From IMG/VR virus record IMGVR_UViG_3300042691_017774, positions 1 to 51,638 of that record: a stretch of DNA of 51,638 nucleotides. One strand, given 5' to 3'. This document shows, one piece after another, positions 1-51,638 of the stretch (position 1 is the first letter of the stretch; each line of letters begins with the position of its first letter). The position numbers were made by a program, and so were the translations under genes. The notes below the pieces were generated by a model. It searched no databases and had not been told where the DNA came from. It saw only the letters and a list, made by a program, of their open reading frames with translations. This DNA comes from a virus.

Positions 1-175
1 CGAGATCATCAAGGTCAGTCCAAAAACAGGTGTCGGCAAGTTCGTTGCGGAACTTTCCCACCTTGCTGTTTGGAGAGATTTCAAGCAGCGTCCATTCGCT
101 GCGTTTGATTCTTGTGATCCTGTCAGTCAGCAGTAGCCGCTTGTCTTTTAGTTCTTTCCATTTGTATTCAATCAT
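1..175 (-). CDS. Hypothetical protein, cut by the window edge
   Basis: The frame opens at an ATG at 173-175 and stays open to position 1, giving 58 visible residues (MIEYKWKELKDK...). A strong AGGAGG-type ribosome site lies about 5 bases upstream, and the ATG overlaps the TGA of the preceding small gene (ATGA), so the two are translationally coupled. The visible part is basic and mixed alpha/beta-like, with no recognisable motif. It belongs to the G+C-rich first kilobase. Function unknown. Confidence 0.6.
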   Translation of the reverse strand, partial: MIEYKWKELKDKRLLLTDRITRIKRSEWTLLEISPNSKVGKFRNELADTCFWTDLDDL

Positions 176-339
176 TTGGTTTCCTCCTCGTCCTGAAAAT
201 CATCGGGGTAGCACATCACTAGTGCGTCAGTCCAGTTCTCGCACACCATGCATGTAGCGATTTCGGGGCAGTAAATGAAGTCGCACACATGCTTCGGGTG
301 CGTGGCATCGGGAGCCATGTTGTCGCGCCACGATGTCAT
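172..339 (-). CDS. Small cysteine-containing hypothetical protein (55 aa)
   Basis: A 55-residue frame starts at an ATG two bases after the stop of the upstream gene and ends in TGA overlapping the next ATG. It has five cysteines (about residues 19, 24, 30, 33 and 43) and an acidic tail (DFQDEEETK), so it could bind a metal, but no family is recognised. An AGGAG lies about 18 bases upstream, closer to another in-register ATG of a different frame; this frame is preferred for its coupling to both neighbours and its protein-like composition. Confidence 0.5.
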   Translation of the reverse strand: MTSWRDNMAPDATHPKHVCDFIYCPEIATCMVCENWTDALVMCYPDDFQDEEETK

Positions 340-341
340 TA

Positions 342-521
342 TTATAGTCCATTGGTGTTCTCCTTGGAAAGTGCAGAGTAGAGAACGCTTTCACAGAACT
401 TGCGAAACTCTTCTTGGTGAGAGGAGATGTCCTTGTGCTTGTTCTGTTCGTGCCACATATCGGTGAGAACATTGGTGAGAGCAAGGGCAACGATGGTTGT
501 GGTTGGTGTTGGTTCACTCAT
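342..521 (-). CDS. Small hypothetical protein (59 aa)
   Basis: Reads MSEPTPTTTIVALALTN and continues for 59 residues. An ATG six bases further upstream (527) is also in frame, but the GGAGGAA ribosome site is then only two bases from the start, whereas it sits about 8 bases from 521, so 521 is preferred. The start lies inside the end of the upstream 165-residue gene. The protein is mostly helical and charged, with no recognisable domain. Confidence 0.5.
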   Translation of the reverse strand: MSEPTPTTTIVALALTNVLTDMWHEQNKHKDISSHQEEFRKFCESVLYSALSKENTNGL

Positions 522-1011
522 ATTCATTTCCTCCGTAAATGCGGTTCACATCAATGATATCCCGCCCGTAGTAATCATTCTCTCCCATCACGGGTTCGCC
601 TTTCCAATCTTCGGCAACCATTGCAATCCCGTATTCCTTGAAGGTGATGTATTCAATGACTGTTTCGTAGATCGGTTCATATATTTCTCCACCCATCCAA
701 TCGTATCCTACTGGAACTTCTCCATATAGGACTCGTCGTTGGTGTCTATGGCTCCATTGCCGTGCCACCGTCTTTGGAGTGTATCGAACGATCTTCGGCT
801 GAGTCAGCATAGTATCATTCGGAGTGGAATGCCACAGGTTGGACATCGGTTCCATGACAAGCATCTCACGCTTCTGCGGATCATACGGTTCTCGCTTTCC
901 ATTCCAAGGACCGCCGTGGTAGACCACCGTGTGTGGCTGTTCGCAGGAGTTCTTGTCGAGAATATCATTGATGACTTTATCATCACGATATGTGTTAGCG
1001 TAGATGCTCAT
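514..1011 (-). CDS. Hypothetical protein (165 aa) directly behind tRNA-Leu
   Basis: Starts MSIYANTYRDDK; the frame extends further back but would run into the tRNA gene at 1014-1086, so the ATG at 1011 is taken. This ATG is only two bases after the predicted tRNA 3' end and has no Shine-Dalgarno sequence, so tRNA 3' processing would leave a nearly leaderless message. The protein is rich in Tyr, Trp, Gly and Glu. It ends overlapping the next small gene. No family recognised. Its base composition is near 50% G+C, unlike the DNA to the right of the tRNAs. Confidence 0.6.
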   Translation of the reverse strand: MSIYANTYRDDKVINDILDKNSCEQPHTVVYHGGPWNGKREPYDPQKREMLVMEPMSNLWHSTPNDTMLTQPKIVRYTPKTVARQWSHRHQRRVLYGEVPVGYDWMGGEIYEPIYETVIEYITFKEYGIAMVAEDWKGEPVMGENDYYGRDIIDVNRIYGGNEYE

Positions 1012-1013
1012 AA

Positions 1014-1086
1014 TACCAAAGGTGGGAATCGAACCCACACTGTATGATTTTTGAAATCACCGACTCTACCGTTGGTCTACTTTGGC
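1014..1086 (-). tRNA. tRNA with Leu anticodon CAA (short variable loop)
   Basis: The minus strand folds as a cloverleaf: a 7-bp acceptor stem with a terminal G-U (GCCAAAG/CTTTGGT), D arm GAC-loop-GTC containing GG, anticodon stem GTGAT/ATCAT with loop TTCAAAA, a 5-base variable loop (ACAGT), T arm GTGGG-TTCGATT-CCCAC, and discriminator A. The anticodon is CAA (Leu, UUG codons). Bacterial Leu tRNAs normally carry a long variable arm, which is absent here, so the charging identity is uncertain. CCA is not encoded. Confidence 0.85.
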
Positions 1087-1090
1087 GTAA

Positions 1091-1163
1091 TAGGGATGGT
1101 GGGACTCGAACCCACACTGGAGCCATTTTAAGTGGCTTGTCTCGGCCATTGGACTACATCCCC
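1091..1163 (-). tRNA. tRNA with Leu anticodon UAA (short variable loop)
   Basis: Cloverleaf on the minus strand: acceptor GGGGATG/CATCCCT, D arm GTC-loop-GAC with GG, anticodon stem AGCCA/TGGCT with loop CTTAAAA, variable loop CCAGT, T arm GTGGG-TTCGAGT-CCCAC, discriminator A. The anticodon is TAA (Leu, UUA codons, expected to be common in this AT-rich genome). As in its neighbour, the variable region is short and no CCA is encoded. The T arm is nearly identical to that of the neighbouring tRNA, so the pair may have arisen by duplication. Confidence 0.88.
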
Positions 1164-1168
1164 GAAAA

Positions 1169-1870
1169 TCAAATATCAATTCCAAATTTTATACATCTTT
1201 TTCGCACAGCATTATCTGATACACCAAACATTTTACCTACCGCAACCATTGAATGAGATTGTATCAGACATTCTAACTCTTGTCTAGTAGGATTAAATTT
1301 TCTTCTTAATATTGAACTACAGGATACACAAATATCTGATTGTTTTCCAGTCACTGCATGACAAGTAGAACAATAATATTTTTTACGCTTAGTCGATTTT
1401 CCAGCAAATGTTTCAGTTTGAGAATGGCAATTTGGACACAGCAATCTCAAATTGGATAAAGTATTATCGTCACTTACACCATTAATATGATCTAATTGCA
1501 AAGTTAAGGGATTTCCTTGCCAACTATTTCCAATTCCACAATTTGAACATTTGTTTTCTAAAATATTTTCAGATATCAATCTTCTCTTTAAACGACCTCT
1601 GGAATATTTTGAATTTTTAGTCAAAACATCTAGCAATGGTGTTTTTTCTAGATTGGAAAAATTTCTACCTAAATTATGATACTTGCCTTCAGCAATATGA
1701 GAATAATCAATATTATCCTCATCTAATCTAGTTTTAAGTGTTCGTGTATTTCCACCCTTTGGTAATAAATTAAAATATTTAAGAACACAAGTAAAACTAG
1801 TGCAATTTTTAACTAAATTTTCTAGTTCCAGTTTAGGAAGTTTCCAAATTATTGATGTTTTTTGCCTCAT
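1169..1870 (-). CDS. HNH homing-type endonuclease between tRNA genes
   Basis: A 233-residue protein from the ATG at 1870 (MRQKTSIIWK); an earlier in-frame start would lie inside tRNA-Gln. Residues 108-150 hold an HNH core: a CxxC pair, LQLDHINGVSDDN, then LRLLCPNCH. A second CxxC...CxxC zinc ribbon follows near 167-184, and the last 40 residues look like a helix-turn-helix (FGVSDNAVRKRC). This layout matches free-standing HNH homing endonucleases that invade phage intergenic sites. It lies in a tRNA cluster and ends 6 bases before tRNA-Leu(UAA). Its own target is not visible. Confidence 0.85.
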   Translation of the reverse strand: MRQKTSIIWKLPKLELENLVKNCTSFTCVLKYFNLLPKGGNTRTLKTRLDEDNIDYSHIAEGKYHNLGRNFSNLEKTPLLDVLTKNSKYSRGRLKRRLISENILENKCSNCGIGNSWQGNPLTLQLDHINGVSDDNTLSNLRLLCPNCHSQTETFAGKSTKRKKYYCSTCHAVTGKQSDICVSCSSILRRKFNPTRQELECLIQSHSMVAVGKMFGVSDNAVRKRCIKFGIDI

Positions 1871-1913
1871 ATGGTAATACCTTTTGTATATGTATAAGGT
1901 ATTACCATGAAAA

Positions 1914-1985
1914 CTGCTTCGTTTGGAGTCGAACCAAAACAAATTCCTTCAAAGGGAATCGTGCTGCCAATTACACCACGAAGCA
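1914..1985 (-). tRNA. tRNA-Gln (UUG)
   Basis: Cloverleaf on the minus strand: acceptor TGCTTCG/CGAAGCA, D arm GTG-loop-CAC with GG, anticodon stem ATTCC/GGAAT with loop CTTTGAA (anticodon TTG), T arm TTTGG-TTCGACT-CCAAA, discriminator G. The first base U and discriminator G fit bacterial tRNA-Gln. The first tRNA base directly follows the stop codon of the upstream methylase gene, so the two are probably cotranscribed and separated by RNase P. CCA is not encoded. Confidence 0.9.
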
Positions 1986-2525
1986 TTAAAACACATTACT
2001 TGCGAGTGCGTACATTGCGATACCACTCGCGGTTCCTACATTCAGACTCCTGACAGTTCCATATTGCTTAATATACAATCTGTGGTCGCAGATGTCAAGA
2101 ATCTCTGCTGGAAGACCGACTTGTTCTTGACCGAACGCTAGAACATAATGTGTATTTTTATTCCATTCAAACTCATTAATTGCCGAAGCACCCGGTAGAT
2201 TATCTATGCCAATGACGGATACATTTCCATAGGAACCTCGTAGGATCTTGATTTGATCTTCAAGTTCAGAAAAGGTTCTGGTATGTAGAAAGTTCGTATA
2301 ATGATGTGTACCGACAGTGCCGCGACGATCATATTGTTTAGATCCGTAAAGAATTACCTGTTTAGCAAGGAACGCATTCGAATTGCGAATGACTGTAGCA
2401 ATATTGAAATCGTTATACAGATTGCTGCAAATAACGGTAAAATTATTCCGTTTCGCTTCAAGGTCAGCAATGATCGCTTCATGCGACCAGTAATGGTAGT
2501 GGTCGATGATGTTCCTCGTTTCCAT
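1986..2525 (-). CDS. SpoU/TrmH (SPOUT) RNA 2'-O-ribose methyltransferase
   Basis: A 179-residue protein with the three SpoU motifs in order: N38-DFNIATVIRNSNAF near 38-51, LAFGQEQVGLP near 129-139, and SLNVGTASGIAMY near 160-172. These form the trefoil-knot SAM site of enzymes that methylate ribose 2'-OH in tRNA or rRNA. Length fits the compact TrmH/TrmL group without an extra RNA-binding domain. It abuts tRNA-Gln and is followed by two Leu-anticodon tRNAs, which makes tRNA the likely substrate. A consensus promoter ends only 7 bases before its ATG and there is no Shine-Dalgarno sequence. Exact target nucleotide unknown. Confidence 0.85.
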   Translation of the reverse strand: METRNIIDHYHYWSHEAIIADLEAKRNNFTVICSNLYNDFNIATVIRNSNAFLAKQVILYGSKQYDRRGTVGTHHYTNFLHTRTFSELEDQIKILRGSYGNVSVIGIDNLPGASAINEFEWNKNTHYVLAFGQEQVGLPAEILDICDHRLYIKQYGTVRSLNVGTASGIAMYALASNVF

Positions 2526-2531
2526 GGTTGT

Positions 2532-2559
2532 ATTATACCAGAAATCTTCACTTTGTCAA
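2532..2559 (-). promoter_or_regulatory. Sigma70-like promoter before the SpoU gene
   Basis: The minus strand carries TTGACA (2554-2559), a 16-base spacer, and TATAAT (2532-2537), a full match to both host consensus boxes. The -35 box lies inside the last codons of the polymerase fragment gene. The expected start of transcription is about 2525, the first base of the methylase ATG. It would drive the methylase and probably the tRNA cluster behind it. Confidence 0.75.
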
Positions 2560-4029
2560 CCCCCTACGCTTCAATTCTGCATCAACATCTTCTAAACTTT
2601 TCTTTGCTTCGATCATTTTATTCTTAAACTCTTTTCGATCTTTATACATCTTTTCCATAAGATCTGGCAAGAATCCACGAACATTCTTTTTATAAGTAGT
2701 TCCATTTGCAGCAACGGAAAGATCTTTTCTCTTATGCTGCTCTATAAACGAAAGAGAAACATTTCCTCCAGTAAGAATACCATCAGGAGATACTGTTCCT
2801 CTTGCACCATCTGTAGTCAAAGTCTCAGGAGAAATATTGTACTGCATAATGAGATGAGGATACAGAGAATTTAAGTCAAATGAAGCAACCCAGTGATGCA
2901 TTCCAACCAAAGGTTCCTTTACATATGCACCAGCATACTGCTCGTCTTTTCTTTCTTTCTTCTTTGGAGGAATTGCAATTCCTCTTGCTTTCAAATCATT
3001 GTATATAATAACATCCCATGTTCGTACTTGTGAAAACACATCTTGATAATTAACACCAGCAGAGTATGCAAGTGCTACTGCGAGTTCAATCAGTCTTAGT
3101 TTCTTTTCAAGTTTCTGTACTAATTCAACATCTCGAATATTATATTCAATAAACTTTTGAAAATCCTTTTTATAGAAATCGGTGATGCTCTCATACTCTG
3201 AATATGAAAGTTTTCTTTCTCCAAGTTCCACCCACGAAATATGATTTAAACTGTAAGACTCTTGATTTACATATGTAAATGTTTTATAGAGTTCGTAATA
3301 ATCAAGCATTGCTATTCCGATGATATCATATGCTTGTTCTTCTGAACCTTTCTTCGTAATGAACTTTTCTTTTATGATTCCCCACGGAGAAAGTTTACGG
3401 GATATCTTCTTTCCAAGTATTTTATTAATTCGATTAATCAAATATGGAAAGTCGAAGAATCTGATGTTCCATCCGGTTACAATATCCGGATAGGATGTTG
3501 AAAAATATTCTACAAACTTGTATAGAAGATTTTCTTCAGAATCAAATTCATATACATCGATATCTTCTGTTGTCTTGAACTTACCAAGACAAAATGTCTT
3601 TTTTCCGGTTCTTGTCGATGTACAAGATATTGCAATGACTTCTTCTTCTGGATTTTGAATTGATGGGAAACCATTTTCTGATGCTGTCTCAATATCAATA
3701 TACATGATATCGATTTGTGAGAAGTCGTAGTTTGCATTTGTCCCATATTTTGAACTTATAAACTGATACTCTATAGAAATATCACCATGAATTTTAAAAT
3801 TTGGAATTGACGAATACTTCTCTAAAAATTCCTTATATTCGTCATAAGAATCAAACTTCATCTCTGTCAAAAAATCACCCGTAAGTGACTTAACGGGTGT
3901 TTGTTTATTTGAGGGAAGATATAGAGTGTGTTTAAAATTTTCTGTTATGTATTTTGTCGAACCATCCTTTTGCTTTTCTGCTAAAAGAATGTTTCGATAG
4001 TCATAATAAACACTTGTATAAAACTTCAT
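2548..4029 (-). CDS. 43A: DNA polymerase gp43, N-terminal half (split gene, 43A)
   Basis: Family B polymerase of the T4 gp43 type, but only 493 residues against about 900. It carries the 3'-5' exonuclease: Exo I with D112/E114 (YIDIETASENG), Exo II (GWNIRFFDFPY, 186-196) and Exo III (YNIRDVELV, 296-304). Polymerase motif A follows (FDLNSLYPHL, 384-393). The protein stops in the fingers region (DRKEFKNKMIEAKKSLEDVD), before motif B (KxxxNSLYG) and motif C (DTDS). No C-terminal half occurs in the window. A similar split into 43A and 43B is known in some T4-like Aeromonas phages, so this is probably a working subunit rather than a wreck. Confidence 0.92.
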   Translation of the reverse strand: MKFYTSVYYDYRNILLAEKQKDGSTKYITENFKHTLYLPSNKQTPVKSLTGDFLTEMKFDSYDEYKEFLEKYSSIPNFKIHGDISIEYQFISSKYGTNANYDFSQIDIMYIDIETASENGFPSIQNPEEEVIAISCTSTRTGKKTFCLGKFKTTEDIDVYEFDSEENLLYKFVEYFSTSYPDIVTGWNIRFFDFPYLINRINKILGKKISRKLSPWGIIKEKFITKKGSEEQAYDIIGIAMLDYYELYKTFTYVNQESYSLNHISWVELGERKLSYSEYESITDFYKKDFQKFIEYNIRDVELVQKLEKKLRLIELAVALAYSAGVNYQDVFSQVRTWDVIIYNDLKARGIAIPPKKKERKDEQYAGAYVKEPLVGMHHWVASFDLNSLYPHLIMQYNISPETLTTDGARGTVSPDGILTGGNVSLSFIEQHKRKDLSVAANGTTYKKNVRGFLPDLMEKMYKDRKEFKNKMIEAKKSLEDVDAELKRRGLTK

Positions 4030-4346
4030 GAATTTTCTTTACTTTTGATATATGCTGCTAGCAAAATTGAATAATTGATCATATCAATCAAAGTATCATA
4101 TACTGATTCGTCTTCTACACTTAACTTTCCTTTTGCAGAGAAAGAAGAAAGTCTTGACATCTTGTCAGTCATTCTAACCAAAAACGCTTGTTCTGTAGAA
4201 CAAATTCCCAGTGCTTCTGCTCTTCTAAAGTTTGCAAAAGGATTCACACCGTCACTACCCGAATAGTCTGCATTTTTCTTTTTCATCAATTCTAAAGCAT
4301 CATATGTCATGCTTTGATGCATCTTAAAAAGTTCTTCTCTCGTCAT
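4026..4346 (-). CDS. DUF1599-like (nucleotide-modification-associated) protein
   Basis: A 106-residue protein from ATG 4346 with GGAG about 6 bases upstream. Features include KKKNADYSGSDGVNPFANF, a glycine after EAL, and VRMTDKMSRLSSF, the signature of the DUF1599 family common in phages and linked by others to nucleotide or base modification. The stop overlaps the polymerase start and the gene follows the methyltransferase closely, so the three form one operon. The precise reaction is unknown. Confidence 0.65.
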   Translation of the reverse strand: MTREELFKMHQSMTYDALELMKKKNADYSGSDGVNPFANFRRAEALGICSTEQAFLVRMTDKMSRLSSFSAKGKLSVEDESVYDTLIDMINYSILLAAYIKSKENS

Positions 4347-4347
4347 T

Positions 4348-5685
4348 TTAGTCTCCAAAAAGTCCCTCTAGTGTAGCAGATTTATAAGAAATGTCAAATC
4401 CATTCTTTGAAAAACACCATATATTTTCAATAAATGTTGTTGAGAGATGTTTCTTAAGATCCGATGATGCAATATTTTTTGGTCTTTGCTTTATTCTCAT
4501 TCCTATTTGCCCATCAAATATTCCACCAAGTGATATGATATGATCTACCATCTGATCACATGTAGTATATCGTTTTCCGCTTACCCATGGATCCATAATG
4601 TTCATCATCATAGAACCACTTTCGCTGAGTGATTCATAACATGCTGTAATTACTGGTTTGTAAAATTTATTCCACCAATTATCATATTCTGGATATCTGA
4701 ACCACGATTGTTTCCAATCATCTCCACCTTCATCATATAATTCAGTAGAAAAATAGGGAGGCGAAGTAAAAATACAATCATATTTGTGTTTCTTTATTTG
4801 ATCTAATATATCTTCTGCTGGTGCATTGTATGCAAACACTTCTTTTCCTGATTTGCCAAGACAATGGAAACCATCGTAAATATGATCTCCTTTTTTTATC
4901 TGTATCTTAGTTATAATAGGCAACTCACCCGAAAGCATCATCTCATAATCTTCACATTGTTTTAGATAAACACTAAACACACTTGGATTTGGATCTGTTC
5001 CAACATAGATATTTGCTTTTGAAGTATAAAATCCAGCAAGTCTATCTCCCCATCCCATGCTTATATCAAGAACAGATTTTGTTTTTGAGTTTATTTTAGA
5101 AAAAACAAAGTCATAAATTGTCTTTGCAACATGTGGTTTAAATTGAGTTGCTACATATGCACCAAGTCTGAATGATCCTCTGAATGTAACTGGTGTCATT
5201 CCATCATTGTCTAGTCTCCAAAAAGTCCAATTCATCTTTTTTAATTCATCTGGAGAATACCAATATTCATTTGGAGACAAAAATCCATGAGATCCACAAT
5301 CGTATCGATTTCGTTGCTGATAATAATTGCTTATGTCATTGAAATAATGACCATATGATATTACTGTTTTTCCATACTTTGAAAATGGATATTTGTAATC
5401 ATTATACTTTTCAACAACATCACCCTGATCTTTCATAATGAAAGACGAAAAGTTTGTTGTCTTTAACTGATTGAACTTGTCAGCAACATCCTCAAAACTT
5501 ATTTTTCTAAAAGGAAACAATACAGAATTTTTTGAAATATATTCTGCAAGACCTTCTTTTATTTCTTCTTTTGTAAATTTAGAATTTAATTCTTGCCAAT
5601 CAGTTCCAATAATATTTGGAATTCCATCAGCGTCTGCAAATTTTGAAATAAATTCAACAACATCATCTATTTTTGTATTCATCAT
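4348..5685 (-). CDS. DNA methyltransferase (N4-cytosine or N6-adenine type)
   Basis: A 445-residue protein. The SAM-binding motif reads VLDISMGWGDRL (205-216), followed by an acidic loop (GTDPNPS), and the catalytic motif IV is TSPPYF (307-312). The SPPY form is most often seen in N4-cytosine methylases, but adenine methylation is possible. The first 200 residues have no recognised domain and may recognise the target. No restriction partner is adjacent, which suggests self-protection or modification of phage DNA. The start overlaps the dUTPase stop (ATGA). Confidence 0.8.
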   Translation of the reverse strand: MMNTKIDDVVEFISKFADADGIPNIIGTDWQELNSKFTKEEIKEGLAEYISKNSVLFPFRKISFEDVADKFNQLKTTNFSSFIMKDQGDVVEKYNDYKYPFSKYGKTVISYGHYFNDISNYYQQRNRYDCGSHGFLSPNEYWYSPDELKKMNWTFWRLDNDGMTPVTFRGSFRLGAYVATQFKPHVAKTIYDFVFSKINSKTKSVLDISMGWGDRLAGFYTSKANIYVGTDPNPSVFSVYLKQCEDYEMMLSGELPIITKIQIKKGDHIYDGFHCLGKSGKEVFAYNAPAEDILDQIKKHKYDCIFTSPPYFSTELYDEGGDDWKQSWFRYPEYDNWWNKFYKPVITACYESLSESGSMMMNIMDPWVSGKRYTTCDQMVDHIISLGGIFDGQIGMRIKQRPKNIASSDLKKHLSTTFIENIWCFSKNGFDISYKSATLEGLFGD

Positions 5686-6221
5686 ATTCCTGTGGAACCG
5701 AATCCACCATCACGATCAGTTTTAATTTTTGGTTTTTCTGTTGTATATGCAAATATAGTAGGATTATTTAAAACCATTTCACCCTGTGCTATTCTCTCTC
5801 CACAATAAATTCTTATCTTTTCTTGTGAGTTATTGTACAAGGGAACAAATAACTGTTCAACATAATCAGAATCAATTATACCAACACAATTAATCAAGTT
5901 CAATCCTTTTTTAGAAGAAATACCCGATCTTGGATATATTCTCACAGAATGACCTTCAGGAATGTCAAGAATAAGACCTGTTGGTATCAATGCTCTCCAT
6001 TCTGCCGGGAGATCAATAAAATTTTTTCCTTCACCATCTTGAGTTGCCAAAATTTCTACAAGACTATTATTTTTTGTATATGCTTTAATGCATGTTTGAA
6101 ATGTTATATACGAAGATATATCAAAACATGCTGCTTGTTCGGAACCATATTTAAGATCAGAAACATCTTCATGTAACTTATAAACTGTAAGTAGTTGTGA
6201 TTTAAAATTTACATTCATCAT
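5682..6221 (-). CDS. dut: dUTPase
   Basis: Deoxyuridine triphosphatase of the trimeric family, 179 residues. It hydrolyses dUTP to dUMP and pyrophosphate, keeping uracil out of DNA and feeding dTMP synthesis. The motifs are clear: IYPRSGISSKKGL (motif 2), NCVGIIDSDYVEQLFVP (motif 3), ERIAQGEMV (motif 4) and DRDGGFGSTG (motif 5). There is an insertion between motifs 1 and 2 compared with bacterial Dut (about 150 residues). It is the first gene of a unit with the methyltransferase and DUF1599 genes, behind a consensus promoter. Confidence 0.93.
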   Translation of the reverse strand: MMNVNFKSQLLTVYKLHEDVSDLKYGSEQAACFDISSYITFQTCIKAYTKNNSLVEILATQDGEGKNFIDLPAEWRALIPTGLILDIPEGHSVRIYPRSGISSKKGLNLINCVGIIDSDYVEQLFVPLYNNSQEKIRIYCGERIAQGEMVLNNPTIFAYTTEKPKIKTDRDGGFGSTGI

Positions 6222-6224
6222 AGT

Positions 6225-6252
6225 AGTATATCAATTATAAAATTGATGTCAA
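6225..6252 (-). promoter_or_regulatory. Sigma70-like promoter before dut
   Basis: Minus strand TTGACA (6247-6252), 16-base spacer, TATACT (6225-6230). The expected start of transcription, about 6218, coincides with the doubled ATG of dut (6216-6221), and there is no ribosome-binding sequence, so the message would begin at the start codon. It would serve the dut-methyltransferase-DUF1599-43A unit. Confidence 0.7.
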
Positions 6253-6258
6253 TTGTCA

Positions 6259-7691
<1,433 letters not shown>

Positions 7692-7738
7692 TGGTTCTCC
7701 TAAAATAATTAAAGGTATTATTTATTATTTATTCAAAT

Positions 7739-7762
7739 AAAAAAGCTCCCGTGGGAGCCTTT
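7739..7762 (-). terminator. Rho-independent terminator
   Basis: On the minus strand GCTCCC-AC-GGGAGC forms a 6-bp GC-rich stem followed by six T residues. It lies after the small virion gene at 7842-8177 and before the next late gene, so it ends the unit from the right. Confidence 0.85.
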
Positions 7763-7841
7763 GTTTATTTTCTGTATTGAAAATTCAGATTTTAGAACCT
7801 TAATCGTGGTTAACTATTTAAATACTACAATGATTTTTATA

Positions 7842-8177
7842 TTATACATCAACAGAACCAGCAAAATCAGTAACATTATCTTTTACAAACTCATATGCCT
7901 GAGTAACAAGATTCGAATTTGCAAGAACTGATGGATCAAAATAAGCACTAGCTTCAGTTTCATCAGTAAAAACTGTTTTTGACATAAATGGATCTCTTCC
8001 ATCTATTCTAGCTTGTTCTGTTAAATATCCCTCCAAAATTATAGTTATCTTGTTTGAAAGTGTATTTGTGTTTATATCACCACTAGACACCCACTCAGAT
8101 AATATTTTATAAATTTTCCAATATTCTGCTGATATTCCTGAGTTATTGTCGATGTATATTTGTTTTTGAAGTGCCAT
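7842..8177 (-). CDS. Small virion-type hypothetical protein (111 aa)
   Basis: Reads MALQKQIYIDNNSGI and ends FAGSVDV. It is a small mixed helix/strand protein. The pattern 'QxQIYIDNNSGISAEYWKI' followed by an 'ILEGYLTEQAR' segment recalls small proteins encoded beside fibre genes in T4-like phages; no function is assigned. An AAGGGA ribosome site and a late-like GATAAATA octamer (8211-8218) precede it, and a terminator follows, so it is probably a single late transcription unit. Confidence 0.55.
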   Translation of the reverse strand: MALQKQIYIDNNSGISAEYWKIYKILSEWVSSGDINTNTLSNKITIILEGYLTEQARIDGRDPFMSKTVFTDETEASAYFDPSVLANSNLVTQAYEFVKDNVTDFAGSVDV

Positions 8178-8191
8178 ATTTTTCCCTTAAA

Positions 8192-8503
8192 TTACAATAT
8201 TGACTTAAAGTATTTATCCCAGTCTAATGGTGAAATTGCTTTATCATCAATAAAAACATCTACATCTGGCTTTCCGAATATCAACTGATGATATTTAACA
8301 CCAAACAGTTTCATTTGATCTTCAGTTAATTTCTTGTAATCTTTTCCAGAAGCAGAACCTCTTGCAGTAAAAAGTATAATAGTATCTCCACGATTATAGA
8401 GAGTATTTACCAAGTTTATTCTTTCTTGAATAGGGGTAGATTCTGCGTAATTGCCATTTATTGTTTGAACGATAGTATTGTCTATGTCAAATGCAAATCT
8501 CAT
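8192..8503 (-). CDS. Small HAD-family phosphatase of the capsule/LPS type
   Basis: A 103-residue HAD protein: motif I FDIDNTI (residues 4-10, nucleophile Asp), motif II LFTARG, then GKPDVDVFIDDKAI (motifs III and IV). There is no cap domain. This short form occurs in polysaccharide and LPS gene clusters, where it is thought to dephosphorylate a sugar phosphate. It ends the heptose-type operon and overlaps the cupin gene (ATGA). It is not a close match to GmhB. Confidence 0.75.
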   Translation of the reverse strand: MRFAFDIDNTIVQTINGNYAESTPIQERINLVNTLYNRGDTIILFTARGSASGKDYKKLTEDQMKLFGVKYHQLIFGKPDVDVFIDDKAISPLDWDKYFKSIL

Positions 8504-8871
8504 TTTTGGCTATCTCCCGGAAATATTCTATAGCTATCTTCGTCTAAATGTTGAGTAGAAACTTCAAATATAACAGTTTCCTCTAATGCTTCTACCTGAT
8601 GTGGATTGCCAATCTTGTTACGAACAACATCTCCAACGGATAAAATCTGATGTTCTTGTTTTCCGTTTGTTGGATCTATCCAAGTGTATTTTATTTTTCC
8701 TTTAAAAATATACCATGATTCATCTTTTAAAATATGAAAATGCATACTGCATTTGCTTCCTTTATTAAAATTTAAAAGCTTTCCACAGTAGTCTTTTGTG
8801 TTAGCAAAAATAATTTCAGTTCCCCAACCTTTATTTACAATTACTGGTTTACATGTTTTAGATTCAGACAT
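8500..8871 (-). CDS. Cupin sugar-isomerase-like protein
   Basis: A 123-residue single-domain cupin: CSMHFHILKDESWYIFKGK contains the metal-binding His-x-His...Glu pattern of cupin motif 1, and GDVVRNKIGNPHQVEA holds the motif 2 His. It resembles the cupin part of mannose-6-phosphate isomerase type II and related small sugar-phosphate cupins. It lies between the HAD phosphatase and the epimerase, so a sugar-nucleotide role is likely. The exact reaction is not settled. Confidence 0.7.
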   Translation of the reverse strand: MSESKTCKPVIVNKGWGTEIIFANTKDYCGKLLNFNKGSKCSMHFHILKDESWYIFKGKIKYTWIDPTNGKQEHQILSVGDVVRNKIGNPHQVEALEETVIFEVSTQHLDEDSYRIFPGDSQK

Positions 8872-8872
8872 A

Positions 8873-9760
8873 TTAAGTTTCCATATTTTTCAGATAATTA
8901 ATATACTTAGATATTCCAATTTCTGGTATTGTTGGATTTATTTCAATTCCAATTTTATTTATAAGCGACAAATCTGCAATAGTATTTTTTTGATATTGAT
9001 TTATCAAATCCTCTGGCATAGGTATATAATTTTTATTTCCAAAACCATATTGTTTTATGACAATATCTGCAATATTTTCAAATGTTCTAGCTTCACCGCT
9101 TCCGAAGTCATACACACCAGGTTTATAATTATTTAAAAATTTATAAAATACATCACATACATCATCAACAAAAACAAAATCCCTTTTATATTTATCAGAA
9201 TTCTCAAACAAATTAATTTGTTTATTAGTCTTCAATTCATGAAACCATTTAAATATAACAGATGACATTCTTCCTTTATGTGACTCATTTTTGCCATAAA
9301 CATTGAACAATCTAAGACAAACTGAATGCTCAGATAAAGACTTCTCTCCAGCGAGTTTGGATTCAGCGTATGGGTTTAAAGGACCATTACCATTTCCATA
9401 AATGGCAGCAGTTGAACTGAAGATTAATGGTATGTTTCTTTTTTTACATACATCTCCTAAAATTTCAGTATATTTAACATTAAAGTAATCTATTTTTTGT
9501 TGATTTTTTTCTAATGTATTTGATATTGCCCCAAAATGAAATACCCCCATTATTTCACAATCCGGTAAAACATCAATTTCGCGAACTGAAATGGGGTAAA
9601 CTTTATTAAGTTTTAAATTTTGCAAATTTGAAGTATTTACATTTGCTGATAAAATTTGTCCAAAATCATCTATAGCAATAATATTATTAATTCCTATCTT
9701 ATTCAAATAAGATATCATATTGCTGCCAATAAATCCACATGCACCTGTAATGACAAACAT
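8873..9760 (-). CDS. hldD: HldD-like ADP-heptose 6-epimerase (extended SDR)
   Basis: A 295-residue NAD(P)-dependent sugar epimerase. It has the Rossmann motif GACGFIGSN (residues 6-14), the catalytic Ser of SSTAAIYG, the YAESK Tyr-x3-Lys pair, NVYGKNESHKGRMSSV and RDFVFVDDV, the last two typical of HldD. HldD converts ADP-D-glycero-D-manno-heptose to the L-glycero form for inner-core LPS. The HldE-like kinase and nucleotidyltransferase genes directly upstream support that pathway. It overlaps the nucleotidyltransferase stop by one base. Confidence 0.85.
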   Translation of the reverse strand: MFVITGACGFIGSNMISYLNKIGINNIIAIDDFGQILSANVNTSNLQNLKLNKVYPISVREIDVLPDCEIMGVFHFGAISNTLEKNQQKIDYFNVKYTEILGDVCKKRNIPLIFSSTAAIYGNGNGPLNPYAESKLAGEKSLSEHSVCLRLFNVYGKNESHKGRMSSVIFKWFHELKTNKQINLFENSDKYKRDFVFVDDVCDVFYKFLNNYKPGVYDFGSGEARTFENIADIVIKQYGFGNKNYIPMPEDLINQYQKNTIADLSLINKIGIEINPTIPEIGISKYINYLKNMET

Positions 9761-10167
9761 TAATTTCTTATCTTCTTTATAATAGATGTTGTTGAATATC
9801 CATCTGATAATGGAAAAAATATTAATTTTGATTTTTCATGTATACCATCGCTTAAATAAATGTTTTTATTTTTCCAATCTGATCCTTTAACAACAATATC
9901 TGGTGCTATGCTTCTGTGTAATTCTTTTAATTGTTCGAGTGAATCGAATACAATAACCTTATCAACAAATCGCAATGATTCCAGCATTTCTTTTCTGTCG
10001 AATTGATTGAATATGGGTCTTTCATTTCCTTTAGTTTCCCTAACTCTCTTATCAGAATCAATTGCGATTATTAGTAAATCGCCGTGTTCTTTGCAAAATC
10101 GCAAAAGATCTAGATGACCTTTATGCAATATATCAAAAACCCCATTTGTAAAAACTATTTTATTCAT
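9760..10167 (-). CDS. hldE: HldE C-terminal-type heptose-1-phosphate nucleotidyltransferase
   Basis: Cytidylyltransferase-like protein of about 135 residues from ATG 10167, overlapping the kinase stop (ATGA). It shows FTNGVFDILHKGHLDLL (HxGH nucleotide site) and KGSDWKNKN near 100, then GYSTTSIIKKI (ISTT-like signature). This matches domain 2 of HldE, which makes ADP-heptose from heptose-1-phosphate. In many bacteria the two HldE domains are fused; here they are separate genes. Confidence 0.85.
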   Translation of the reverse strand: MNKIVFTNGVFDILHKGHLDLLRFCKEHGDLLIIAIDSDKRVRETKGNERPIFNQFDRKEMLESLRFVDKVIVFDSLEQLKELHRSIAPDIVVKGSDWKNKNIYLSDGIHEKSKLIFFPLSDGYSTTSIIKKIRN

Positions 10168-10907
10168 ATTATACAATCTTTTGGGACAGTTACTCCACGG
10201 TGACGAACAACCTCAGAAGCACATAAATTAGCAAATTCTATGGCTATTTCTATATTATTATGTTTTAAATAACCAACGGCGATTGCAGCCATAAATGTAT
10301 CTCCAGCTCCTGACACATCCAAAACTTCCACTTTATTGACAATGTAATTTTTATTATTAAATCTACATCCATTTTCACCCATAGTTCTAATAATTTTTGA
10401 TTCTAATAAAGGTGTAATGTTATTGATTGAACTTTTATATTCTGTATCATTTATTTTAATGAATTTTGAATTATTTAACCAAGATCCTAAAATTTTTTTA
10501 GTATCTACAAATACAAGAGGGTGATTATTACAAATAAATTCTATATCTAATTCTGTCAAATAACCTTTATTATAATCAGAAATAACTATTGCGTCATAGT
10601 TAAAATTAATATCTGCTAAATTTATTTTTTCAGTTGAATTCCTAGAATCGACCCTAAAAAACATATGATTTGTTTTTTGATGAACATAACGAGTCTTTGT
10701 TATATCATGCCAATTTTTATTTGTCAAACAATCACAAGCCATGTTCATAGCAAAAATATTTCTTTGAACATTTTTAGCCATTCCTGGATTATCTGTTTGA
10801 TCTATAATATTTAAAATCGGTACTGGAACATCTGGACATAACCTATTTGATTCACAATAAACAAAAACATCTCTGCAAGAATCTCCAATCACAAGAATTT
10901 TTTTCAT
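10164..10907 (-). CDS. hldE: HldE N-terminal-type heptose-7-phosphate kinase (PfkB family)
   Basis: A 247-residue ribokinase-fold protein. The start reads MKKILVIGDSCRDVFVY; RLCPDVPVPI parallels the SPEAPVP stretch of HldE; DYNKGYL and the anion-hole motif DVSGAGDTFMAA near 205-216 include the catalytic Asp. It is shorter than the roughly 310-residue HldE kinase domain, with a reduced middle. It would phosphorylate D-glycero-D-manno-heptose-7-phosphate at C1. It is coupled to the nucleotidyltransferase. GmhA was not found in the window, so the host probably supplies it. Confidence 0.8.
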   Translation of the reverse strand: MKKILVIGDSCRDVFVYCESNRLCPDVPVPILNIIDQTDNPGMAKNVQRNIFAMNMACDCLTNKNWHDITKTRYVHQKTNHMFFRVDSRNSTEKINLADINFNYDAIVISDYNKGYLTELDIEFICNNHPLVFVDTKKILGSWLNNSKFIKINDTEYKSSINNITPLLESKIIRTMGENGCRFNNKNYIVNKVEVLDVSGAGDTFMAAIAVGYLKHNNIEIAIEFANLCASEVVRHRGVTVPKDCII

Positions 10908-10908
10908 A

Positions 10909-12288
10909 TTAAACTTTTGAAAATGCTAAATTTGAAACTCCATCACATTTTTTAGCGTTGAAAAGGTATCCTGATGAATTTAACCATTCAATAGTTTTTT
11001 TCAATTTATCACCCTGTTTAAATGGTCCGTCAGAATGAATTGATTCAAAAAATACATTTCTTATATTAAGTTTGCTAAAGTCTGTAGAGAGTATTATATC
11101 ACAATCATGACCTTCTGCATCAATATAAAGCCATTCAATTTGATCATTTTTCCAACCATATTTTTCCAATAAAGATTCGACAGTCATGCAATCAACTGTT
11201 AAGGATGTAATCTTTTCTTGTGGGTTGTTATGTTTCAAAACATGATCTATTGAAATGGAGCTATGTGACGAATCTCCACTGTCAATATCGTTGAAATGCA
11301 TTTCAATTGTGCCATTATTTGTGGATATTGCACACTCTTCAAACTTACAATGTTCACAATTTTTATAACAATCCTTCAAAATTTTTATTGCATGTGGATT
11401 CGGTTCGACAAATAAACAATCATATTCATTGTTTTTTGTAATTTCAAACACATGATCATATCCTTTATTCGCTCCAATTTGAACTATTTTTCTTTTTCCT
11501 GGAGGATCAACATAAATTATTGAACTATTTGATCTTCCCCATGGACCAGAAATCAAATTTGATATATGCATTGGAAAAAATCTTTTATCAAGTGAGTTGA
11601 TAAGTTTCCATCGTTCATAAATGTTTTCGTGACCACCATACCATTTATCTTTAAAAATTACATCTTTATCGAAGTAATAATTATAATGCCTAAACACAGG
11701 AGAAAGCATTACTGGATCTTTTTTTAGTTCTCCTTCAAGTACAGGTGGTTCGTGACATATAAAATATTCACCTTCCCATTTCCATAAACGAGTATATCCA
11801 CTGCTAAATGCTTCACCCCAATCCCCTATAGCACGAAGATTTTTTCCTACAAAACACATGGCTCTAAAGCAAGCAGATTTTTGATTACTTTGTAAGAGTT
11901 CGTATTCTGCCTGATTCATTTGTTCAGGCTCCCATTGCTCATCAATATCAATTTCCCATAACCAACAAGAGTTTGTTATTTTTTTAACTTCTTCTATTGC
12001 GCGGTTAACTTGATGATCTTTAGATTGCCAGAATCCATCTGATTCAACATAAATCAATTTATCTGTTTGTTTAGAAAGAAATCGTAAAAATTCCCGAGTA
12101 CCATCCACACTACCGCCATTTGAGTGTAGGTCTGGAGGAAACTCTTTGCACCATTTTGTACTACCTGTTGAAAGTGATGCGCCTTCTACAATAATCCATT
12201 TATCGCAAGATTGCAATATTTTTTCATACTGACCGTTGTGATGTAAATGATGAAGTCCATTATGTATAATTGAAAACACTATTCTCAT
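10909..12288 (-). CDS. Fusion: glycosyltransferase-like domain plus FkbM methyltransferase
   Basis: A 459-residue two-domain protein. The first 265 residues resemble GT-A-type transferases acting on N-glycan-like chains (WIIVEGAS, SVDGTREFL, WLWEIDIDEQW with an acidic DxD-like patch). From about 270 the FkbM methyltransferase follows: KIVQIGANKGYD SAM loop, LFVEPNP, and WLYIDAEGHDCDIIL. The pair could add a sugar and O-methylate it. It heads the heptose-type operon, one base from the kinase. Confidence 0.75.
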   Translation of the reverse strand: MRIVFSIIHNGLHHLHHNGQYEKILQSCDKWIIVEGASLSTGSTKWCKEFPPDLHSNGGSVDGTREFLRFLSKQTDKLIYVESDGFWQSKDHQVNRAIEEVKKITNSCWLWEIDIDEQWEPEQMNQAEYELLQSNQKSACFRAMCFVGKNLRAIGDWGEAFSSGYTRLWKWEGEYFICHEPPVLEGELKKDPVMLSPVFRHYNYYFDKDVIFKDKWYGGHENIYERWKLINSLDKRFFPMHISNLISGPWGRSNSSIIYVDPPGKRKIVQIGANKGYDHVFEITKNNEYDCLFVEPNPHAIKILKDCYKNCEHCKFEECAISTNNGTIEMHFNDIDSGDSSHSSISIDHVLKHNNPQEKITSLTVDCMTVESLLEKYGWKNDQIEWLYIDAEGHDCDIILSTDFSKLNIRNVFFESIHSDGPFKQGDKLKKTIEWLNSSGYLFNAKKCDGVSNLAFSKV

Positions 12289-12291
12289 TTT

Positions 12292-12699
12292 TTATCCATT
12301 TGCAAGTATAAAAGCATCAATGTTATCATGTGTTGAAAGATTATTTATTTCTGTTCTTTTATTTCTGTATGCTGTAATTGCTGCTTGAACAAGAGTAAAA
12401 TCTGAATTTTGACCTTCAAATTCTTTGACTAATTCCTCCTGTACAATTTGGTATGATTCTTGATTCAATTGCTGAAGAAGAGAATCTTTTCTATCTTGAA
12501 CACTGAGATCAATCACAGACCATATAATTTCTACTGGATTTTTAGTTAAATCGAATGAATGTGATCCTATTATTTGTCTTCCAGTAATTAAACTTGGTTG
12601 AATTTCAATTGCAATTCTCCAGTCGCCATTTGCGTTATTTGGAAGATAATCCAAACATTCAACTACTTCATTATTTTCTACCCTAATATGCTTTGACAT
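12292..12699 (-). CDS. Hypothetical tail-fibre-associated protein (135 aa)
   Basis: A 135-residue protein beginning MSKHIRVENNEVVECLDYLP. The N-terminal beta part followed by helices with KDSLLQQLNQESYQIVQEEL and a final ILANG recalls small proteins next to tail fibres in T4-like phages, some of them assembly helpers. It is placed alone between two sugar-modifying fusion proteins. Its start lies inside the end of the sulfotransferase gene. Function not established. Confidence 0.5.
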   Translation of the reverse strand: MSKHIRVENNEVVECLDYLPNNANGDWRIAIEIQPSLITGRQIIGSHSFDLTKNPVEIIWSVIDLSVQDRKDSLLQQLNQESYQIVQEELVKEFEGQNSDFTLVQAAITAYRNKRTEINNLSTHDNIDAFILANG

Positions 12700-14471
12700 A
12701 GTTTACTCCATTTGCTTTTATTTTTAACTGTTCCAAAATTACTTTCTAAATTTTTCTTTAATTCTGATATTGGATGTTTCCAACAACCGAATTTTTGTTG
12801 TCTAAACAATTTTACTGAATCATAATATGGTGATTTATCTCCTGGAACTGACCATATGTAATAATTCAATACAGGAACTATGATCCATGTTGGAACTCCC
12901 ATAGCCCCTGCAAGATGAGCAACACTTGTGCAAGAAGAAATAACCAAATCACATCCAGATATTGCATCTCTTGTTTGTTCCCAATTATTTAGTGGAACTT
13001 TCTTAATGAAGTTGGGACAATCTTGTTCGCCTTCATCTCTTTGAAGACAAATAAAATCTGCGTCAATATTTTTTAAAGCATCAAAGAAAGGTTTTAAAGG
13101 AAATCTACGATTTTGTTCATGTTCAAATTTAGGATTACCTTGCCATCTTACCCCAATTACAGGGCGTTTATTTTTTGGGCTATTTGTTTTTGGAATATAA
13201 GGTGATCCATTAATATCTTTATATTCATATCCCAATGGAATTAGAACTGACATCGCAGGAACCCAAAAATCATGGTAAATTCCACCAGCAGCTGCATGTT
13301 CAACAATCATTTTTACTCCCATACAACACTTTACTAGTGGGAATAATTCTGCCGAACACGCCACAATCACATCACATCCACGACGATTAATATCTGGGAT
13401 ATATTTTAAAGCATGAATTTGATCTCCAATTCCACCTTCGAGGTAATATAAAACAGTTCCCATGCTTTTTCCATCCCAAATTGGTGTTGGAACTGGTGGT
13501 TTTGGATTTCCAAAACAATTTTCATACCTTCCGCGAGCAAGACCATGCATACCTTCTTGCAATTTATTTTGCCTTAAAGCATACCATCCCATATTAAAGG
13601 CAATCTTATTACATAAAGGATTTTCTTCTTGTGCTTCTTTTAAAATTTTATATGATTCCTCAAATTGACCTTTCATTGAAAGAGCAACAGAATGATCTAT
13701 TTTTTTCTTTTTATATTCTCTGACTTCACCTTTCCAGAATTTTGGTTGGTCAAAACTGTCAAAATGTTGAGCAAGAATTTTTCGTGAATCTTGACTATGT
13801 TGATAACCTAATCTTGGTGATATAGTATGAAGATTTGGTATCCCCCACGCAGCGTCATCTTTTTCTGCCACGACTTTTGTATCAATATCTCCAAAATTAT
13901 ATTCAAATGGTTCTAGGTCAAGAAACTTATGAATTTTATTCATTTGTTCTTGTGGCGATTGAATTAAATCATCGTAATCAATAAATAAAATATTTTTTGG
14001 ATACTTTTCATATCCATTCTTTAATTCAGCGTAAGAGGATTTTAAATGTTGAATTAAATGTGATGAACGAAGAAACTCTGAAATATCATTTGGTTTTGCT
14101 ATTCGAATAAATGATGAAGCACAGTCTGCTGTTGATCTTACAGTTGCAATTATTTTTGGTTCTTTACCAAGAACTTTTGACATAGTTTCCATAATTTGAG
14201 GATTTACCCAACCTCTACTCTTGTCAAGAATTATTGGTTTTTTAACATCTTTATATTTTGCTTCAATAACAGAACGAAGCATACGATATGCCTCTTCCTT
14301 TTCAGATCCTTGTGCTACTGTTGTGGGTGAAGATTCCCATGTATTACAAATAGATCCAAGAATTTCTATTAATCCACTTGTGGGTGTAGAATATAATTGA
14401 GGGTGTTGATTTAATATTGAAGAAAGAACTGTAGAACCACTACGAGGTAAACCACTTAAAAAATATAGCAT
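12678..14471 (-). CDS. Fusion: sulfotransferase, TPR-like linker and GT9-type glycosyltransferase
   Basis: A 597-residue protein from ATG 14471, preceded by AAGGAAT. It opens with a sulfotransferase domain: the PAPS 5'-phosphosulfate loop LSGLPRSGST (5-14), and ILDKSRGW and RSTADCASSF further on. A helical TPR-like stretch follows (about 250-330: MKGQFEESYKILKEAQEENP). The C-terminal 260 residues resemble GT9 heptosyltransferases (VIGVRWQGNP, NNWEQTRDAISGCDLVISSCTSVAHLAGAMG). It may sulfate and extend a glycan; activity is inferred. Confidence 0.75.
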   Translation of the reverse strand: MLYFLSGLPRSGSTVLSSILNQHPQLYSTPTSGLIEILGSICNTWESSPTTVAQGSEKEEAYRMLRSVIEAKYKDVKKPIILDKSRGWVNPQIMETMSKVLGKEPKIIATVRSTADCASSFIRIAKPNDISEFLRSSHLIQHLKSSYAELKNGYEKYPKNILFIDYDDLIQSPQEQMNKIHKFLDLEPFEYNFGDIDTKVVAEKDDAAWGIPNLHTISPRLGYQHSQDSRKILAQHFDSFDQPKFWKGEVREYKKKKIDHSVALSMKGQFEESYKILKEAQEENPLCNKIAFNMGWYALRQNKLQEGMHGLARGRYENCFGNPKPPVPTPIWDGKSMGTVLYYLEGGIGDQIHALKYIPDINRRGCDVIVACSAELFPLVKCCMGVKMIVEHAAAGGIYHDFWVPAMSVLIPLGYEYKDINGSPYIPKTNSPKNKRPVIGVRWQGNPKFEHEQNRRFPLKPFFDALKNIDADFICLQRDEGEQDCPNFIKKVPLNNWEQTRDAISGCDLVISSCTSVAHLAGAMGVPTWIIVPVLNYYIWSVPGDKSPYYDSVKLFRQQKFGCWKHPISELKKNLESNFGTVKNKSKWSKLCQSILG

Positions 14472-14509
14472 ATTATAAATTCCTTTATATAAAAAATAGT
14501 TATTACTAT

Positions 14510-16711
14510 TTAGGTGTTTGTTATGGCACAAACATGACCACCAACAAGACCAGCATCTGGAGCAATACCATTTGATATAACATTCCAGTTTGTACCAGTT
14601 CCTATTTGAACTGGTGAACTTATATTCACATATAAATTTTTAACTACACCTAAAGCATTACTTCCCCATCCCCATAAAGTTCCTGTGGTTTTAATTGCTA
14701 AACTATGAGAATAACAAGCACTTATTGTGGACCAATCAGTATCGGTACCTACTTGAACTGGTGATGAACGAGCGGTTGTATCTCCAAGACCCAATCTACC
14801 ACTACCATTACCTCCCCATGCCCATAAAGTTCCTGTAGTTTTGATTGCTAAAGTATGAGCACCACCAGCACTAACTTTAGACCAATTCGTGTCAGTGCCT
14901 ACTTGAACTGGTGATGAACGATTTGTTGTATTTCCAAGACCCAATCTACCACTACCATTATTTCCCCATGCCCATAAAGTTCCTGTGGTTTTAATTGCAA
15001 GAGTATGATATCTACCACTACTAACAATAGACCAATTTGTATCAGTTCCAACTTGAACTGGAGATGAACGATTTGTCACATCTCCAAGACCCAATTGACC
15101 ATTTGTATTAGCTCCCCAAGCCCACAAAGTACCAGTTGTTTTTATAGCAAGAGTATGTCGATAGCCATTACTTACTATGGACCAATCAGTATCAGTACCT
15201 ACTTGAACTGGTGATGAACGAGCTGATGTATCTCCAAGACCTAATCGACCATAATTATTTTGCCCCCATGCCCATAATGTTCCTGTGGTTTTGATTGCTA
15301 AAGTATGAGCACCACAAGCACTAACTTTAGACCAATTGGTATCGGTTCCTACTTGAACTGGAGATGATCTACTAGTTGCATCTCCAAGACCTAATCGACC
15401 AACACCATTACTTCCCCATGCCCATAATGTTCCTGTAGTTTTGATTGCTAATGTGTGTAGTTCACCAATACTAACAATAGACCAATTTGTATCGGTACCT
15501 ACTTGAACTGGAGATGAACGAATTGTTACATCTCCAAGACCCAATTGACCAGATGTATTGAGTCCTCTAGCCCACATAGTCCCATTTGTTTTAATTGCTA
15601 TAGCAGTGCTAGTGCCACCAGAAACGGAATTCCAAGTATCATTATCAACTACAACTGGAGATGAATAACTAGAATTTGCATCAGGACTACCAGCTCCCAA
15701 TTGACCATTGCTTCTTACACCCCACGCCCATAAAGTACCTGTTGTTTTTAATGCAATACTTATATTTGGACCAGCACTTATATTTGACCAATTTGTATCG
15801 GTTCCTACTTGAACTGGTGATGAACGAGCGGTTGTATCTCCAAGACCTAGCACACCAGTTGTGTTATACCCCCATGCCCATAAAGTTCCTGTAGTTTTAA
15901 TTGCTAAAGTATGAACACCACCAGCACTAACTTTAGACCAATTGGTATCGGTTCCTACTTGAACTGGAGATGATCTATTGGTAGTATTTCCAAGACCTAA
16001 TCGACCACTACCATTACTTCCCCATGCCCATAAGGTTCCTGTAGTTTTGATTGCAAGAGTATGATATCTACCACTACTAACACTACTCCAGTCAGTATCA
16101 GTACCTACTTGAACTGGTGATGAACGATTTGTCACATCTCCAAGACCCAATTGACCACTAGTATTTCTACCCCACCCCCAAAGAGTTCCTGTGGTTTTTA
16201 TAGCAAGAGTAGTTGTAGCACCTGTACTAATATTTGACCAATTTGTATCAGTGCCTATTTGAACTGGTGATGATCTATTAGTTGCATCTCCAAGACCAAG
16301 TGAACCATTACTACTAAGTCCCCATGCCCATAATGTTCCTGTAGTTTTGATTGCTATAGTGTGAGCACTTCCAGGTGTTACTTTAGACCAATTTGTATCG
16401 GTTCCAACCTGAACTGGTGATGAACGACTTGTTACATTTCCAGTACCTAATCGACCAAAACCATTATTTCCCCATGCCCATAAGGTTCCTGTAGTTTTGA
16501 TTGCTAATGTGTGATAAGCACCAATATTAACAATACTCCAATCAGTATCAGTTCCAACTTGAACTGGAGATGAACGAATGGTTAAATCTCCAAGACCCAA
16601 TTGACCATTAGCATTTCTACCCCATACATATAATTTATTAGCAATAGGCGCTACTGATACAACTTTTCTTATAAAACTAATAATACCAGCTTTAAAGCTT
16701 GGAATTATCAT
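14510..16711 (-). CDS. RCC1-repeat double beta-propeller protein (733 aa)
   Basis: After about 27 N-terminal residues the protein is made of 14 RCC1-type repeats of about 50 residues. The core is GxNxxGxLGLGDxTxRSSPVQ, then VGTDTNWS, then HTLAIKTTGTLWAW. Repeats 7 and 14 are the divergent ones, so the chain reads as two sets of seven, the blade number of one RCC1 propeller. The gene sits among fibre genes and its start overlaps the next structural gene, so a receptor-binding or virion-surface role is likely but not proven. Confidence 0.85.
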   Translation of the reverse strand: MIIPSFKAGIISFIRKVVSVAPIANKLYVWGRNANGQLGLGDLTIRSSPVQVGTDTDWSIVNIGAYHTLAIKTTGTLWAWGNNGFGRLGTGNVTSRSSPVQVGTDTNWSKVTPGSAHTIAIKTTGTLWAWGLSSNGSLGLGDATNRSSPVQIGTDTNWSNISTGATTTLAIKTTGTLWGWGRNTSGQLGLGDVTNRSSPVQVGTDTDWSSVSSGRYHTLAIKTTGTLWAWGSNGSGRLGLGNTTNRSSPVQVGTDTNWSKVSAGGVHTLAIKTTGTLWAWGYNTTGVLGLGDTTARSSPVQVGTDTNWSNISAGPNISIALKTTGTLWAWGVRSNGQLGAGSPDANSSYSSPVVVDNDTWNSVSGGTSTAIAIKTNGTMWARGLNTSGQLGLGDVTIRSSPVQVGTDTNWSIVSIGELHTLAIKTTGTLWAWGSNGVGRLGLGDATSRSSPVQVGTDTNWSKVSACGAHTLAIKTTGTLWAWGQNNYGRLGLGDTSARSSPVQVGTDTDWSIVSNGYRHTLAIKTTGTLWAWGANTNGQLGLGDVTNRSSPVQVGTDTNWSIVSSGRYHTLAIKTTGTLWAWGNNGSGRLGLGNTTNRSSPVQVGTDTNWSKVSAGGAHTLAIKTTGTLWAWGGNGSGRLGLGDTTARSSPVQVGTDTDWSTISACYSHSLAIKTTGTLWGWGSNALGVVKNLYVNISSPVQIGTGTNWNVISNGIAPDAGLVGGHVCAITNT
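14590..16640 (-). repeat. 14 tandem RCC1-coding repeats of about 150 bp
   Basis: Near-identical blocks recur about every 150 bp, each with a stretch encoding RSSPVQVGTDT and another encoding AIKTTGTLWAWG. Repeats 4-5 closely match 11-12, indicating a seven-repeat super-period. The high DNA identity suggests recent duplication or continuing gene conversion. Confidence 0.85.
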
Positions 16712-18129
16712 CCCGTCAATCCTCCAGCAATGTTGAATATATTTGTAGAATATGATATTACAGAAACAGCGGCATGTTGACCAGCTATTCGTAATTTTCC
16801 TTCAAATGAATTTAATGTAACACCAGAAGCTCCACTAATTCCAATTAATCCAGCACCCAGAGAAATTATTGTTGTATTATAACCAACTGGTAATCCACTA
16901 GGAACAGTTAGTGTAGATCCAGAAGATGCATTCCATGTTATTACTTTTCCATTGTCTGAAGTCAATAATTCATAAGTAGTTCCACTTAATGAGGTAATAG
17001 CATTTGAAGTAATTCTATATCCACTATCGGAAATAACAGCACCTGTAAATGTGGCACCAGCAGCTGTGATTCCATTATTAAATTCAACTATACCAGAGAA
17101 TGTCGCTCCACTAGTGACATTCATATTACCAGACACATCTAATCTATGCCCTGGTGATGTTGTATTAATTCCAACATTTCCATTAAGATCAACAAGAAGT
17201 CTAGTATTTTGAGAATCAGTATATTCAGTTCCTGGAGCACCAGTGATATTAGTATGAATCGAAACTCCCTGATCATACCTCATTTTAATAAATTGTGCTG
17301 GATCAGAAACTATCTTTTCGATTTTTTGCAATGATTGCTTTGACGCTGCTATGGCATTTCCTATAATCATTGCAGCAGCTGATGATGTCTCTGAAATAGT
17401 TCCATAGACACCAATATTCATTCTTTGTGCAGTATTTCCTACAGATTGTAATGGAACAGTTATAGAATTTCCAATAATTGCTCTGTCAACAACATTTAAT
17501 CTTGATGCTGTTAATCCACCATTAATATTAACGACACCACTAAATGTGGCTCCAGCAGCATTCAGTGCTCCAGTTATAGTGGGCGACTGTAAAGTTGGAG
17601 ATATTATAGTTCCATTGGCATAAATTGTATCTGCATTTATTTCAATAATACCAGGTATATTATCGTTATCACCTCCAGCCAATCTAATTGATGCTGGGCT
17701 TGGAACCAATGCATTTGATTCCTCTGATGCTAATGTAAAATATTTTCCAGCTGCTGTAACAAATCCTGCCTTATGTGCTAATGTAAGTCCATTTTCACTA
17801 GGATCATCGAATAGAATTGCATTTCCAGAGACATCAGAAAATGTTATACCTTTGCTAAATAATCCACCAGCGGAGGTAAATCCTGCATTAAATACTTGAC
17901 GAACGGAAAATGTATTTCCTTCATTTATTCTTGCTACATTTGTTACTGCTCCAGTGGCACCATTTATGGATGTAACAATAGCATTTTGGTCGTGTAAAGT
18001 AACTACACCACCAACTGCATTTCCAACAAATATTTTTTTATCATTTACATTTACTGCAAGTTCTCCAGCGGACAATCCTGCTGGAGCAGAACCTGGAGTA
18101 AATGAATTTTTTGTTATTACTTTTGCCAT
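16708..18129 (-). CDS. Tail-fibre-like virion structural protein
   Basis: A 473-residue protein, rich in Ala, Gly, Thr and Asn, beginning MAKVITKNSFTPGSAPAGL. The phrase 'GELAVNVNDKKIFVG' near residue 22 is the usual N-terminal pattern of phage fibre proteins that repeat short beta strands, followed by FSGVVNINGGLTA-type repeats typical of beta-helical shafts. It ends FNIAGGLTG. It overlaps the RCC1 gene by 4 bases, so they are coexpressed and could be parts of one fibre. Confidence 0.65.
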   Translation of the reverse strand: MAKVITKNSFTPGSAPAGLSAGELAVNVNDKKIFVGNAVGGVVTLHDQNAIVTSINGATGAVTNVARINEGNTFSVRQVFNAGFTSAGGLFSKGITFSDVSGNAILFDDPSENGLTLAHKAGFVTAAGKYFTLASEESNALVPSPASIRLAGGDNDNIPGIIEINADTIYANGTIISPTLQSPTITGALNAAGATFSGVVNINGGLTASRLNVVDRAIIGNSITVPLQSVGNTAQRMNIGVYGTISETSSAAAMIIGNAIAASKQSLQKIEKIVSDPAQFIKMRYDQGVSIHTNITGAPGTEYTDSQNTRLLVDLNGNVGINTTSPGHRLDVSGNMNVTSGATFSGIVEFNNGITAAGATFTGAVISDSGYRITSNAITSLSGTTYELLTSDNGKVITWNASSGSTLTVPSGLPVGYNTTIISLGAGLIGISGASGVTLNSFEGKLRIAGQHAAVSVISYSTNIFNIAGGLTG

Positions 18130-18130
18130 A

Positions 18131-18565
18131 TCAGCTCATCTGGGCAATTGGTTTTTTTATACTCTTTTTCTTATTTTCTTCTTCTTGAATTTTAATTTTT
18201 TCTAGCAATTCATTATATTTATTCGATAAAGTTTGATACTCAGATATCGCATTATTTTTTAAAGATTCTTCTCTTTTTACTTGAGATTCTAAAGAAATTA
18301 TTTTATTTAATAAAGTATTTCTTTCTTCTTCAATATTGTTTTTGCTTGTTTGAATATTATTGATTGTTTGTTCTTTTGATTGTATATCTGTTCTTAGTTG
18401 ATTTATTGTGTCGAATTCAGAATTATTTTGCGATTCTAAATCTTTATATTTGTTTTGTTCTACCATCAATTTAGCTTCTAATACTAAATTAATAGACAAT
18501 AAATCTTTGCACTTCTTTTCAAGAAATGGTATAACCACTTTTTCATTATAATTAATATTTTCCAT
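18131..18565 (-). CDS. Coiled-coil protein (144 aa)
   Basis: Almost entirely helical and rich in Lys, Glu, Asn and Gln, with heptad-like spacing from about residue 25 to 135 (NQLRTDIQSKEQTINNIQTS, then NTLLNKIISLESQVKREES). No globular domain is evident. GGAG lies before the ATG. Set between two fibre genes, it may be a fibre spacer, a trimer-forming segment or an assembly chaperone. Confidence 0.6.
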   Translation of the reverse strand: MENINYNEKVVIPFLEKKCKDLLSINLVLEAKLMVEQNKYKDLESQNNSEFDTINQLRTDIQSKEQTINNIQTSKNNIEEERNTLLNKIISLESQVKREESLKNNAISEYQTLSNKYNELLEKIKIQEEENKKKSIKKPIAQMS

Positions 18566-18582
18566 AATAAAACTCCGTTATA

Positions 18583-20064
18583 TTAATACGATCCGCCGTC
18601 AACAGTAGCTGTACTATTAGAACCAAAAAGATTATCTACTGTTACCTTTCTGTTTGTTCCATTTGCCCCATCATCAACAATTAGTAAGTCTGATCCAACT
18701 ATTGTTGTCGTTTCAGTTCCACCATCAATGTCTAATGCACTTATAGAAACTTTATTTGCTGTAGAAATAGTAGCAAGTTTAGTGTCAACTATTCCAGCAG
18801 CAGCGTTAATATCATTGTTTACTATAGAACCAGCAGCTATTTGTGCTGAAATATTGATATTTGCAGTTCCATCAAAGGATGTGGCAGTTCCATCAATATC
18901 TCCAGTAATTCCTATTGTTCTGGCTGTTTCGAATCGTCCAGCAGCATATGCTGTAAATCCTGCTGCATTTGCATCAACCCAGTTCGGTTGTGTTGCTGTT
19001 CCAGTTGATCTTATAATATAATTTGCTGTAGACGCATTAGAAGGTAGAACAACTGTTCCACCCCAGTTTGGGAATGTAGTTATTCTATCTGCTGTTGGAT
19101 TTGTAATGGTGAAAGTATTTGAAAATGTTCCTTCACCATTCATAAATTGCAATGAGGTGGCATCAGTCGCATTTGGATCAGTAAATTTAACTGTTCCTGA
19201 ATTGAGAGTTATTACTTCACTTCCAGCAGAAGCATTTCCTGTTAATTGTATGGATGCCTGTGATGTATAATCTGATAATAATGTGAGAGTTGTATTAGAA
19301 GCAGATCTTATTTGATTCGTTTGAATCGCTCCATAAGTAATTCCAGATATAACATCATTTGTAATTGCACATTCTTTGGCAAAAACAAAATATCCAGAAC
19401 TTGCATCATAACCCATAAAGCCAGTTCTACCAGCAGTATCAAAATATGTGAATGCTACACCACGATCTTTACCGCCATCAGAAACAGTTATGGGTAAACC
19501 GCCAGAAAGACCGAGAGTAATCATTGGATCATCGATAGTCATAGTATCACTATTGACTGTCGTAGTTGTTCCGTTAACTGTAAGATTACCAGTAACTGTT
19601 AGATTTGTGGTAACATTTAGCGCCCCAGGAACAGTTACTGTAGATGGCAGTGAAAGCGTAACAGCTCCAGTAGATCCAGAAACACTAATTTGATTACTTG
19701 TCCCTGCAAGTGACTGAACACCAGTATTGGTTACTGTAATTGTTTGACCTACAGTAGATACACCAATTGCAGTTCCAGCCGCAACTGTTATTGCTCCAGT
19801 CGCACCGTTAACAGAAGTAACAGCACCACCAGCAACTGAATTGTCAATATATGTTTTAACTGCGAGTTGTGATGGTATTTTATTATCACTTGCACTTGCA
19901 AAGGTAGAATCTGTACTGACTTCAGCACCTATTCTAATAGCAGGATCGCCACCAGTTTGTCCAATATATAAAGACTTAAGTCCTTGTACATATGCTGGTT
20001 CACCAAAAGTCAATCCAGTAGGGGTAGTAGATCCAGTTGTTCTCTTAATTTTAATAGTTGACAT
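18583..20064 (-). CDS. Tail-fibre-like virion structural protein ending in DGGSY
   Basis: A 493-residue protein, MSTIKIKRTTGSTTPTGL at the start, with GEPAYVQGLKSLYIGQTGG, a pattern common at the N terminus of phage fibre proteins, then a long Thr/Gly/Ala-rich beta region (NVTTNLTVTGNLTVNGTTTT). It ends ATVDGGSY, matching the tails of two other virion proteins here. Probably part of the fibre or baseplate periphery. Confidence 0.65.
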   Translation of the reverse strand: MSTIKIKRTTGSTTPTGLTFGEPAYVQGLKSLYIGQTGGDPAIRIGAEVSTDSTFASASDNKIPSQLAVKTYIDNSVAGGAVTSVNGATGAITVAAGTAIGVSTVGQTITVTNTGVQSLAGTSNQISVSGSTGAVTLSLPSTVTVPGALNVTTNLTVTGNLTVNGTTTTVNSDTMTIDDPMITLGLSGGLPITVSDGGKDRGVAFTYFDTAGRTGFMGYDASSGYFVFAKECAITNDVISGITYGAIQTNQIRSASNTTLTLLSDYTSQASIQLTGNASAGSEVITLNSGTVKFTDPNATDATSLQFMNGEGTFSNTFTITNPTADRITTFPNWGGTVVLPSNASTANYIIRSTGTATQPNWVDANAAGFTAYAAGRFETARTIGITGDIDGTATSFDGTANINISAQIAAGSIVNNDINAAAGIVDTKLATISTANKVSISALDIDGGTETTTIVGSDLLIVDDGANGTNRKVTVDNLFGSNSTATVDGGSY

Positions 20065-20077
20065 TTGTTATTCCTGT

Positions 20078-20401
20078 TTAGTAAATTCCGCCGTCTATTA
20101 ATATATATAGTTGATTTTCTATTGTTATAATATTTGACAAAGATGATATATTTATTCCATCTCCTGCTGCCAGAGTTATTCCACCAGTAAATCCATTTAA
20201 GGTTGAGACATATCCACCAGGTATGACACCCGAACCAGCTGGACCAGTAGGACCAGTCGGTCCAGGAATTCCCTGCGGACCTTGTGGTCCAGTTAGACCT
20301 ATATTATAACTTTTCCAACCAGCACCATCCCACTTCCAGGTTTTACCACCGAAAGTGTAAAGATCATTTAATAATGGTGATGATGGAAAATCTAATGGCA
20401 T
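20078..20401 (-). CDS. Short collagen-like virion protein ending in DGGIY
   Basis: A 107-residue protein. An N-terminal KTWKWDGAGWKSY segment parallels RRVWSFNGAAWDKLEGY in the 178-residue protein at 21645-22181, so they probably share an attachment domain. A short collagen-like tract follows ([19 protein letters not shown]), then a small beta end with the tail LIDGGIY. It is too short to be a full fibre; it may be a connector. Confidence 0.65.
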   Translation of the reverse strand: MPLDFPSSPLLNDLYTFGGKTWKWDGAGWKSYNIGLTGPQGPQGIPGPTGPTGPAGSGVIPGGYVSTLNGFTGGITLAAGDGINISSLSNIITIENQLYILIDGGIY

Positions 20402-20409
20402 ATTTTAGC

Positions 20410-21645
20410 TCATACCAGTTCGAACCATGAAAAATCGGCACAAATTTTTGATCCGTCATAAAGTGGTATTAATGTTATAGCAAGTACATCACTTACCCCA
20501 GTTTGAGATCTGCCCAATTGAAAATTAAAATCATTTACACTAGAAAGCTCTAAAGCACCGTTACTACTAATATAACCACCAATAATATCTGTTCCACCAG
20601 TAATATCAGTTGCTGTAATGTTATAATCTACATTTCCATTGTAATGTGTGGTCCAGGTATTTCCGGTTATTTGTGGATTTAATAAAAGACGATATTGTAC
20701 AGTATCTGGTTTGTTATTTGTTGTTTCCTGTACTATTACATTAATGTTTGATGGAACAATTACGCTGTCCAATCTATTTGAATTTAATCTTAGAGCAATT
20801 ATCGGATACTGTGTTCCTGCTGTTGCTAGTGTTTTTAAAGTTGCTCCATCATGAGTAACATTATATCTTCTACTAAATCCCTCATATCCACCTTCACTCA
20901 TTACGGACGAACATATCTGATGCATTGTGCTACCAGCTGCCTGTGATGTCAAATTTTCTATTTCATAGCGAATAGGTAAAACAGCCGTAGTCATATATGT
21001 TGTCGGATTTACATTATCATTATGAAATGTATGCGCTAATACAGGCTTTCCATCGACAAAAAAACCAGTGCGAACATCACCAACACCCAACCATTCTATG
21101 TCTGTCCAAAAAATATTTCCTTTTGTTACATCTATAGTTCTCCCAGAAGCACCAGTTCCATCAAATTTATCACCATTCCAATTAGATTGATTTACTGTTG
21201 TTATGGTATTTAATGATGCGCTTGCAAGACATATCGATAATGTTAGTCCATTTTGCTGCAAATATATGCCATTATATGGCGTACCAAATGTAGCTCCACC
21301 AGTTATTCCAAAATATCCAATTCTTTGAAGTAGACCTTCTTTTGGGGTATTCATTGAAAATGTATTCAATACCAGTAAAGATTTTCCTGGTTGATATGCA
21401 AATACTCTTTTTGTTTCTCTTGTTAGTTTACTTCCAGATGTAATACCAACAGTAAGAAGAACTGCGCTTTCATTTAATTCATATAATGCAGTTCCACCAG
21501 TAACACCAAATGTACTCCACTTATCATTCATTTGATATCTGTGCTGTGAATCAAATAAAGTAAATGGTTGGGATATTTTTAATCTGTTAAATCCATCAAC
21601 AGAATTATCTTTAAATCCAACAAGATCGTTAAATAAGTAACTCAT
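20410..21645 (-). CDS. Virion structural protein (411 aa)
   Basis: Starts at ATG 21645 (MSYLFNDLVGFKDNSVDGFNR); the stop of the gene before it and this start share one base (TAATG), with GGAG upstream. The protein is beta-rich with few charged runs and ends ICADFSWFELV. Large proteins of this type lie beside fibre genes in T4-like marine phages; a named role is not established. Confidence 0.6.
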   Translation of the reverse strand: MSYLFNDLVGFKDNSVDGFNRLKISQPFTLFDSQHRYQMNDKWSTFGVTGGTALYELNESAVLLTVGITSGSKLTRETKRVFAYQPGKSLLVLNTFSMNTPKEGLLQRIGYFGITGGATFGTPYNGIYLQQNGLTLSICLASASLNTITTVNQSNWNGDKFDGTGASGRTIDVTKGNIFWTDIEWLGVGDVRTGFFVDGKPVLAHTFHNDNVNPTTYMTTAVLPIRYEIENLTSQAAGSTMHQICSSVMSEGGYEGFSRRYNVTHDGATLKTLATAGTQYPIIALRLNSNRLDSVIVPSNINVIVQETTNNKPDTVQYRLLLNPQITGNTWTTHYNGNVDYNITATDITGGTDIIGGYISSNGALELSSVNDFNFQLGRSQTGVSDVLAITLIPLYDGSKICADFSWFELV

Positions 21646-22181
21646 TAAATTATTCTCCAACCATCTCGGTAAATAAATTGTAAAGATGCATTGTTTATAT
21701 TTATTGTAGCGGATAGCTGTCTGTCTATTTTATCTGTATATGTTGCCCCGGTAATAACAATAAATTTATTTGCATCTCCAGCATGACCAGATTCATCTTT
21801 AACTACAACGATTCTTCCAATTTCTGGGCCAGATGGTAATTTGATTCCAGCTGTTCCAGAATAACTAACACCAATATAAAAATCAGCATTTGTTGCTTGG
21901 TATGTGGCACCTGTTACGCTATTTGTTGCTTGTATTAAAACAGACGATCCATCATTTGTTGGCTGGACCCATTGTGAGCTATTTCCATCATAAATGTAAA
22001 TATATTCGATTCCAGTATCAGAATCCATCCATCTTGTGCCAAATGTAATACCAGTTGGGGGATTTTGCTGATAATAAAAAGCATAACCTTCAAGTTTGTC
22101 CCAAGCAGCCCCATTAAAAGACCACACACGGCGATTAATGCTGTGTGTGGTTCCTGTGGATGGATTTGTGGGAAATGCCAT
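21645..22181 (-). CDS. Virion structural protein (178 aa)
   Basis: MAFPTNPSTGTTHSINRRVW at the start, with a WSFNGAAW pattern shared with the collagen-like protein at 20078, then a region (IKLPSGPEIGRIVVVKDESG) like the trimer-forming tip of many phage fibres, ending YRDGWRII. An exact late promoter octamer lies 14 bases before the ATG and no clear Shine-Dalgarno sequence is seen. Confidence 0.6.
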   Translation of the reverse strand: MAFPTNPSTGTTHSINRRVWSFNGAAWDKLEGYAFYYQQNPPTGITFGTRWMDSDTGIEYIYIYDGNSSQWVQPTNDGSSVLIQATNSVTGATYQATNADFYIGVSYSGTAGIKLPSGPEIGRIVVVKDESGHAGDANKFIVITGATYTDKIDRQLSATININNASLQFIYRDGWRII

Positions 22182-22194
22182 AGTTCTATAGCAT

Positions 22195-22202
22195 TATTTA
22201 TA
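22195..22202 (-). promoter_or_regulatory. T4-type late promoter octamer TATAAATA
   Basis: Exact TATAAATA on the minus strand, the box recognised by gp55-type late sigma factors. Transcription would start at about 22189, giving an 8-base leader before the 178-residue fibre gene. It probably begins the fibre operon that runs left. Confidence 0.75.
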
Positions 22203-22208
22203 ACAATT

Positions 22209-23435
22209 TTAGGTCTTTTGCTTTTTTCTCTCTTTGAACTTTTTCTTCTTTTGTTGAGCATTTTCCAGTTGCTCTTTCTGTGCAACTTGCTGTTGTTGTA
22301 TCATTTGTTGCTGTTGTTTTGAAATATTTTCCATTATTTGTCTATAATTATTGTAATTGTTTTGAACTCGTTCTATGTGTTCTGTGGGAATCTTTCCACT
22401 TTCCAATAATTTCTTACATGCCAAATAACCAATTTCTGGTCGTCCAGCAGCATGTGCTGTTGCTCCCAATTCATCAAGAGCAACAAAATTATAGATTATG
22501 TCGGGTACGAACAATATTTCACCATTGGGATATGGTAATTCTGCTGCTGTCTTTGCGAAGACATATGCTGCCGCTGGTTGATCAAATTTTTGTCGAAGAA
22601 CTTGGGCAATATGAACCAATGGTTCGGCACGAATTGGTCTGTAATTATATGCATCCAAGAAAGATGCCATGATTTCAGGCCATGGTCTATCCATCATTGC
22701 GCGACAAACTGCTACTCTGTACAATGAGTAATAAACCTCTTCTTGCCAACCACCCATCTCTGCTCTTTTCTTATAAGCATTCATAGATTTTTCCCATTGC
22801 TGAGAATCAAAATATGATTGTGCGAGATAGAATTGGTATCTTGTATTTGTTGGATCTTCTACAAGTGCCTTTTCTAATAGTTCTGCATCTCTTGTATACT
22901 TCTCAACAGCGGTTATTCCAACATTTCTAGCACCCAAAGTTCTTGCATTGATATGATAATTACCTTCAATCTTTACCAATTTTGGGGTTGGATTAGAACA
23001 TGCTGGATATTCGTGAAGAACTCCAACATATTTCCAATCAGAATCTAATCTAAAAATCTGAGTTCTCCACCAAGAAAATTCAGGTTTACCCATTCTGACA
23101 ACATATCCATCAGCATCCATTTCTTGTGGAAGTTTAAGAGTACCTTCTACACAATCGTCTGCGTCAATCATCCATGCATATTCCGCCTTGCCTTTTGCAT
23201 GTTCCAACACTAGACTTCTGTTGTGACCAAAGTTCTTCCACTCATCTTGGTGTAGTTCTCCAGGAATTCCTTTTTCTTCGAAGAACTTCTTGATAATATC
23301 TTGAGTTCCATCTGTAGAACCAGTATCTGATATTACCCAATAATCAATTTGGTTGTAAATAGAATTTAAGCACTCATGAATAATATGAGACTCATTCTTG
23401 ACGATCATACATAGTGTTAATTTTGGTTTCATCAT
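22209..23435 (-). CDS. Glycosyltransferase family 2 with TPR-like helical region
   Basis: A 408-residue protein. The first 130 residues are a GT-A fold: LCMIVKNES, DTGSTDGTQD, and WMIDADDCVEG holding the DxD-like metal site. Residues about 170-300 form helical pairs like TPR units (TNTRYQFYLAQSYFDSQQW). The last 35 residues are Gln- and Lys-rich and probably disordered. GT2 enzymes with TPR tails often act on protein-bound or surface glycans. The donor sugar is unknown. Confidence 0.8.
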   Translation of the reverse strand: MMKPKLTLCMIVKNESHIIHECLNSIYNQIDYWVISDTGSTDGTQDIIKKFFEEKGIPGELHQDEWKNFGHNRSLVLEHAKGKAEYAWMIDADDCVEGTLKLPQEMDADGYVVRMGKPEFSWWRTQIFRLDSDWKYVGVLHEYPACSNPTPKLVKIEGNYHINARTLGARNVGITAVEKYTRDAELLEKALVEDPTNTRYQFYLAQSYFDSQQWEKSMNAYKKRAEMGGWQEEVYYSLYRVAVCRAMMDRPWPEIMASFLDAYNYRPIRAEPLVHIAQVLRQKFDQPAAAYVFAKTAAELPYPNGEILFVPDIIYNFVALDELGATAHAAGRPEIGYLACKKLLESGKIPTEHIERVQNNYNNYRQIMENISKQQQQMIQQQQVAQKEQLENAQQKKKKFKERKKQKT

Positions 23436-23449
23436 TAATATCCTTACTG

Positions 23450-23884
23450 TTATTTATTCCAACTTAGTGGATAATCTGTACATATTCCGTATACTAATGG
23501 TATTTCTTTTTTTAAACCCAATTCTACTGTTATTCCATGTTCAATATAATTGTTTGGATATAACCAAGGATATCCTTTAGAAGTTAAAGTCATTTTATCA
23601 GTCTCATGCCAAAAATAATTTAAGTCTGTATCGTTATACAATTGTTGCAATGCATTTAAATTTTTAACATGACACCAAAGTTTACTTGATCTGCTATTCA
23701 ACCAAAATTTACTCACAAGATATGTTGGATCATCATGTCCCAAATAAAAATTTCCATACAAAAACCAAATATCGATTTCAACATCAAATCCCTCATCTAT
23801 TGCTTGCTGAATATATGTTGGATTATTTTCACAATCTAATTTTGGTCCATTTAAATTTCCTCTGTGTGATATGATCTTAGTCAT
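23450..23884 (-). CDS. Glycerophosphodiesterase-like protein (144 aa)
   Basis: MTKIISHRGNLNGP carries the HRG motif of GDPD enzymes; VEIDIWF and LGHDDPTYLV follow in the family order, with WCHVKN and FWHETD further on. GDPD barrels are usually near 250 residues, so this is a reduced or partly degenerate form. It overlaps the methyltransferase stop upstream. In a glycan cluster it might act on a phosphodiester-linked sugar. Confidence 0.6.
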   Translation of the reverse strand: MTKIISHRGNLNGPKLDCENNPTYIQQAIDEGFDVEIDIWFLYGNFYLGHDDPTYLVSKFWLNSRSSKLWCHVKNLNALQQLYNDTDLNYFWHETDKMTLTSKGYPWLYPNNYIEHGITVELGLKKEIPLVYGICTDYPLSWNK

Positions 23885-25058
23885 ATATTTGTACTTCCGG
23901 TAACATTACTATAATTTTACCTTTATAATGAGGTCTTAAACTTTTTATAATGTGATCTTTAAAATTATGCGCCATAATAATTAAATATTCTGGTTGATCT
24001 GTATATAAAACTTCTCTATTTACAATTTCTAGTCCAACTCCCGGAACAAATTTTCCCTGCTTTTCTTTTGTATCATCTACAATATATTTAATCTTAGATC
24101 TTATAAAGTCAGGATCTAAACAATTTAAATACACACATCCCTTTGCTGCTGCTCCAAAACAAGCAAAAGATCCACCCCTGCTTGCCAATCTAGATAAAAA
24201 TATCTTATCTTGGATTAATTTTGTAGAGATTTTATTTGCCCATTTTGTAAAATCATATTCATTTTCTTTTTGTAGATAAGGAGTCACAACACTTTTATCT
24301 GTTTCTCTTTTATTAGTTGAAATTATTCTTAATGTTCCTCCATGTATTTTTTGTTCACTTATTGAGATAATACCTAACCCGTATTGTTCAAAAAGTTTTA
24401 CAAGAGGAGTCACTAACCAATAATAATAATGTTCATGATATGTTTGATCAAATTGATCAGTTTCTACTGTTGTAAGAAAATAAGGAAATTCTAAAACCCA
24501 TATTCCATCTAAATTATCTCGAATTCCTTTTAAAAATTTATGCACATCTGATGTGTGTTGAAATACATTGGTTGATGTTATAAGATTGGCTTTTCTTTCT
24601 AACTGTACATCTCCCCAAAAAGAATTTATATATTGTATTCCCTTTGATTCATTTTCTTCTTTGAAAGACTCACTTGCATCCACATTTATAAGATCAATTT
24701 CTCCTAAATTAAAATCAAATTGACTCTTTAAAGAAGACAGCAATGTTCCGTCATTTCCACCAATATCAACTATTAGTGGTTTAACTTCTGGTTTTTTAAA
24801 TGGAGTTGCACCAAATATTAAATGTTCAATATCATACCACATTCTCTTGCAATGCTGAATGTATGGTTCACTTACTCCTGATTTATAATAATAAGTTGAA
24901 TATAATTCTGATGGATCAACAACAGTATCCAATCTCATAATTAAATTATCATCTTGAATAATTCGTAATGAATATTTTGTTGCATTTAATGCTTCTTCTT
25001 TTGAATTTTTTAAATTATTTACTAAAGGTATTTTGCCAAGATCTAAAATTGTGTTCAT
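23877..25058 (-). CDS. Sugar C-methyltransferase-like protein
   Basis: A 393-residue SAM-dependent enzyme resembling C-methyltransferases that act on nucleotide-linked deoxysugars (TylCIII/NovU group). SAM loop VDIGGNDGTLL at about 95, QTYHEHYYYW and HGGTLRI in the middle, and the C-terminal domain with CFGAAAKGCVYLN. The N-terminal zinc-binding cysteines usual in the family are not visible. GGAATC precedes the ATG. Confidence 0.75.
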   Translation of the reverse strand: MNTILDLGKIPLVNNLKNSKEEALNATKYSLRIIQDDNLIMRLDTVVDPSELYSTYYYKSGVSEPYIQHCKRMWYDIEHLIFGATPFKKPEVKPLIVDIGGNDGTLLSSLKSQFDFNLGEIDLINVDASESFKEENESKGIQYINSFWGDVQLERKANLITSTNVFQHTSDVHKFLKGIRDNLDGIWVLEFPYFLTTVETDQFDQTYHEHYYYWLVTPLVKLFEQYGLGIISISEQKIHGGTLRIISTNKRETDKSVVTPYLQKENEYDFTKWANKISTKLIQDKIFLSRLASRGGSFACFGAAAKGCVYLNCLDPDFIRSKIKYIVDDTKEKQGKFVPGVGLEIVNREVLYTDQPEYLIIMAHNFKDHIIKSLRPHYKGKIIVMLPEVQIYD

Positions 25059-25153
25059 ATTAAGATTCCATTATTTCACAAATTATATAATTAAATTATT
25101 TTTGTAATTTTAATCTAAAATGCAGATATAATATATTTCTATCCTTTTAATTA

Positions 25154-25843
25154 TTATCCTTGAATTTTGTGTTTATCATATCCTAAAAGCGAATTCGTGT
25201 CAAATGTGGGATTTGGATTCCAATCATCTTTTGGTTTTTCTTTTAGTAGTTTTACTGTAGAATTTGGATTGAATTTATAATTCCAAAAACCCATACATCT
25301 AAGTGACCATTCAATGTCTTCTCCTTGTCCCCAAAGAAGTTTTATGTTTAATGGATTTTTTAACATGAAGTCTCTTTTTACACACCAATAAGTTCCACTG
25401 ATATACATGTTATTGTTTGTTTTTGAATTATCATCATATGATACAAATTCTATGGGTCTTGAAAGAGTAATCCAATCTCTGTATCTCAAACCATTAGACA
25501 TTCGTATAGAATTCATACAAACATCCCAATCATTTCCAAATTTTAGATAACCATCATACCAATTTTCACAAAGTCCAACATATTCGTGTAATACGCAAAT
25601 ATTATCATTAGTTGTATTCTGAATACCGATATTTTTCTTCATCGTTATCCATGATGGTATTAAATATTCTTCAAAAAAGATAGTCTTATTAATTTTATCT
25701 TCAATTTTTTTGACTTTATCATTTTTTGGACCAACTGTAATAATTTCATAATTATCTTTTATATTTTGTTGATTACAAATAGATTTAATGACTAAGTCTA
25801 AATAGTCTCCAGTTAAATAAGAAATAACAAAAGACCACTTCAT
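25154..25843 (-). CDS. Glycosyltransferase-like protein (GT-A fold, 229 aa)
   Basis: A small GT-A-type protein: MKWSFVISYLTGDYLDLVIKS and NYEIITVGP form the nucleotide-sugar half, CVLHEYVGL replaces the usual DxD, and WGQGEDIEWSLRC supplies the acidic acceptor-side motif. Weakly conserved, so the family is tentative. It is coupled to the next glycosyltransferase upstream (ATGA). A 95-base AT-rich gap follows it on the transcript. Confidence 0.65.
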   Translation of the reverse strand: MKWSFVISYLTGDYLDLVIKSICNQQNIKDNYEIITVGPKNDKVKKIEDKINKTIFFEEYLIPSWITMKKNIGIQNTTNDNICVLHEYVGLCENWYDGYLKFGNDWDVCMNSIRMSNGLRYRDWITLSRPIEFVSYDDNSKTNNNMYISGTYWCVKRDFMLKNPLNIKLLWGQGEDIEWSLRCMGFWNYKFNPNSTVKLLKEKPKDDWNPNPTFDTNSLLGYDKHKIQG

Positions 25844-26622
25844 GGATAAATTTCTTTTATAATTTTTGCAAAATCAATTGATTTTTGATCATCCAATACT
25901 TCTTGTAGAGAATAGTTTGCAACTTGTCTTATTTTGCTTAATTCTTCAGTTTCTGTATGTAAATTATTTGAAACAGAATAATTATGAACTCTGTGATAGA
26001 AAACAGAATTGTTATCTTTTTGTCCTTTTAGTTTATGACAAAACAAATAATGCAAACCTTCATAGACTGGAGCAGACTTTTCTAAATAATTTAAAATTCC
26101 AGAACTTAAAAATTTATCTTTTGATAAAATTGTTGAATGAGAAAATGCATAAGATTGACCAATTTTTATTGTATCTTTGTTTAATATATTTCTTGTTGCC
26201 AAGTCTCCTGAAAGGATATGATTATTTTCATTAATCACTTTGACAGAACTCCAAGAAAGATCTAACTGATTATTATTCATTAAATCCAATTGACTTTGAA
26301 TTTTATTATTAGACCAAGCATCATCATAATGACAAAATGCTATGTATTTTGTGTCTACTTTTTCCCATTCTATAAATATTTTTTTCCATATAGATCCTTT
26401 TTTGAAAAAATAAAATGGATCATACCAACTTATATCATACTTTGTTGATGATAAATAATCTTTAATTTCATCAGATACATTATTATCACTTGCAAATATA
26501 ATTTTGTAGTTATATGCTGTATCTTGATTTTGCAAAGATTCAACACACCATTTCAAATATTGAAGAACTGGAGTTCCCGGACTTGATACTCCAAGAGGAA
26601 TCACTATTGCTAAATCAATCAT
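25840..26622 (-). CDS. Glycosyltransferase family 2
   Basis: From ATG 26622 (MIDLAIVIPLGVSSPGTP), whose bases overlap the stop of the glycosyltransferase gene upstream. IAFCHYDDAWSNNKIQSQ carries the acidic metal-binding pair expected of GT2 enzymes (HYDDAW), and SVKVINENNHI follows. 260 residues, one domain, no membrane segment. Donor and acceptor unknown. Confidence 0.75.
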   Translation of the reverse strand: MIDLAIVIPLGVSSPGTPVLQYLKWCVESLQNQDTAYNYKIIFASDNNVSDEIKDYLSSTKYDISWYDPFYFFKKGSIWKKIFIEWEKVDTKYIAFCHYDDAWSNNKIQSQLDLMNNNQLDLSWSSVKVINENNHILSGDLATRNILNKDTIKIGQSYAFSHSTILSKDKFLSSGILNYLEKSAPVYEGLHYLFCHKLKGQKDNNSVFYHRVHNYSVSNNLHTETEELSKIRQVANYSLQEVLDDQKSIDFAKIIKEIYP

Positions 26623-27377
26623 CGAAACATATCTTTCCAATTTTTCCCATATTTTTCACACATTACTATTTCCATTTCAATCCATGCTTCTTTATCAAGT
26701 GTTTGATATGACTCATCACCTACATTTTTAATGTAAGTATATTGACCATGATGGTTTATAACTACATCATCACACATGTATATTTCTTTTCCAATTTTAT
26801 GCAGACTGGTGTAAAAATCTTTACCAGAACCATAACATCTGCTGAGTCTTGGATCTTGACCACCGACTAAATTCCAGTCTGTTTTTCTAACCAATATTGG
26901 TGAAGTATCATCCATATTGATAACATCTGCATGATTTGGCATCACTCTTCTATATTTTTCTTTATTAAAAGGATTATGGACCGTGAATCTATCTCCAATC
27001 CAAACTGGAGTTGCTGCCTGATTTAATGCAGGATGTACTACTGCAATCTGTGGATTTGCTTCCATATATAAAACCATGTCGTAGAGAATATCCCCACTTT
27101 CTCTAAACGACATGTCATTATGCATGTAGAAAACATATTTTACATCAGGTTTTCTATTGAAATAGTGAGCAGCAAGTAAAATTGCGCCCATAGTTCTTCC
27201 ATTAACTATTGATTTAATTGTAGTGTATTTTGATGGAGGTGCTTTGTCAGAAGCATTATCAACAACACAAATTTCATAATTTGTTTTATCCAGATTTTTA
27301 ACTAACGCATCATAAACAAAATCCGTTTCTTCCGGAAGATTATAATTTAAAAGAGCAATTCCAACTTTTGGTGTCAT
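26619..27377 (-). CDS. Glycosyltransferase family 2
   Basis: A 252-residue GT-A protein: VGIALLNYNLPEET, CVVDNASDKAP, and FYMHNDMSF as the DxD-like site. The C-terminal half has ILVRKTDWNLVGGQDPR and GSGKDFYTSLHKIG, the acceptor-side ED-type motif position being GKDF. It overlaps the next gene by ATGA and lies 12 bases after the cupin gene. Confidence 0.8.
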   Translation of the reverse strand: MTPKVGIALLNYNLPEETDFVYDALVKNLDKTNYEICVVDNASDKAPPSKYTTIKSIVNGRTMGAILLAAHYFNRKPDVKYVFYMHNDMSFRESGDILYDMVLYMEANPQIAVVHPALNQAATPVWIGDRFTVHNPFNKEKYRRVMPNHADVINMDDTSPILVRKTDWNLVGGQDPRLSRCYGSGKDFYTSLHKIGKEIYMCDDVVINHHGQYTYIKNVGDESYQTLDKEAWIEMEIVMCEKYGKNWKDMFR

Positions 27378-27389
27378 AATATAAATCCT

Positions 27390-27704
27390 TTACTCTACAA
27401 TGTATTTATCTCCCACAACAGATGGAGTTTTAAATACAACTAAACAAGCATCTTCTATACATTCAAATTGATTACAGACATTTGGTTCTACAATAGCAAT
27501 ATCCCCTTGTCTAAAAATAGTATCCATCATTTTAACAACTCCACTCACAACCACAGTATATTCTGTTGCAATTTTATGGTAGTGATTAGATTCTATATCA
27601 CCTTTTTTGTAAAATTTTATACCAACTTCAATATCTTTACTTTTTATTAAAGATGGTTCAAAATCTCCAACTAACCATCCTTTGATAAATTTATCTAAAT
27701 TCAT
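27390..27704 (-). CDS. Small cupin protein
   Basis: A 104-residue cupin: NHYHKIATEYTVVVSGVV contains His-x-His...Glu of motif 1 and GDIAIVEPNVCNQFECI the second half, where the usual motif 2 His is not evident (N-Q-F). It could be a sugar-phosphate isomerase or a binding protein. It lies directly after the nucleotidyltransferase gene in the same transcript. Confidence 0.65.
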   Translation of the reverse strand: MNLDKFIKGWLVGDFEPSLIKSKDIEVGIKFYKKGDIESNHYHKIATEYTVVVSGVVKMMDTIFRQGDIAIVEPNVCNQFECIEDACLVVFKTPSVVGDKYIVE

Positions 27705-27717
27705 ATTGTAATATTAT

Positions 27718-28431
27718 TTATTTTCGTTTTAAATAAGTATTAAGATCTTCTGGAGTTCCAATTCCATGCATTTCATCTACATAAAATGGTATTAATGTTT
27801 TTCCATCTGCAATATATTCATTATAAACAGGCGCAACATAGAATTCATTATTCACTCTAATATTTTTACTAATCATTTGTTCTGTATATTTCACATAATC
27901 AGAACCTTTTTTATACCAATAAATTCCACAAGTAGCAATATTTGATATAGGATTTTTTTCCTGTAATTCAGTTATAATGCCTCTAGAATTTACTTTGACA
28001 AATGACCATTTTGGATGAAGTGCATTAAATGTAAAAATAATGCCATCTGCTGAGGTTAAAGATTTCATCAGTTTAAAATTTTCGGAAGAATATTTAATAA
28101 CCTGATCAGAATTTGCAATCAATAATTCTTCATCATTATCAATTAAATGTTTTGCAAGTAAAGTAGTACATGCTGCACCTTCAGTTAATGCATCAACTTC
28201 AACTATTTCAAATTTTCCATTTGTAATTCTATCTAGAGTTGTTTTTAAACCACTATACTTTTGAAGATGTTCTTTTCTAACCAAAAAAATATATGTTGCA
28301 TCAAAATCTAAATTTTCCACAACAACTTGAATCATTGGTTTTCCTTCAACATCAATTAGAGGTTTTGGAAATGTATATCCCTCTTTAGCAAATCGACTTC
28401 CTTCACCCGCCATTGGTATCAAAATTTTCAT
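27718..28431 (-). CDS. Sugar-phosphate nucleotidyltransferase
   Basis: A 237-residue protein beginning MKILIPMAGEGSRFAKEGYTFPKPLID: the GxGxR and PKPL motifs bind NTP and sugar phosphate. ANSDQVI near residue 118 is the metal-site Asp. It resembles RfbA, HddC and related enzymes that make NDP-sugars. The nucleotide and sugar cannot be read from sequence. Start and stop positions touch the neighbouring genes. Confidence 0.85.
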   Translation of the reverse strand: MKILIPMAGEGSRFAKEGYTFPKPLIDVEGKPMIQVVVENLDFDATYIFLVRKEHLQKYSGLKTTLDRITNGKFEIVEVDALTEGAACTTLLAKHLIDNDEELLIANSDQVIKYSSENFKLMKSLTSADGIIFTFNALHPKWSFVKVNSRGIITELQEKNPISNIATCGIYWYKKGSDYVKYTEQMISKNIRVNNEFYVAPVYNEYIADGKTLIPFYVDEMHGIGTPEDLNTYLKRK

Positions 28432-28991
28432 TATGGTTTCCTGTACGAACTATGAACATAAACATCATCTTGACGATTGATGCAACCAATTAAATTATAT
28501 CCAAGATCCTGAAGATACTTTCTACTTTCTTGTGCTCTTCTCTGACCACCTTCCCGATACTCATCAACTTCAAATGTAATTACATTAAAGACATATTCTT
28601 TAAATGGTATTTTATATAAACACTCTAATGTTAGATCTGGTGGTTCAAGATCTAAAGAAAGATAATCAATAGTTTGTGGCATATTATTTTCTTTAAATAT
28701 CTTAGAATAATCAAGACTCAATGCATCGTGAACTATGTGTTTAGTTTGAGGACGATGTGATTTCCAAGTTTGTCCCTCGGCATCTACAATATCTTCTATG
28801 TCAACAGCGATCCCTCTCCAATTAAAGGTTGCTTCAAATAAAAAAGTATTGCTTATTCCAATTGGACGCGCACATCCTATATCAACAAAAGTGCCATCAT
28901 ACTTGACACCTAACATATCCAATACTGCTCTATCTTGACCAATTTCTGATTTAAAGTTTAAGTAACGAATATATTGATCTAATTTTTGCAT
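28431..28991 (-). CDS. FkbM-like methyltransferase
   Basis: A 186-residue SAM-dependent enzyme: TFVDIGCARPIGISNTFLFE (SAM loop), GIAVDIEDIV, and YLSLDLEPPDLTLECL, the FkbM pattern LSLDxEG-like. FkbM enzymes usually O-methylate sugars. The LEPPDLTL stretch differs from the classic DVEGxE form, so it may have a different acceptor. One base overlap with the nucleotidyltransferase. Confidence 0.75.
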   Translation of the reverse strand: MQKLDQYIRYLNFKSEIGQDRAVLDMLGVKYDGTFVDIGCARPIGISNTFLFEATFNWRGIAVDIEDIVDAEGQTWKSHRPQTKHIVHDALSLDYSKIFKENNMPQTIDYLSLDLEPPDLTLECLYKIPFKEYVFNVITFEVDEYREGGQRRAQESRKYLQDLGYNLIGCINRQDDVYVHSSYRKP

Positions 28992-28992
28992 A

Positions 28993-29601
28993 TTAATTAT
29001 TTTCCAATTCTTTCTTTATACTATGTATATTCACCTCATGTGTATCGTTAACCACGAACAAATGTCCAGCTAACGATGCAGTTGCTGCTTGAATTCCTTT
29101 TTCTGAATCTTCTACACACATAACATTCTGTGGATCTATCTCTAGTTTTCGTATTGCAAGATTGTAACAATCTGGATATGGTTTATTCTTTTTTACATCT
29201 TCGTTGGTTATGATTATATCCATATATTTAAATTGGCCAGTAGATTTTAGCATGTGTTCTGTTGTTTCTCGTATAGAATTAGTAACACATCCAATTTTTA
29301 TATTTTTTGATTTAAGATATTGATGCATTTCTATTTTTTCTTGCATCAAACTTGCTTTGTTTGTAATTATATCAATTGTAAATTTTTGTTTTAAATCATT
29401 TATTTTTTTAGATTCAGAATCAGGAATACCCAACATAGATAATTTAACTTTTGTTGGAAGACCATTAAATTTTTCAATATGATCTACTCTAGATATTGAA
29501 TTATAACCAGAAGAAATCAATGCAGAGTTCAATGCTTCATAATGCCAATCACAAGCATCAACTAAAACACCATCAAGATCAAAAAGTATACATGTTATCA
29601 T
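28993..29601 (-). CDS. HAD-family phosphatase/phosphomutase-like protein
   Basis: A 202-residue HAD protein with a cap domain: motif I LFDLDGVLVDACDWHYEAL (nucleophile D8), motif II CVTNSIRE, and the Lys motif KNKPYPDCYN, then CVEDSEKGIQAA (motif IV). This is the arrangement of beta-phosphoglucomutase-like sugar phosphatases. Its substrate would be a sugar phosphate made or used by neighbouring genes. Confidence 0.8.
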   Translation of the reverse strand: MITCILFDLDGVLVDACDWHYEALNSALISSGYNSISRVDHIEKFNGLPTKVKLSMLGIPDSESKKINDLKQKFTIDIITNKASLMQEKIEMHQYLKSKNIKIGCVTNSIRETTEHMLKSTGQFKYMDIIITNEDVKKNKPYPDCYNLAIRKLEIDPQNVMCVEDSEKGIQAATASLAGHLFVVNDTHEVNIHSIKKELENN

Positions 29602-29633
29602 TGAATCTTCACTTTTTCATTAAATAATCACTA

Positions 29634-30392
29634 TTATACTTTTTTCCAAAAAATAGCATTTGCTCCCGCTCCTGGAATTGCATAAGCATGTACTTTTATA
29701 TTATTTGCATTTATATAATCATGTACTGCCGCAGCACATCCCTTAAGTGCATAATCATCTATTATACAATAACCACCAATCTGCAATTTTGGATATAAAT
29801 GAACTAATGCATCCATTGTTGAAGAGTACATGTCACCGTCTAAACGAATTATACAAAATTTTTCATCAGAAGTTAACGTTGGTAATGTATCCTTAAACCA
29901 ACCCTTTAAAAAAATAACATTATCATCAAGACAATTATATTTTAAAAAATTATTTTTAACTTCTTCTAATGAAATTCTTAATGGATCACATGTATGATGA
30001 TTATCTCCTGCATCTTGCGGATATCGATCCATTTCAGGTTTAGGCAATCCTGCAAATGAATCTGCAACATAAACTTTTCTATTTTCACCTAAAGAATCAA
30101 ATAACTTTTTAGCATAAATACACGCACCTCCACCCCAAACACCAGTTTCAATGAAATTTCCAAAAATTTTATTTGCTACAACTTCATCTATTAAAAATTC
30201 AATATTATCTAAACATGTATGACCAATCATGGTTTCCGCATCATGTTTGGAAGGCCATTCAGATCTATTAATATAACGTGTATTTAATATTGATAAATTT
30301 TCTTCTGATGTAGTTTTACCTGTTAAATACTTTTCTTTTAATTCACCGGTAACATCGCCATTTAATAACTTTTTAATAATTGTTCTATTCAT
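29634..30392 (-). CDS. TylF/macrocin-type O-methyltransferase
   Basis: A 252-residue protein with the TylF signature: NFIETGVWGGGACIYAKKL (SAM loop), YVADSFAGLPKPE, and IIRLDGDMYSSTMDAL with metal-binding Asp residues, then CIIDDYALKGCAAAVHDY. TylF methylates a sugar hydroxyl on a macrolide; relatives in glycan clusters methylate surface sugars. A 32-base gap separates it from the HAD gene. Confidence 0.85.
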   Translation of the reverse strand: MNRTIIKKLLNGDVTGELKEKYLTGKTTSEENLSILNTRYINRSEWPSKHDAETMIGHTCLDNIEFLIDEVVANKIFGNFIETGVWGGGACIYAKKLFDSLGENRKVYVADSFAGLPKPEMDRYPQDAGDNHHTCDPLRISLEEVKNNFLKYNCLDDNVIFLKGWFKDTLPTLTSDEKFCIIRLDGDMYSSTMDALVHLYPKLQIGGYCIIDDYALKGCAAAVHDYINANNIKVHAYAIPGAGANAIFWKKV

Positions 30393-30413
30393 ATTATACC
30401 TCTATTAATTTAA

Positions 30414-31238
30414 TTATTTACCTCTAAACCCATCATTCATATACAACCATAAATATAATGCTTCTTTTGACACATCTGATGGAATTCCATCCATTAGCAT
30501 TTGCATCCAATTTTGCCCATATTTTTCAATAAATCCCTCATGCATATTTTTTCTAGCAAGTTGAATAAATTGATTACCATCCATTGTTTGTTTTGTTTTT
30601 TCTTTATTTTTATAAGAAGTAAACGGATCGTGAAAAATTCCAACTTTATCAGTTATATAAGTCCTATAACCATTCTTATGGAGTTGATATGGCATGTCGT
30701 AATCGAGTCCCCACCCATAGAAAAATCTATTATCCAAAAAATCTTCACCACATTTATTCCATGCATCTGCTGATATCATGGGACAAATTATTTCAGAAAA
30801 ACTTTCTTTTCTTGTAGAATTTTCAGAACATTTACCAAGTCTAGTATGTGGTGGATATATGTTACTTTGATATGGATGAATTTGTCCACAATCTGGTAAT
30901 GATTTCATTTCGTTGTATAAGATGCTAACCATATCCTGATCATTTATAAATTTAGCATCATTTACAAACAGCATATAAGCACTATATTTTTCTTTTGTCT
31001 TATATTTTAATACTCTGTCAGCATGTGCCTTGAGATTATTAAATCCTCTGGTCATTCTACATCCATCAGATACCCACAGAGTAGCATATTTTGAACAATT
31101 ATCTAGTTGAGATCCTGTTTCTATTACATGCAAATCATAATTTACGCCCTTGGTTCTCGCAACTATGTCATCACAAAGAGAATTTGTAAGTTCAGGATAA
31201 TTATGACTCACAACCAATATGCAAATTTTATCACTCAT
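30414..31238 (-). CDS. Glycosyltransferase-like protein (GT2-related)
   Basis: A 274-residue protein: MSDKICILVVSHNYPELTNS opens like GT2, and LFVNDAKFINDQDM holds the DxD-like position. FFYGWGLDYDMPYQLHKNGY gives the acceptor-side acidic motif. The C-terminal KYGQNWMQML is like KYGKNWKDMF of the glycosyltransferase at 26619, suggesting a common origin. It overlaps the next gene's end. Confidence 0.7.
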   Translation of the reverse strand: MSDKICILVVSHNYPELTNSLCDDIVARTKGVNYDLHVIETGSQLDNCSKYATLWVSDGCRMTRGFNNLKAHADRVLKYKTKEKYSAYMLFVNDAKFINDQDMVSILYNEMKSLPDCGQIHPYQSNIYPPHTRLGKCSENSTRKESFSEIICPMISADAWNKCGEDFLDNRFFYGWGLDYDMPYQLHKNGYRTYITDKVGIFHDPFTSYKNKEKTKQTMDGNQFIQLARKNMHEGFIEKYGQNWMQMLMDGIPSDVSKEALYLWLYMNDGFRGK

Positions 31239-31917
31239 CGTATAATTTCCTACAGTATTCTATTTCTTTTTGCAAAACATCGTTTTGATTTTTCTGTGCT
31301 TGATCTTTATGCATTCTATTGCATATTAGTGGGTCTTGTATTATCATTGGATTGCCGTGTACTTTATATAATCTTTTATACATTTCACAGTCCAAAAGCA
31401 TCACAAGAGAATCATCAAAAAAGAATTTACCTCTCATCGTCAATACACTAGGAGAACTTATAGTATTTGCTCCAAGGTGAATTTTATCCTGATAATATGG
31501 AATCATTCTCTCATAAAAGTTATTCATAACTTGTGAGTGAACACATCCATTAAGCAACCAAAAATTTGAATCATCATCAAATGATTGTACTATTTTTGTA
31601 AGTGCTCTATGATCTACAAAATAATCATCAGCACACATTACCTTTATCAAAGATCCAGAACAATGATCAACCGCATTATTAAAATTTTTTCCCATACCCT
31701 TTAAATCGAAAGGAACATGATGTATATTCATGATTTTTGAGTAAATATTACATACTTCTTTAATGGAATCGTTTGAACTTTGATCACTAACTACAACTTC
31801 GTAGTTTTTGTAATCTTGTTCAATTATACTGTTTAAAAGGTAAGAAAGAAAATACCAACCATTTCCAGAATATTCATATGCTGGAATTGCTATTGAAATT
31901 TTAGGATTGTTGTTCAT
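31231..31917 (-). CDS. Glycosyltransferase family 2
   Basis: Start set at MNNNPKISIAIPAYEYSGNG (31917); the longer frame adds a hydrophobic stretch that overlaps the upstream gene and has no ribosome site. VVVSDQSSNDSIKEV and IKVMCADDYFVDHRAL supply the nucleotide and DDY-type metal sites of GT2. The first 17 bases lie inside the GT7-like gene. Confidence 0.8.
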   Translation of the reverse strand: MNNNPKISIAIPAYEYSGNGWYFLSYLLNSIIEQDYKNYEVVVSDQSSNDSIKEVCNIYSKIMNIHHVPFDLKGMGKNFNNAVDHCSGSLIKVMCADDYFVDHRALTKIVQSFDDDSNFWLLNGCVHSQVMNNFYERMIPYYQDKIHLGANTISSPSVLTMRGKFFFDDSLVMLLDCEMYKRLYKVHGNPMIIQDPLICNRMHKDQAQKNQNDVLQKEIEYCRKLYDE

Positions 31918-32590
31918 TTTTAAAATCCACAAAATAATGAATATAATCAATTTCTTTTTTAGAAATAACATTATAATTTAGACTGTTTAGTCCATTATTT
32001 TTTCCACTATTATATGCTGCATGGATACCAGAATGAAGAAGTCCGTAATAATAATTTCTATTCTTTTCTATATCTTTTGGATCTACATGATCGTATGTAT
32101 GAGGTAATGAAGTATATCTACCAAATCTTCTATCTATCTGTAAATTACATAAAGAGCATCTTCTGCGTAAATCATCATCCTCTGCACCGTATCCACAATA
32201 TATGTTTGAAAATCCATTAACTAATTTAAAATGTTCGTTTAAAAATAAATTAACACCGCCAAAACATCCTTCATATTCTAACATATAATTATTTTGTGAG
32301 CGGTATGCAGAAAGATGTGTTGGATTTTGTGGCACAGAATAATCAGAAGTTTCTGGTAGAAGATCGACATCGTGTGGAGATATGTAAGTACAATCATCTT
32401 TGACTAAATCAAATCCTATATTTATTAATGTTCCTCTATTAAATTTTTCTTGATTTGCTTGTTCGATAACGACTATTGAGAATGGACATTCTATATTAGA
32501 ACTTAAAAATTTATTCATATACGGAACAAATTCTTTAAGATGTTCTTCTCTGTTTCTATACGGCACAACAATTGCTAATTTATGATTCAT
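31901..32590 (-). CDS. Beta-1,4-galactosyltransferase-like protein (GT7 family)
   Basis: From ATG 32590, after GGAAAT. The order of motifs matches animal-type beta4GalT: VVPYRNREEHLKEF, FNRGTLINIGFD, ISPHDVDLLP (the DxD motif), CFGGVNLFLNEHFKLVNGFSN, then YGAEDDDLRRRC. Only the catalytic domain is present, without membrane anchor, about 229 residues. It would transfer galactose or a related sugar from a UDP donor onto a terminal sugar. Confidence 0.85.
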   Translation of the reverse strand: MNHKLAIVVPYRNREEHLKEFVPYMNKFLSSNIECPFSIVVIEQANQEKFNRGTLINIGFDLVKDDCTYISPHDVDLLPETSDYSVPQNPTHLSAYRSQNNYMLEYEGCFGGVNLFLNEHFKLVNGFSNIYCGYGAEDDDLRRRCSLCNLQIDRRFGRYTSLPHTYDHVDPKDIEKNRNYYYGLLHSGIHAAYNSGKNNGLNSLNYNVISKKEIDYIHYFVDFKNEQQS

Positions 32591-33251
32591 TTTTATTTCC
32601 AACTAAATTAAATTTAACTGCTTCTTCATTCATTCCCATTTCACGCAAAGATTTTTCTTTAGAAACTCCATCCGCAATACCCATTGTTATCATTGGTTGC
32701 ATTGTGTTTGGTATTGAAGTACCAGGCCATATTGCATAGTTTATTGGCAACATTCCTATTTTTAGTTTATTTACATACTCTGGTAAAACTTGAAACATCA
32801 GTATTTCATGATCAAAGACTTTACTTGTATTTGATCTTAAATTTTCTTCACACTTTAAAATCCAATAATTTAAAAATTCAATCACTATGTCTTTGTATGT
32901 AAAATAAATCGGAGATGCTTTTGGAAGTGTGACATTCACATTTGGTGGTATCCCCTGATAAGCAAAAGCAATATCACAATTATTTTCTATTTCATCAAAC
33001 ACTTTTAATTCAGCATGAATTAATGAATCTACATCCAACCAAACAAATGGTTTTTTCTTTTCAAGCAAAACATCTAATATAAACTTTGGTTTTGCCAAAC
33101 AGTTTAATCTATATTCTCCTCTGGATGGAAGTTCTCTCACATCATGTGGAATATTATTTTCGTTGCAGTTGATACGCAACCTACGCGAATGATCACTGTA
33201 GTAGGTTCTTCCATCAATGTCTGCATAAAATGATACAATCTCAGTTTTCAT
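32580..33251 (-). CDS. GT-A-like sugar transferase (223 aa), hypothetical
   Basis: Sequence MKTEIVSFYADIDGRTYYSDHS, then AKPKFILDVLLEKKKPFVWLDVDSL with a DxD in a typical GT-A setting, and VFDHEILMFQVLPE. The fold is probably that of nucleotide-sugar transferases, but the family is not certain. Overlaps both neighbours by about ten bases. Confidence 0.6.
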   Translation of the reverse strand: MKTEIVSFYADIDGRTYYSDHSRRLRINCNENNIPHDVRELPSRGEYRLNCLAKPKFILDVLLEKKKPFVWLDVDSLIHAELKVFDEIENNCDIAFAYQGIPPNVNVTLPKASPIYFTYKDIVIEFLNYWILKCEENLRSNTSKVFDHEILMFQVLPEYVNKLKIGMLPINYAIWPGTSIPNTMQPMITMGIADGVSKEKSLREMGMNEEAVKFNLVGNKNES

Positions 33252-34080
33252 TGATTAACTCAAACAATATATCGTCAGCATTCTTGAGTTCTTTAACACG
33301 ATTAAAGTTATCTCTTACTGCTTCTAGTTTACTTTCATATAACTCTTTTGTCAACATTTTTGGATCAAAATCTGGAGTCAATTCTATAATTCCATCTTTA
33401 TTGAAGATATCTCCAATATCAGGAGTTCCCCAGTATATTGGAATAGTTCCAGTTGCGAAACAATCTGTTAATTTTTCTGTATAATATGTTTCATACTTAT
33501 CATTCTCTATTGTGATGGAGAACATATAATCATTCAATGCCTCTGATTTGTCACCCCATGGTATTCCAGGACTTAATTTTTTAGATCCCAATACTCCACC
33601 ATACAAATCAACGCTGTCTTTAAATCTGCTTGCTGTTAGGTGTCTAAGTTGATGACCAAATGTTATTGTTTTTTCAGAAGCAATCAAAGAAACTATTTTT
33701 GATTTACTGAATATTTGTTGATTTTTAATCCAAGGAAGATTACTTCCAGCTGGACAATATTTGATATTTGGATACTTTCCAACCCACTGTTTATCAGAAA
33801 CAAAAACAAGATCATATGAATCTGATATGTTTTTTATGTTATCTTCCCATACAGAAATAGGAACATTCCATGAATGGAAAATAGCACGGGACTCGCAGAC
33901 CCATGCTATTTTCCTTTCCCCTAATTTTTTCTGATACATCATCCCAGGAATTATCTGAGAATCAATAAACACCTTTACTGGGTGATCTTTTATAATCCAA
34001 TTAAAATTTTTTGGTTTATAATTTGAACATGATGAATATTCTATCTCAAATGGAGCACCAATTGCTTGCATTTCCTTCAT
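33241..34080 (-). CDS. Fucosyltransferase-like protein (GT10 family)
   Basis: A 279-residue protein whose C-terminal half shows the GT10 signature: FSITIENDKYETYYTEKLTD, then FATGTIPIYWGTPDIGDIFN. This motif binds the GDP-sugar in alpha-1,3-fucosyltransferases. The N-terminal half (RKIAWVCESRAIFHSW, YDLVFVSDKQW) is the acceptor part. GGAGA lies about 11 bases before the ATG. GDP-fucose itself is probably from the host. Confidence 0.8.
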   Translation of the reverse strand: MKEMQAIGAPFEIEYSSCSNYKPKNFNWIIKDHPVKVFIDSQIIPGMMYQKKLGERKIAWVCESRAIFHSWNVPISVWEDNIKNISDSYDLVFVSDKQWVGKYPNIKYCPAGSNLPWIKNQQIFSKSKIVSLIASEKTITFGHQLRHLTASRFKDSVDLYGGVLGSKKLSPGIPWGDKSEALNDYMFSITIENDKYETYYTEKLTDCFATGTIPIYWGTPDIGDIFNKDGIIELTPDFDPKMLTKELYESKLEAVRDNFNRVKELKNADDILFELINEN

Positions 34081-34106
34081 AGTATAAAGTCTCCACTATA
34101 TGTATG

Positions 34107-34505
34107 TTACTTTCCTATGTGGTACTTAGGAACTAGAGTCCATTCTCGTTTATCTTTGAATGGAATTATCTTCAGTCTTGCAAGAGACAACTGTGGATCT
34201 TCGTACTTGGTTGGATCTATAGGAGTTATCAAACCCCATTCGGTTAGAAGTTTAACTATTGTATTTCTTCTTCCAAGATCATCAGTGGACATATCAGACT
34301 CCAAACCATCAAGGACAAACATTTCTTTAAAATGCATGATGGCATACCTACCTCTTTTGTGAAGTATGTGACATGACTGATATAACTTTTTTTCTGTCTT
34401 GGAGGAAACTCCAATTCGAGTTAAAGTTTCCTTAACTTTAAGAAAGTCTTCTTCTGAATTTAATTTTACTTCTACACCCAATCCCTCAAAAATATCTTCT
34501 GTCAT
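34107..34505 (-). CDS. regA: RegA translational repressor
   Basis: A 132-residue protein closely matching T4 RegA (122 residues): EEDFLKVKETLTRIG, KKLYQSCHILHKRGRYAIMHFKEM, TEWGLI and REWTLVPKYHIG. RegA binds start regions of early mRNAs and blocks their translation late in infection. In T4 it lies between gp62 and gp43; here gp62 is upstream but the polymerase is 30 kb away and sugar genes follow. An exact late octamer and GGGAG ribosome site precede it. Confidence 0.95.
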   Translation of the reverse strand: MTEDIFEGLGVEVKLNSEEDFLKVKETLTRIGVSSKTEKKLYQSCHILHKRGRYAIMHFKEMFVLDGLESDMSTDDLGRRNTIVKLLTEWGLITPIDPTKYEDPQLSLARLKIIPFKDKREWTLVPKYHIGK

Positions 34506-34530
34506 AATAAACTCCCATATTGACAGAAAA

Positions 34531-34538
34531 TATTTATA
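34531..34538 (-). promoter_or_regulatory. T4-type late promoter octamer before regA
   Basis: Exact TATAAATA on the minus strand, 25 bases before the regA ATG and with GGGAG between them. A late start at about 34525 would give a short normal leader. It lies within the end of the gp62 gene region and may also serve the sugar genes downstream of regA. Confidence 0.7.
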
Positions 34539-34541
34539 TTT

Positions 34542-34928
34542 TTACCTTTTTTGACCACCTTTTTGTACCAAATCGCGCAACTTATCCATGGGAAGCAAGT
34601 CAATTACCTCCTTTGCCCTTTGATCAGAGTACCCAAAAATCTCTTTTACTATTTCAAGATCTTTATTTTCTTCTGCCTTTACCCATTTCGAAAACCTCTT
34701 TCTCTTGGAAATAGAATGCAAATAATAATCATATTGCATCTTTTTGTCTAAAAAAGCAACTTGATTCATTCTGTTTGCATAAAAAATGGTATCTGGAAAA
34801 TAAGAAAAGCACTTGTTTATTACAAAAGGAACAAACTCCTTTTCCAATCTTGGATCTTTGGAAAGGAGGTTTTCCTTGGTTTGATTAATAGAGTTTAAAA
34901 ATTCAGAGAGCATATTACTTAAAGGCAC
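34542..34928 (-). CDS. 62: Clamp-loader small subunit gp62
   Basis: A 128-residue protein in the gp62 position next to gp44. KCFSYFPDTIFYANRMNQ and YYLHSISKRKRFSKWVKAEE resemble the conserved core of gp62 from T4-like phages, though T4 gp62 is about 187 residues, so the terminal parts are reduced. It pairs with gp44 to load the gp45 sliding clamp. Start overlaps gp44 stop. Confidence 0.8.
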   Translation of the reverse strand: MPLSNMLSEFLNSINQTKENLLSKDPRLEKEFVPFVINKCFSYFPDTIFYANRMNQVAFLDKKMQYDYYLHSISKRKRFSKWVKAEENKDLEIVKEIFGYSDQRAKEVIDLLPMDKLRDLVQKGGQKR

Positions 34929-35871
34929 AAGACATCATCAATTGGACCAGACATGCCACCAAGTTAATCTCTTGATCTGCAACGAACGCAGAGCGGTACT
35001 GAGACTCTGCAATGATTAGAATCGCCTCCGGAATGCTCTGATTCTCAAGACTGTCTCCCAAGGCATCGTAGATTTTTCTGTAAATATCCTGTGGAGATGC
35101 TTCGGCATTCAGTGCTGCCCATCTACGAACCGTGGCAAAGTCCTTGTTTCGAAGAGCGGTCATGAGATTCTTGATCTCAACTTCTGCTATATTTGACAAA
35201 ATTCCAATATCAATTGTCCCAGAAACTCCATATCGCTGAAGTTCATTTAGAATTCTCCGCATATCCGGAAAATGCTTCATGATTAACTGTCCAAGTACCT
35301 TCTTGTCAAACTTGACCCGTTCCTGAGTTAGAATATAAGAGCATCGCTCCATCATCTTGGCAGCGATTGCTGGTTTTTCTCCAGGTGGAAGTATAAAATC
35401 AATGCAAGTACAGCGGGAGTGAATTGGCTCAATGATACGCGATTTATAATTGCATGTAAGAATAAATCTACAATTGTTTGCGAACTCTTCGATAGCACCC
35501 CGAAGAGCGGGTTGAATGCTATTTGCATTTGAATAATCAAACTCATCCAGAATCACTACCTTTCTAACATCACCACTCAAAGATACCGTACTGGCAAATT
35601 GTCTAATCTTTGTGCGAAGGGTATCGATATTTCCTTCTTCAGAGCAGTTAATTAATATCCAGTCACATCCCATCTCATTGCAGAGTGCTTTTGCTACGGT
35701 TGTCTTACCAACACCAGCAGATCCAGAGAAGAGTAAATTTTGAGGTTCACCTTTAGCAACCATGTCGTTGAAGGTTGACTTCAACGACATGGGGAGAACA
35801 CAGTCTTCGATGGTCTGTGGTCGATACTTTTCTACCCACAGAAAATTTTCAGGTTTCATTTTATGATCCAT
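34915..35871 (-). CDS. 44: Clamp-loader ATPase gp44
   Basis: AAA+ ATPase of 318 residues from ATG 35871 (MDHKMKPENFLW), overlapping the gp45 stop by 11 bases; a second ATG at 35859 is possible. P-loop GSAGVGKTTVAKAL near 50-63, Walker B VVILDEFDYSN near 115, and an SRC motif (IHSRCTCID). Length matches T4 gp44 (319). It has clearly higher G+C than gp45 and gp62 beside it. Longer frame upstream is a shadow within gp45. Confidence 0.93.
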   Translation of the reverse strand: MDHKMKPENFLWVEKYRPQTIEDCVLPMSLKSTFNDMVAKGEPQNLLFSGSAGVGKTTVAKALCNEMGCDWILINCSEEGNIDTLRTKIRQFASTVSLSGDVRKVVILDEFDYSNANSIQPALRGAIEEFANNCRFILTCNYKSRIIEPIHSRCTCIDFILPPGEKPAIAAKMMERCSYILTQERVKFDKKVLGQLIMKHFPDMRRILNELQRYGVSGTIDIGILSNIAEVEIKNLMTALRNKDFATVRRWAALNAEASPQDIYRKIYDALGDSLENQSIPEAILIIAESQYRSAFVADQEINLVACLVQLMMSCAFK

Positions 35872-36544
35872 ACTTGGAGGTATTTGCTTCCATTGCAAAC
35901 CAATACTTAAGAGAGATAGACTTATTAACAAACTCACCAACAATATTTTTGGCAAAGTTTATTGTATAGTCACCGGGAAGAATCTTTATATTTTCCATCT
36001 TGAAGTTGAAGATGAATTGTGATCCCTCATAATTTTCATCAAGATCAATCTTGTATGAGTTTGAAGTTGGATCTGAAAGATCCGAAACCATGGCAAGAAT
36101 TCCGTTTCCATTACTTGTAAATGAAAGATCAGGAAGTTGCATTACAGATGCTGCCTTCTGAAGTTCTCCAAAATTCTTTTCAGTTAGAGTTACGCTCACA
36201 TTTACCTCTGGCATGATAACATCTTTGGTTGGCACAGAGAGTAACCTTGGTTCTGAGTAATAATAGTTTACAACAGAATTGCTACCATTCTTAATCTTTA
36301 CACTCTTTTCTCCGAATGTAAAGTTAGGTGTGTTAAACAGACTTACAACACCAAGAAATTTGTTTAAGTCCCAAATTCCAAATTCCACATCAAAAGTCTC
36401 TTCTACGGTGGCAATTGCCATTCCATTCTTGGAAGGTGTAATTGTTTTAATTACATTTCCAGGCTTTACCAGAAGATTTGAATTTAGAGTAGAAAAGTTC
36501 TTAAGAATTGTAAGAGTATTTTTTGATAAAGTCACTTGGTTCAT
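35861..36544 (-). CDS. 45: Sliding clamp gp45
   Basis: A 227-residue protein, the same length as T4 gp45 (228). MNQVTLSKNTLTILKNFSTLN and FGIWDLNKFLGVVSLFN are typical of the clamp fold. It encircles DNA for the polymerase and, in T4, activates late transcription with gp55 and gp33. It lies in the usual order before gp44. The ATG follows an AT-rich spacer with weak ribosome signal. Confidence 0.93.
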   Translation of the reverse strand: MNQVTLSKNTLTILKNFSTLNSNLLVKPGNVIKTITPSKNGMAIATVEETFDVEFGIWDLNKFLGVVSLFNTPNFTFGEKSVKIKNGSNSVVNYYYSEPRLLSVPTKDVIMPEVNVSVTLTEKNFGELQKAASVMQLPDLSFTSNGNGILAMVSDLSDPTSNSYKIDLDENYEGSQFIFNFKMENIKILPGDYTINFAKNIVGEFVNKSISLKYWFAMEANTSKYGS

Positions 36545-36559
36545 AATATTACCTTTTTA

Positions 36560-36727
36560 TTATTTCATGTAATTGTCTTCGAAGTCGTCATCCTCAAAAC
36601 CACTTTCCCAATAATTTTTAAGTTGTTGCTTTGATCGGTTCTTTTCAGAACCTTTTTCCTTCTTAGAAACAGACTTTAATTGTTTTGGTGGTTTTGGTTG
36701 GTCACGCTTAAAATCATCTTTTTTCAT
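36560..36727 (-). CDS. Small charged hypothetical protein (55 aa)
   Basis: A 55-residue frame with GAGG about 6 bases before its ATG, sitting where T4 has small genes between gp45 and gp46. The N-terminal 40 residues are very basic (KKDDFKRDQPKPPKQLKS) and the tail is acidic (GFEDDDFEDNYMK). No known domain. Its position next to the clamp suggests a small partner of polymerase or RNA polymerase, but nothing in the sequence proves it. Confidence 0.65.
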   Translation of the reverse strand: MKKDDFKRDQPKPPKQLKSVSKKEKGSEKNRSKQQLKNYWESGFEDDDFEDNYMK

Positions 36728-36754
36728 ATCTTCCTCTATTATACCATGTTTAAA

Positions 36755-37072
36755 TTACAGTTCAACCCAAAATCTATTACTATTTTCTCTAATGTAAGTA
36801 TATAAAATACCAGTGGACGGAACATACCATCTGTCTCCAACCTTTGCGTTTGCTGGAGGAGTTTCTGATATATAGAATCCTTCTTCTCCACCAATGGATG
36901 CCCAGTATGCTGATCCTTCAATTGTTCCAGGAACTTTATTAACATGAGCCTTTAATGTAACATATAGTTTTCCATCATAATCTACAGAGTCGCCAATTTT
37001 ATAAACATACGAATTTCCATCAGGATCGTATTGTTTATACTTGCCTCTAAAATTTAGATTATCTGTCTTCAT
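36755..37072 (-). CDS. Small virion-type protein with a carbohydrate-binding-like fold (105 aa)
   Basis: MKTDNLNFRGKYKQYDPDGN followed by YKIGDSVDYDGKLYVTLKAH and YWASIGG, the pattern of small chitin- or carbohydrate-binding-like modules (WYxxxDxVxYxGKxY), then FYISETPPANAKVGDRWY. It lies inside the replication operon yet looks like a fibre accessory. A CATAAATA octamer ends 6 bases before its ATG, where transcription would start exactly at the ATG. Confidence 0.6.
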   Translation of the reverse strand: MKTDNLNFRGKYKQYDPDGNSYVYKIGDSVDYDGKLYVTLKAHVNKVPGTIEGSAYWASIGGEEGFYISETPPANAKVGDRWYVPSTGILYTYIRENSNRFWVEL

Positions 37073-38803
37073 TTAAGTATTTATGAGTTTACTAAAATTA
37101 TTTTTCTTTTCAAATATAACCAGTGAACCGAACTTATCGACCAACTGATCTGCCTTGTGACTGATAACATAAACATTTGCCTTATCGCTTATGACTCGTA
37201 AAAGTTTCATAAGTTCATCCATTCCTACGCCATCCAAAGAAGAGTCAAATACTTCGTCAAGAATAAGAAGATTGCAGTTTATGCTGTTTTTCAGTCTTGC
37301 AATCTCTCTCCATGCCAAAAGCAGGGCAAGATCAATTCGCATTTTCTCTCCTTCGCTAAAATTCATATAACTGAATTCATCTCGGTGTCTGGACTTAATC
37401 TGTTCGTTAAACTCTTCATCCAAATTAAACTGTACGAAAAAATCCATCGCTGATAAAAACTTGTTGATATATTTGTTCATATATGGTAGGTAATACTTTA
37501 TTATTTTAGTTTTAACCCCACCATCCTTTAGCAAGTCACTTGCAAGTTCATGATACATCAAGTCTTCTGAATTCGTAGATCTTTCTTCCTCTAGTATTTT
37601 TAGTCCACCTTCAAGTTGACTTAATTTTGTCTTTTCAATCTCCAGATCATCTACAATTACAGACTTATTCAAAGTAGATTTTATCTTTTCGATTTCCTTT
37701 TTATAAGTTTCAATTTCGCGAACAATTGCTCTACATTCAGATTGCTTTATTCGAGTTTGTTCAAGAGAAATCTCAAGAGTGTTTATTTCTTCTTCAATCT
37801 GATCGCGAAATTCTATACCCTGCTCTAATGAGTCATCTGTATTTGAAATTTCCAAATTACACTGAAGAATTTTATTTCTCTTCACAGATTCATTTATGTC
37901 TTGAGAACATGTTGGACATGTACAGTTTTCTTTAAAGAGGTTTATTTTCTTTTCAGTTTCTTTTCTAATTGTTTTTAATTCTGAAATGTTAGATTCTATC
38001 TTTTTTATTCTTTCTTTCTTTGCCTTCAAAGAATCAAGTATAAATTGAATATCCTTTTCCTCCCACCCACAATTCATGCCCTTTGATGCCATATCCATCT
38101 CTATATCAAAAACCTTTGATTCCAACTCTTTTATTTTTGATAACTTAACATCATTATCTTCTGTGTTTTTCTTTTCCAGAGTTACAATATAACTATTTTG
38201 AACACTTATTTTATTTTTCTCAATTTCTAGTCGGGTATTAATGTCTTTGATTGTTTCTTTGATCGAAAGAATCTTTCCTTTCAAGACAACATTCATTGTG
38301 CTGAAGATATTGATATCAAGAATATTTTCAATTACATTTCTTCGATCTGCTGCTGATAATTGCATAAATGGAACAAAAGAAGAACTACCCAAGATCACCA
38401 CCTGAGTAAATGTCTTATAGTTCATCTTTAGAATTTGCTGCTCTAGAAGTTCTTGATAATCCACAGACTTTGCATCTTGATCTATAAGAGTACCGTTTTT
38501 GTGAATTTCAAATATTCTAGGATTGATTCCTCTTCTTACCATGAACTTATCAGATCCCTTTGTAAACTCAATTTCAACCAAACATCCTTTTTCGTTAATC
38601 GAATTTACAAGTTGAGGAATATTAATCTTTCTGAATGGTTTTCCAAAAAGAGCAAAAGTAATAGAATCCAAAAAAGCAAATGACTTACCACTCCCATTGT
38701 TTCCACATATGAGAGTTGTATTGTTTTTATTCAATGCAATTTCGGTTACTGTATTACCAAAAGATCCAAAGTTTTTGAATCTTACTTTTTCAAAAATTAT
38801 CAT
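37073..38803 (-). CDS. 46: Recombination nuclease subunit gp46 (Rad50/SbcC-like)
   Basis: A 576-residue SMC-like ATPase (T4 gp46 is 560). Walker A GNNGSGKS (34-41), long central coiled coil with the zinc-hook CPTC (about 300), the ABC signature NFSEGEKMRIDLAL, and Walker B LLILDEVFDSSLDG near 515. With gp47 it processes DNA ends for recombination-driven replication. The stop of gp47 and its start overlap by 4 bases. Confidence 0.95.
   Translation of the reverse strand: MIIFEKVRFKNFGSFGNTVTEIALNKNNTTLICGNNGSGKSFAFLDSITFALFGKPFRKINIPQLVNSINEKGCLVEIEFTKGSDKFMVRRGINPRIFEIHKNGTLIDQDAKSVDYQELLEQQILKMNYKTFTQVVILGSSSFVPFMQLSAADRRNVIENILDINIFSTMNVVLKGKILSIKETIKDINTRLEIEKNKISVQNSYIVTLEKKNTEDNDVKLSKIKELESKVFDIEMDMASKGMNCGWEEKDIQFILDSLKAKKERIKKIESNISELKTIRKETEKKINLFKENCTCPTCSQDINESVKRNKILQCNLEISNTDDSLEQGIEFRDQIEEEINTLEISLEQTRIKQSECRAIVREIETYKKEIEKIKSTLNKSVIVDDLEIEKTKLSQLEGGLKILEEERSTNSEDLMYHELASDLLKDGGVKTKIIKYYLPYMNKYINKFLSAMDFFVQFNLDEEFNEQIKSRHRDEFSYMNFSEGEKMRIDLALLLAWREIARLKNSINCNLLILDEVFDSSLDGVGMDELMKLLRVISDKANVYVISHKADQLVDKFGSLVIFEKKNNFSKLINT
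37078..37085 (-). promoter_or_regulatory. Late-promoter-like octamer CATAAATA
   Basis: Minus strand CATAAATA, one base off the consensus TATAAATA, lying inside the end of the gp46 gene. Placing T4 late spacing on it puts the transcription start at 37072, the A of the next ATG, with no leader. Confidence 0.5.
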
Positions 38804-39858
38804 ATTTTAAGACTTTCCATGTAAACATCACGAACAAGAGTTTTGAGTCTTACCTTATCAAAATCTCTTTGGATTGCATCAATTTCTCTTCCAATGATAC
38901 TAATCGTATCTTCGCTTTCATCAAATTCAACCGAAGTGGTTTTATCTGATATGTCTTCTATGATTGAAAGATCCTGTATACTCTTTTCCCAAAGAGCATC
39001 TATAAATTTATCAAATATATTTTGTTTTGTTTTATTTCTTACAGTTACACGAATATAACCATTTTTAAGATTTGTATCGCTCAAAAACTTTGCAATTTTC
39101 TTGACTTCTTCTGGACTAGAATCATCATAGTTAAATATATGAAATATATTGTTTTTATTTTCTATAAATTCAAAAGTGTCTGATACCGTGTCGTAGACAT
39201 GAAATCCTTTTCTTGAATATGCATCAGAAAAGTTCATTTGATATTGAGTACCAAGATAATGAATATTTCCTTCAGATTGTTTGATATGAAAGTGTCCAGA
39301 TAACACTTTATCAAATCTATTAAACATGGATACACTGAATCCATTCTGATGCTTTACACCAGGAATGACCTGAAATCCTACAATTTCAAAGTGCCCACCA
39401 ATAATTCTAGATTTGCATTTCTGTAGAAAATTTACAATCTCTGCCTCATTCTCTTTTGTTACCCATGGGATGATTCCAAAATTAAAATCATCAAACATAA
39501 TTTCTGTTGGATTTTCATATATTTTAATATTTGAATATCGTTCGGTAAGTAACTCTTTCAATGAGTTTAGATTATTAGTATTTCTGTAATAGGTATCATG
39601 GTTACCTATAGTAATATGTAATTTTACATTTTCTGTTTCAAATGCATTTATAAATCTTTGTCTTACCAAAGACAGCGTATTGAAATTTACATATTTTCTA
39701 CGATCAAAGAAGTCACCCAAGTGTACAACTTGATCTACTTTGTTTTCTTTTAAATACGGAAAGAATTGATTTTCAAAAAATTGTAAAGAATTTTCCAAAA
39801 AGATAGGTGAATCATTTCTACAACCAAAATGAGTATCACTTATAAATGCAATTTTCAC
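38800..39858 (-). CDS. 47: Recombination nuclease subunit gp47 (Mre11/SbcD-like)
   Basis: A 352-residue metallophosphoesterase (T4 gp47 is 339). Motifs in order: SDTHFG (7-12), HLGDFFDRR, TIGNHDTYYR, IIGGHFEI and LSGHFHIKQ, which together form the two-metal site. Partner of gp46. The gp55 stop overlaps its start (ATGA), so gp55, gp47 and gp46 are translated in series. Confidence 0.95.
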   Translation of the reverse strand: MKIAFISDTHFGCRNDSPIFLENSLQFFENQFFPYLKENKVDQVVHLGDFFDRRKYVNFNTLSLVRQRFINAFETENVKLHITIGNHDTYYRNTNNLNSLKELLTERYSNIKIYENPTEIMFDDFNFGIIPWVTKENEAEIVNFLQKCKSRIIGGHFEIVGFQVIPGVKHQNGFSVSMFNRFDKVLSGHFHIKQSEGNIHYLGTQYQMNFSDAYSRKGFHVYDTVSDTFEFIENKNNIFHIFNYDDSSPEEVKKIAKFLSDTNLKNGYIRVTVRNKTKQNIFDKFIDALWEKSIQDLSIIEDISDKTTSVEFDESEDTISIIGREIDAIQRDFDKVRLKTLVRDVYMESLKI

Positions 39859-40436
39859 TTTTTCTTTCTTCTCTTTCTTTTATTTTTTACCTTTGGTTCC
39901 ATTTTTTCTATATCAGTTTCAGACAAAGAAAAATGTTTTTGTAAAAAATCACTATAAGAAGGACTTTCAGATTCCCTTCTCATCCATTCGGTAAGCTTAC
40001 CATCTATATCTTTCATCTGCAAGCACTTGTATTTGATATATGCTTGTTTCTTTTCCTTTTCGATTCTTCTTAAAAATGCATAATATATTATTTGAGTAAA
40101 ATATGAAAATGGGTTTGTAGACTTTTGTGGATCAAAGTTATGAGCATATAAAATACAATTTTCCACACCATCACATATCATGTCTTCACGAAAAGGATAA
40201 TTTATAAAGTTTGGACGGTGGGATAAATGTTCTGCTATTTTTAGAAAACAAGTTCCAATATAATCTGTAATTGGTGGTCTTTTTTCACCACACTCCTCTG
40301 CATCTCTCACTATTTTTTTCCACTCTGTCATAGCAGAACAAAATTTTACATTATCGATATAATGCTTGAGAGATTTTACTTCGTCTTCTACTTCTTTTAT
40401 AATCTCATCTTCATTATTTTTATTTTGTTTTTTCAT
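39855..40436 (-). CDS. 55: Late-transcription sigma factor gp55
   Basis: A 193-residue protein from ATG 40436, with AAGGA about 5 bases upstream (a second ATG 6 bases earlier is too near the ribosome site). FREDMICDGVENCILYAHNFDPQKSTNPFSYFTQIIYYAFLRRI is the sigma region 2-like part. gp55 binds host RNA polymerase and reads TATAAATA. T4 gp55 ends in a short hydrophobic/acidic clamp-binding tail; here the end is KVKNKRKRRKKK, strongly basic. Fits position between the unknown gene and gp47. Confidence 0.9.
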   Translation of the reverse strand: MKKQNKNNEDEIIKEVEDEVKSLKHYIDNVKFCSAMTEWKKIVRDAEECGEKRPPITDYIGTCFLKIAEHLSHRPNFINYPFREDMICDGVENCILYAHNFDPQKSTNPFSYFTQIIYYAFLRRIEKEKKQAYIKYKCLQMKDIDGKLTEWMRRESESPSYSDFLQKHFSLSETDIEKMEPKVKNKRKRRKKK

Positions 40437-40457
40437 AATCATCCTTGGATGATGCCA

Positions 40458-40485
40458 AGTATAACATGGAAAATGAAGTTTTCAA
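40458..40485 (-). promoter_or_regulatory. Sigma70-like promoter before gp55
   Basis: Minus strand TTGAAA (40480-40485), 16-base spacer, TATACT (40458-40463). It would start transcription about 15 bases before the gp55 ATG, leaving room for its AAGGA ribosome site. It drives gp55, gp47, gp46 and onward. Confidence 0.6.
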
Positions 40486-40524
40486 GCAATTTATGAAATC
40501 TTCCACAACAAACTTATAAAAGGC

Positions 40525-40554
40525 TTGACAGATTCTGGTAAGCATGTGTATAAT
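40525..40554 (+). promoter_or_regulatory. Plus-strand sigma70-like promoter (divergent)
   Basis: TTGACA (40525-40530), 18-base spacer, TATAAT (40549-40554), both boxes at consensus. It faces right, against all genes in the window, and would transcribe into the 3' end of the Sm-like gene. Only a 15-codon frame (40567-40614, MKKETYLSITISYSL) follows; an antisense or regulatory RNA is possible. Confidence 0.6.
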
Positions 40555-40597
40555 TTTTGTGTGGGAATGAAGAAGGAAACCTATCTATCGATAACTA

Positions 40598-41305
40598 TTA
40601 GTTATAGTCTTTAGAGTTAGGATCTGGATTCCAATCACTGAACCTATTACCAAAGTTCTTATTATCCTTCTCATCACCAGTAAAGCGATTACGCTTCTTA
40701 ACTTCATCTACCATATTCAATAAAATCTTTGGATCTAATATACCAGAGCTGACTAAATTCATAATAGATTCAGCAGGAATGTATAACTGCATCATTATCA
40801 TATGACGATCCAGTTCTCTTTCATCTGTCATGTCCGGTGGAAGATAGTCTGATTTTTTACTTTTTCTTTTCTTCTTGTTCTTTGGTGCTGAATAATTATT
40901 CTCAGGCATAGCATTCTTAAATAACTCTTCAGATGATGATAAAAAATCTTCTAACATTGAACTAAAAGCATTCATATCAATTTTTTCATCTTTTGGTTCT
41001 TCAATTGTATCTATAGATTTTGAATTAAATTCTCTATCACTTTCCATTTCATACAATTTTATAGTATCTGCATTTGGTTCAATTCTAAATGCTATATGAT
41101 TTAAAGGTAATTCTATATCCTTTGAATCGGTGTTCATCAACCAATCATGAAGTGATGTTATGTCTATAATTCTTCCCAATTCATCTTGAGAAACCATAGT
41201 TTTAAAAACCATTGGTTTATGTATCTTAATAAAGTTATCATTTTCTTCAAGAACCTGACATGCTATTTCTTCACCACTTCTGAGTTTAAGAACTTTTAAA
41301 TTCAT
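40598..41305 (-). CDS. Sm-like (Lsm-type) domain protein
   Basis: A 235-residue protein whose first 75 residues (MNLKVLKLRSGEEIACQVLEEND, FIKIHKPMVF) have the strand pattern and RSGEE...V of Sm/Lsm RNA-binding domains. The middle is acidic and poorly conserved, followed by a Lys-rich stretch (NKKKRKSKK) and a C-terminal helical segment. It lies between UvsW and gp55, as in other T4-like marine phages. It may bind RNA, but no target is known. Confidence 0.65.
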   Translation of the reverse strand: MNLKVLKLRSGEEIACQVLEENDNFIKIHKPMVFKTMVSQDELGRIIDITSLHDWLMNTDSKDIELPLNHIAFRIEPNADTIKLYEMESDREFNSKSIDTIEEPKDEKIDMNAFSSMLEDFLSSSEELFKNAMPENNYSAPKNKKKRKSKKSDYLPPDMTDERELDRHMIMMQLYIPAESIMNLVSSGILDPKILLNMVDEVKKRNRFTGDEKDNKNFGNRFSDWNPDPNSKDYN

Positions 41306-41306
41306 T

Positions 41307-42758
41307 CTATTCTCCTAACTTTATTTTGGTCTTCTTGAATGTGAACTGCTCATTAGTATATATGGTAGTTCGCTCATCTAGATGTCGAAGGGCGTGATTG
41401 CGATACTTTCCATACGAAAGATCGTCTCCCAAGTCATACACTGTGACTTTATCTTTTGTTTCTGACTTTCGAAGACCTCTTCCAATCGACTGCAACACTC
41501 GTATTACTGACTTAGAAGGAGAAGCAAATATAATAGCATGTATATTTTTAATATTGATTCCTGTAGAACATGTTCCATACGATGCTACTAAAATACTATT
41601 ATCGTTACTGTCTACTATTTTTCGGATTTCTTCTCGTTCTTCGATTTCCGTTTTGCCGCAGATAAGATAAGTTTTCTTTCTATTTTGTCCTTTAAGTTTA
41701 TCATGGAGCGGTATTCCATGCTTTCCAACAAAATTGAAAAGAACAAGCACATTACCACGAATACTGTTAGCAAGATTGCATATGAAATCATTTCTTTTAT
41801 TATTTAGCACAATCCATTCGATTTCGTCTGCATATTTTGCTCTCTTGATCTGCTGCACATCAGATTCTCCATATTTTAAAAGCAAACATTCTATATTTAA
41901 TTGTGCTAGAACTTCTTTGTCTATGAGTTCTTTGGTTGATGTTACTTGATGGACTGTGCCAAATAATCCTTCCAAAACTAATTTGTGAACCTGAGTTCCG
42001 TCGAGTGTTCCTGTAGTTCCAATGCGATATTCACATTTTTTGAGTTTAGTCATTATCTTGACTAAAGACTTTGCCTTAAACAAATGCGATTCATCTCCAA
42101 TAATCGCATCAAACTGCTCAAAAAATGTTTCGTTCTGTGTATACAAACTTTGCCATGTTGAAATTACAACTTTGGCATTTGTTTGCTTTTCCTGACCACC
42201 GTAAATTAAATGTATGTGTTTTGATATTTGTTTCGAATTTGAGTAATCCTGAAAATCAGAATTTAATTGCGTAACTAATCCTGTTGTTGGTACAACAATT
42301 AAAATTTTCTTGTTTATTCTCTTCAAAAGTTCCAACACAATAAAATATATGATCAAACTCTTACCACTGCCTGTTGGAGATATCAGAAGTGTTCTACGAT
42401 TTTGTATGGCGTGTTTCACTGCATCTATCTGGTAGTCGTGTGGTTCGATTCTCTTGCCTCCTGAGTAAACTGTAGGCAATTCTAGTGACTCTATGTCACT
42501 CTTCAATGTTTCTTCATATTCTAACTTATATCCTCTATCTCTTGCAAAAGAGAGAACATATGGAAGAAGACCAGCATATAGTTTATTTGTTAAAATATTG
42601 AAAAGACGAATCTTTCCATCCCACCGCTTCTTTCGAAATGCTGGATTATATTCAGAGTTTGGAACTCTAAATGTAAAAAAGGAAGACAACTCTTTCGCAA
42701 TGCCTTTTTCGCATTCGATTTCAATATACACTGAATCTACTTTTTTAATTTTGATCAT
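41307..42758 (-). CDS. uvsW: UvsW recombination helicase
   Basis: A 483-residue SF2 helicase from ATG 42758, overlapping the UvsY stop (ATGA). Q-like start HDYQIDAV, motif I ISPTGSGKSL, motif II IGDESHLF, motif III GTTGTL, and motif VI LQSIGRGLRK. N-terminal domain (about 90 residues) binds DNA junctions in T4 UvsW. It resolves R-loops and branches and stops origin-dependent replication. Length is near T4 UvsW (about 500). Confidence 0.95.
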   Translation of the reverse strand: MIKIKKVDSVYIEIECEKGIAKELSSFFTFRVPNSEYNPAFRKKRWDGKIRLFNILTNKLYAGLLPYVLSFARDRGYKLEYEETLKSDIESLELPTVYSGGKRIEPHDYQIDAVKHAIQNRRTLLISPTGSGKSLIIYFIVLELLKRINKKILIVVPTTGLVTQLNSDFQDYSNSKQISKHIHLIYGGQEKQTNAKVVISTWQSLYTQNETFFEQFDAIIGDESHLFKAKSLVKIMTKLKKCEYRIGTTGTLDGTQVHKLVLEGLFGTVHQVTSTKELIDKEVLAQLNIECLLLKYGESDVQQIKRAKYADEIEWIVLNNKRNDFICNLANSIRGNVLVLFNFVGKHGIPLHDKLKGQNRKKTYLICGKTEIEEREEIRKIVDSNDNSILVASYGTCSTGINIKNIHAIIFASPSKSVIRVLQSIGRGLRKSETKDKVTVYDLGDDLSYGKYRNHALRHLDERTTIYTNEQFTFKKTKIKLGE

Positions 42759-43189
42759 AGTCCTTGTGTGAACTTGATCCACTCAATCGATGAGCGAATA
42801 TTCCAAATTTTATTTGAAATAATTTTCACTACACTTTCAATATAATTTACTTTTTCTTTTTGTAAAAATAACTTGTTACCGAGAGTGATTACATCCATAT
42901 CACTATCGATGAATCTATCCAAATCATTTTTTAGAATGTTTAGATCAAAAGGTTTCCATCCCTTTTGTTTTAATTCTTCTTCAGATAACTTTCCTGAATA
43001 ATATAACCATTTGTCTCGTTTTAAGACTTTGAGTTTTGATTCTAAAGATTCTAGAATTAACTTTTCATCCATCAATATACACAAATATTTGTTATGTAAT
43101 TGTGGTATTTTTGATGCTTCATCATCTAAATGTGATGTATCAATTGCAGTATCTAGTTCTGCTTGTGCTTTTATTTGTTCAATGTTCAT
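42755..43189 (-). CDS. uvsY: UvsY recombination mediator
   Basis: A 144-residue helical protein in the UvsY position, upstream of UvsW. MNIEQIKAQAELDTAIDTSHLDDEASKIPQLHNK begins with the N-terminal pattern of UvsY (T4, 137 residues), and DKWLYYSGKLSEEEL matches the YYSG part. It loads UvsX recombinase on gp32-covered DNA. A CATAAATA octamer lies 18-25 bases before the ATG. Confidence 0.88.
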   Translation of the reverse strand: MNIEQIKAQAELDTAIDTSHLDDEASKIPQLHNKYLCILMDEKLILESLESKLKVLKRDKWLYYSGKLSEEELKQKGWKPFDLNILKNDLDRFIDSDMDVITLGNKLFLQKEKVNYIESVVKIISNKIWNIRSSIEWIKFTQGL

Positions 43190-43206
43190 AATATAGATCT
43201 CAATAG

Positions 43207-43214
43207 TATTTATG
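43207..43214 (-). promoter_or_regulatory. Late-promoter-like octamer before uvsY
   Basis: Minus strand CATAAATA, seven of eight bases of the T4 late box, overlapping the stop of the tail gene upstream. Its start would lie at about 43201, 12 bases before the uvsY ATG. Confidence 0.45.
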
Positions 43215-43794
43215 GTGAAGTTGTATACGATTCTATCTCATAGTGAGTATACGAAAATGTTGCAGTTGCTATTATAGGATCTGTATCTGGTAATGAAGAA
43301 TCAAAATCTATTGAACTTAAAAAAGTTGGATATACATTCTTAAACTTAACTGAAAGTAAAGGTTCATATGAACTGTTCATTACGGTTATGTACGCGCTTG
43401 ATATTTTTTGTTGTTCCTTCAATATTTCAGACACACCTCTGTATGAATATCCAATGTCTGTAATCCAGTTATAGATTTCTAACCAGTTTTTCATATTTTC
43501 ATCAACCGAGAATCCTATTGTTAAATCTTCATATATAAATGAAGTTCCTGGTCTACGAATGCTAATTCCTGTTGGGTTTGATTGTGTTGATGTTCCAAAT
43601 GAATATGATGGAATGTTCGCTCTTTGACAAAAATAAGTCATGGTTGGACATCTATTCAAAAAGAAACGAAACTTATTGTTTGTTAATTGATTATGAGTAG
43701 ATGGTTGAAAATTATTTTGTACGATGAAATCACCAGATATATCTGAAAATCCGGTGACTCCTTTGTACATTATTTGACTATTATTGTTAGGCAT
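43210..43794 (-). CDS. 3: Tail tube-type protein, probably gp3 (tail completion)
   Basis: The start is set at MPNNNSQIMYKG (43794); the longer frame begins inside a terminator hairpin. 194 residues, with FLNRCPTMTYFCQRANIPSYSFG and RRPGTSFIYEDLTIGFSVDENMKNWLEIYNWI, the tail-tube fold pattern also seen in gp19. Between gp23 and UvsY in T4-like marine phages the usual gene is gp3, which caps the tail tube. A tube paralogue of another role is possible. Confidence 0.7.
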   Translation of the reverse strand: MPNNNSQIMYKGVTGFSDISGDFIVQNNFQPSTHNQLTNNKFRFFLNRCPTMTYFCQRANIPSYSFGTSTQSNPTGISIRRPGTSFIYEDLTIGFSVDENMKNWLEIYNWITDIGYSYRGVSEILKEQQKISSAYITVMNSSYEPLLSVKFKNVYPTFLSSIDFDSSLPDTDPIIATATFSYTHYEIESYTTSP

Positions 43795-43799
43795 AAAAA

Positions 43800-43807
43800 T
43801 ATTTATA
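43800..43807 (-). promoter_or_regulatory. T4-type late promoter octamer before the gp3-like gene
   Basis: Exact TATAAATA on the minus strand. With T4 spacing (box ending at -6) transcription would start at 43794, the A of the start codon. No ribosome-binding sequence lies between the box and the ATG. Confidence 0.75.
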
Positions 43808-43841
43808 AAAGAAAAACCGGGAGTTTTCACCCCCGGTCTTT
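43808..43841 (-). terminator. Rho-independent terminator after gp23
   Basis: Minus strand ACCGGGGG-TGAAAA-CTCCCGGT forms an 8-bp stem with one G-T pair, followed by TTTTTCTTTT. It ends the gp23 transcript and separates it from the gp3-like gene, whose own late promoter overlaps its T-rich side. Confidence 0.9.
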
Positions 43842-43862
43842 TGTTGATTTTATCTCAATCTA

Positions 43863-45302
43863 TCAGGCTGTGTTGCCGTGTAGATTTGTTACAGCAAACA
43901 GACGGTAATATGCATTTGTTTGTGATTCTAGACCATCGTCATTGGATGCAAATGTTGAGTTTCTTCCACCAGCGAATGGATTAGCGACTAGACCATAACG
44001 AGTCTTGAAACCAATCTTTGGCTGGAAGGTATCTTGTCCAACTGCTCTGACCATTTGTAGTGGAACATATGGGCAGTAGAAGAATCCTGCGTCATATGGT
44101 GATGTTCCCTTATATCCAACGGTGACAAAGTTGACATTGTTGGCAACGAATGGATCGATGTAAACCTTGAACTTATTGTTAAGGACACCAGCAAAGACAT
44201 TACCAGTGTCATCTACTTGCATATCAACATTGAGTGCTGGTGAGAGATTAAGGAATCCACCCATTGCGAGAGCAGAAGCGACATCTGCGCTGCATACGAT
44301 GAAGTTACCCTTTCCTCTACGAGTATCCTTAGCAATTTGATTTGCTTCGCGTTCAATTTGGAACATAAGTCCACGGAAGCGTTCTGCTGACCAACGACCA
44401 TCTGAGTCGCTGAGAAGATCGTAAGCACCACTTGTTGTCAAATCTGTATTTGCACATCCATTCTTAGCAACATAATACATTGCGCGAAGAATTTCGCGAT
44501 TGATTTCGTTCATGATTTCAACAGAAAGAATATTTGCCAATTCTGCTTCTGCATCTAGACCGTGAACTGCACGAAGATCTTGTGCCAATTCTGTTGTATA
44601 TTCTGCCTTAAGAGCGCGTGATCTTGCTTGTACAGCAACTCTTTCAATGCTGAATGCCATTTCACGGAAGTCTGGTCCGTTAGTTGTACCAAGTTTTTCA
44701 GCGGTATTTGTCAACATTGCGCGGAAAGCAGTAAATTGATCTGCGCGTTGAGGTGCAGCTGTAAGACCAGTTAATGCTCCTAATGTTGATCCAGAAAGCA
44801 AGTTTGCATATGATAATGTACCACCAGGACCACCAAGAGCAAATGCACCTGATGCACCGGAGAACTTAGCCCATGGTTCATCAAAGAGTGCTTCTGTTCC
44901 TTGAGTATATCCAGTATCTGAAGCATAGCGTGCTTTCATTGCAAAGATAAGACCAGTTGGTGCAGTCATTGGTTGAACGCCAGCGATATCGTAGGCGACA
45001 ACATTAGGCATTGCACGACGAACGAGCGAGATAAGAACTGGATCATAACCAGCAAAGTTTCCTGCTGCTCCAACTTGACCAGTGGTAAAATTACCACCCA
45101 TTCCAAATGTACCAACAGTTGATTCAAAGAGGTTTCCTGCTCTTTCTTCTTGCATTGCCTTTACTTGGTTTTCAAGAAGAACTGCGGTGACTCTTGCCTT
45201 GTGAGTATCACCAATTGATGGTAAATCTTGGTGATTTAATACGGGCGACCACTTTTCTACTAGATGGTCATATGGTGTTGTGTTTCCGAAATCTAATGAC
45301 AT
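43863..45302 (-). CDS. 23: Major capsid protein gp23
   Basis: A 479-residue protein, shorter than T4 gp23 (521). YDPVLISLVRRAMPNVVAYDIAGVQPMTAPTG is the conserved core opening, and NLFE-STVG near residue 60 fits the gp21 protease site ([LI]-x-E). AGGAG ribosome site, strong terminator, and higher G+C than neighbouring genes fit a highly expressed gene. It forms the capsid hexamers. Confidence 0.96.
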   Translation of the reverse strand: MSLDFGNTTPYDHLVEKWSPVLNHQDLPSIGDTHKARVTAVLLENQVKAMQEERAGNLFESTVGTFGMGGNFTTGQVGAAGNFAGYDPVLISLVRRAMPNVVAYDIAGVQPMTAPTGLIFAMKARYASDTGYTQGTEALFDEPWAKFSGASGAFALGGPGGTLSYANLLSGSTLGALTGLTAAPQRADQFTAFRAMLTNTAEKLGTTNGPDFREMAFSIERVAVQARSRALKAEYTTELAQDLRAVHGLDAEAELANILSVEIMNEINREILRAMYYVAKNGCANTDLTTSGAYDLLSDSDGRWSAERFRGLMFQIEREANQIAKDTRRGKGNFIVCSADVASALAMGGFLNLSPALNVDMQVDDTGNVFAGVLNNKFKVYIDPFVANNVNFVTVGYKGTSPYDAGFFYCPYVPLQMVRAVGQDTFQPKIGFKTRYGLVANPFAGGRNSTFASNDDGLESQTNAYYRLFAVTNLHGNTA

Positions 45303-45324
45303 TTTTCTCTCCTATGTTCTTTTA

Positions 45325-45332
45325 TATTTATT
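45325..45332 (-). promoter_or_regulatory. Late-promoter-like octamer before gp23
   Basis: Minus strand AATAAATA, seven of eight of the late box, 23 bases before the gp23 ATG with AGGAGAG between them. The best late-type signal upstream of this highly expressed gene. Confidence 0.45.
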
Positions 45333-45344
45333 AATTTTATTAAT

Positions 45345-46409
45345 TTAAATAAAATTGTCCTGACTTACGCCTTTGTTAATTAATGATGCTAAACGAGCAG
45401 ATGATGGTGAATCAAATGCTTTTGATGGTTTTGGTTGGTTTTTGGTCATAAGAGAAAGAGTATTCATTACGCTTTCCATCATTGGACTTGATGCCGCATT
45501 GACAGAACCATTTCCTTCTACTTCTTCCGTCAATGGAACTTGAGTTGTACCAAAGTTTGCTGCAAATTTTGTTGAATTTGATGAACTATTGAAATATGAC
45601 TCACGAAGCAATGCTACCTTTTGTGCATATTGTTCTGGTGATTCAAATTCAATACCTTCGCTTAATTTTGCAAGTTTTTCGACTTGAGTGTCTGTTAAAC
45701 CTGATGCTTGTTGCATGAAAGCTTCTGCACAAAGATGAGCATTGATTTCATTCTTGAGATCAATATTTTCTTTGATTGCGCTGTTTAAACTTTCTTGTAG
45801 TTCTGAATTTGCTTCATAAATGTCGTCTAGAACATTATATTTTTCTTGTGGAACATCAATGAATGAGGACTCAAATAGATCCTTCAATCCATTGATAAAG
45901 TTTTCTGCAATTTCAGTACGAAGACCTCTTTCTACAGCAACCTTATTTTGTTCCATCCATTCAGAAATTACATAGTTTAGATAACCATCAATATGTTCGA
46001 TGAGTCCTTCCTGTGACTGTTGTGTAGCTTCCAATACAACTTCTTTTGCTGCTTGGGATTGCTCTTCTATAATTTCTTTTGCTGCTTGAATAATATGTGC
46101 TTCAAGAATTGAAACTTTTTCATTTATTGCTGCTTCAAAGATGGTTTTTGCCTTAAACTTAAAGTCTTCGCTAAGGTTTTCTCCATCAAAAAGACTAGCA
46201 AGATAATCAACTCCCTCTTCCTGAAGTTGATCATCTTCTTGCTCTGGCTGCATTGCTGTTGGTTGTCCTCCCATTGGTCTTAATGATGCCTGATGTCTCA
46301 TGGCAAATGTTGGATCTGCAATGGGTGGGTTGATAACTGCACCTTTACCAGAAGCGTCTTGGTATAATTGTGGTGACGAATATTCTGCATATGGGTTATT
46401 TGCTTGCAT
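45345..46409 (-). CDS. 22: Prohead scaffold (core) protein gp22
   Basis: A 354-residue acidic, helical protein in the gp22 position between gp21 and gp23; T4 gp22 is about 269 residues, so this is longer, with a Pro/Gln-rich N-terminal part. EEGVDYLASLFDGENLSEDF and long Glu/Gln/Ala-rich helices fit a scaffold core that gp21 digests. GGAG precedes the ATG. Confidence 0.82.
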   Translation of the reverse strand: MQANNPYAEYSSPQLYQDASGKGAVINPPIADPTFAMRHQASLRPMGGQPTAMQPEQEDDQLQEEGVDYLASLFDGENLSEDFKFKAKTIFEAAINEKVSILEAHIIQAAKEIIEEQSQAAKEVVLEATQQSQEGLIEHIDGYLNYVISEWMEQNKVAVERGLRTEIAENFINGLKDLFESSFIDVPQEKYNVLDDIYEANSELQESLNSAIKENIDLKNEINAHLCAEAFMQQASGLTDTQVEKLAKLSEGIEFESPEQYAQKVALLRESYFNSSSNSTKFAANFGTTQVPLTEEVEGNGSVNAASSPMMESVMNTLSLMTKNQPKPSKAFDSPSSARLASLINKGVSQDNFI

Positions 46410-46436
46410 TAAATTTTCTCCATTTTCTCTAAAAAG

Positions 46437-46444
46437 TATTTAGA
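46437..46444 (-). promoter_or_regulatory. Late-promoter-like octamer before gp22
   Basis: Minus strand TCTAAATA, seven of eight of the T4 late consensus, in the 52-base gap before the gp22 gene. The ATG lies 27 bases downstream with a GGAGAA ribosome site. Confidence 0.35.
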
Positions 46445-46461
46445 TTATTTTAAATTTCAAC

Positions 46462-47163
46462 CTATATTATTGTCTCTAATCTTGATAAAAATTTACCAAC
46501 TACAGGACTTAAATTTTTATAATCTTGTGCTGCCTGTGATCTTCTCTGTTGTTTTTTCATTTGTCTGAATCTTGCTAAAACATCAGCAGCGTATGTAGGA
46601 TTAATATTTCTATCTTGTCTTGTGGCCTTCACACGACCCAAAACTTCTTTAGTTCTTGCTCTCTGCATGGTGTCTGTAGTACCTTTGGCAAATTGAGCAA
46701 TATTTGGATTATCTTTAAATAATTGATTTTGTCTTGTCAACAATGCCTGTCTTTCATTCCATTGTTGTCTTTGCTCTATGTATCTTCTAACCAATTGTTG
46801 ATGTGCTTGCAGTTGTGCTTGTGATGGATTTCTTGGTAATGTTGGTGCAGTTGGTTGAACTTTTGGATATAAGTTCATTACTTTTTGATAATATTGTGGA
46901 GAAATGCCAAGATTTGATGTAACATGATGTGTTAACATCATATCACGAATTCTTTGAGCATCTTGGTATGTTCTTTTTTGTGTTGCAGTTTTTATTTGCT
47001 CTATTGCTGCCTTACCTCGTTGAACCATTTCTTGCCCAAGAGCGGATAGTCTTGTTCCAAATCCTTGTCCAAATGCTTCGTGTATATTTTTAGCAAATAT
47101 TGGAATTGCTTCTCTTAAAGCAATTCCAACTTCTTCGTATAAATGTGTATCTTGATTATTCAT
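46462..47163 (-). CDS. Basic Gln/Arg-rich prohead-region protein (233 aa), hypothetical
   Basis: Very rich in Gln, Arg and Ala (TRQNQLFKDNPNIAQFAKG, KKQQRRSQAAQDYKNL) and strongly basic, between gp21 and gp22, where T4 has no gene. It starts with ATGA overlap on gp21. High positive charge suggests binding to DNA or to the acidic scaffold, perhaps an internal head protein, but no family is recognised. Confidence 0.55.
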   Translation of the reverse strand: MNNQDTHLYEEVGIALREAIPIFAKNIHEAFGQGFGTRLSALGQEMVQRGKAAIEQIKTATQKRTYQDAQRIRDMMLTHHVTSNLGISPQYYQKVMNLYPKVQPTAPTLPRNPSQAQLQAHQQLVRRYIEQRQQWNERQALLTRQNQLFKDNPNIAQFAKGTTDTMQRARTKEVLGRVKATRQDRNINPTYAADVLARFRQMKKQQRRSQAAQDYKNLSPVVGKFLSRLETII

Positions 47164-47804
47164 ATTCTTCTCAGGAAATCTGCAAATAATTTAATGGCAT
47201 TTTCTTCAAGTTTTCTTTTTGAAGTTCTTTTTAATTGTTTATGATATTTTGCAATTTCTTTTTCAACTAAAAGTCCATTATCCCAGATCCATTCTTTTCC
47301 TTCTAAAATTCCATCAACAAATGCATTTGGAGCAGATGGATCAGCAACAATATCAATTGCTGCTAATGTGAAATCTTCTTGTACAACATTTACTCCGTTT
47401 TGACTTTTAAGAGAACCCATACCTCTAGAGGAAACACCCAACTGAGCACCTTCATCAATGAGATTTTTTACAATCTTACCCATTGGAGTATCCATTATTT
47501 TGGCTTTACCAATTATTTGTTTTCCATTTTCTTGCAAATTTGTGATCATATGAGACACACGATCCAAATTAACAGTTGGTCCCGATGGGTGGTTTAGTTC
47601 TCCTAGTGCTCTCTTTTTATTCACATATTCTACAACATATCTTCTGGTTTCTTTCATGAGGGTTGATTCGTTGTATAATCTTTTATTTCGATTAACAACT
47701 CCTGCTTCCATCATTATACCTTTAATGAAGTAGTTTTTTCCACCAGCCTCATTTGATTCAACGATGGTTTGTATATTTTCTGTTGTTTCTGTAATAAGTT
47801 TCAT
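47160..47804 (-). CDS. 21: Prohead core protease gp21
   Basis: A 214-residue serine protease like T4 gp21 (212). The catalytic His lies in GELNHPSGPTVNLD and the catalytic Ser in QLGVSSRGMGSLK; IDIVADPSAPNAFVDG follows as the usual end of the fold. It cleaves scaffold and capsid proteins after E in [LI]-x-E. It follows the EF-hand core protein. Confidence 0.93.
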   Translation of the reverse strand: MKLITETTENIQTIVESNEAGGKNYFIKGIMMEAGVVNRNKRLYNESTLMKETRRYVVEYVNKKRALGELNHPSGPTVNLDRVSHMITNLQENGKQIIGKAKIMDTPMGKIVKNLIDEGAQLGVSSRGMGSLKSQNGVNVVQEDFTLAAIDIVADPSAPNAFVDGILEGKEWIWDNGLLVEKEIAKYHKQLKRTSKRKLEENAIKLFADFLRRI

Positions 47805-47823
47805 GGTGGATCCTTCAAGTTAT

Positions 47824-48336
47824 TCAATATTCAACACCGGATTGTCTTATGTTTGGTGCTTGATTTCCTGCATCTAGTTCGTCTTCCTCTTCGTCTTCCT
47901 CAACTTCGCCTTCGGTGTCTTCATATTCTTCAGCATCCATTGTAGCGTTGTCTTCCATCATAGAAAGATATTCGTTAGCAAGTTCAATGATTTCGTTTTC
48001 GGAAAGTTCTTCTCCCAACTCTTCTTGAACTTCTTCGATGAGAGATAATAGTTCAGTTTCAAAGTTTTCTAAAATAGCTTCCATTTCTGGATCTGCTGAT
48101 TCTTTACGAAGAAGTTTAAAATCTTGTGCGTCAATTTTATCATTATTATTTTTATCGATGTGCTTCTTTTGCTTTGGTGTAAGCTTTCCTTCATTAAATA
48201 CAGTTGGAGCAAAATCTGTTAATTTTTCTTCAAGAGCATCACCTAGTTTATAAAGTAAAGACTCGTTGATTAACTTATTTGCTGTGTGATAATCTTCACT
48301 GATAATTGCTTTTAAAAGATCGTTATTTCTTGACAT
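47824..48336 (-). CDS. Acidic prohead core protein (gp67/68-like) with an EF-hand loop
   Basis: A 170-residue very acidic protein in the slot between gp20 and gp21, where T4 has gp67 and gp68. KLTPKQKKHIDKNNNDKIDAQDF contains a 12-residue EF-hand loop with acidic or Asn residues at positions 1, 3, 5 and 12, so Ca2+ binding is possible. The tail is a run of Glu and Asp. It has an exact late promoter octamer and AGGAG ribosome site. Confidence 0.7.
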   Translation of the reverse strand: MSRNNDLLKAIISEDYHTANKLINESLLYKLGDALEEKLTDFAPTVFNEGKLTPKQKKHIDKNNNDKIDAQDFKLLRKESADPEMEAILENFETELLSLIEEVQEELGEELSENEIIELANEYLSMMEDNATMDAEEYEDTEGEVEEDEEEDELDAGNQAPNIRQSGVEY

Positions 48337-48353
48337 TTTTATTCTCCTAAAAA

Positions 48354-48361
48354 TATTTATA
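48354..48361 (-). promoter_or_regulatory. T4-type late promoter octamer before the gp67/68-like gene
   Basis: Exact TATAAATA on the minus strand. Transcription would start at about 48348, leaving a 12-base leader with AGGAG before the ATG. It probably drives the core protein, gp21 and the following genes. Confidence 0.75.
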
Positions 48362-48365
48362 ATAT

Positions 48366-49952
48366 TTATTTTTGCTGTTGTTGGTCGTCTGCCAAACCGA
48401 GTTGCTGCATCTGTAATTGCTGTTGAATTAATTTTTGTCTATCTTGTTCAATTTCTTCATCCATTTTTGCAATTTCAGCATCGGTTTGCTTTAAAATATT
48501 CTTTCTTACATACTTGGTTGAGAAATATAAACCATTGTATTGACCAATAGTATTCAACATGTTTATTCTTTCTGCCAATATTTCATTTTCCTTAAGATCA
48601 TTAAAATATGCATCTTTTGAAAAGTTTATTACAATATCTTGATGAATATTAGACCAATCCTCTTGAGTCATAATACCCTTCAACAAGCATTGTTTCTTTA
48701 AAATATCAAGGAATAAAAATGCAAATTTTCTTTGTTGTCTTTCTATGAACTTATAGAATTTCACTTCATCTCTAGTAATTTCGCTGCTTCTTCCAAGATT
48801 AAACCCTGTCTGAACTTCCATTCGAGTAAGAGGAACATTCAGTGCTCGGTATAATTTCTTAAGAAGATATTCGATATCTTCCAGTTGACCAAGATTTTGA
48901 CCACCTGGAAGTGTAGTGATTTCTGTTCCTTTTCCACCTTCTCTTCGTGGTAACCAATAATCTTCTAGAACAGACATGAAGTTTCTTTGGTCTTGAATTT
49001 GTCCAGAGGCAGAATCATAAGTTAATTTATTACGATATCGATTCATCAAATCTTTTATATATTGCTCTGCCTTTTGCTTTGGAAGATTTCCAACATCAAC
49101 ATAAAATACTCGTCTCTCTGGTGCTCTTGCAAGACGATAAACCACCAACGCATCCTCGCTCTGTCTGAGCATGTTTAGTGGTCTGATTGCCTTGTATAAA
49201 TTACCAACAACCTTTCTGGTTGTCTGATCAATAAGACCAGAGTGACAATATGTAATCGAATCAACAGATATTTTTACACCCGGAGTATTTACTGATGGTG
49301 TAATTGCACTTGCATTGTTAATTTCATAATCTGAATATATGTAAAATTCTTCAACAGATTTAACCAATGGAACTGTAGTGTTGTTGACTTTTTTGATTTG
49401 TTTCTGAACTCTTCTTACTTTTCTAATTTTAATTGGATCAATTGCTCTGAGTTCAAGAATTCCTTTTTCTGGATGTTCAGTATCAATTATATTTTGAAAA
49501 TATAGTCTTCCATCAACATACCATCTTCTGAATATATCATAACCTTTATTGTTATAATCTAATAATTTTACAACTTTATCAAATTCTTGTTGAACTTTAG
49601 ATTTAATATTATCAGATAAATCTGTATTATCTAAGGATATTTTTACAGATGTTCCACTTGTGTCAAATGTTATCGCCTGTGTGACAATATCATCAATTGC
49701 CATATCTACTTCTGGATAAAGTGCCATCGATCTATATTGTTTGATCAAAGCATTTTCATCTACGAAGTAACCATTAAAGTCATAAACAGAAGACATGAAG
49801 CCTCCTGTTTCGACAATTTGAGTTCCATCAAATGTATCTGGTGCAATAAATGAAGCGTTAGATGGACTGTCTCCACTCAAACCTCCGAGCGAAACATCTA
49901 GCGTTTCATTATTTTTATTAAAAGAAAAACCAAAAAGATCAAATAACTTCAT
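48366..49952 (-). CDS. 20: Portal vertex protein gp20
   Basis: A 528-residue protein (T4 gp20 is 524), the DNA portal and tail connector of the head. DIVTQAITFD and the NKGYDIFRRWYVDGRLYFQNIID segment, plus ERRVFYVDVGNLPKQKAEQY and TLPGGQNLGQLEDIEYL, are typical of this portal family. The C-terminal end is a Gln-rich tail. AAGGA precedes the ATG. Confidence 0.95.
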   Translation of the reverse strand: MKLFDLFGFSFNKNNETLDVSLGGLSGDSPSNASFIAPDTFDGTQIVETGGFMSSVYDFNGYFVDENALIKQYRSMALYPEVDMAIDDIVTQAITFDTSGTSVKISLDNTDLSDNIKSKVQQEFDKVVKLLDYNNKGYDIFRRWYVDGRLYFQNIIDTEHPEKGILELRAIDPIKIRKVRRVQKQIKKVNNTTVPLVKSVEEFYIYSDYEINNASAITPSVNTPGVKISVDSITYCHSGLIDQTTRKVVGNLYKAIRPLNMLRQSEDALVVYRLARAPERRVFYVDVGNLPKQKAEQYIKDLMNRYRNKLTYDSASGQIQDQRNFMSVLEDYWLPRREGGKGTEITTLPGGQNLGQLEDIEYLLKKLYRALNVPLTRMEVQTGFNLGRSSEITRDEVKFYKFIERQQRKFAFLFLDILKKQCLLKGIMTQEDWSNIHQDIVINFSKDAYFNDLKENEILAERINMLNTIGQYNGLYFSTKYVRKNILKQTDAEIAKMDEEIEQDRQKLIQQQLQMQQLGLADDQQQQK

Positions 49953-49963
49953 TCATTTATTCC

Positions 49964-50515
49964 TTATCCATCATATGGTTCCCAATAATCATAAGCAATC
50001 TGAACAGTAAATTCAGAGAATGAATCCTGAAGGTCATAGTTCAGTGTTATTGCGCCGATATCTACTGGAAAACAATTCTTTAATTTAATTGCCTTTGTAA
50101 AGTTTTCTGGTTGTTGTGTTTCTGTTGGTGTTGAAGATGTACCTGGAATTAAATCACTATATCTGATAACCCAGTCTGTGACTAGATTATAATTAATTTG
50201 ATTAGTATTTCTACCACCCATTGCTTCAATCCAACGCTCAAATCCAGATCTCAAATCCTTTGATGGAGTATTTGAATCATAAACGCTGATAGCCCAATCA
50301 CCATATTGGCGTTCTCCAGCAAATTTCACTATTCTTCCTTGCCATGCAATTGGAATTGCTCCAATAGAAGAACCTGGTAAGTCCGCTGCCTTTACATAGA
50401 TATAAATGTCACTTAAATTTGGAGATTCAACGCCATCAGGCCATTGACCTTCGACCAAAAATCTATTAGGTCTTACTCCAAAGAAATTATTTCTAAATTC
50501 GTTTAATGTTGCCAT
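49964..50515 (-). CDS. 19: Tail tube protein gp19
   Basis: A 183-residue tube subunit (T4 gp19 is 163): MATLNEFRNNFFGVRPNRFLV, KAADLPGSSIGAIPIAWQGRIVKFAG, WAISVYDS, and LKNCFPVDIGAITLNYD close to the C terminus. It lies between sheath and portal in the normal T4 order. A GAGG ribosome site lies before the ATG. Confidence 0.93.
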   Translation of the reverse strand: MATLNEFRNNFFGVRPNRFLVEGQWPDGVESPNLSDIYIYVKAADLPGSSIGAIPIAWQGRIVKFAGERQYGDWAISVYDSNTPSKDLRSGFERWIEAMGGRNTNQINYNLVTDWVIRYSDLIPGTSSTPTETQQPENFTKAIKLKNCFPVDIGAITLNYDLQDSFSEFTVQIAYDYWEPYDG

Positions 50516-50538
50516 TTATAACCTCTTTTCTTTATGTA

Positions 50539-51638
50539 TCAAAGTTCCGAAGATAGATCTTTGTTGGTTAGAGTAATTGTTACATAATTAATAGATGTTA
50601 TTGGTTTGATTAATATATCGGCAACAAAGTAATTTGCTTCTACTACTTCTGGCGTATTATTTGATGTATCGCAGACTACTCTATATTCTGAAATACCTCT
50701 TTGTGCTACTATGCGATCTAAGAATCCTTCTGCTGCAATCTTGAATCGTGAGCGAGTTATTGCATCATTTTGTTCAAACAATATTGATCTTGCAACTGGT
50801 CCGAGCGATCTCTTGATATACATGAATAGTCTAGAAACATTAATTCTAGAAAGAGTTGATGTATCTGGTTCTCCAGTTTTATCACCATATAGATAAGTAC
50901 CTTCGCCAGAAAATGTTACTACTGGATTAATTTTTGCATTATATACCGCATCTTGTTCGGCAGTTGTAAGATTCTTGCTAAGGCGAATTACATTTAGAAT
51001 TCTTCCCTTCTTAGTTCCTGCTGGAGAGAACCAGGGATAGAAGTCTCTATCTGTACGAGCAATACATCCTGCCAAGTCTGCTGCAAGAGGAGTTGTTACT
51101 GTGTTTAGACCAGTTACATCAAAATGAACTTTTGATCCATATACTACAGCATAATTTTTATCGGTTGCTGTTGTAAAATTAGATATATCGTCAGAAACAG
51201 ATGTTGCTCCAATTGGAACATACATTATTCCAAGTGCTGGTTTTTCTGTACTTGCTTTTGCATCAACAATTGTTTGAAGTGGTGTAATATATGATGAATT
51301 GCCAGAACCACCCTGGAAAATAACTTGAAAATCAATATCTGCAAATCCTGCGGGTGGTGTTGTTCCATTTGCAAATGCAACATAACAACCACCACCATAT
51401 TGTAAGAAGTTATTTACTGGATACCATTCATTTCTAAATGTTGCACCAGATACCCCAGTTCCTGTATATGTTCCATCTAAATATGATGCAGCACATGAAC
51501 CTACGCTATATGCAGTTTGTCCTTGTACAAATGTAACTCCTCCAGCATTTAGATAAACTAAATCTGTTAGTCTATTGTACCATTCTGATGAGTTCTGAAC
51601 ATAAAAATATCCCTGTGCTTGTTCTGCGGTATTGCCCA
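50539..51638 (-). CDS. 18: Tail sheath protein gp18, C-terminal part (cut by window edge)
   Basis: The frame is open from 51638 to the stop at 50539; the Met at 51225 is internal, since the reading continues upstream without a stop. The visible end matches gp18: YLYGDKTGEPDTSTLSRINV, RLFMYIKRSLGPVARSILFEQND, and CDTSNNTPEVVEANYFVADI followed by the KPITSINYV stretch. This contracting sheath protein forms the outer tail. The N-terminal part lies beyond the window. Confidence 0.93.
   Translation of the reverse strand, partial: GNTAEQAQGYFYVQNSSEWYNRLTDLVYLNAGGVTFVQGQTAYSVGSCAASYLDGTYTGTGVSGATFRNEWYPVNNFLQYGGGCYVAFANGTTPPAGFADIDFQVIFQGGSGNSSYITPLQTIVDAKASTEKPALGIMYVPIGATSVSDDISNFTTATDKNYAVVYGSKVHFDVTGLNTVTTPLAADLAGCIARTDRDFYPWFSPAGTKKGRILNVIRLSKNLTTAEQDAVYNAKINPVVTFSGEGTYLYGDKTGEPDTSTLSRINVSRLFMYIKRSLGPVARSILFEQNDAITRSRFKIAAEGFLDRIVAQRGISEYRVVCDTSNNTPEVVEANYFVADILIKPITSINYVTITLTNKDLSSEL

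Follow-up and report, generated by a model that had tools for sequence, protein, structure and literature searches.

The window, by which we mean the entire 51,638-nucleotide stretch of viral DNA analyzed here, carries on its minus strand a compact unit in which a SpoU-family 2'-O-methyltransferase gene (MTase) lies behind a sigma-70 promoter and directly ahead of a tRNA gene, with an HNH endonuclease gene and two further tRNA genes downstream (Table 1). No nucleotide separates the TAA stop codon of the MTase gene from U1 of tRNA-Gln(UUG), and the same zero-gap junction is found again in many relatives, though the Gln gene itself differs. All three tRNAs score between 55 and 61 bits against Rfam RF00005, and all three have GG in the D loop; those with anticodons UAA and CAA have A37 and A38 in anticodon loops reading CUUAAAA and UUCAAAA, respectively. 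In these respects the locus is as a preliminary description of this DNA had it, including the abutment of MTase and tRNA-Gln. That description made no mention of the HNH gene, of the promoter with its full set of consensus matches, or of the 5-nt variable loops of both 'Leu' tRNAs. The HNH gene sits in the tRNA spacer and is missing there in relatives L004, L009 and others; elsewhere among the relatives it is either missing or paralleled by a similarly sized insert that separates other tRNAs of the cluster, and we ascribe to it no part in methylase function.

Table 1. Positions of the features discussed; coordinates are those of the window unless a related or other viral locus (L number) is named.
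Feature	Position	Strand	Evidence or detail
Sigma-70 promoter, TTGACA-16-TATAAT, TG before -10	2559..2532	-	12/12 consensus matches
SpoU-family 2'-O-methyltransferase (MTase), 179 aa	2525..1986	-	PF00588, E 4e-24
MTase architecture: trefoil-knot SPOUT domain plus ~27 N-terminal residues	2525..1986	-	
tRNA-Gln(UUG), U1-A72, G73	1985..1914	-	ARAGORN; Rfam RF00005, 61 bits
HNH endonuclease, probable ATG start at 1870	~1870..1169	-	PHROG 10822, E 2.7e-45
Class I tRNA, Leu anticodon UAA, 73 nt	1163..1091	-	ARAGORN, Rfam RF00005
Class I tRNA, Leu anticodon CAA, 73 nt	1086..1014	-	ARAGORN, Rfam RF00005
Promoters with 6-nt spacing to the start codon	window 2559-2525 and 6252-5682; many loci, L001-L081		
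Class I Leu-anticodon tRNAs elsewhere	L286 601-673; L287 295-368; L288 293-369, 580-653; L289 301-374; L290 144-373		
Class I CAA tRNA with G37-U38	L040 7281-7353; L041 4982-5054		
DNA polymerase B ORF, 493 aa	2548-4029		PHROG 2062, 502-position family
Collagen-like GPT repeat protein	6259-7257		
Protein with RCC1-type repeats, 733 aa	14510-16711		
Permuted tmRNA	L076 9656-9845		RF04321, 87.6 bits, gathering 47

Exactly 6 nt separate the -10 element of the MTase promoter from the ATG, so that transcription is predicted to start on the A of the AUG and to yield a leaderless mRNA. Sites with at least 10 of 12 consensus matches whose -10 lies 6-9 nt ahead of the start codon were found at 25 of 38 MTase loci, compared with 13 of 239 control ORFs; the former count is a lower bound, because start coordinates are off by one to several codons in L040, L043, L056 and others. 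The spacing is exactly 6 nt in 20 of those 25 loci, and the spacer sequences differ, which argues that the promoter sites are kept by selection. Clades without the promoter have the MTase ATG a few nucleotides behind tRNA-Ile, where 3' processing of the tRNA could likewise produce a message without a leader. The same TTGACA-16-TATAAT arrangement, with its -10 exactly 6 nt before the ATG, also stands ahead of several other genes of these phages, among them those for dUTPase, polymerase and some products without an assignment, and the messages of these genes are likewise predicted to be leaderless. From promoters positioned to start transcription at the AUG comes a specific prediction, that these phages make leaderless messages.

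The MTase has relatives on at least 187 viral contigs. Linkage to tRNA genes was assessed in 75 of these loci together with the window, which resolve at 90% identity into 19 MTase clusters that share kinship and do not amount to 19 independent draws. A tRNA neighbor lies within ~520 nt (516) of the MTase gene in all 19 clusters and within ~110 nt in 14, whereas in four near-complete relatives only 4.8% of positions are within 516 nt of a tRNA and 1.6% within 109 nt; the association is beyond chance. The gene itself is under strong purifying selection, with dN of 0.05-0.13 against dS of 0.56-1.4 (dN/dS ~0.08-0.1) between the window MTase and five relatives. The identity of the neighboring tRNA varies by clade, encompassing Gln, Leu(UAA), Leu(CAA), Ile(UAU), Gly(UCC) and Asp(GUC), as well as Glu, and the nearest tRNAs in L056-L079, L047-L049 and L060-L074 are those for Ile, Asp or Gly. 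The earlier proposal that the phage carries a unit of tRNAs and a SpoU methylase is therefore borne out by linkage and selection, but its extension to a tRNA-supply and modification unit for UUA and UUG codons does not hold generally, because the neighbors in other clades are Ile, Glu, Gly and Asp tRNAs.

The two tRNAs with leucine anticodons are unusual in body. Both have a 3-bp D stem, G1.U72, A73 and a 5-nt variable loop in place of the long variable arm of a class II tRNA; ordinary bacterial tRNA-Leu is not of this short-variable-loop kind. They differ from each other by an A-U/U-A exchange at 11-24 in the D stem, and their D loops conform to CAAYGG(C/U)(A/C)GA, with one pyrimidine between A15 and G18. 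By contrast, tRNA-Gln(UUG) has two pyrimidines before G18 and so lacks the short-spacing signal. Leucine charging of the class I UAA and CAA tRNAs is plausible by analogy with Escherichia coli, where A73 and the D/T elbow, not the long arm, determine leucine identity (PMC9976931), since A73, A14 and the G18/G19 elbow are all present; the arm-less genes nonetheless raise the question of their acceptance by host LeuRS. In relatives, the same slot is filled either by class I genes or by class II genes of 81-90 nt, and at least eight changes between the classes are implied on the MTase tree for UAA, and at least eight for CAA. An HNH-associated swap of tRNA classes was considered and set aside, as HNH presence and tRNA class are unmatched by eye. 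Dependence of the MTase on class I tRNAs is also ruled out, since some phages have class I Leu tRNAs but no MTase, homologues of which were found in only nine phage records, and the MTase also occurs with class II genes. In L040 and L041, a class I CAA tRNA beside the same MTase has G37-U38 replacing A37-A38.

Class I Leu-anticodon tRNAs are widespread in phages of unrelated hosts, including Prochlorococcus phage P-SSM7, Myxococcus phage Mx1, Lactobacillus phage Bacchae, Streptomyces phage Wakanda and Mycobacterium phage I3. They mostly have G1.U72 and A73 and are annotated plainly as tRNA-Leu; a strict pattern of their body matches at least 120 viral stretches, and we found no paper describing them among the open-access papers searched.

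Membership of the MTase in the SpoU family is well supported, by a PF00588 match of 85.7 bits (gathering cut-off 29.7) and by residues N41, R47, E134, S160 and N162, which are invariant in 23 relatives and supply the motif 1 arginine, the G-x-E of motif 2 and the SLN of motif 3. An AlphaFold model (pLDDT 84.6) matches TrmH, AviRb and RlmB with a Foldseek probability of 1.00, in keeping with a trefoil-knot fold. The best fold match is Aquifex aeolicus TrmH (1zjr, E 3.7e-11), with AviRb and RlmB at ranks 2-8; TMq is 0.71 for A. aeolicus TrmH, 0.73 for Thermus thermophilus TrmH, and 0.61-0.64 for TrmL. Searches of the PDB with the family profile are similarly led by TrmH (1zjr, 2e-11; 7edc, 5e-11; also the T. 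thermophilus enzyme) and TARBP1 (2ha8, 2e-9), while TrmL structures appear at 2e-4 or worse. Against NCBIfam, the MTase scores 46.6 bits for TrmH (cut-off 227, NF008295), 46.5 for RlmB (160) and 26.7 for TrmL (190.6, TIGR00185), with TrmJ the weakest of the models compared; in profile-profile comparison its family scores highest with a Bacteroidota paralogue family (151), followed by TrmH and RlmB (136 each) and TrmL (65). PHROGs holds no family for the protein.

The closest relatives found are actinobacterial TrmH-family 'RNA methyltransferases' among cellular proteins (36-39% identity; Arthrobacter WP_054009725.1 and Nocardia) and the 'tRNA-methyltransferase' of Rhodococcus phages Trina and NiceHouse among named phages (31-33%). 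A relative at 55% is encoded, along with five tRNAs, on a Flavobacteriales MAG contig (L081) that is probably a phage contig. Two maximum-likelihood trees unite the MTase with the actinobacterial and Rhodococcus-phage proteins in one clade (support 98/97 and 99/98), whose members share the motifs D-[FMLA]-N-x-[GA]-[ST], [DN]-R-R-G and RS-[LIM]-N and which we refer to as the 'DFN' SpoU subfamily. Unlike the window gene, neither the cellular loci nor those of Trina and NiceHouse have a tRNA abutting the gene, and the function of these homologues was not found in the literature searched. The first tree was distorted by long branches (TrmJ, L095, L097) and was rebuilt with more TrmL rows; in this second tree, TrmL (9 rows) and the MTase clade (19 rows) are each monophyletic and not nested, and the MTase clade falls outside both TrmH (8 rows) and the RlmB clade. 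The phylogeny that the preliminary description had recommended thus returns a separate clade, grouping neither with RlmB nor within TrmL or TrmH. Deep branch order is less constrained, since AU tests that force TrmL (p 0.27), TrmH (0.11) or RlmB (0.09) as sister of the MTase clade reject none of them.

Residue comparisons give a mixed picture, which leans to the TrmH/TARBP1 side. Motif 1 of TrmL (YEPEIPPNTGNIIR; PEIPxNTGNI) is replaced in the MTase by SNLYNDFNIATVIR, and the alpha-2 helix of TrmL, with its basic run K42-R46, is shortened, with five residues missing before RR. In TrmL, this helix docks tRNA. R129 of TrmL is catalytic (PMC3763551). Invariant R67 and R68 of the MTase nevertheless align with TrmL R45 and R46, and invariant R159 with R129, placing an arginine before SLN in motif 3 as in TrmL, but also as in TARBP1. 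Motif 3 as a whole reads QYGTVRSLNV (IPQQGIIRSLNV) in the MTase and QQGIIRSLNV (IKQYGTVRSLNV) in TARBP1, a shared QxGxxRSLNV that retains a glycine missing from TrmL. The identification of the MTase as TrmL, offered in the preliminary description, is accordingly not supported: the score of 26.7 bits against 190.6, the absence of motif 1, the altered alpha-2 basic run, the separate clade, and a profile score of 65 against 136, 136 and 151 together lead us to reject TrmL orthology, though not a deep sister relation. Orthology with TrmH is rejected on 46.6 bits against 227 and a place outside the TrmH clade, and with RlmB on a place outside the RlmB clade and the want of an N-terminal substrate-binding domain. 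These tests place the MTase in SpoU, within a subfamily shared by Actinobacteria and phages, and outside TrmL, TrmH and RlmB.

We therefore lean, by a modest preponderance of the evidence, to the view that the MTase is a tRNA 2'-O-methyltransferase of an uncharacterized SpoU subfamily, not a TrmL orthologue, for which G18 is the favored target. That it methylates tRNA ribose is very probable; that the site is G18 is proposed tentatively, as one possibility ahead of other single sites. In the mechanism we envisage, the host-type promoter would initiate transcription from or next to the MTase AUG, giving one transcript in which a leaderless MTase message is followed directly by the phage tRNAs, and an RNase P cut at the 5' end of tRNA-Gln would free the latter. 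The MTase may then methylate ribose in phage tRNAs, and perhaps in host tRNAs too, most likely at G18 of the D loop; a methyl group there would strengthen the G18-Psi55 elbow. Of this account, the order of the genes, their conservation and selection, the subfamily, the fold and the position of the promoter are direct results, whereas co-transcription, substrate RNA, target nucleotide, processing and any gain for the phage are inferences. G18 is favored because the Gm18 enzymes TrmH and TARBP1 are the nearest studied proteins by profile; together with Trm3 they represent the tRNA Gm18 group to which profile and fold match best. Methylation of G18 by a TrmH-type enzyme, which the preliminary description had named as the main alternative to TrmL, is the better supported of its two readings, as a candidate and without TrmH orthology. 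The GG shared by the window tRNAs, and by all but two of 143 distinct tRNAs in MTase loci, proves nothing here, as G18 is nearly universal in tRNA. The class I body, on the other hand, would matter for an enzyme of the E. coli TrmH type, which has Gln and Leu tRNAs among its substrates in vivo and needs either a long arm or a D loop one nucleotide shorter between A14 and G18 (PMC11640301). Both Leu-anticodon tRNAs of the window have this short A14-G18 spacing, but tRNA-Gln does not; moreover, the MTase lacks the C-terminal extension of TrmH, TrmL R46 and R129 align with its invariant R68 and R159, and the rRNA enzymes RlmB and AviRb match it almost as well as TrmH does.

Several other targets merit consideration. 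TrmL (YibK) forms Um34 or Cm34 in tRNA-Leu, and the anticodons of its substrates lie beside the phage gene, such that the MTase might resemble TrmL by convergence rather than by orthology, methylating, with the help of i6A37, the wobble ribose (position 34) of the UAA and CAA tRNAs and thereby tuning the decoding of UUA and UUG, which make up 52% of leucine codons in the window. Like TrmL, the phage protein has a small, SPOUT-only body, and A36-A37-A38, which TrmL needs (PMC9508554), is present in both window tRNAs. The aligned arginines add to the resemblance, and recognition of the anticodon arm only, as in TrmL, would allow swaps between class I and class II, so that the class I body is neutral for this reading. 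We nevertheless regard position 34 as an unlikely target, in view of the separate clade, the low TrmL profile scores and the missing TrmL motif 1, the presence in TARBP1 too of the R129 equivalent, the Ile, Asp or Gly neighbors noted above, and the retention of the MTase beside the G37-U38 tRNA of L040 and L041. Methylation elsewhere in many tRNAs, whether at position 32 as by TrmJ or at a ribose in the D, T or acceptor arm, is a minority possibility that we rate a little higher, given an uncharacterized subfamily with many tRNA types in its neighborhood and the loose relation between phylogeny and substrate position among SPOUT enzymes (PMC9508554). Against it stand the low rank of TrmJ among the models compared and the want of a positive pointer to any one site.

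An rRNA target, with the MTase acting on host ribosomes in the manner of RlmB, AviRb or TsnR and the tRNA-gene setting being incidental, would fit the equal profile scores of RlmB (the 23S Gm2251 enzyme, which shares the SpoU catalytic domain) and TrmH, and the high ranks of AviRb and RlmB in the fold search. The phage protein, however, has no N-terminal RNA-binding domain such as RlmB or AviRb possesses, and adjacency to tRNA genes in every cluster makes this reading highly improbable. Alternatively, a methyl mark at whatever position may shield phage or host tRNAs from host anticodon nucleases, because cleavage by these enzymes uses the ribose 2'-OH. Phage tRNAs evade tRNA-targeting defenses (PMC10264068, PMC11555353), and the host-type promoter suggests early synthesis; yet protection would require a site within the anticodon loop, and we consider shielding very unlikely. 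A broader version of the reading we prefer, in which the leaderless first gene of a tRNA operon encodes a tRNA ribose methylase of a novel type whose mark lets phage or surviving host tRNAs, the arm-less class I Leu tRNAs included, remain folded and charged or evade host defenses that cut tRNA, is speculative and, in its entirety, quite unlikely.

Like other phage tRNA operons, to which roles in codon supply or defense evasion are attributed, the window unit offers tRNAs that match codons favored by the phage, in this case UUA, UUG and CAA. The open-access papers that we found on phage tRNAs and tRNA modification deal with evasion of tRNA-cutting defenses and with codon supply, and none of them describes a co-located tRNA-modifying enzyme or a phage-coded SpoU enzyme; the Thurquoise and mycobacterial prophage papers likewise turned out to treat other subjects. 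Should the MTase methylate tRNA, then some phages would supply both tRNAs and the enzyme for their maturation, and an actinobacterial SpoU subfamily of unassigned function would gain a testable substrate, because the phage puts probable substrates beside the gene.

Gene content assigns the window to a T4-like myovirus: it encodes homologues of portal (PHROG 213), the major head protein gp23 (PHROG 138), gp46/47 and UvsW. By gp23 and UvsW, its nearest cultivated kin, at 48-56% identity, are T4-like phages that infect cyanobacteria, Pelagibacter or Methylophilales. WhiB, a marker of actinobacterial association, occurs neither in the window nor in four near-complete relatives, and an actinobacterial host is not supported on this evidence. 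The DNA polymerase B ORF encodes just the initial portion of the polymerase domain and then stops, which suggests a split polymerase. Elsewhere in the window are a collagen-like repeat protein and, in the tail region, a protein with repeats of the regulator of chromosome condensation type. In related phage contigs (L076, and also L062, L065 and L069), the tRNA cluster includes a permuted tmRNA, which in L076 overlaps a tRNA-Gly call and has the tag ANELAMAA.
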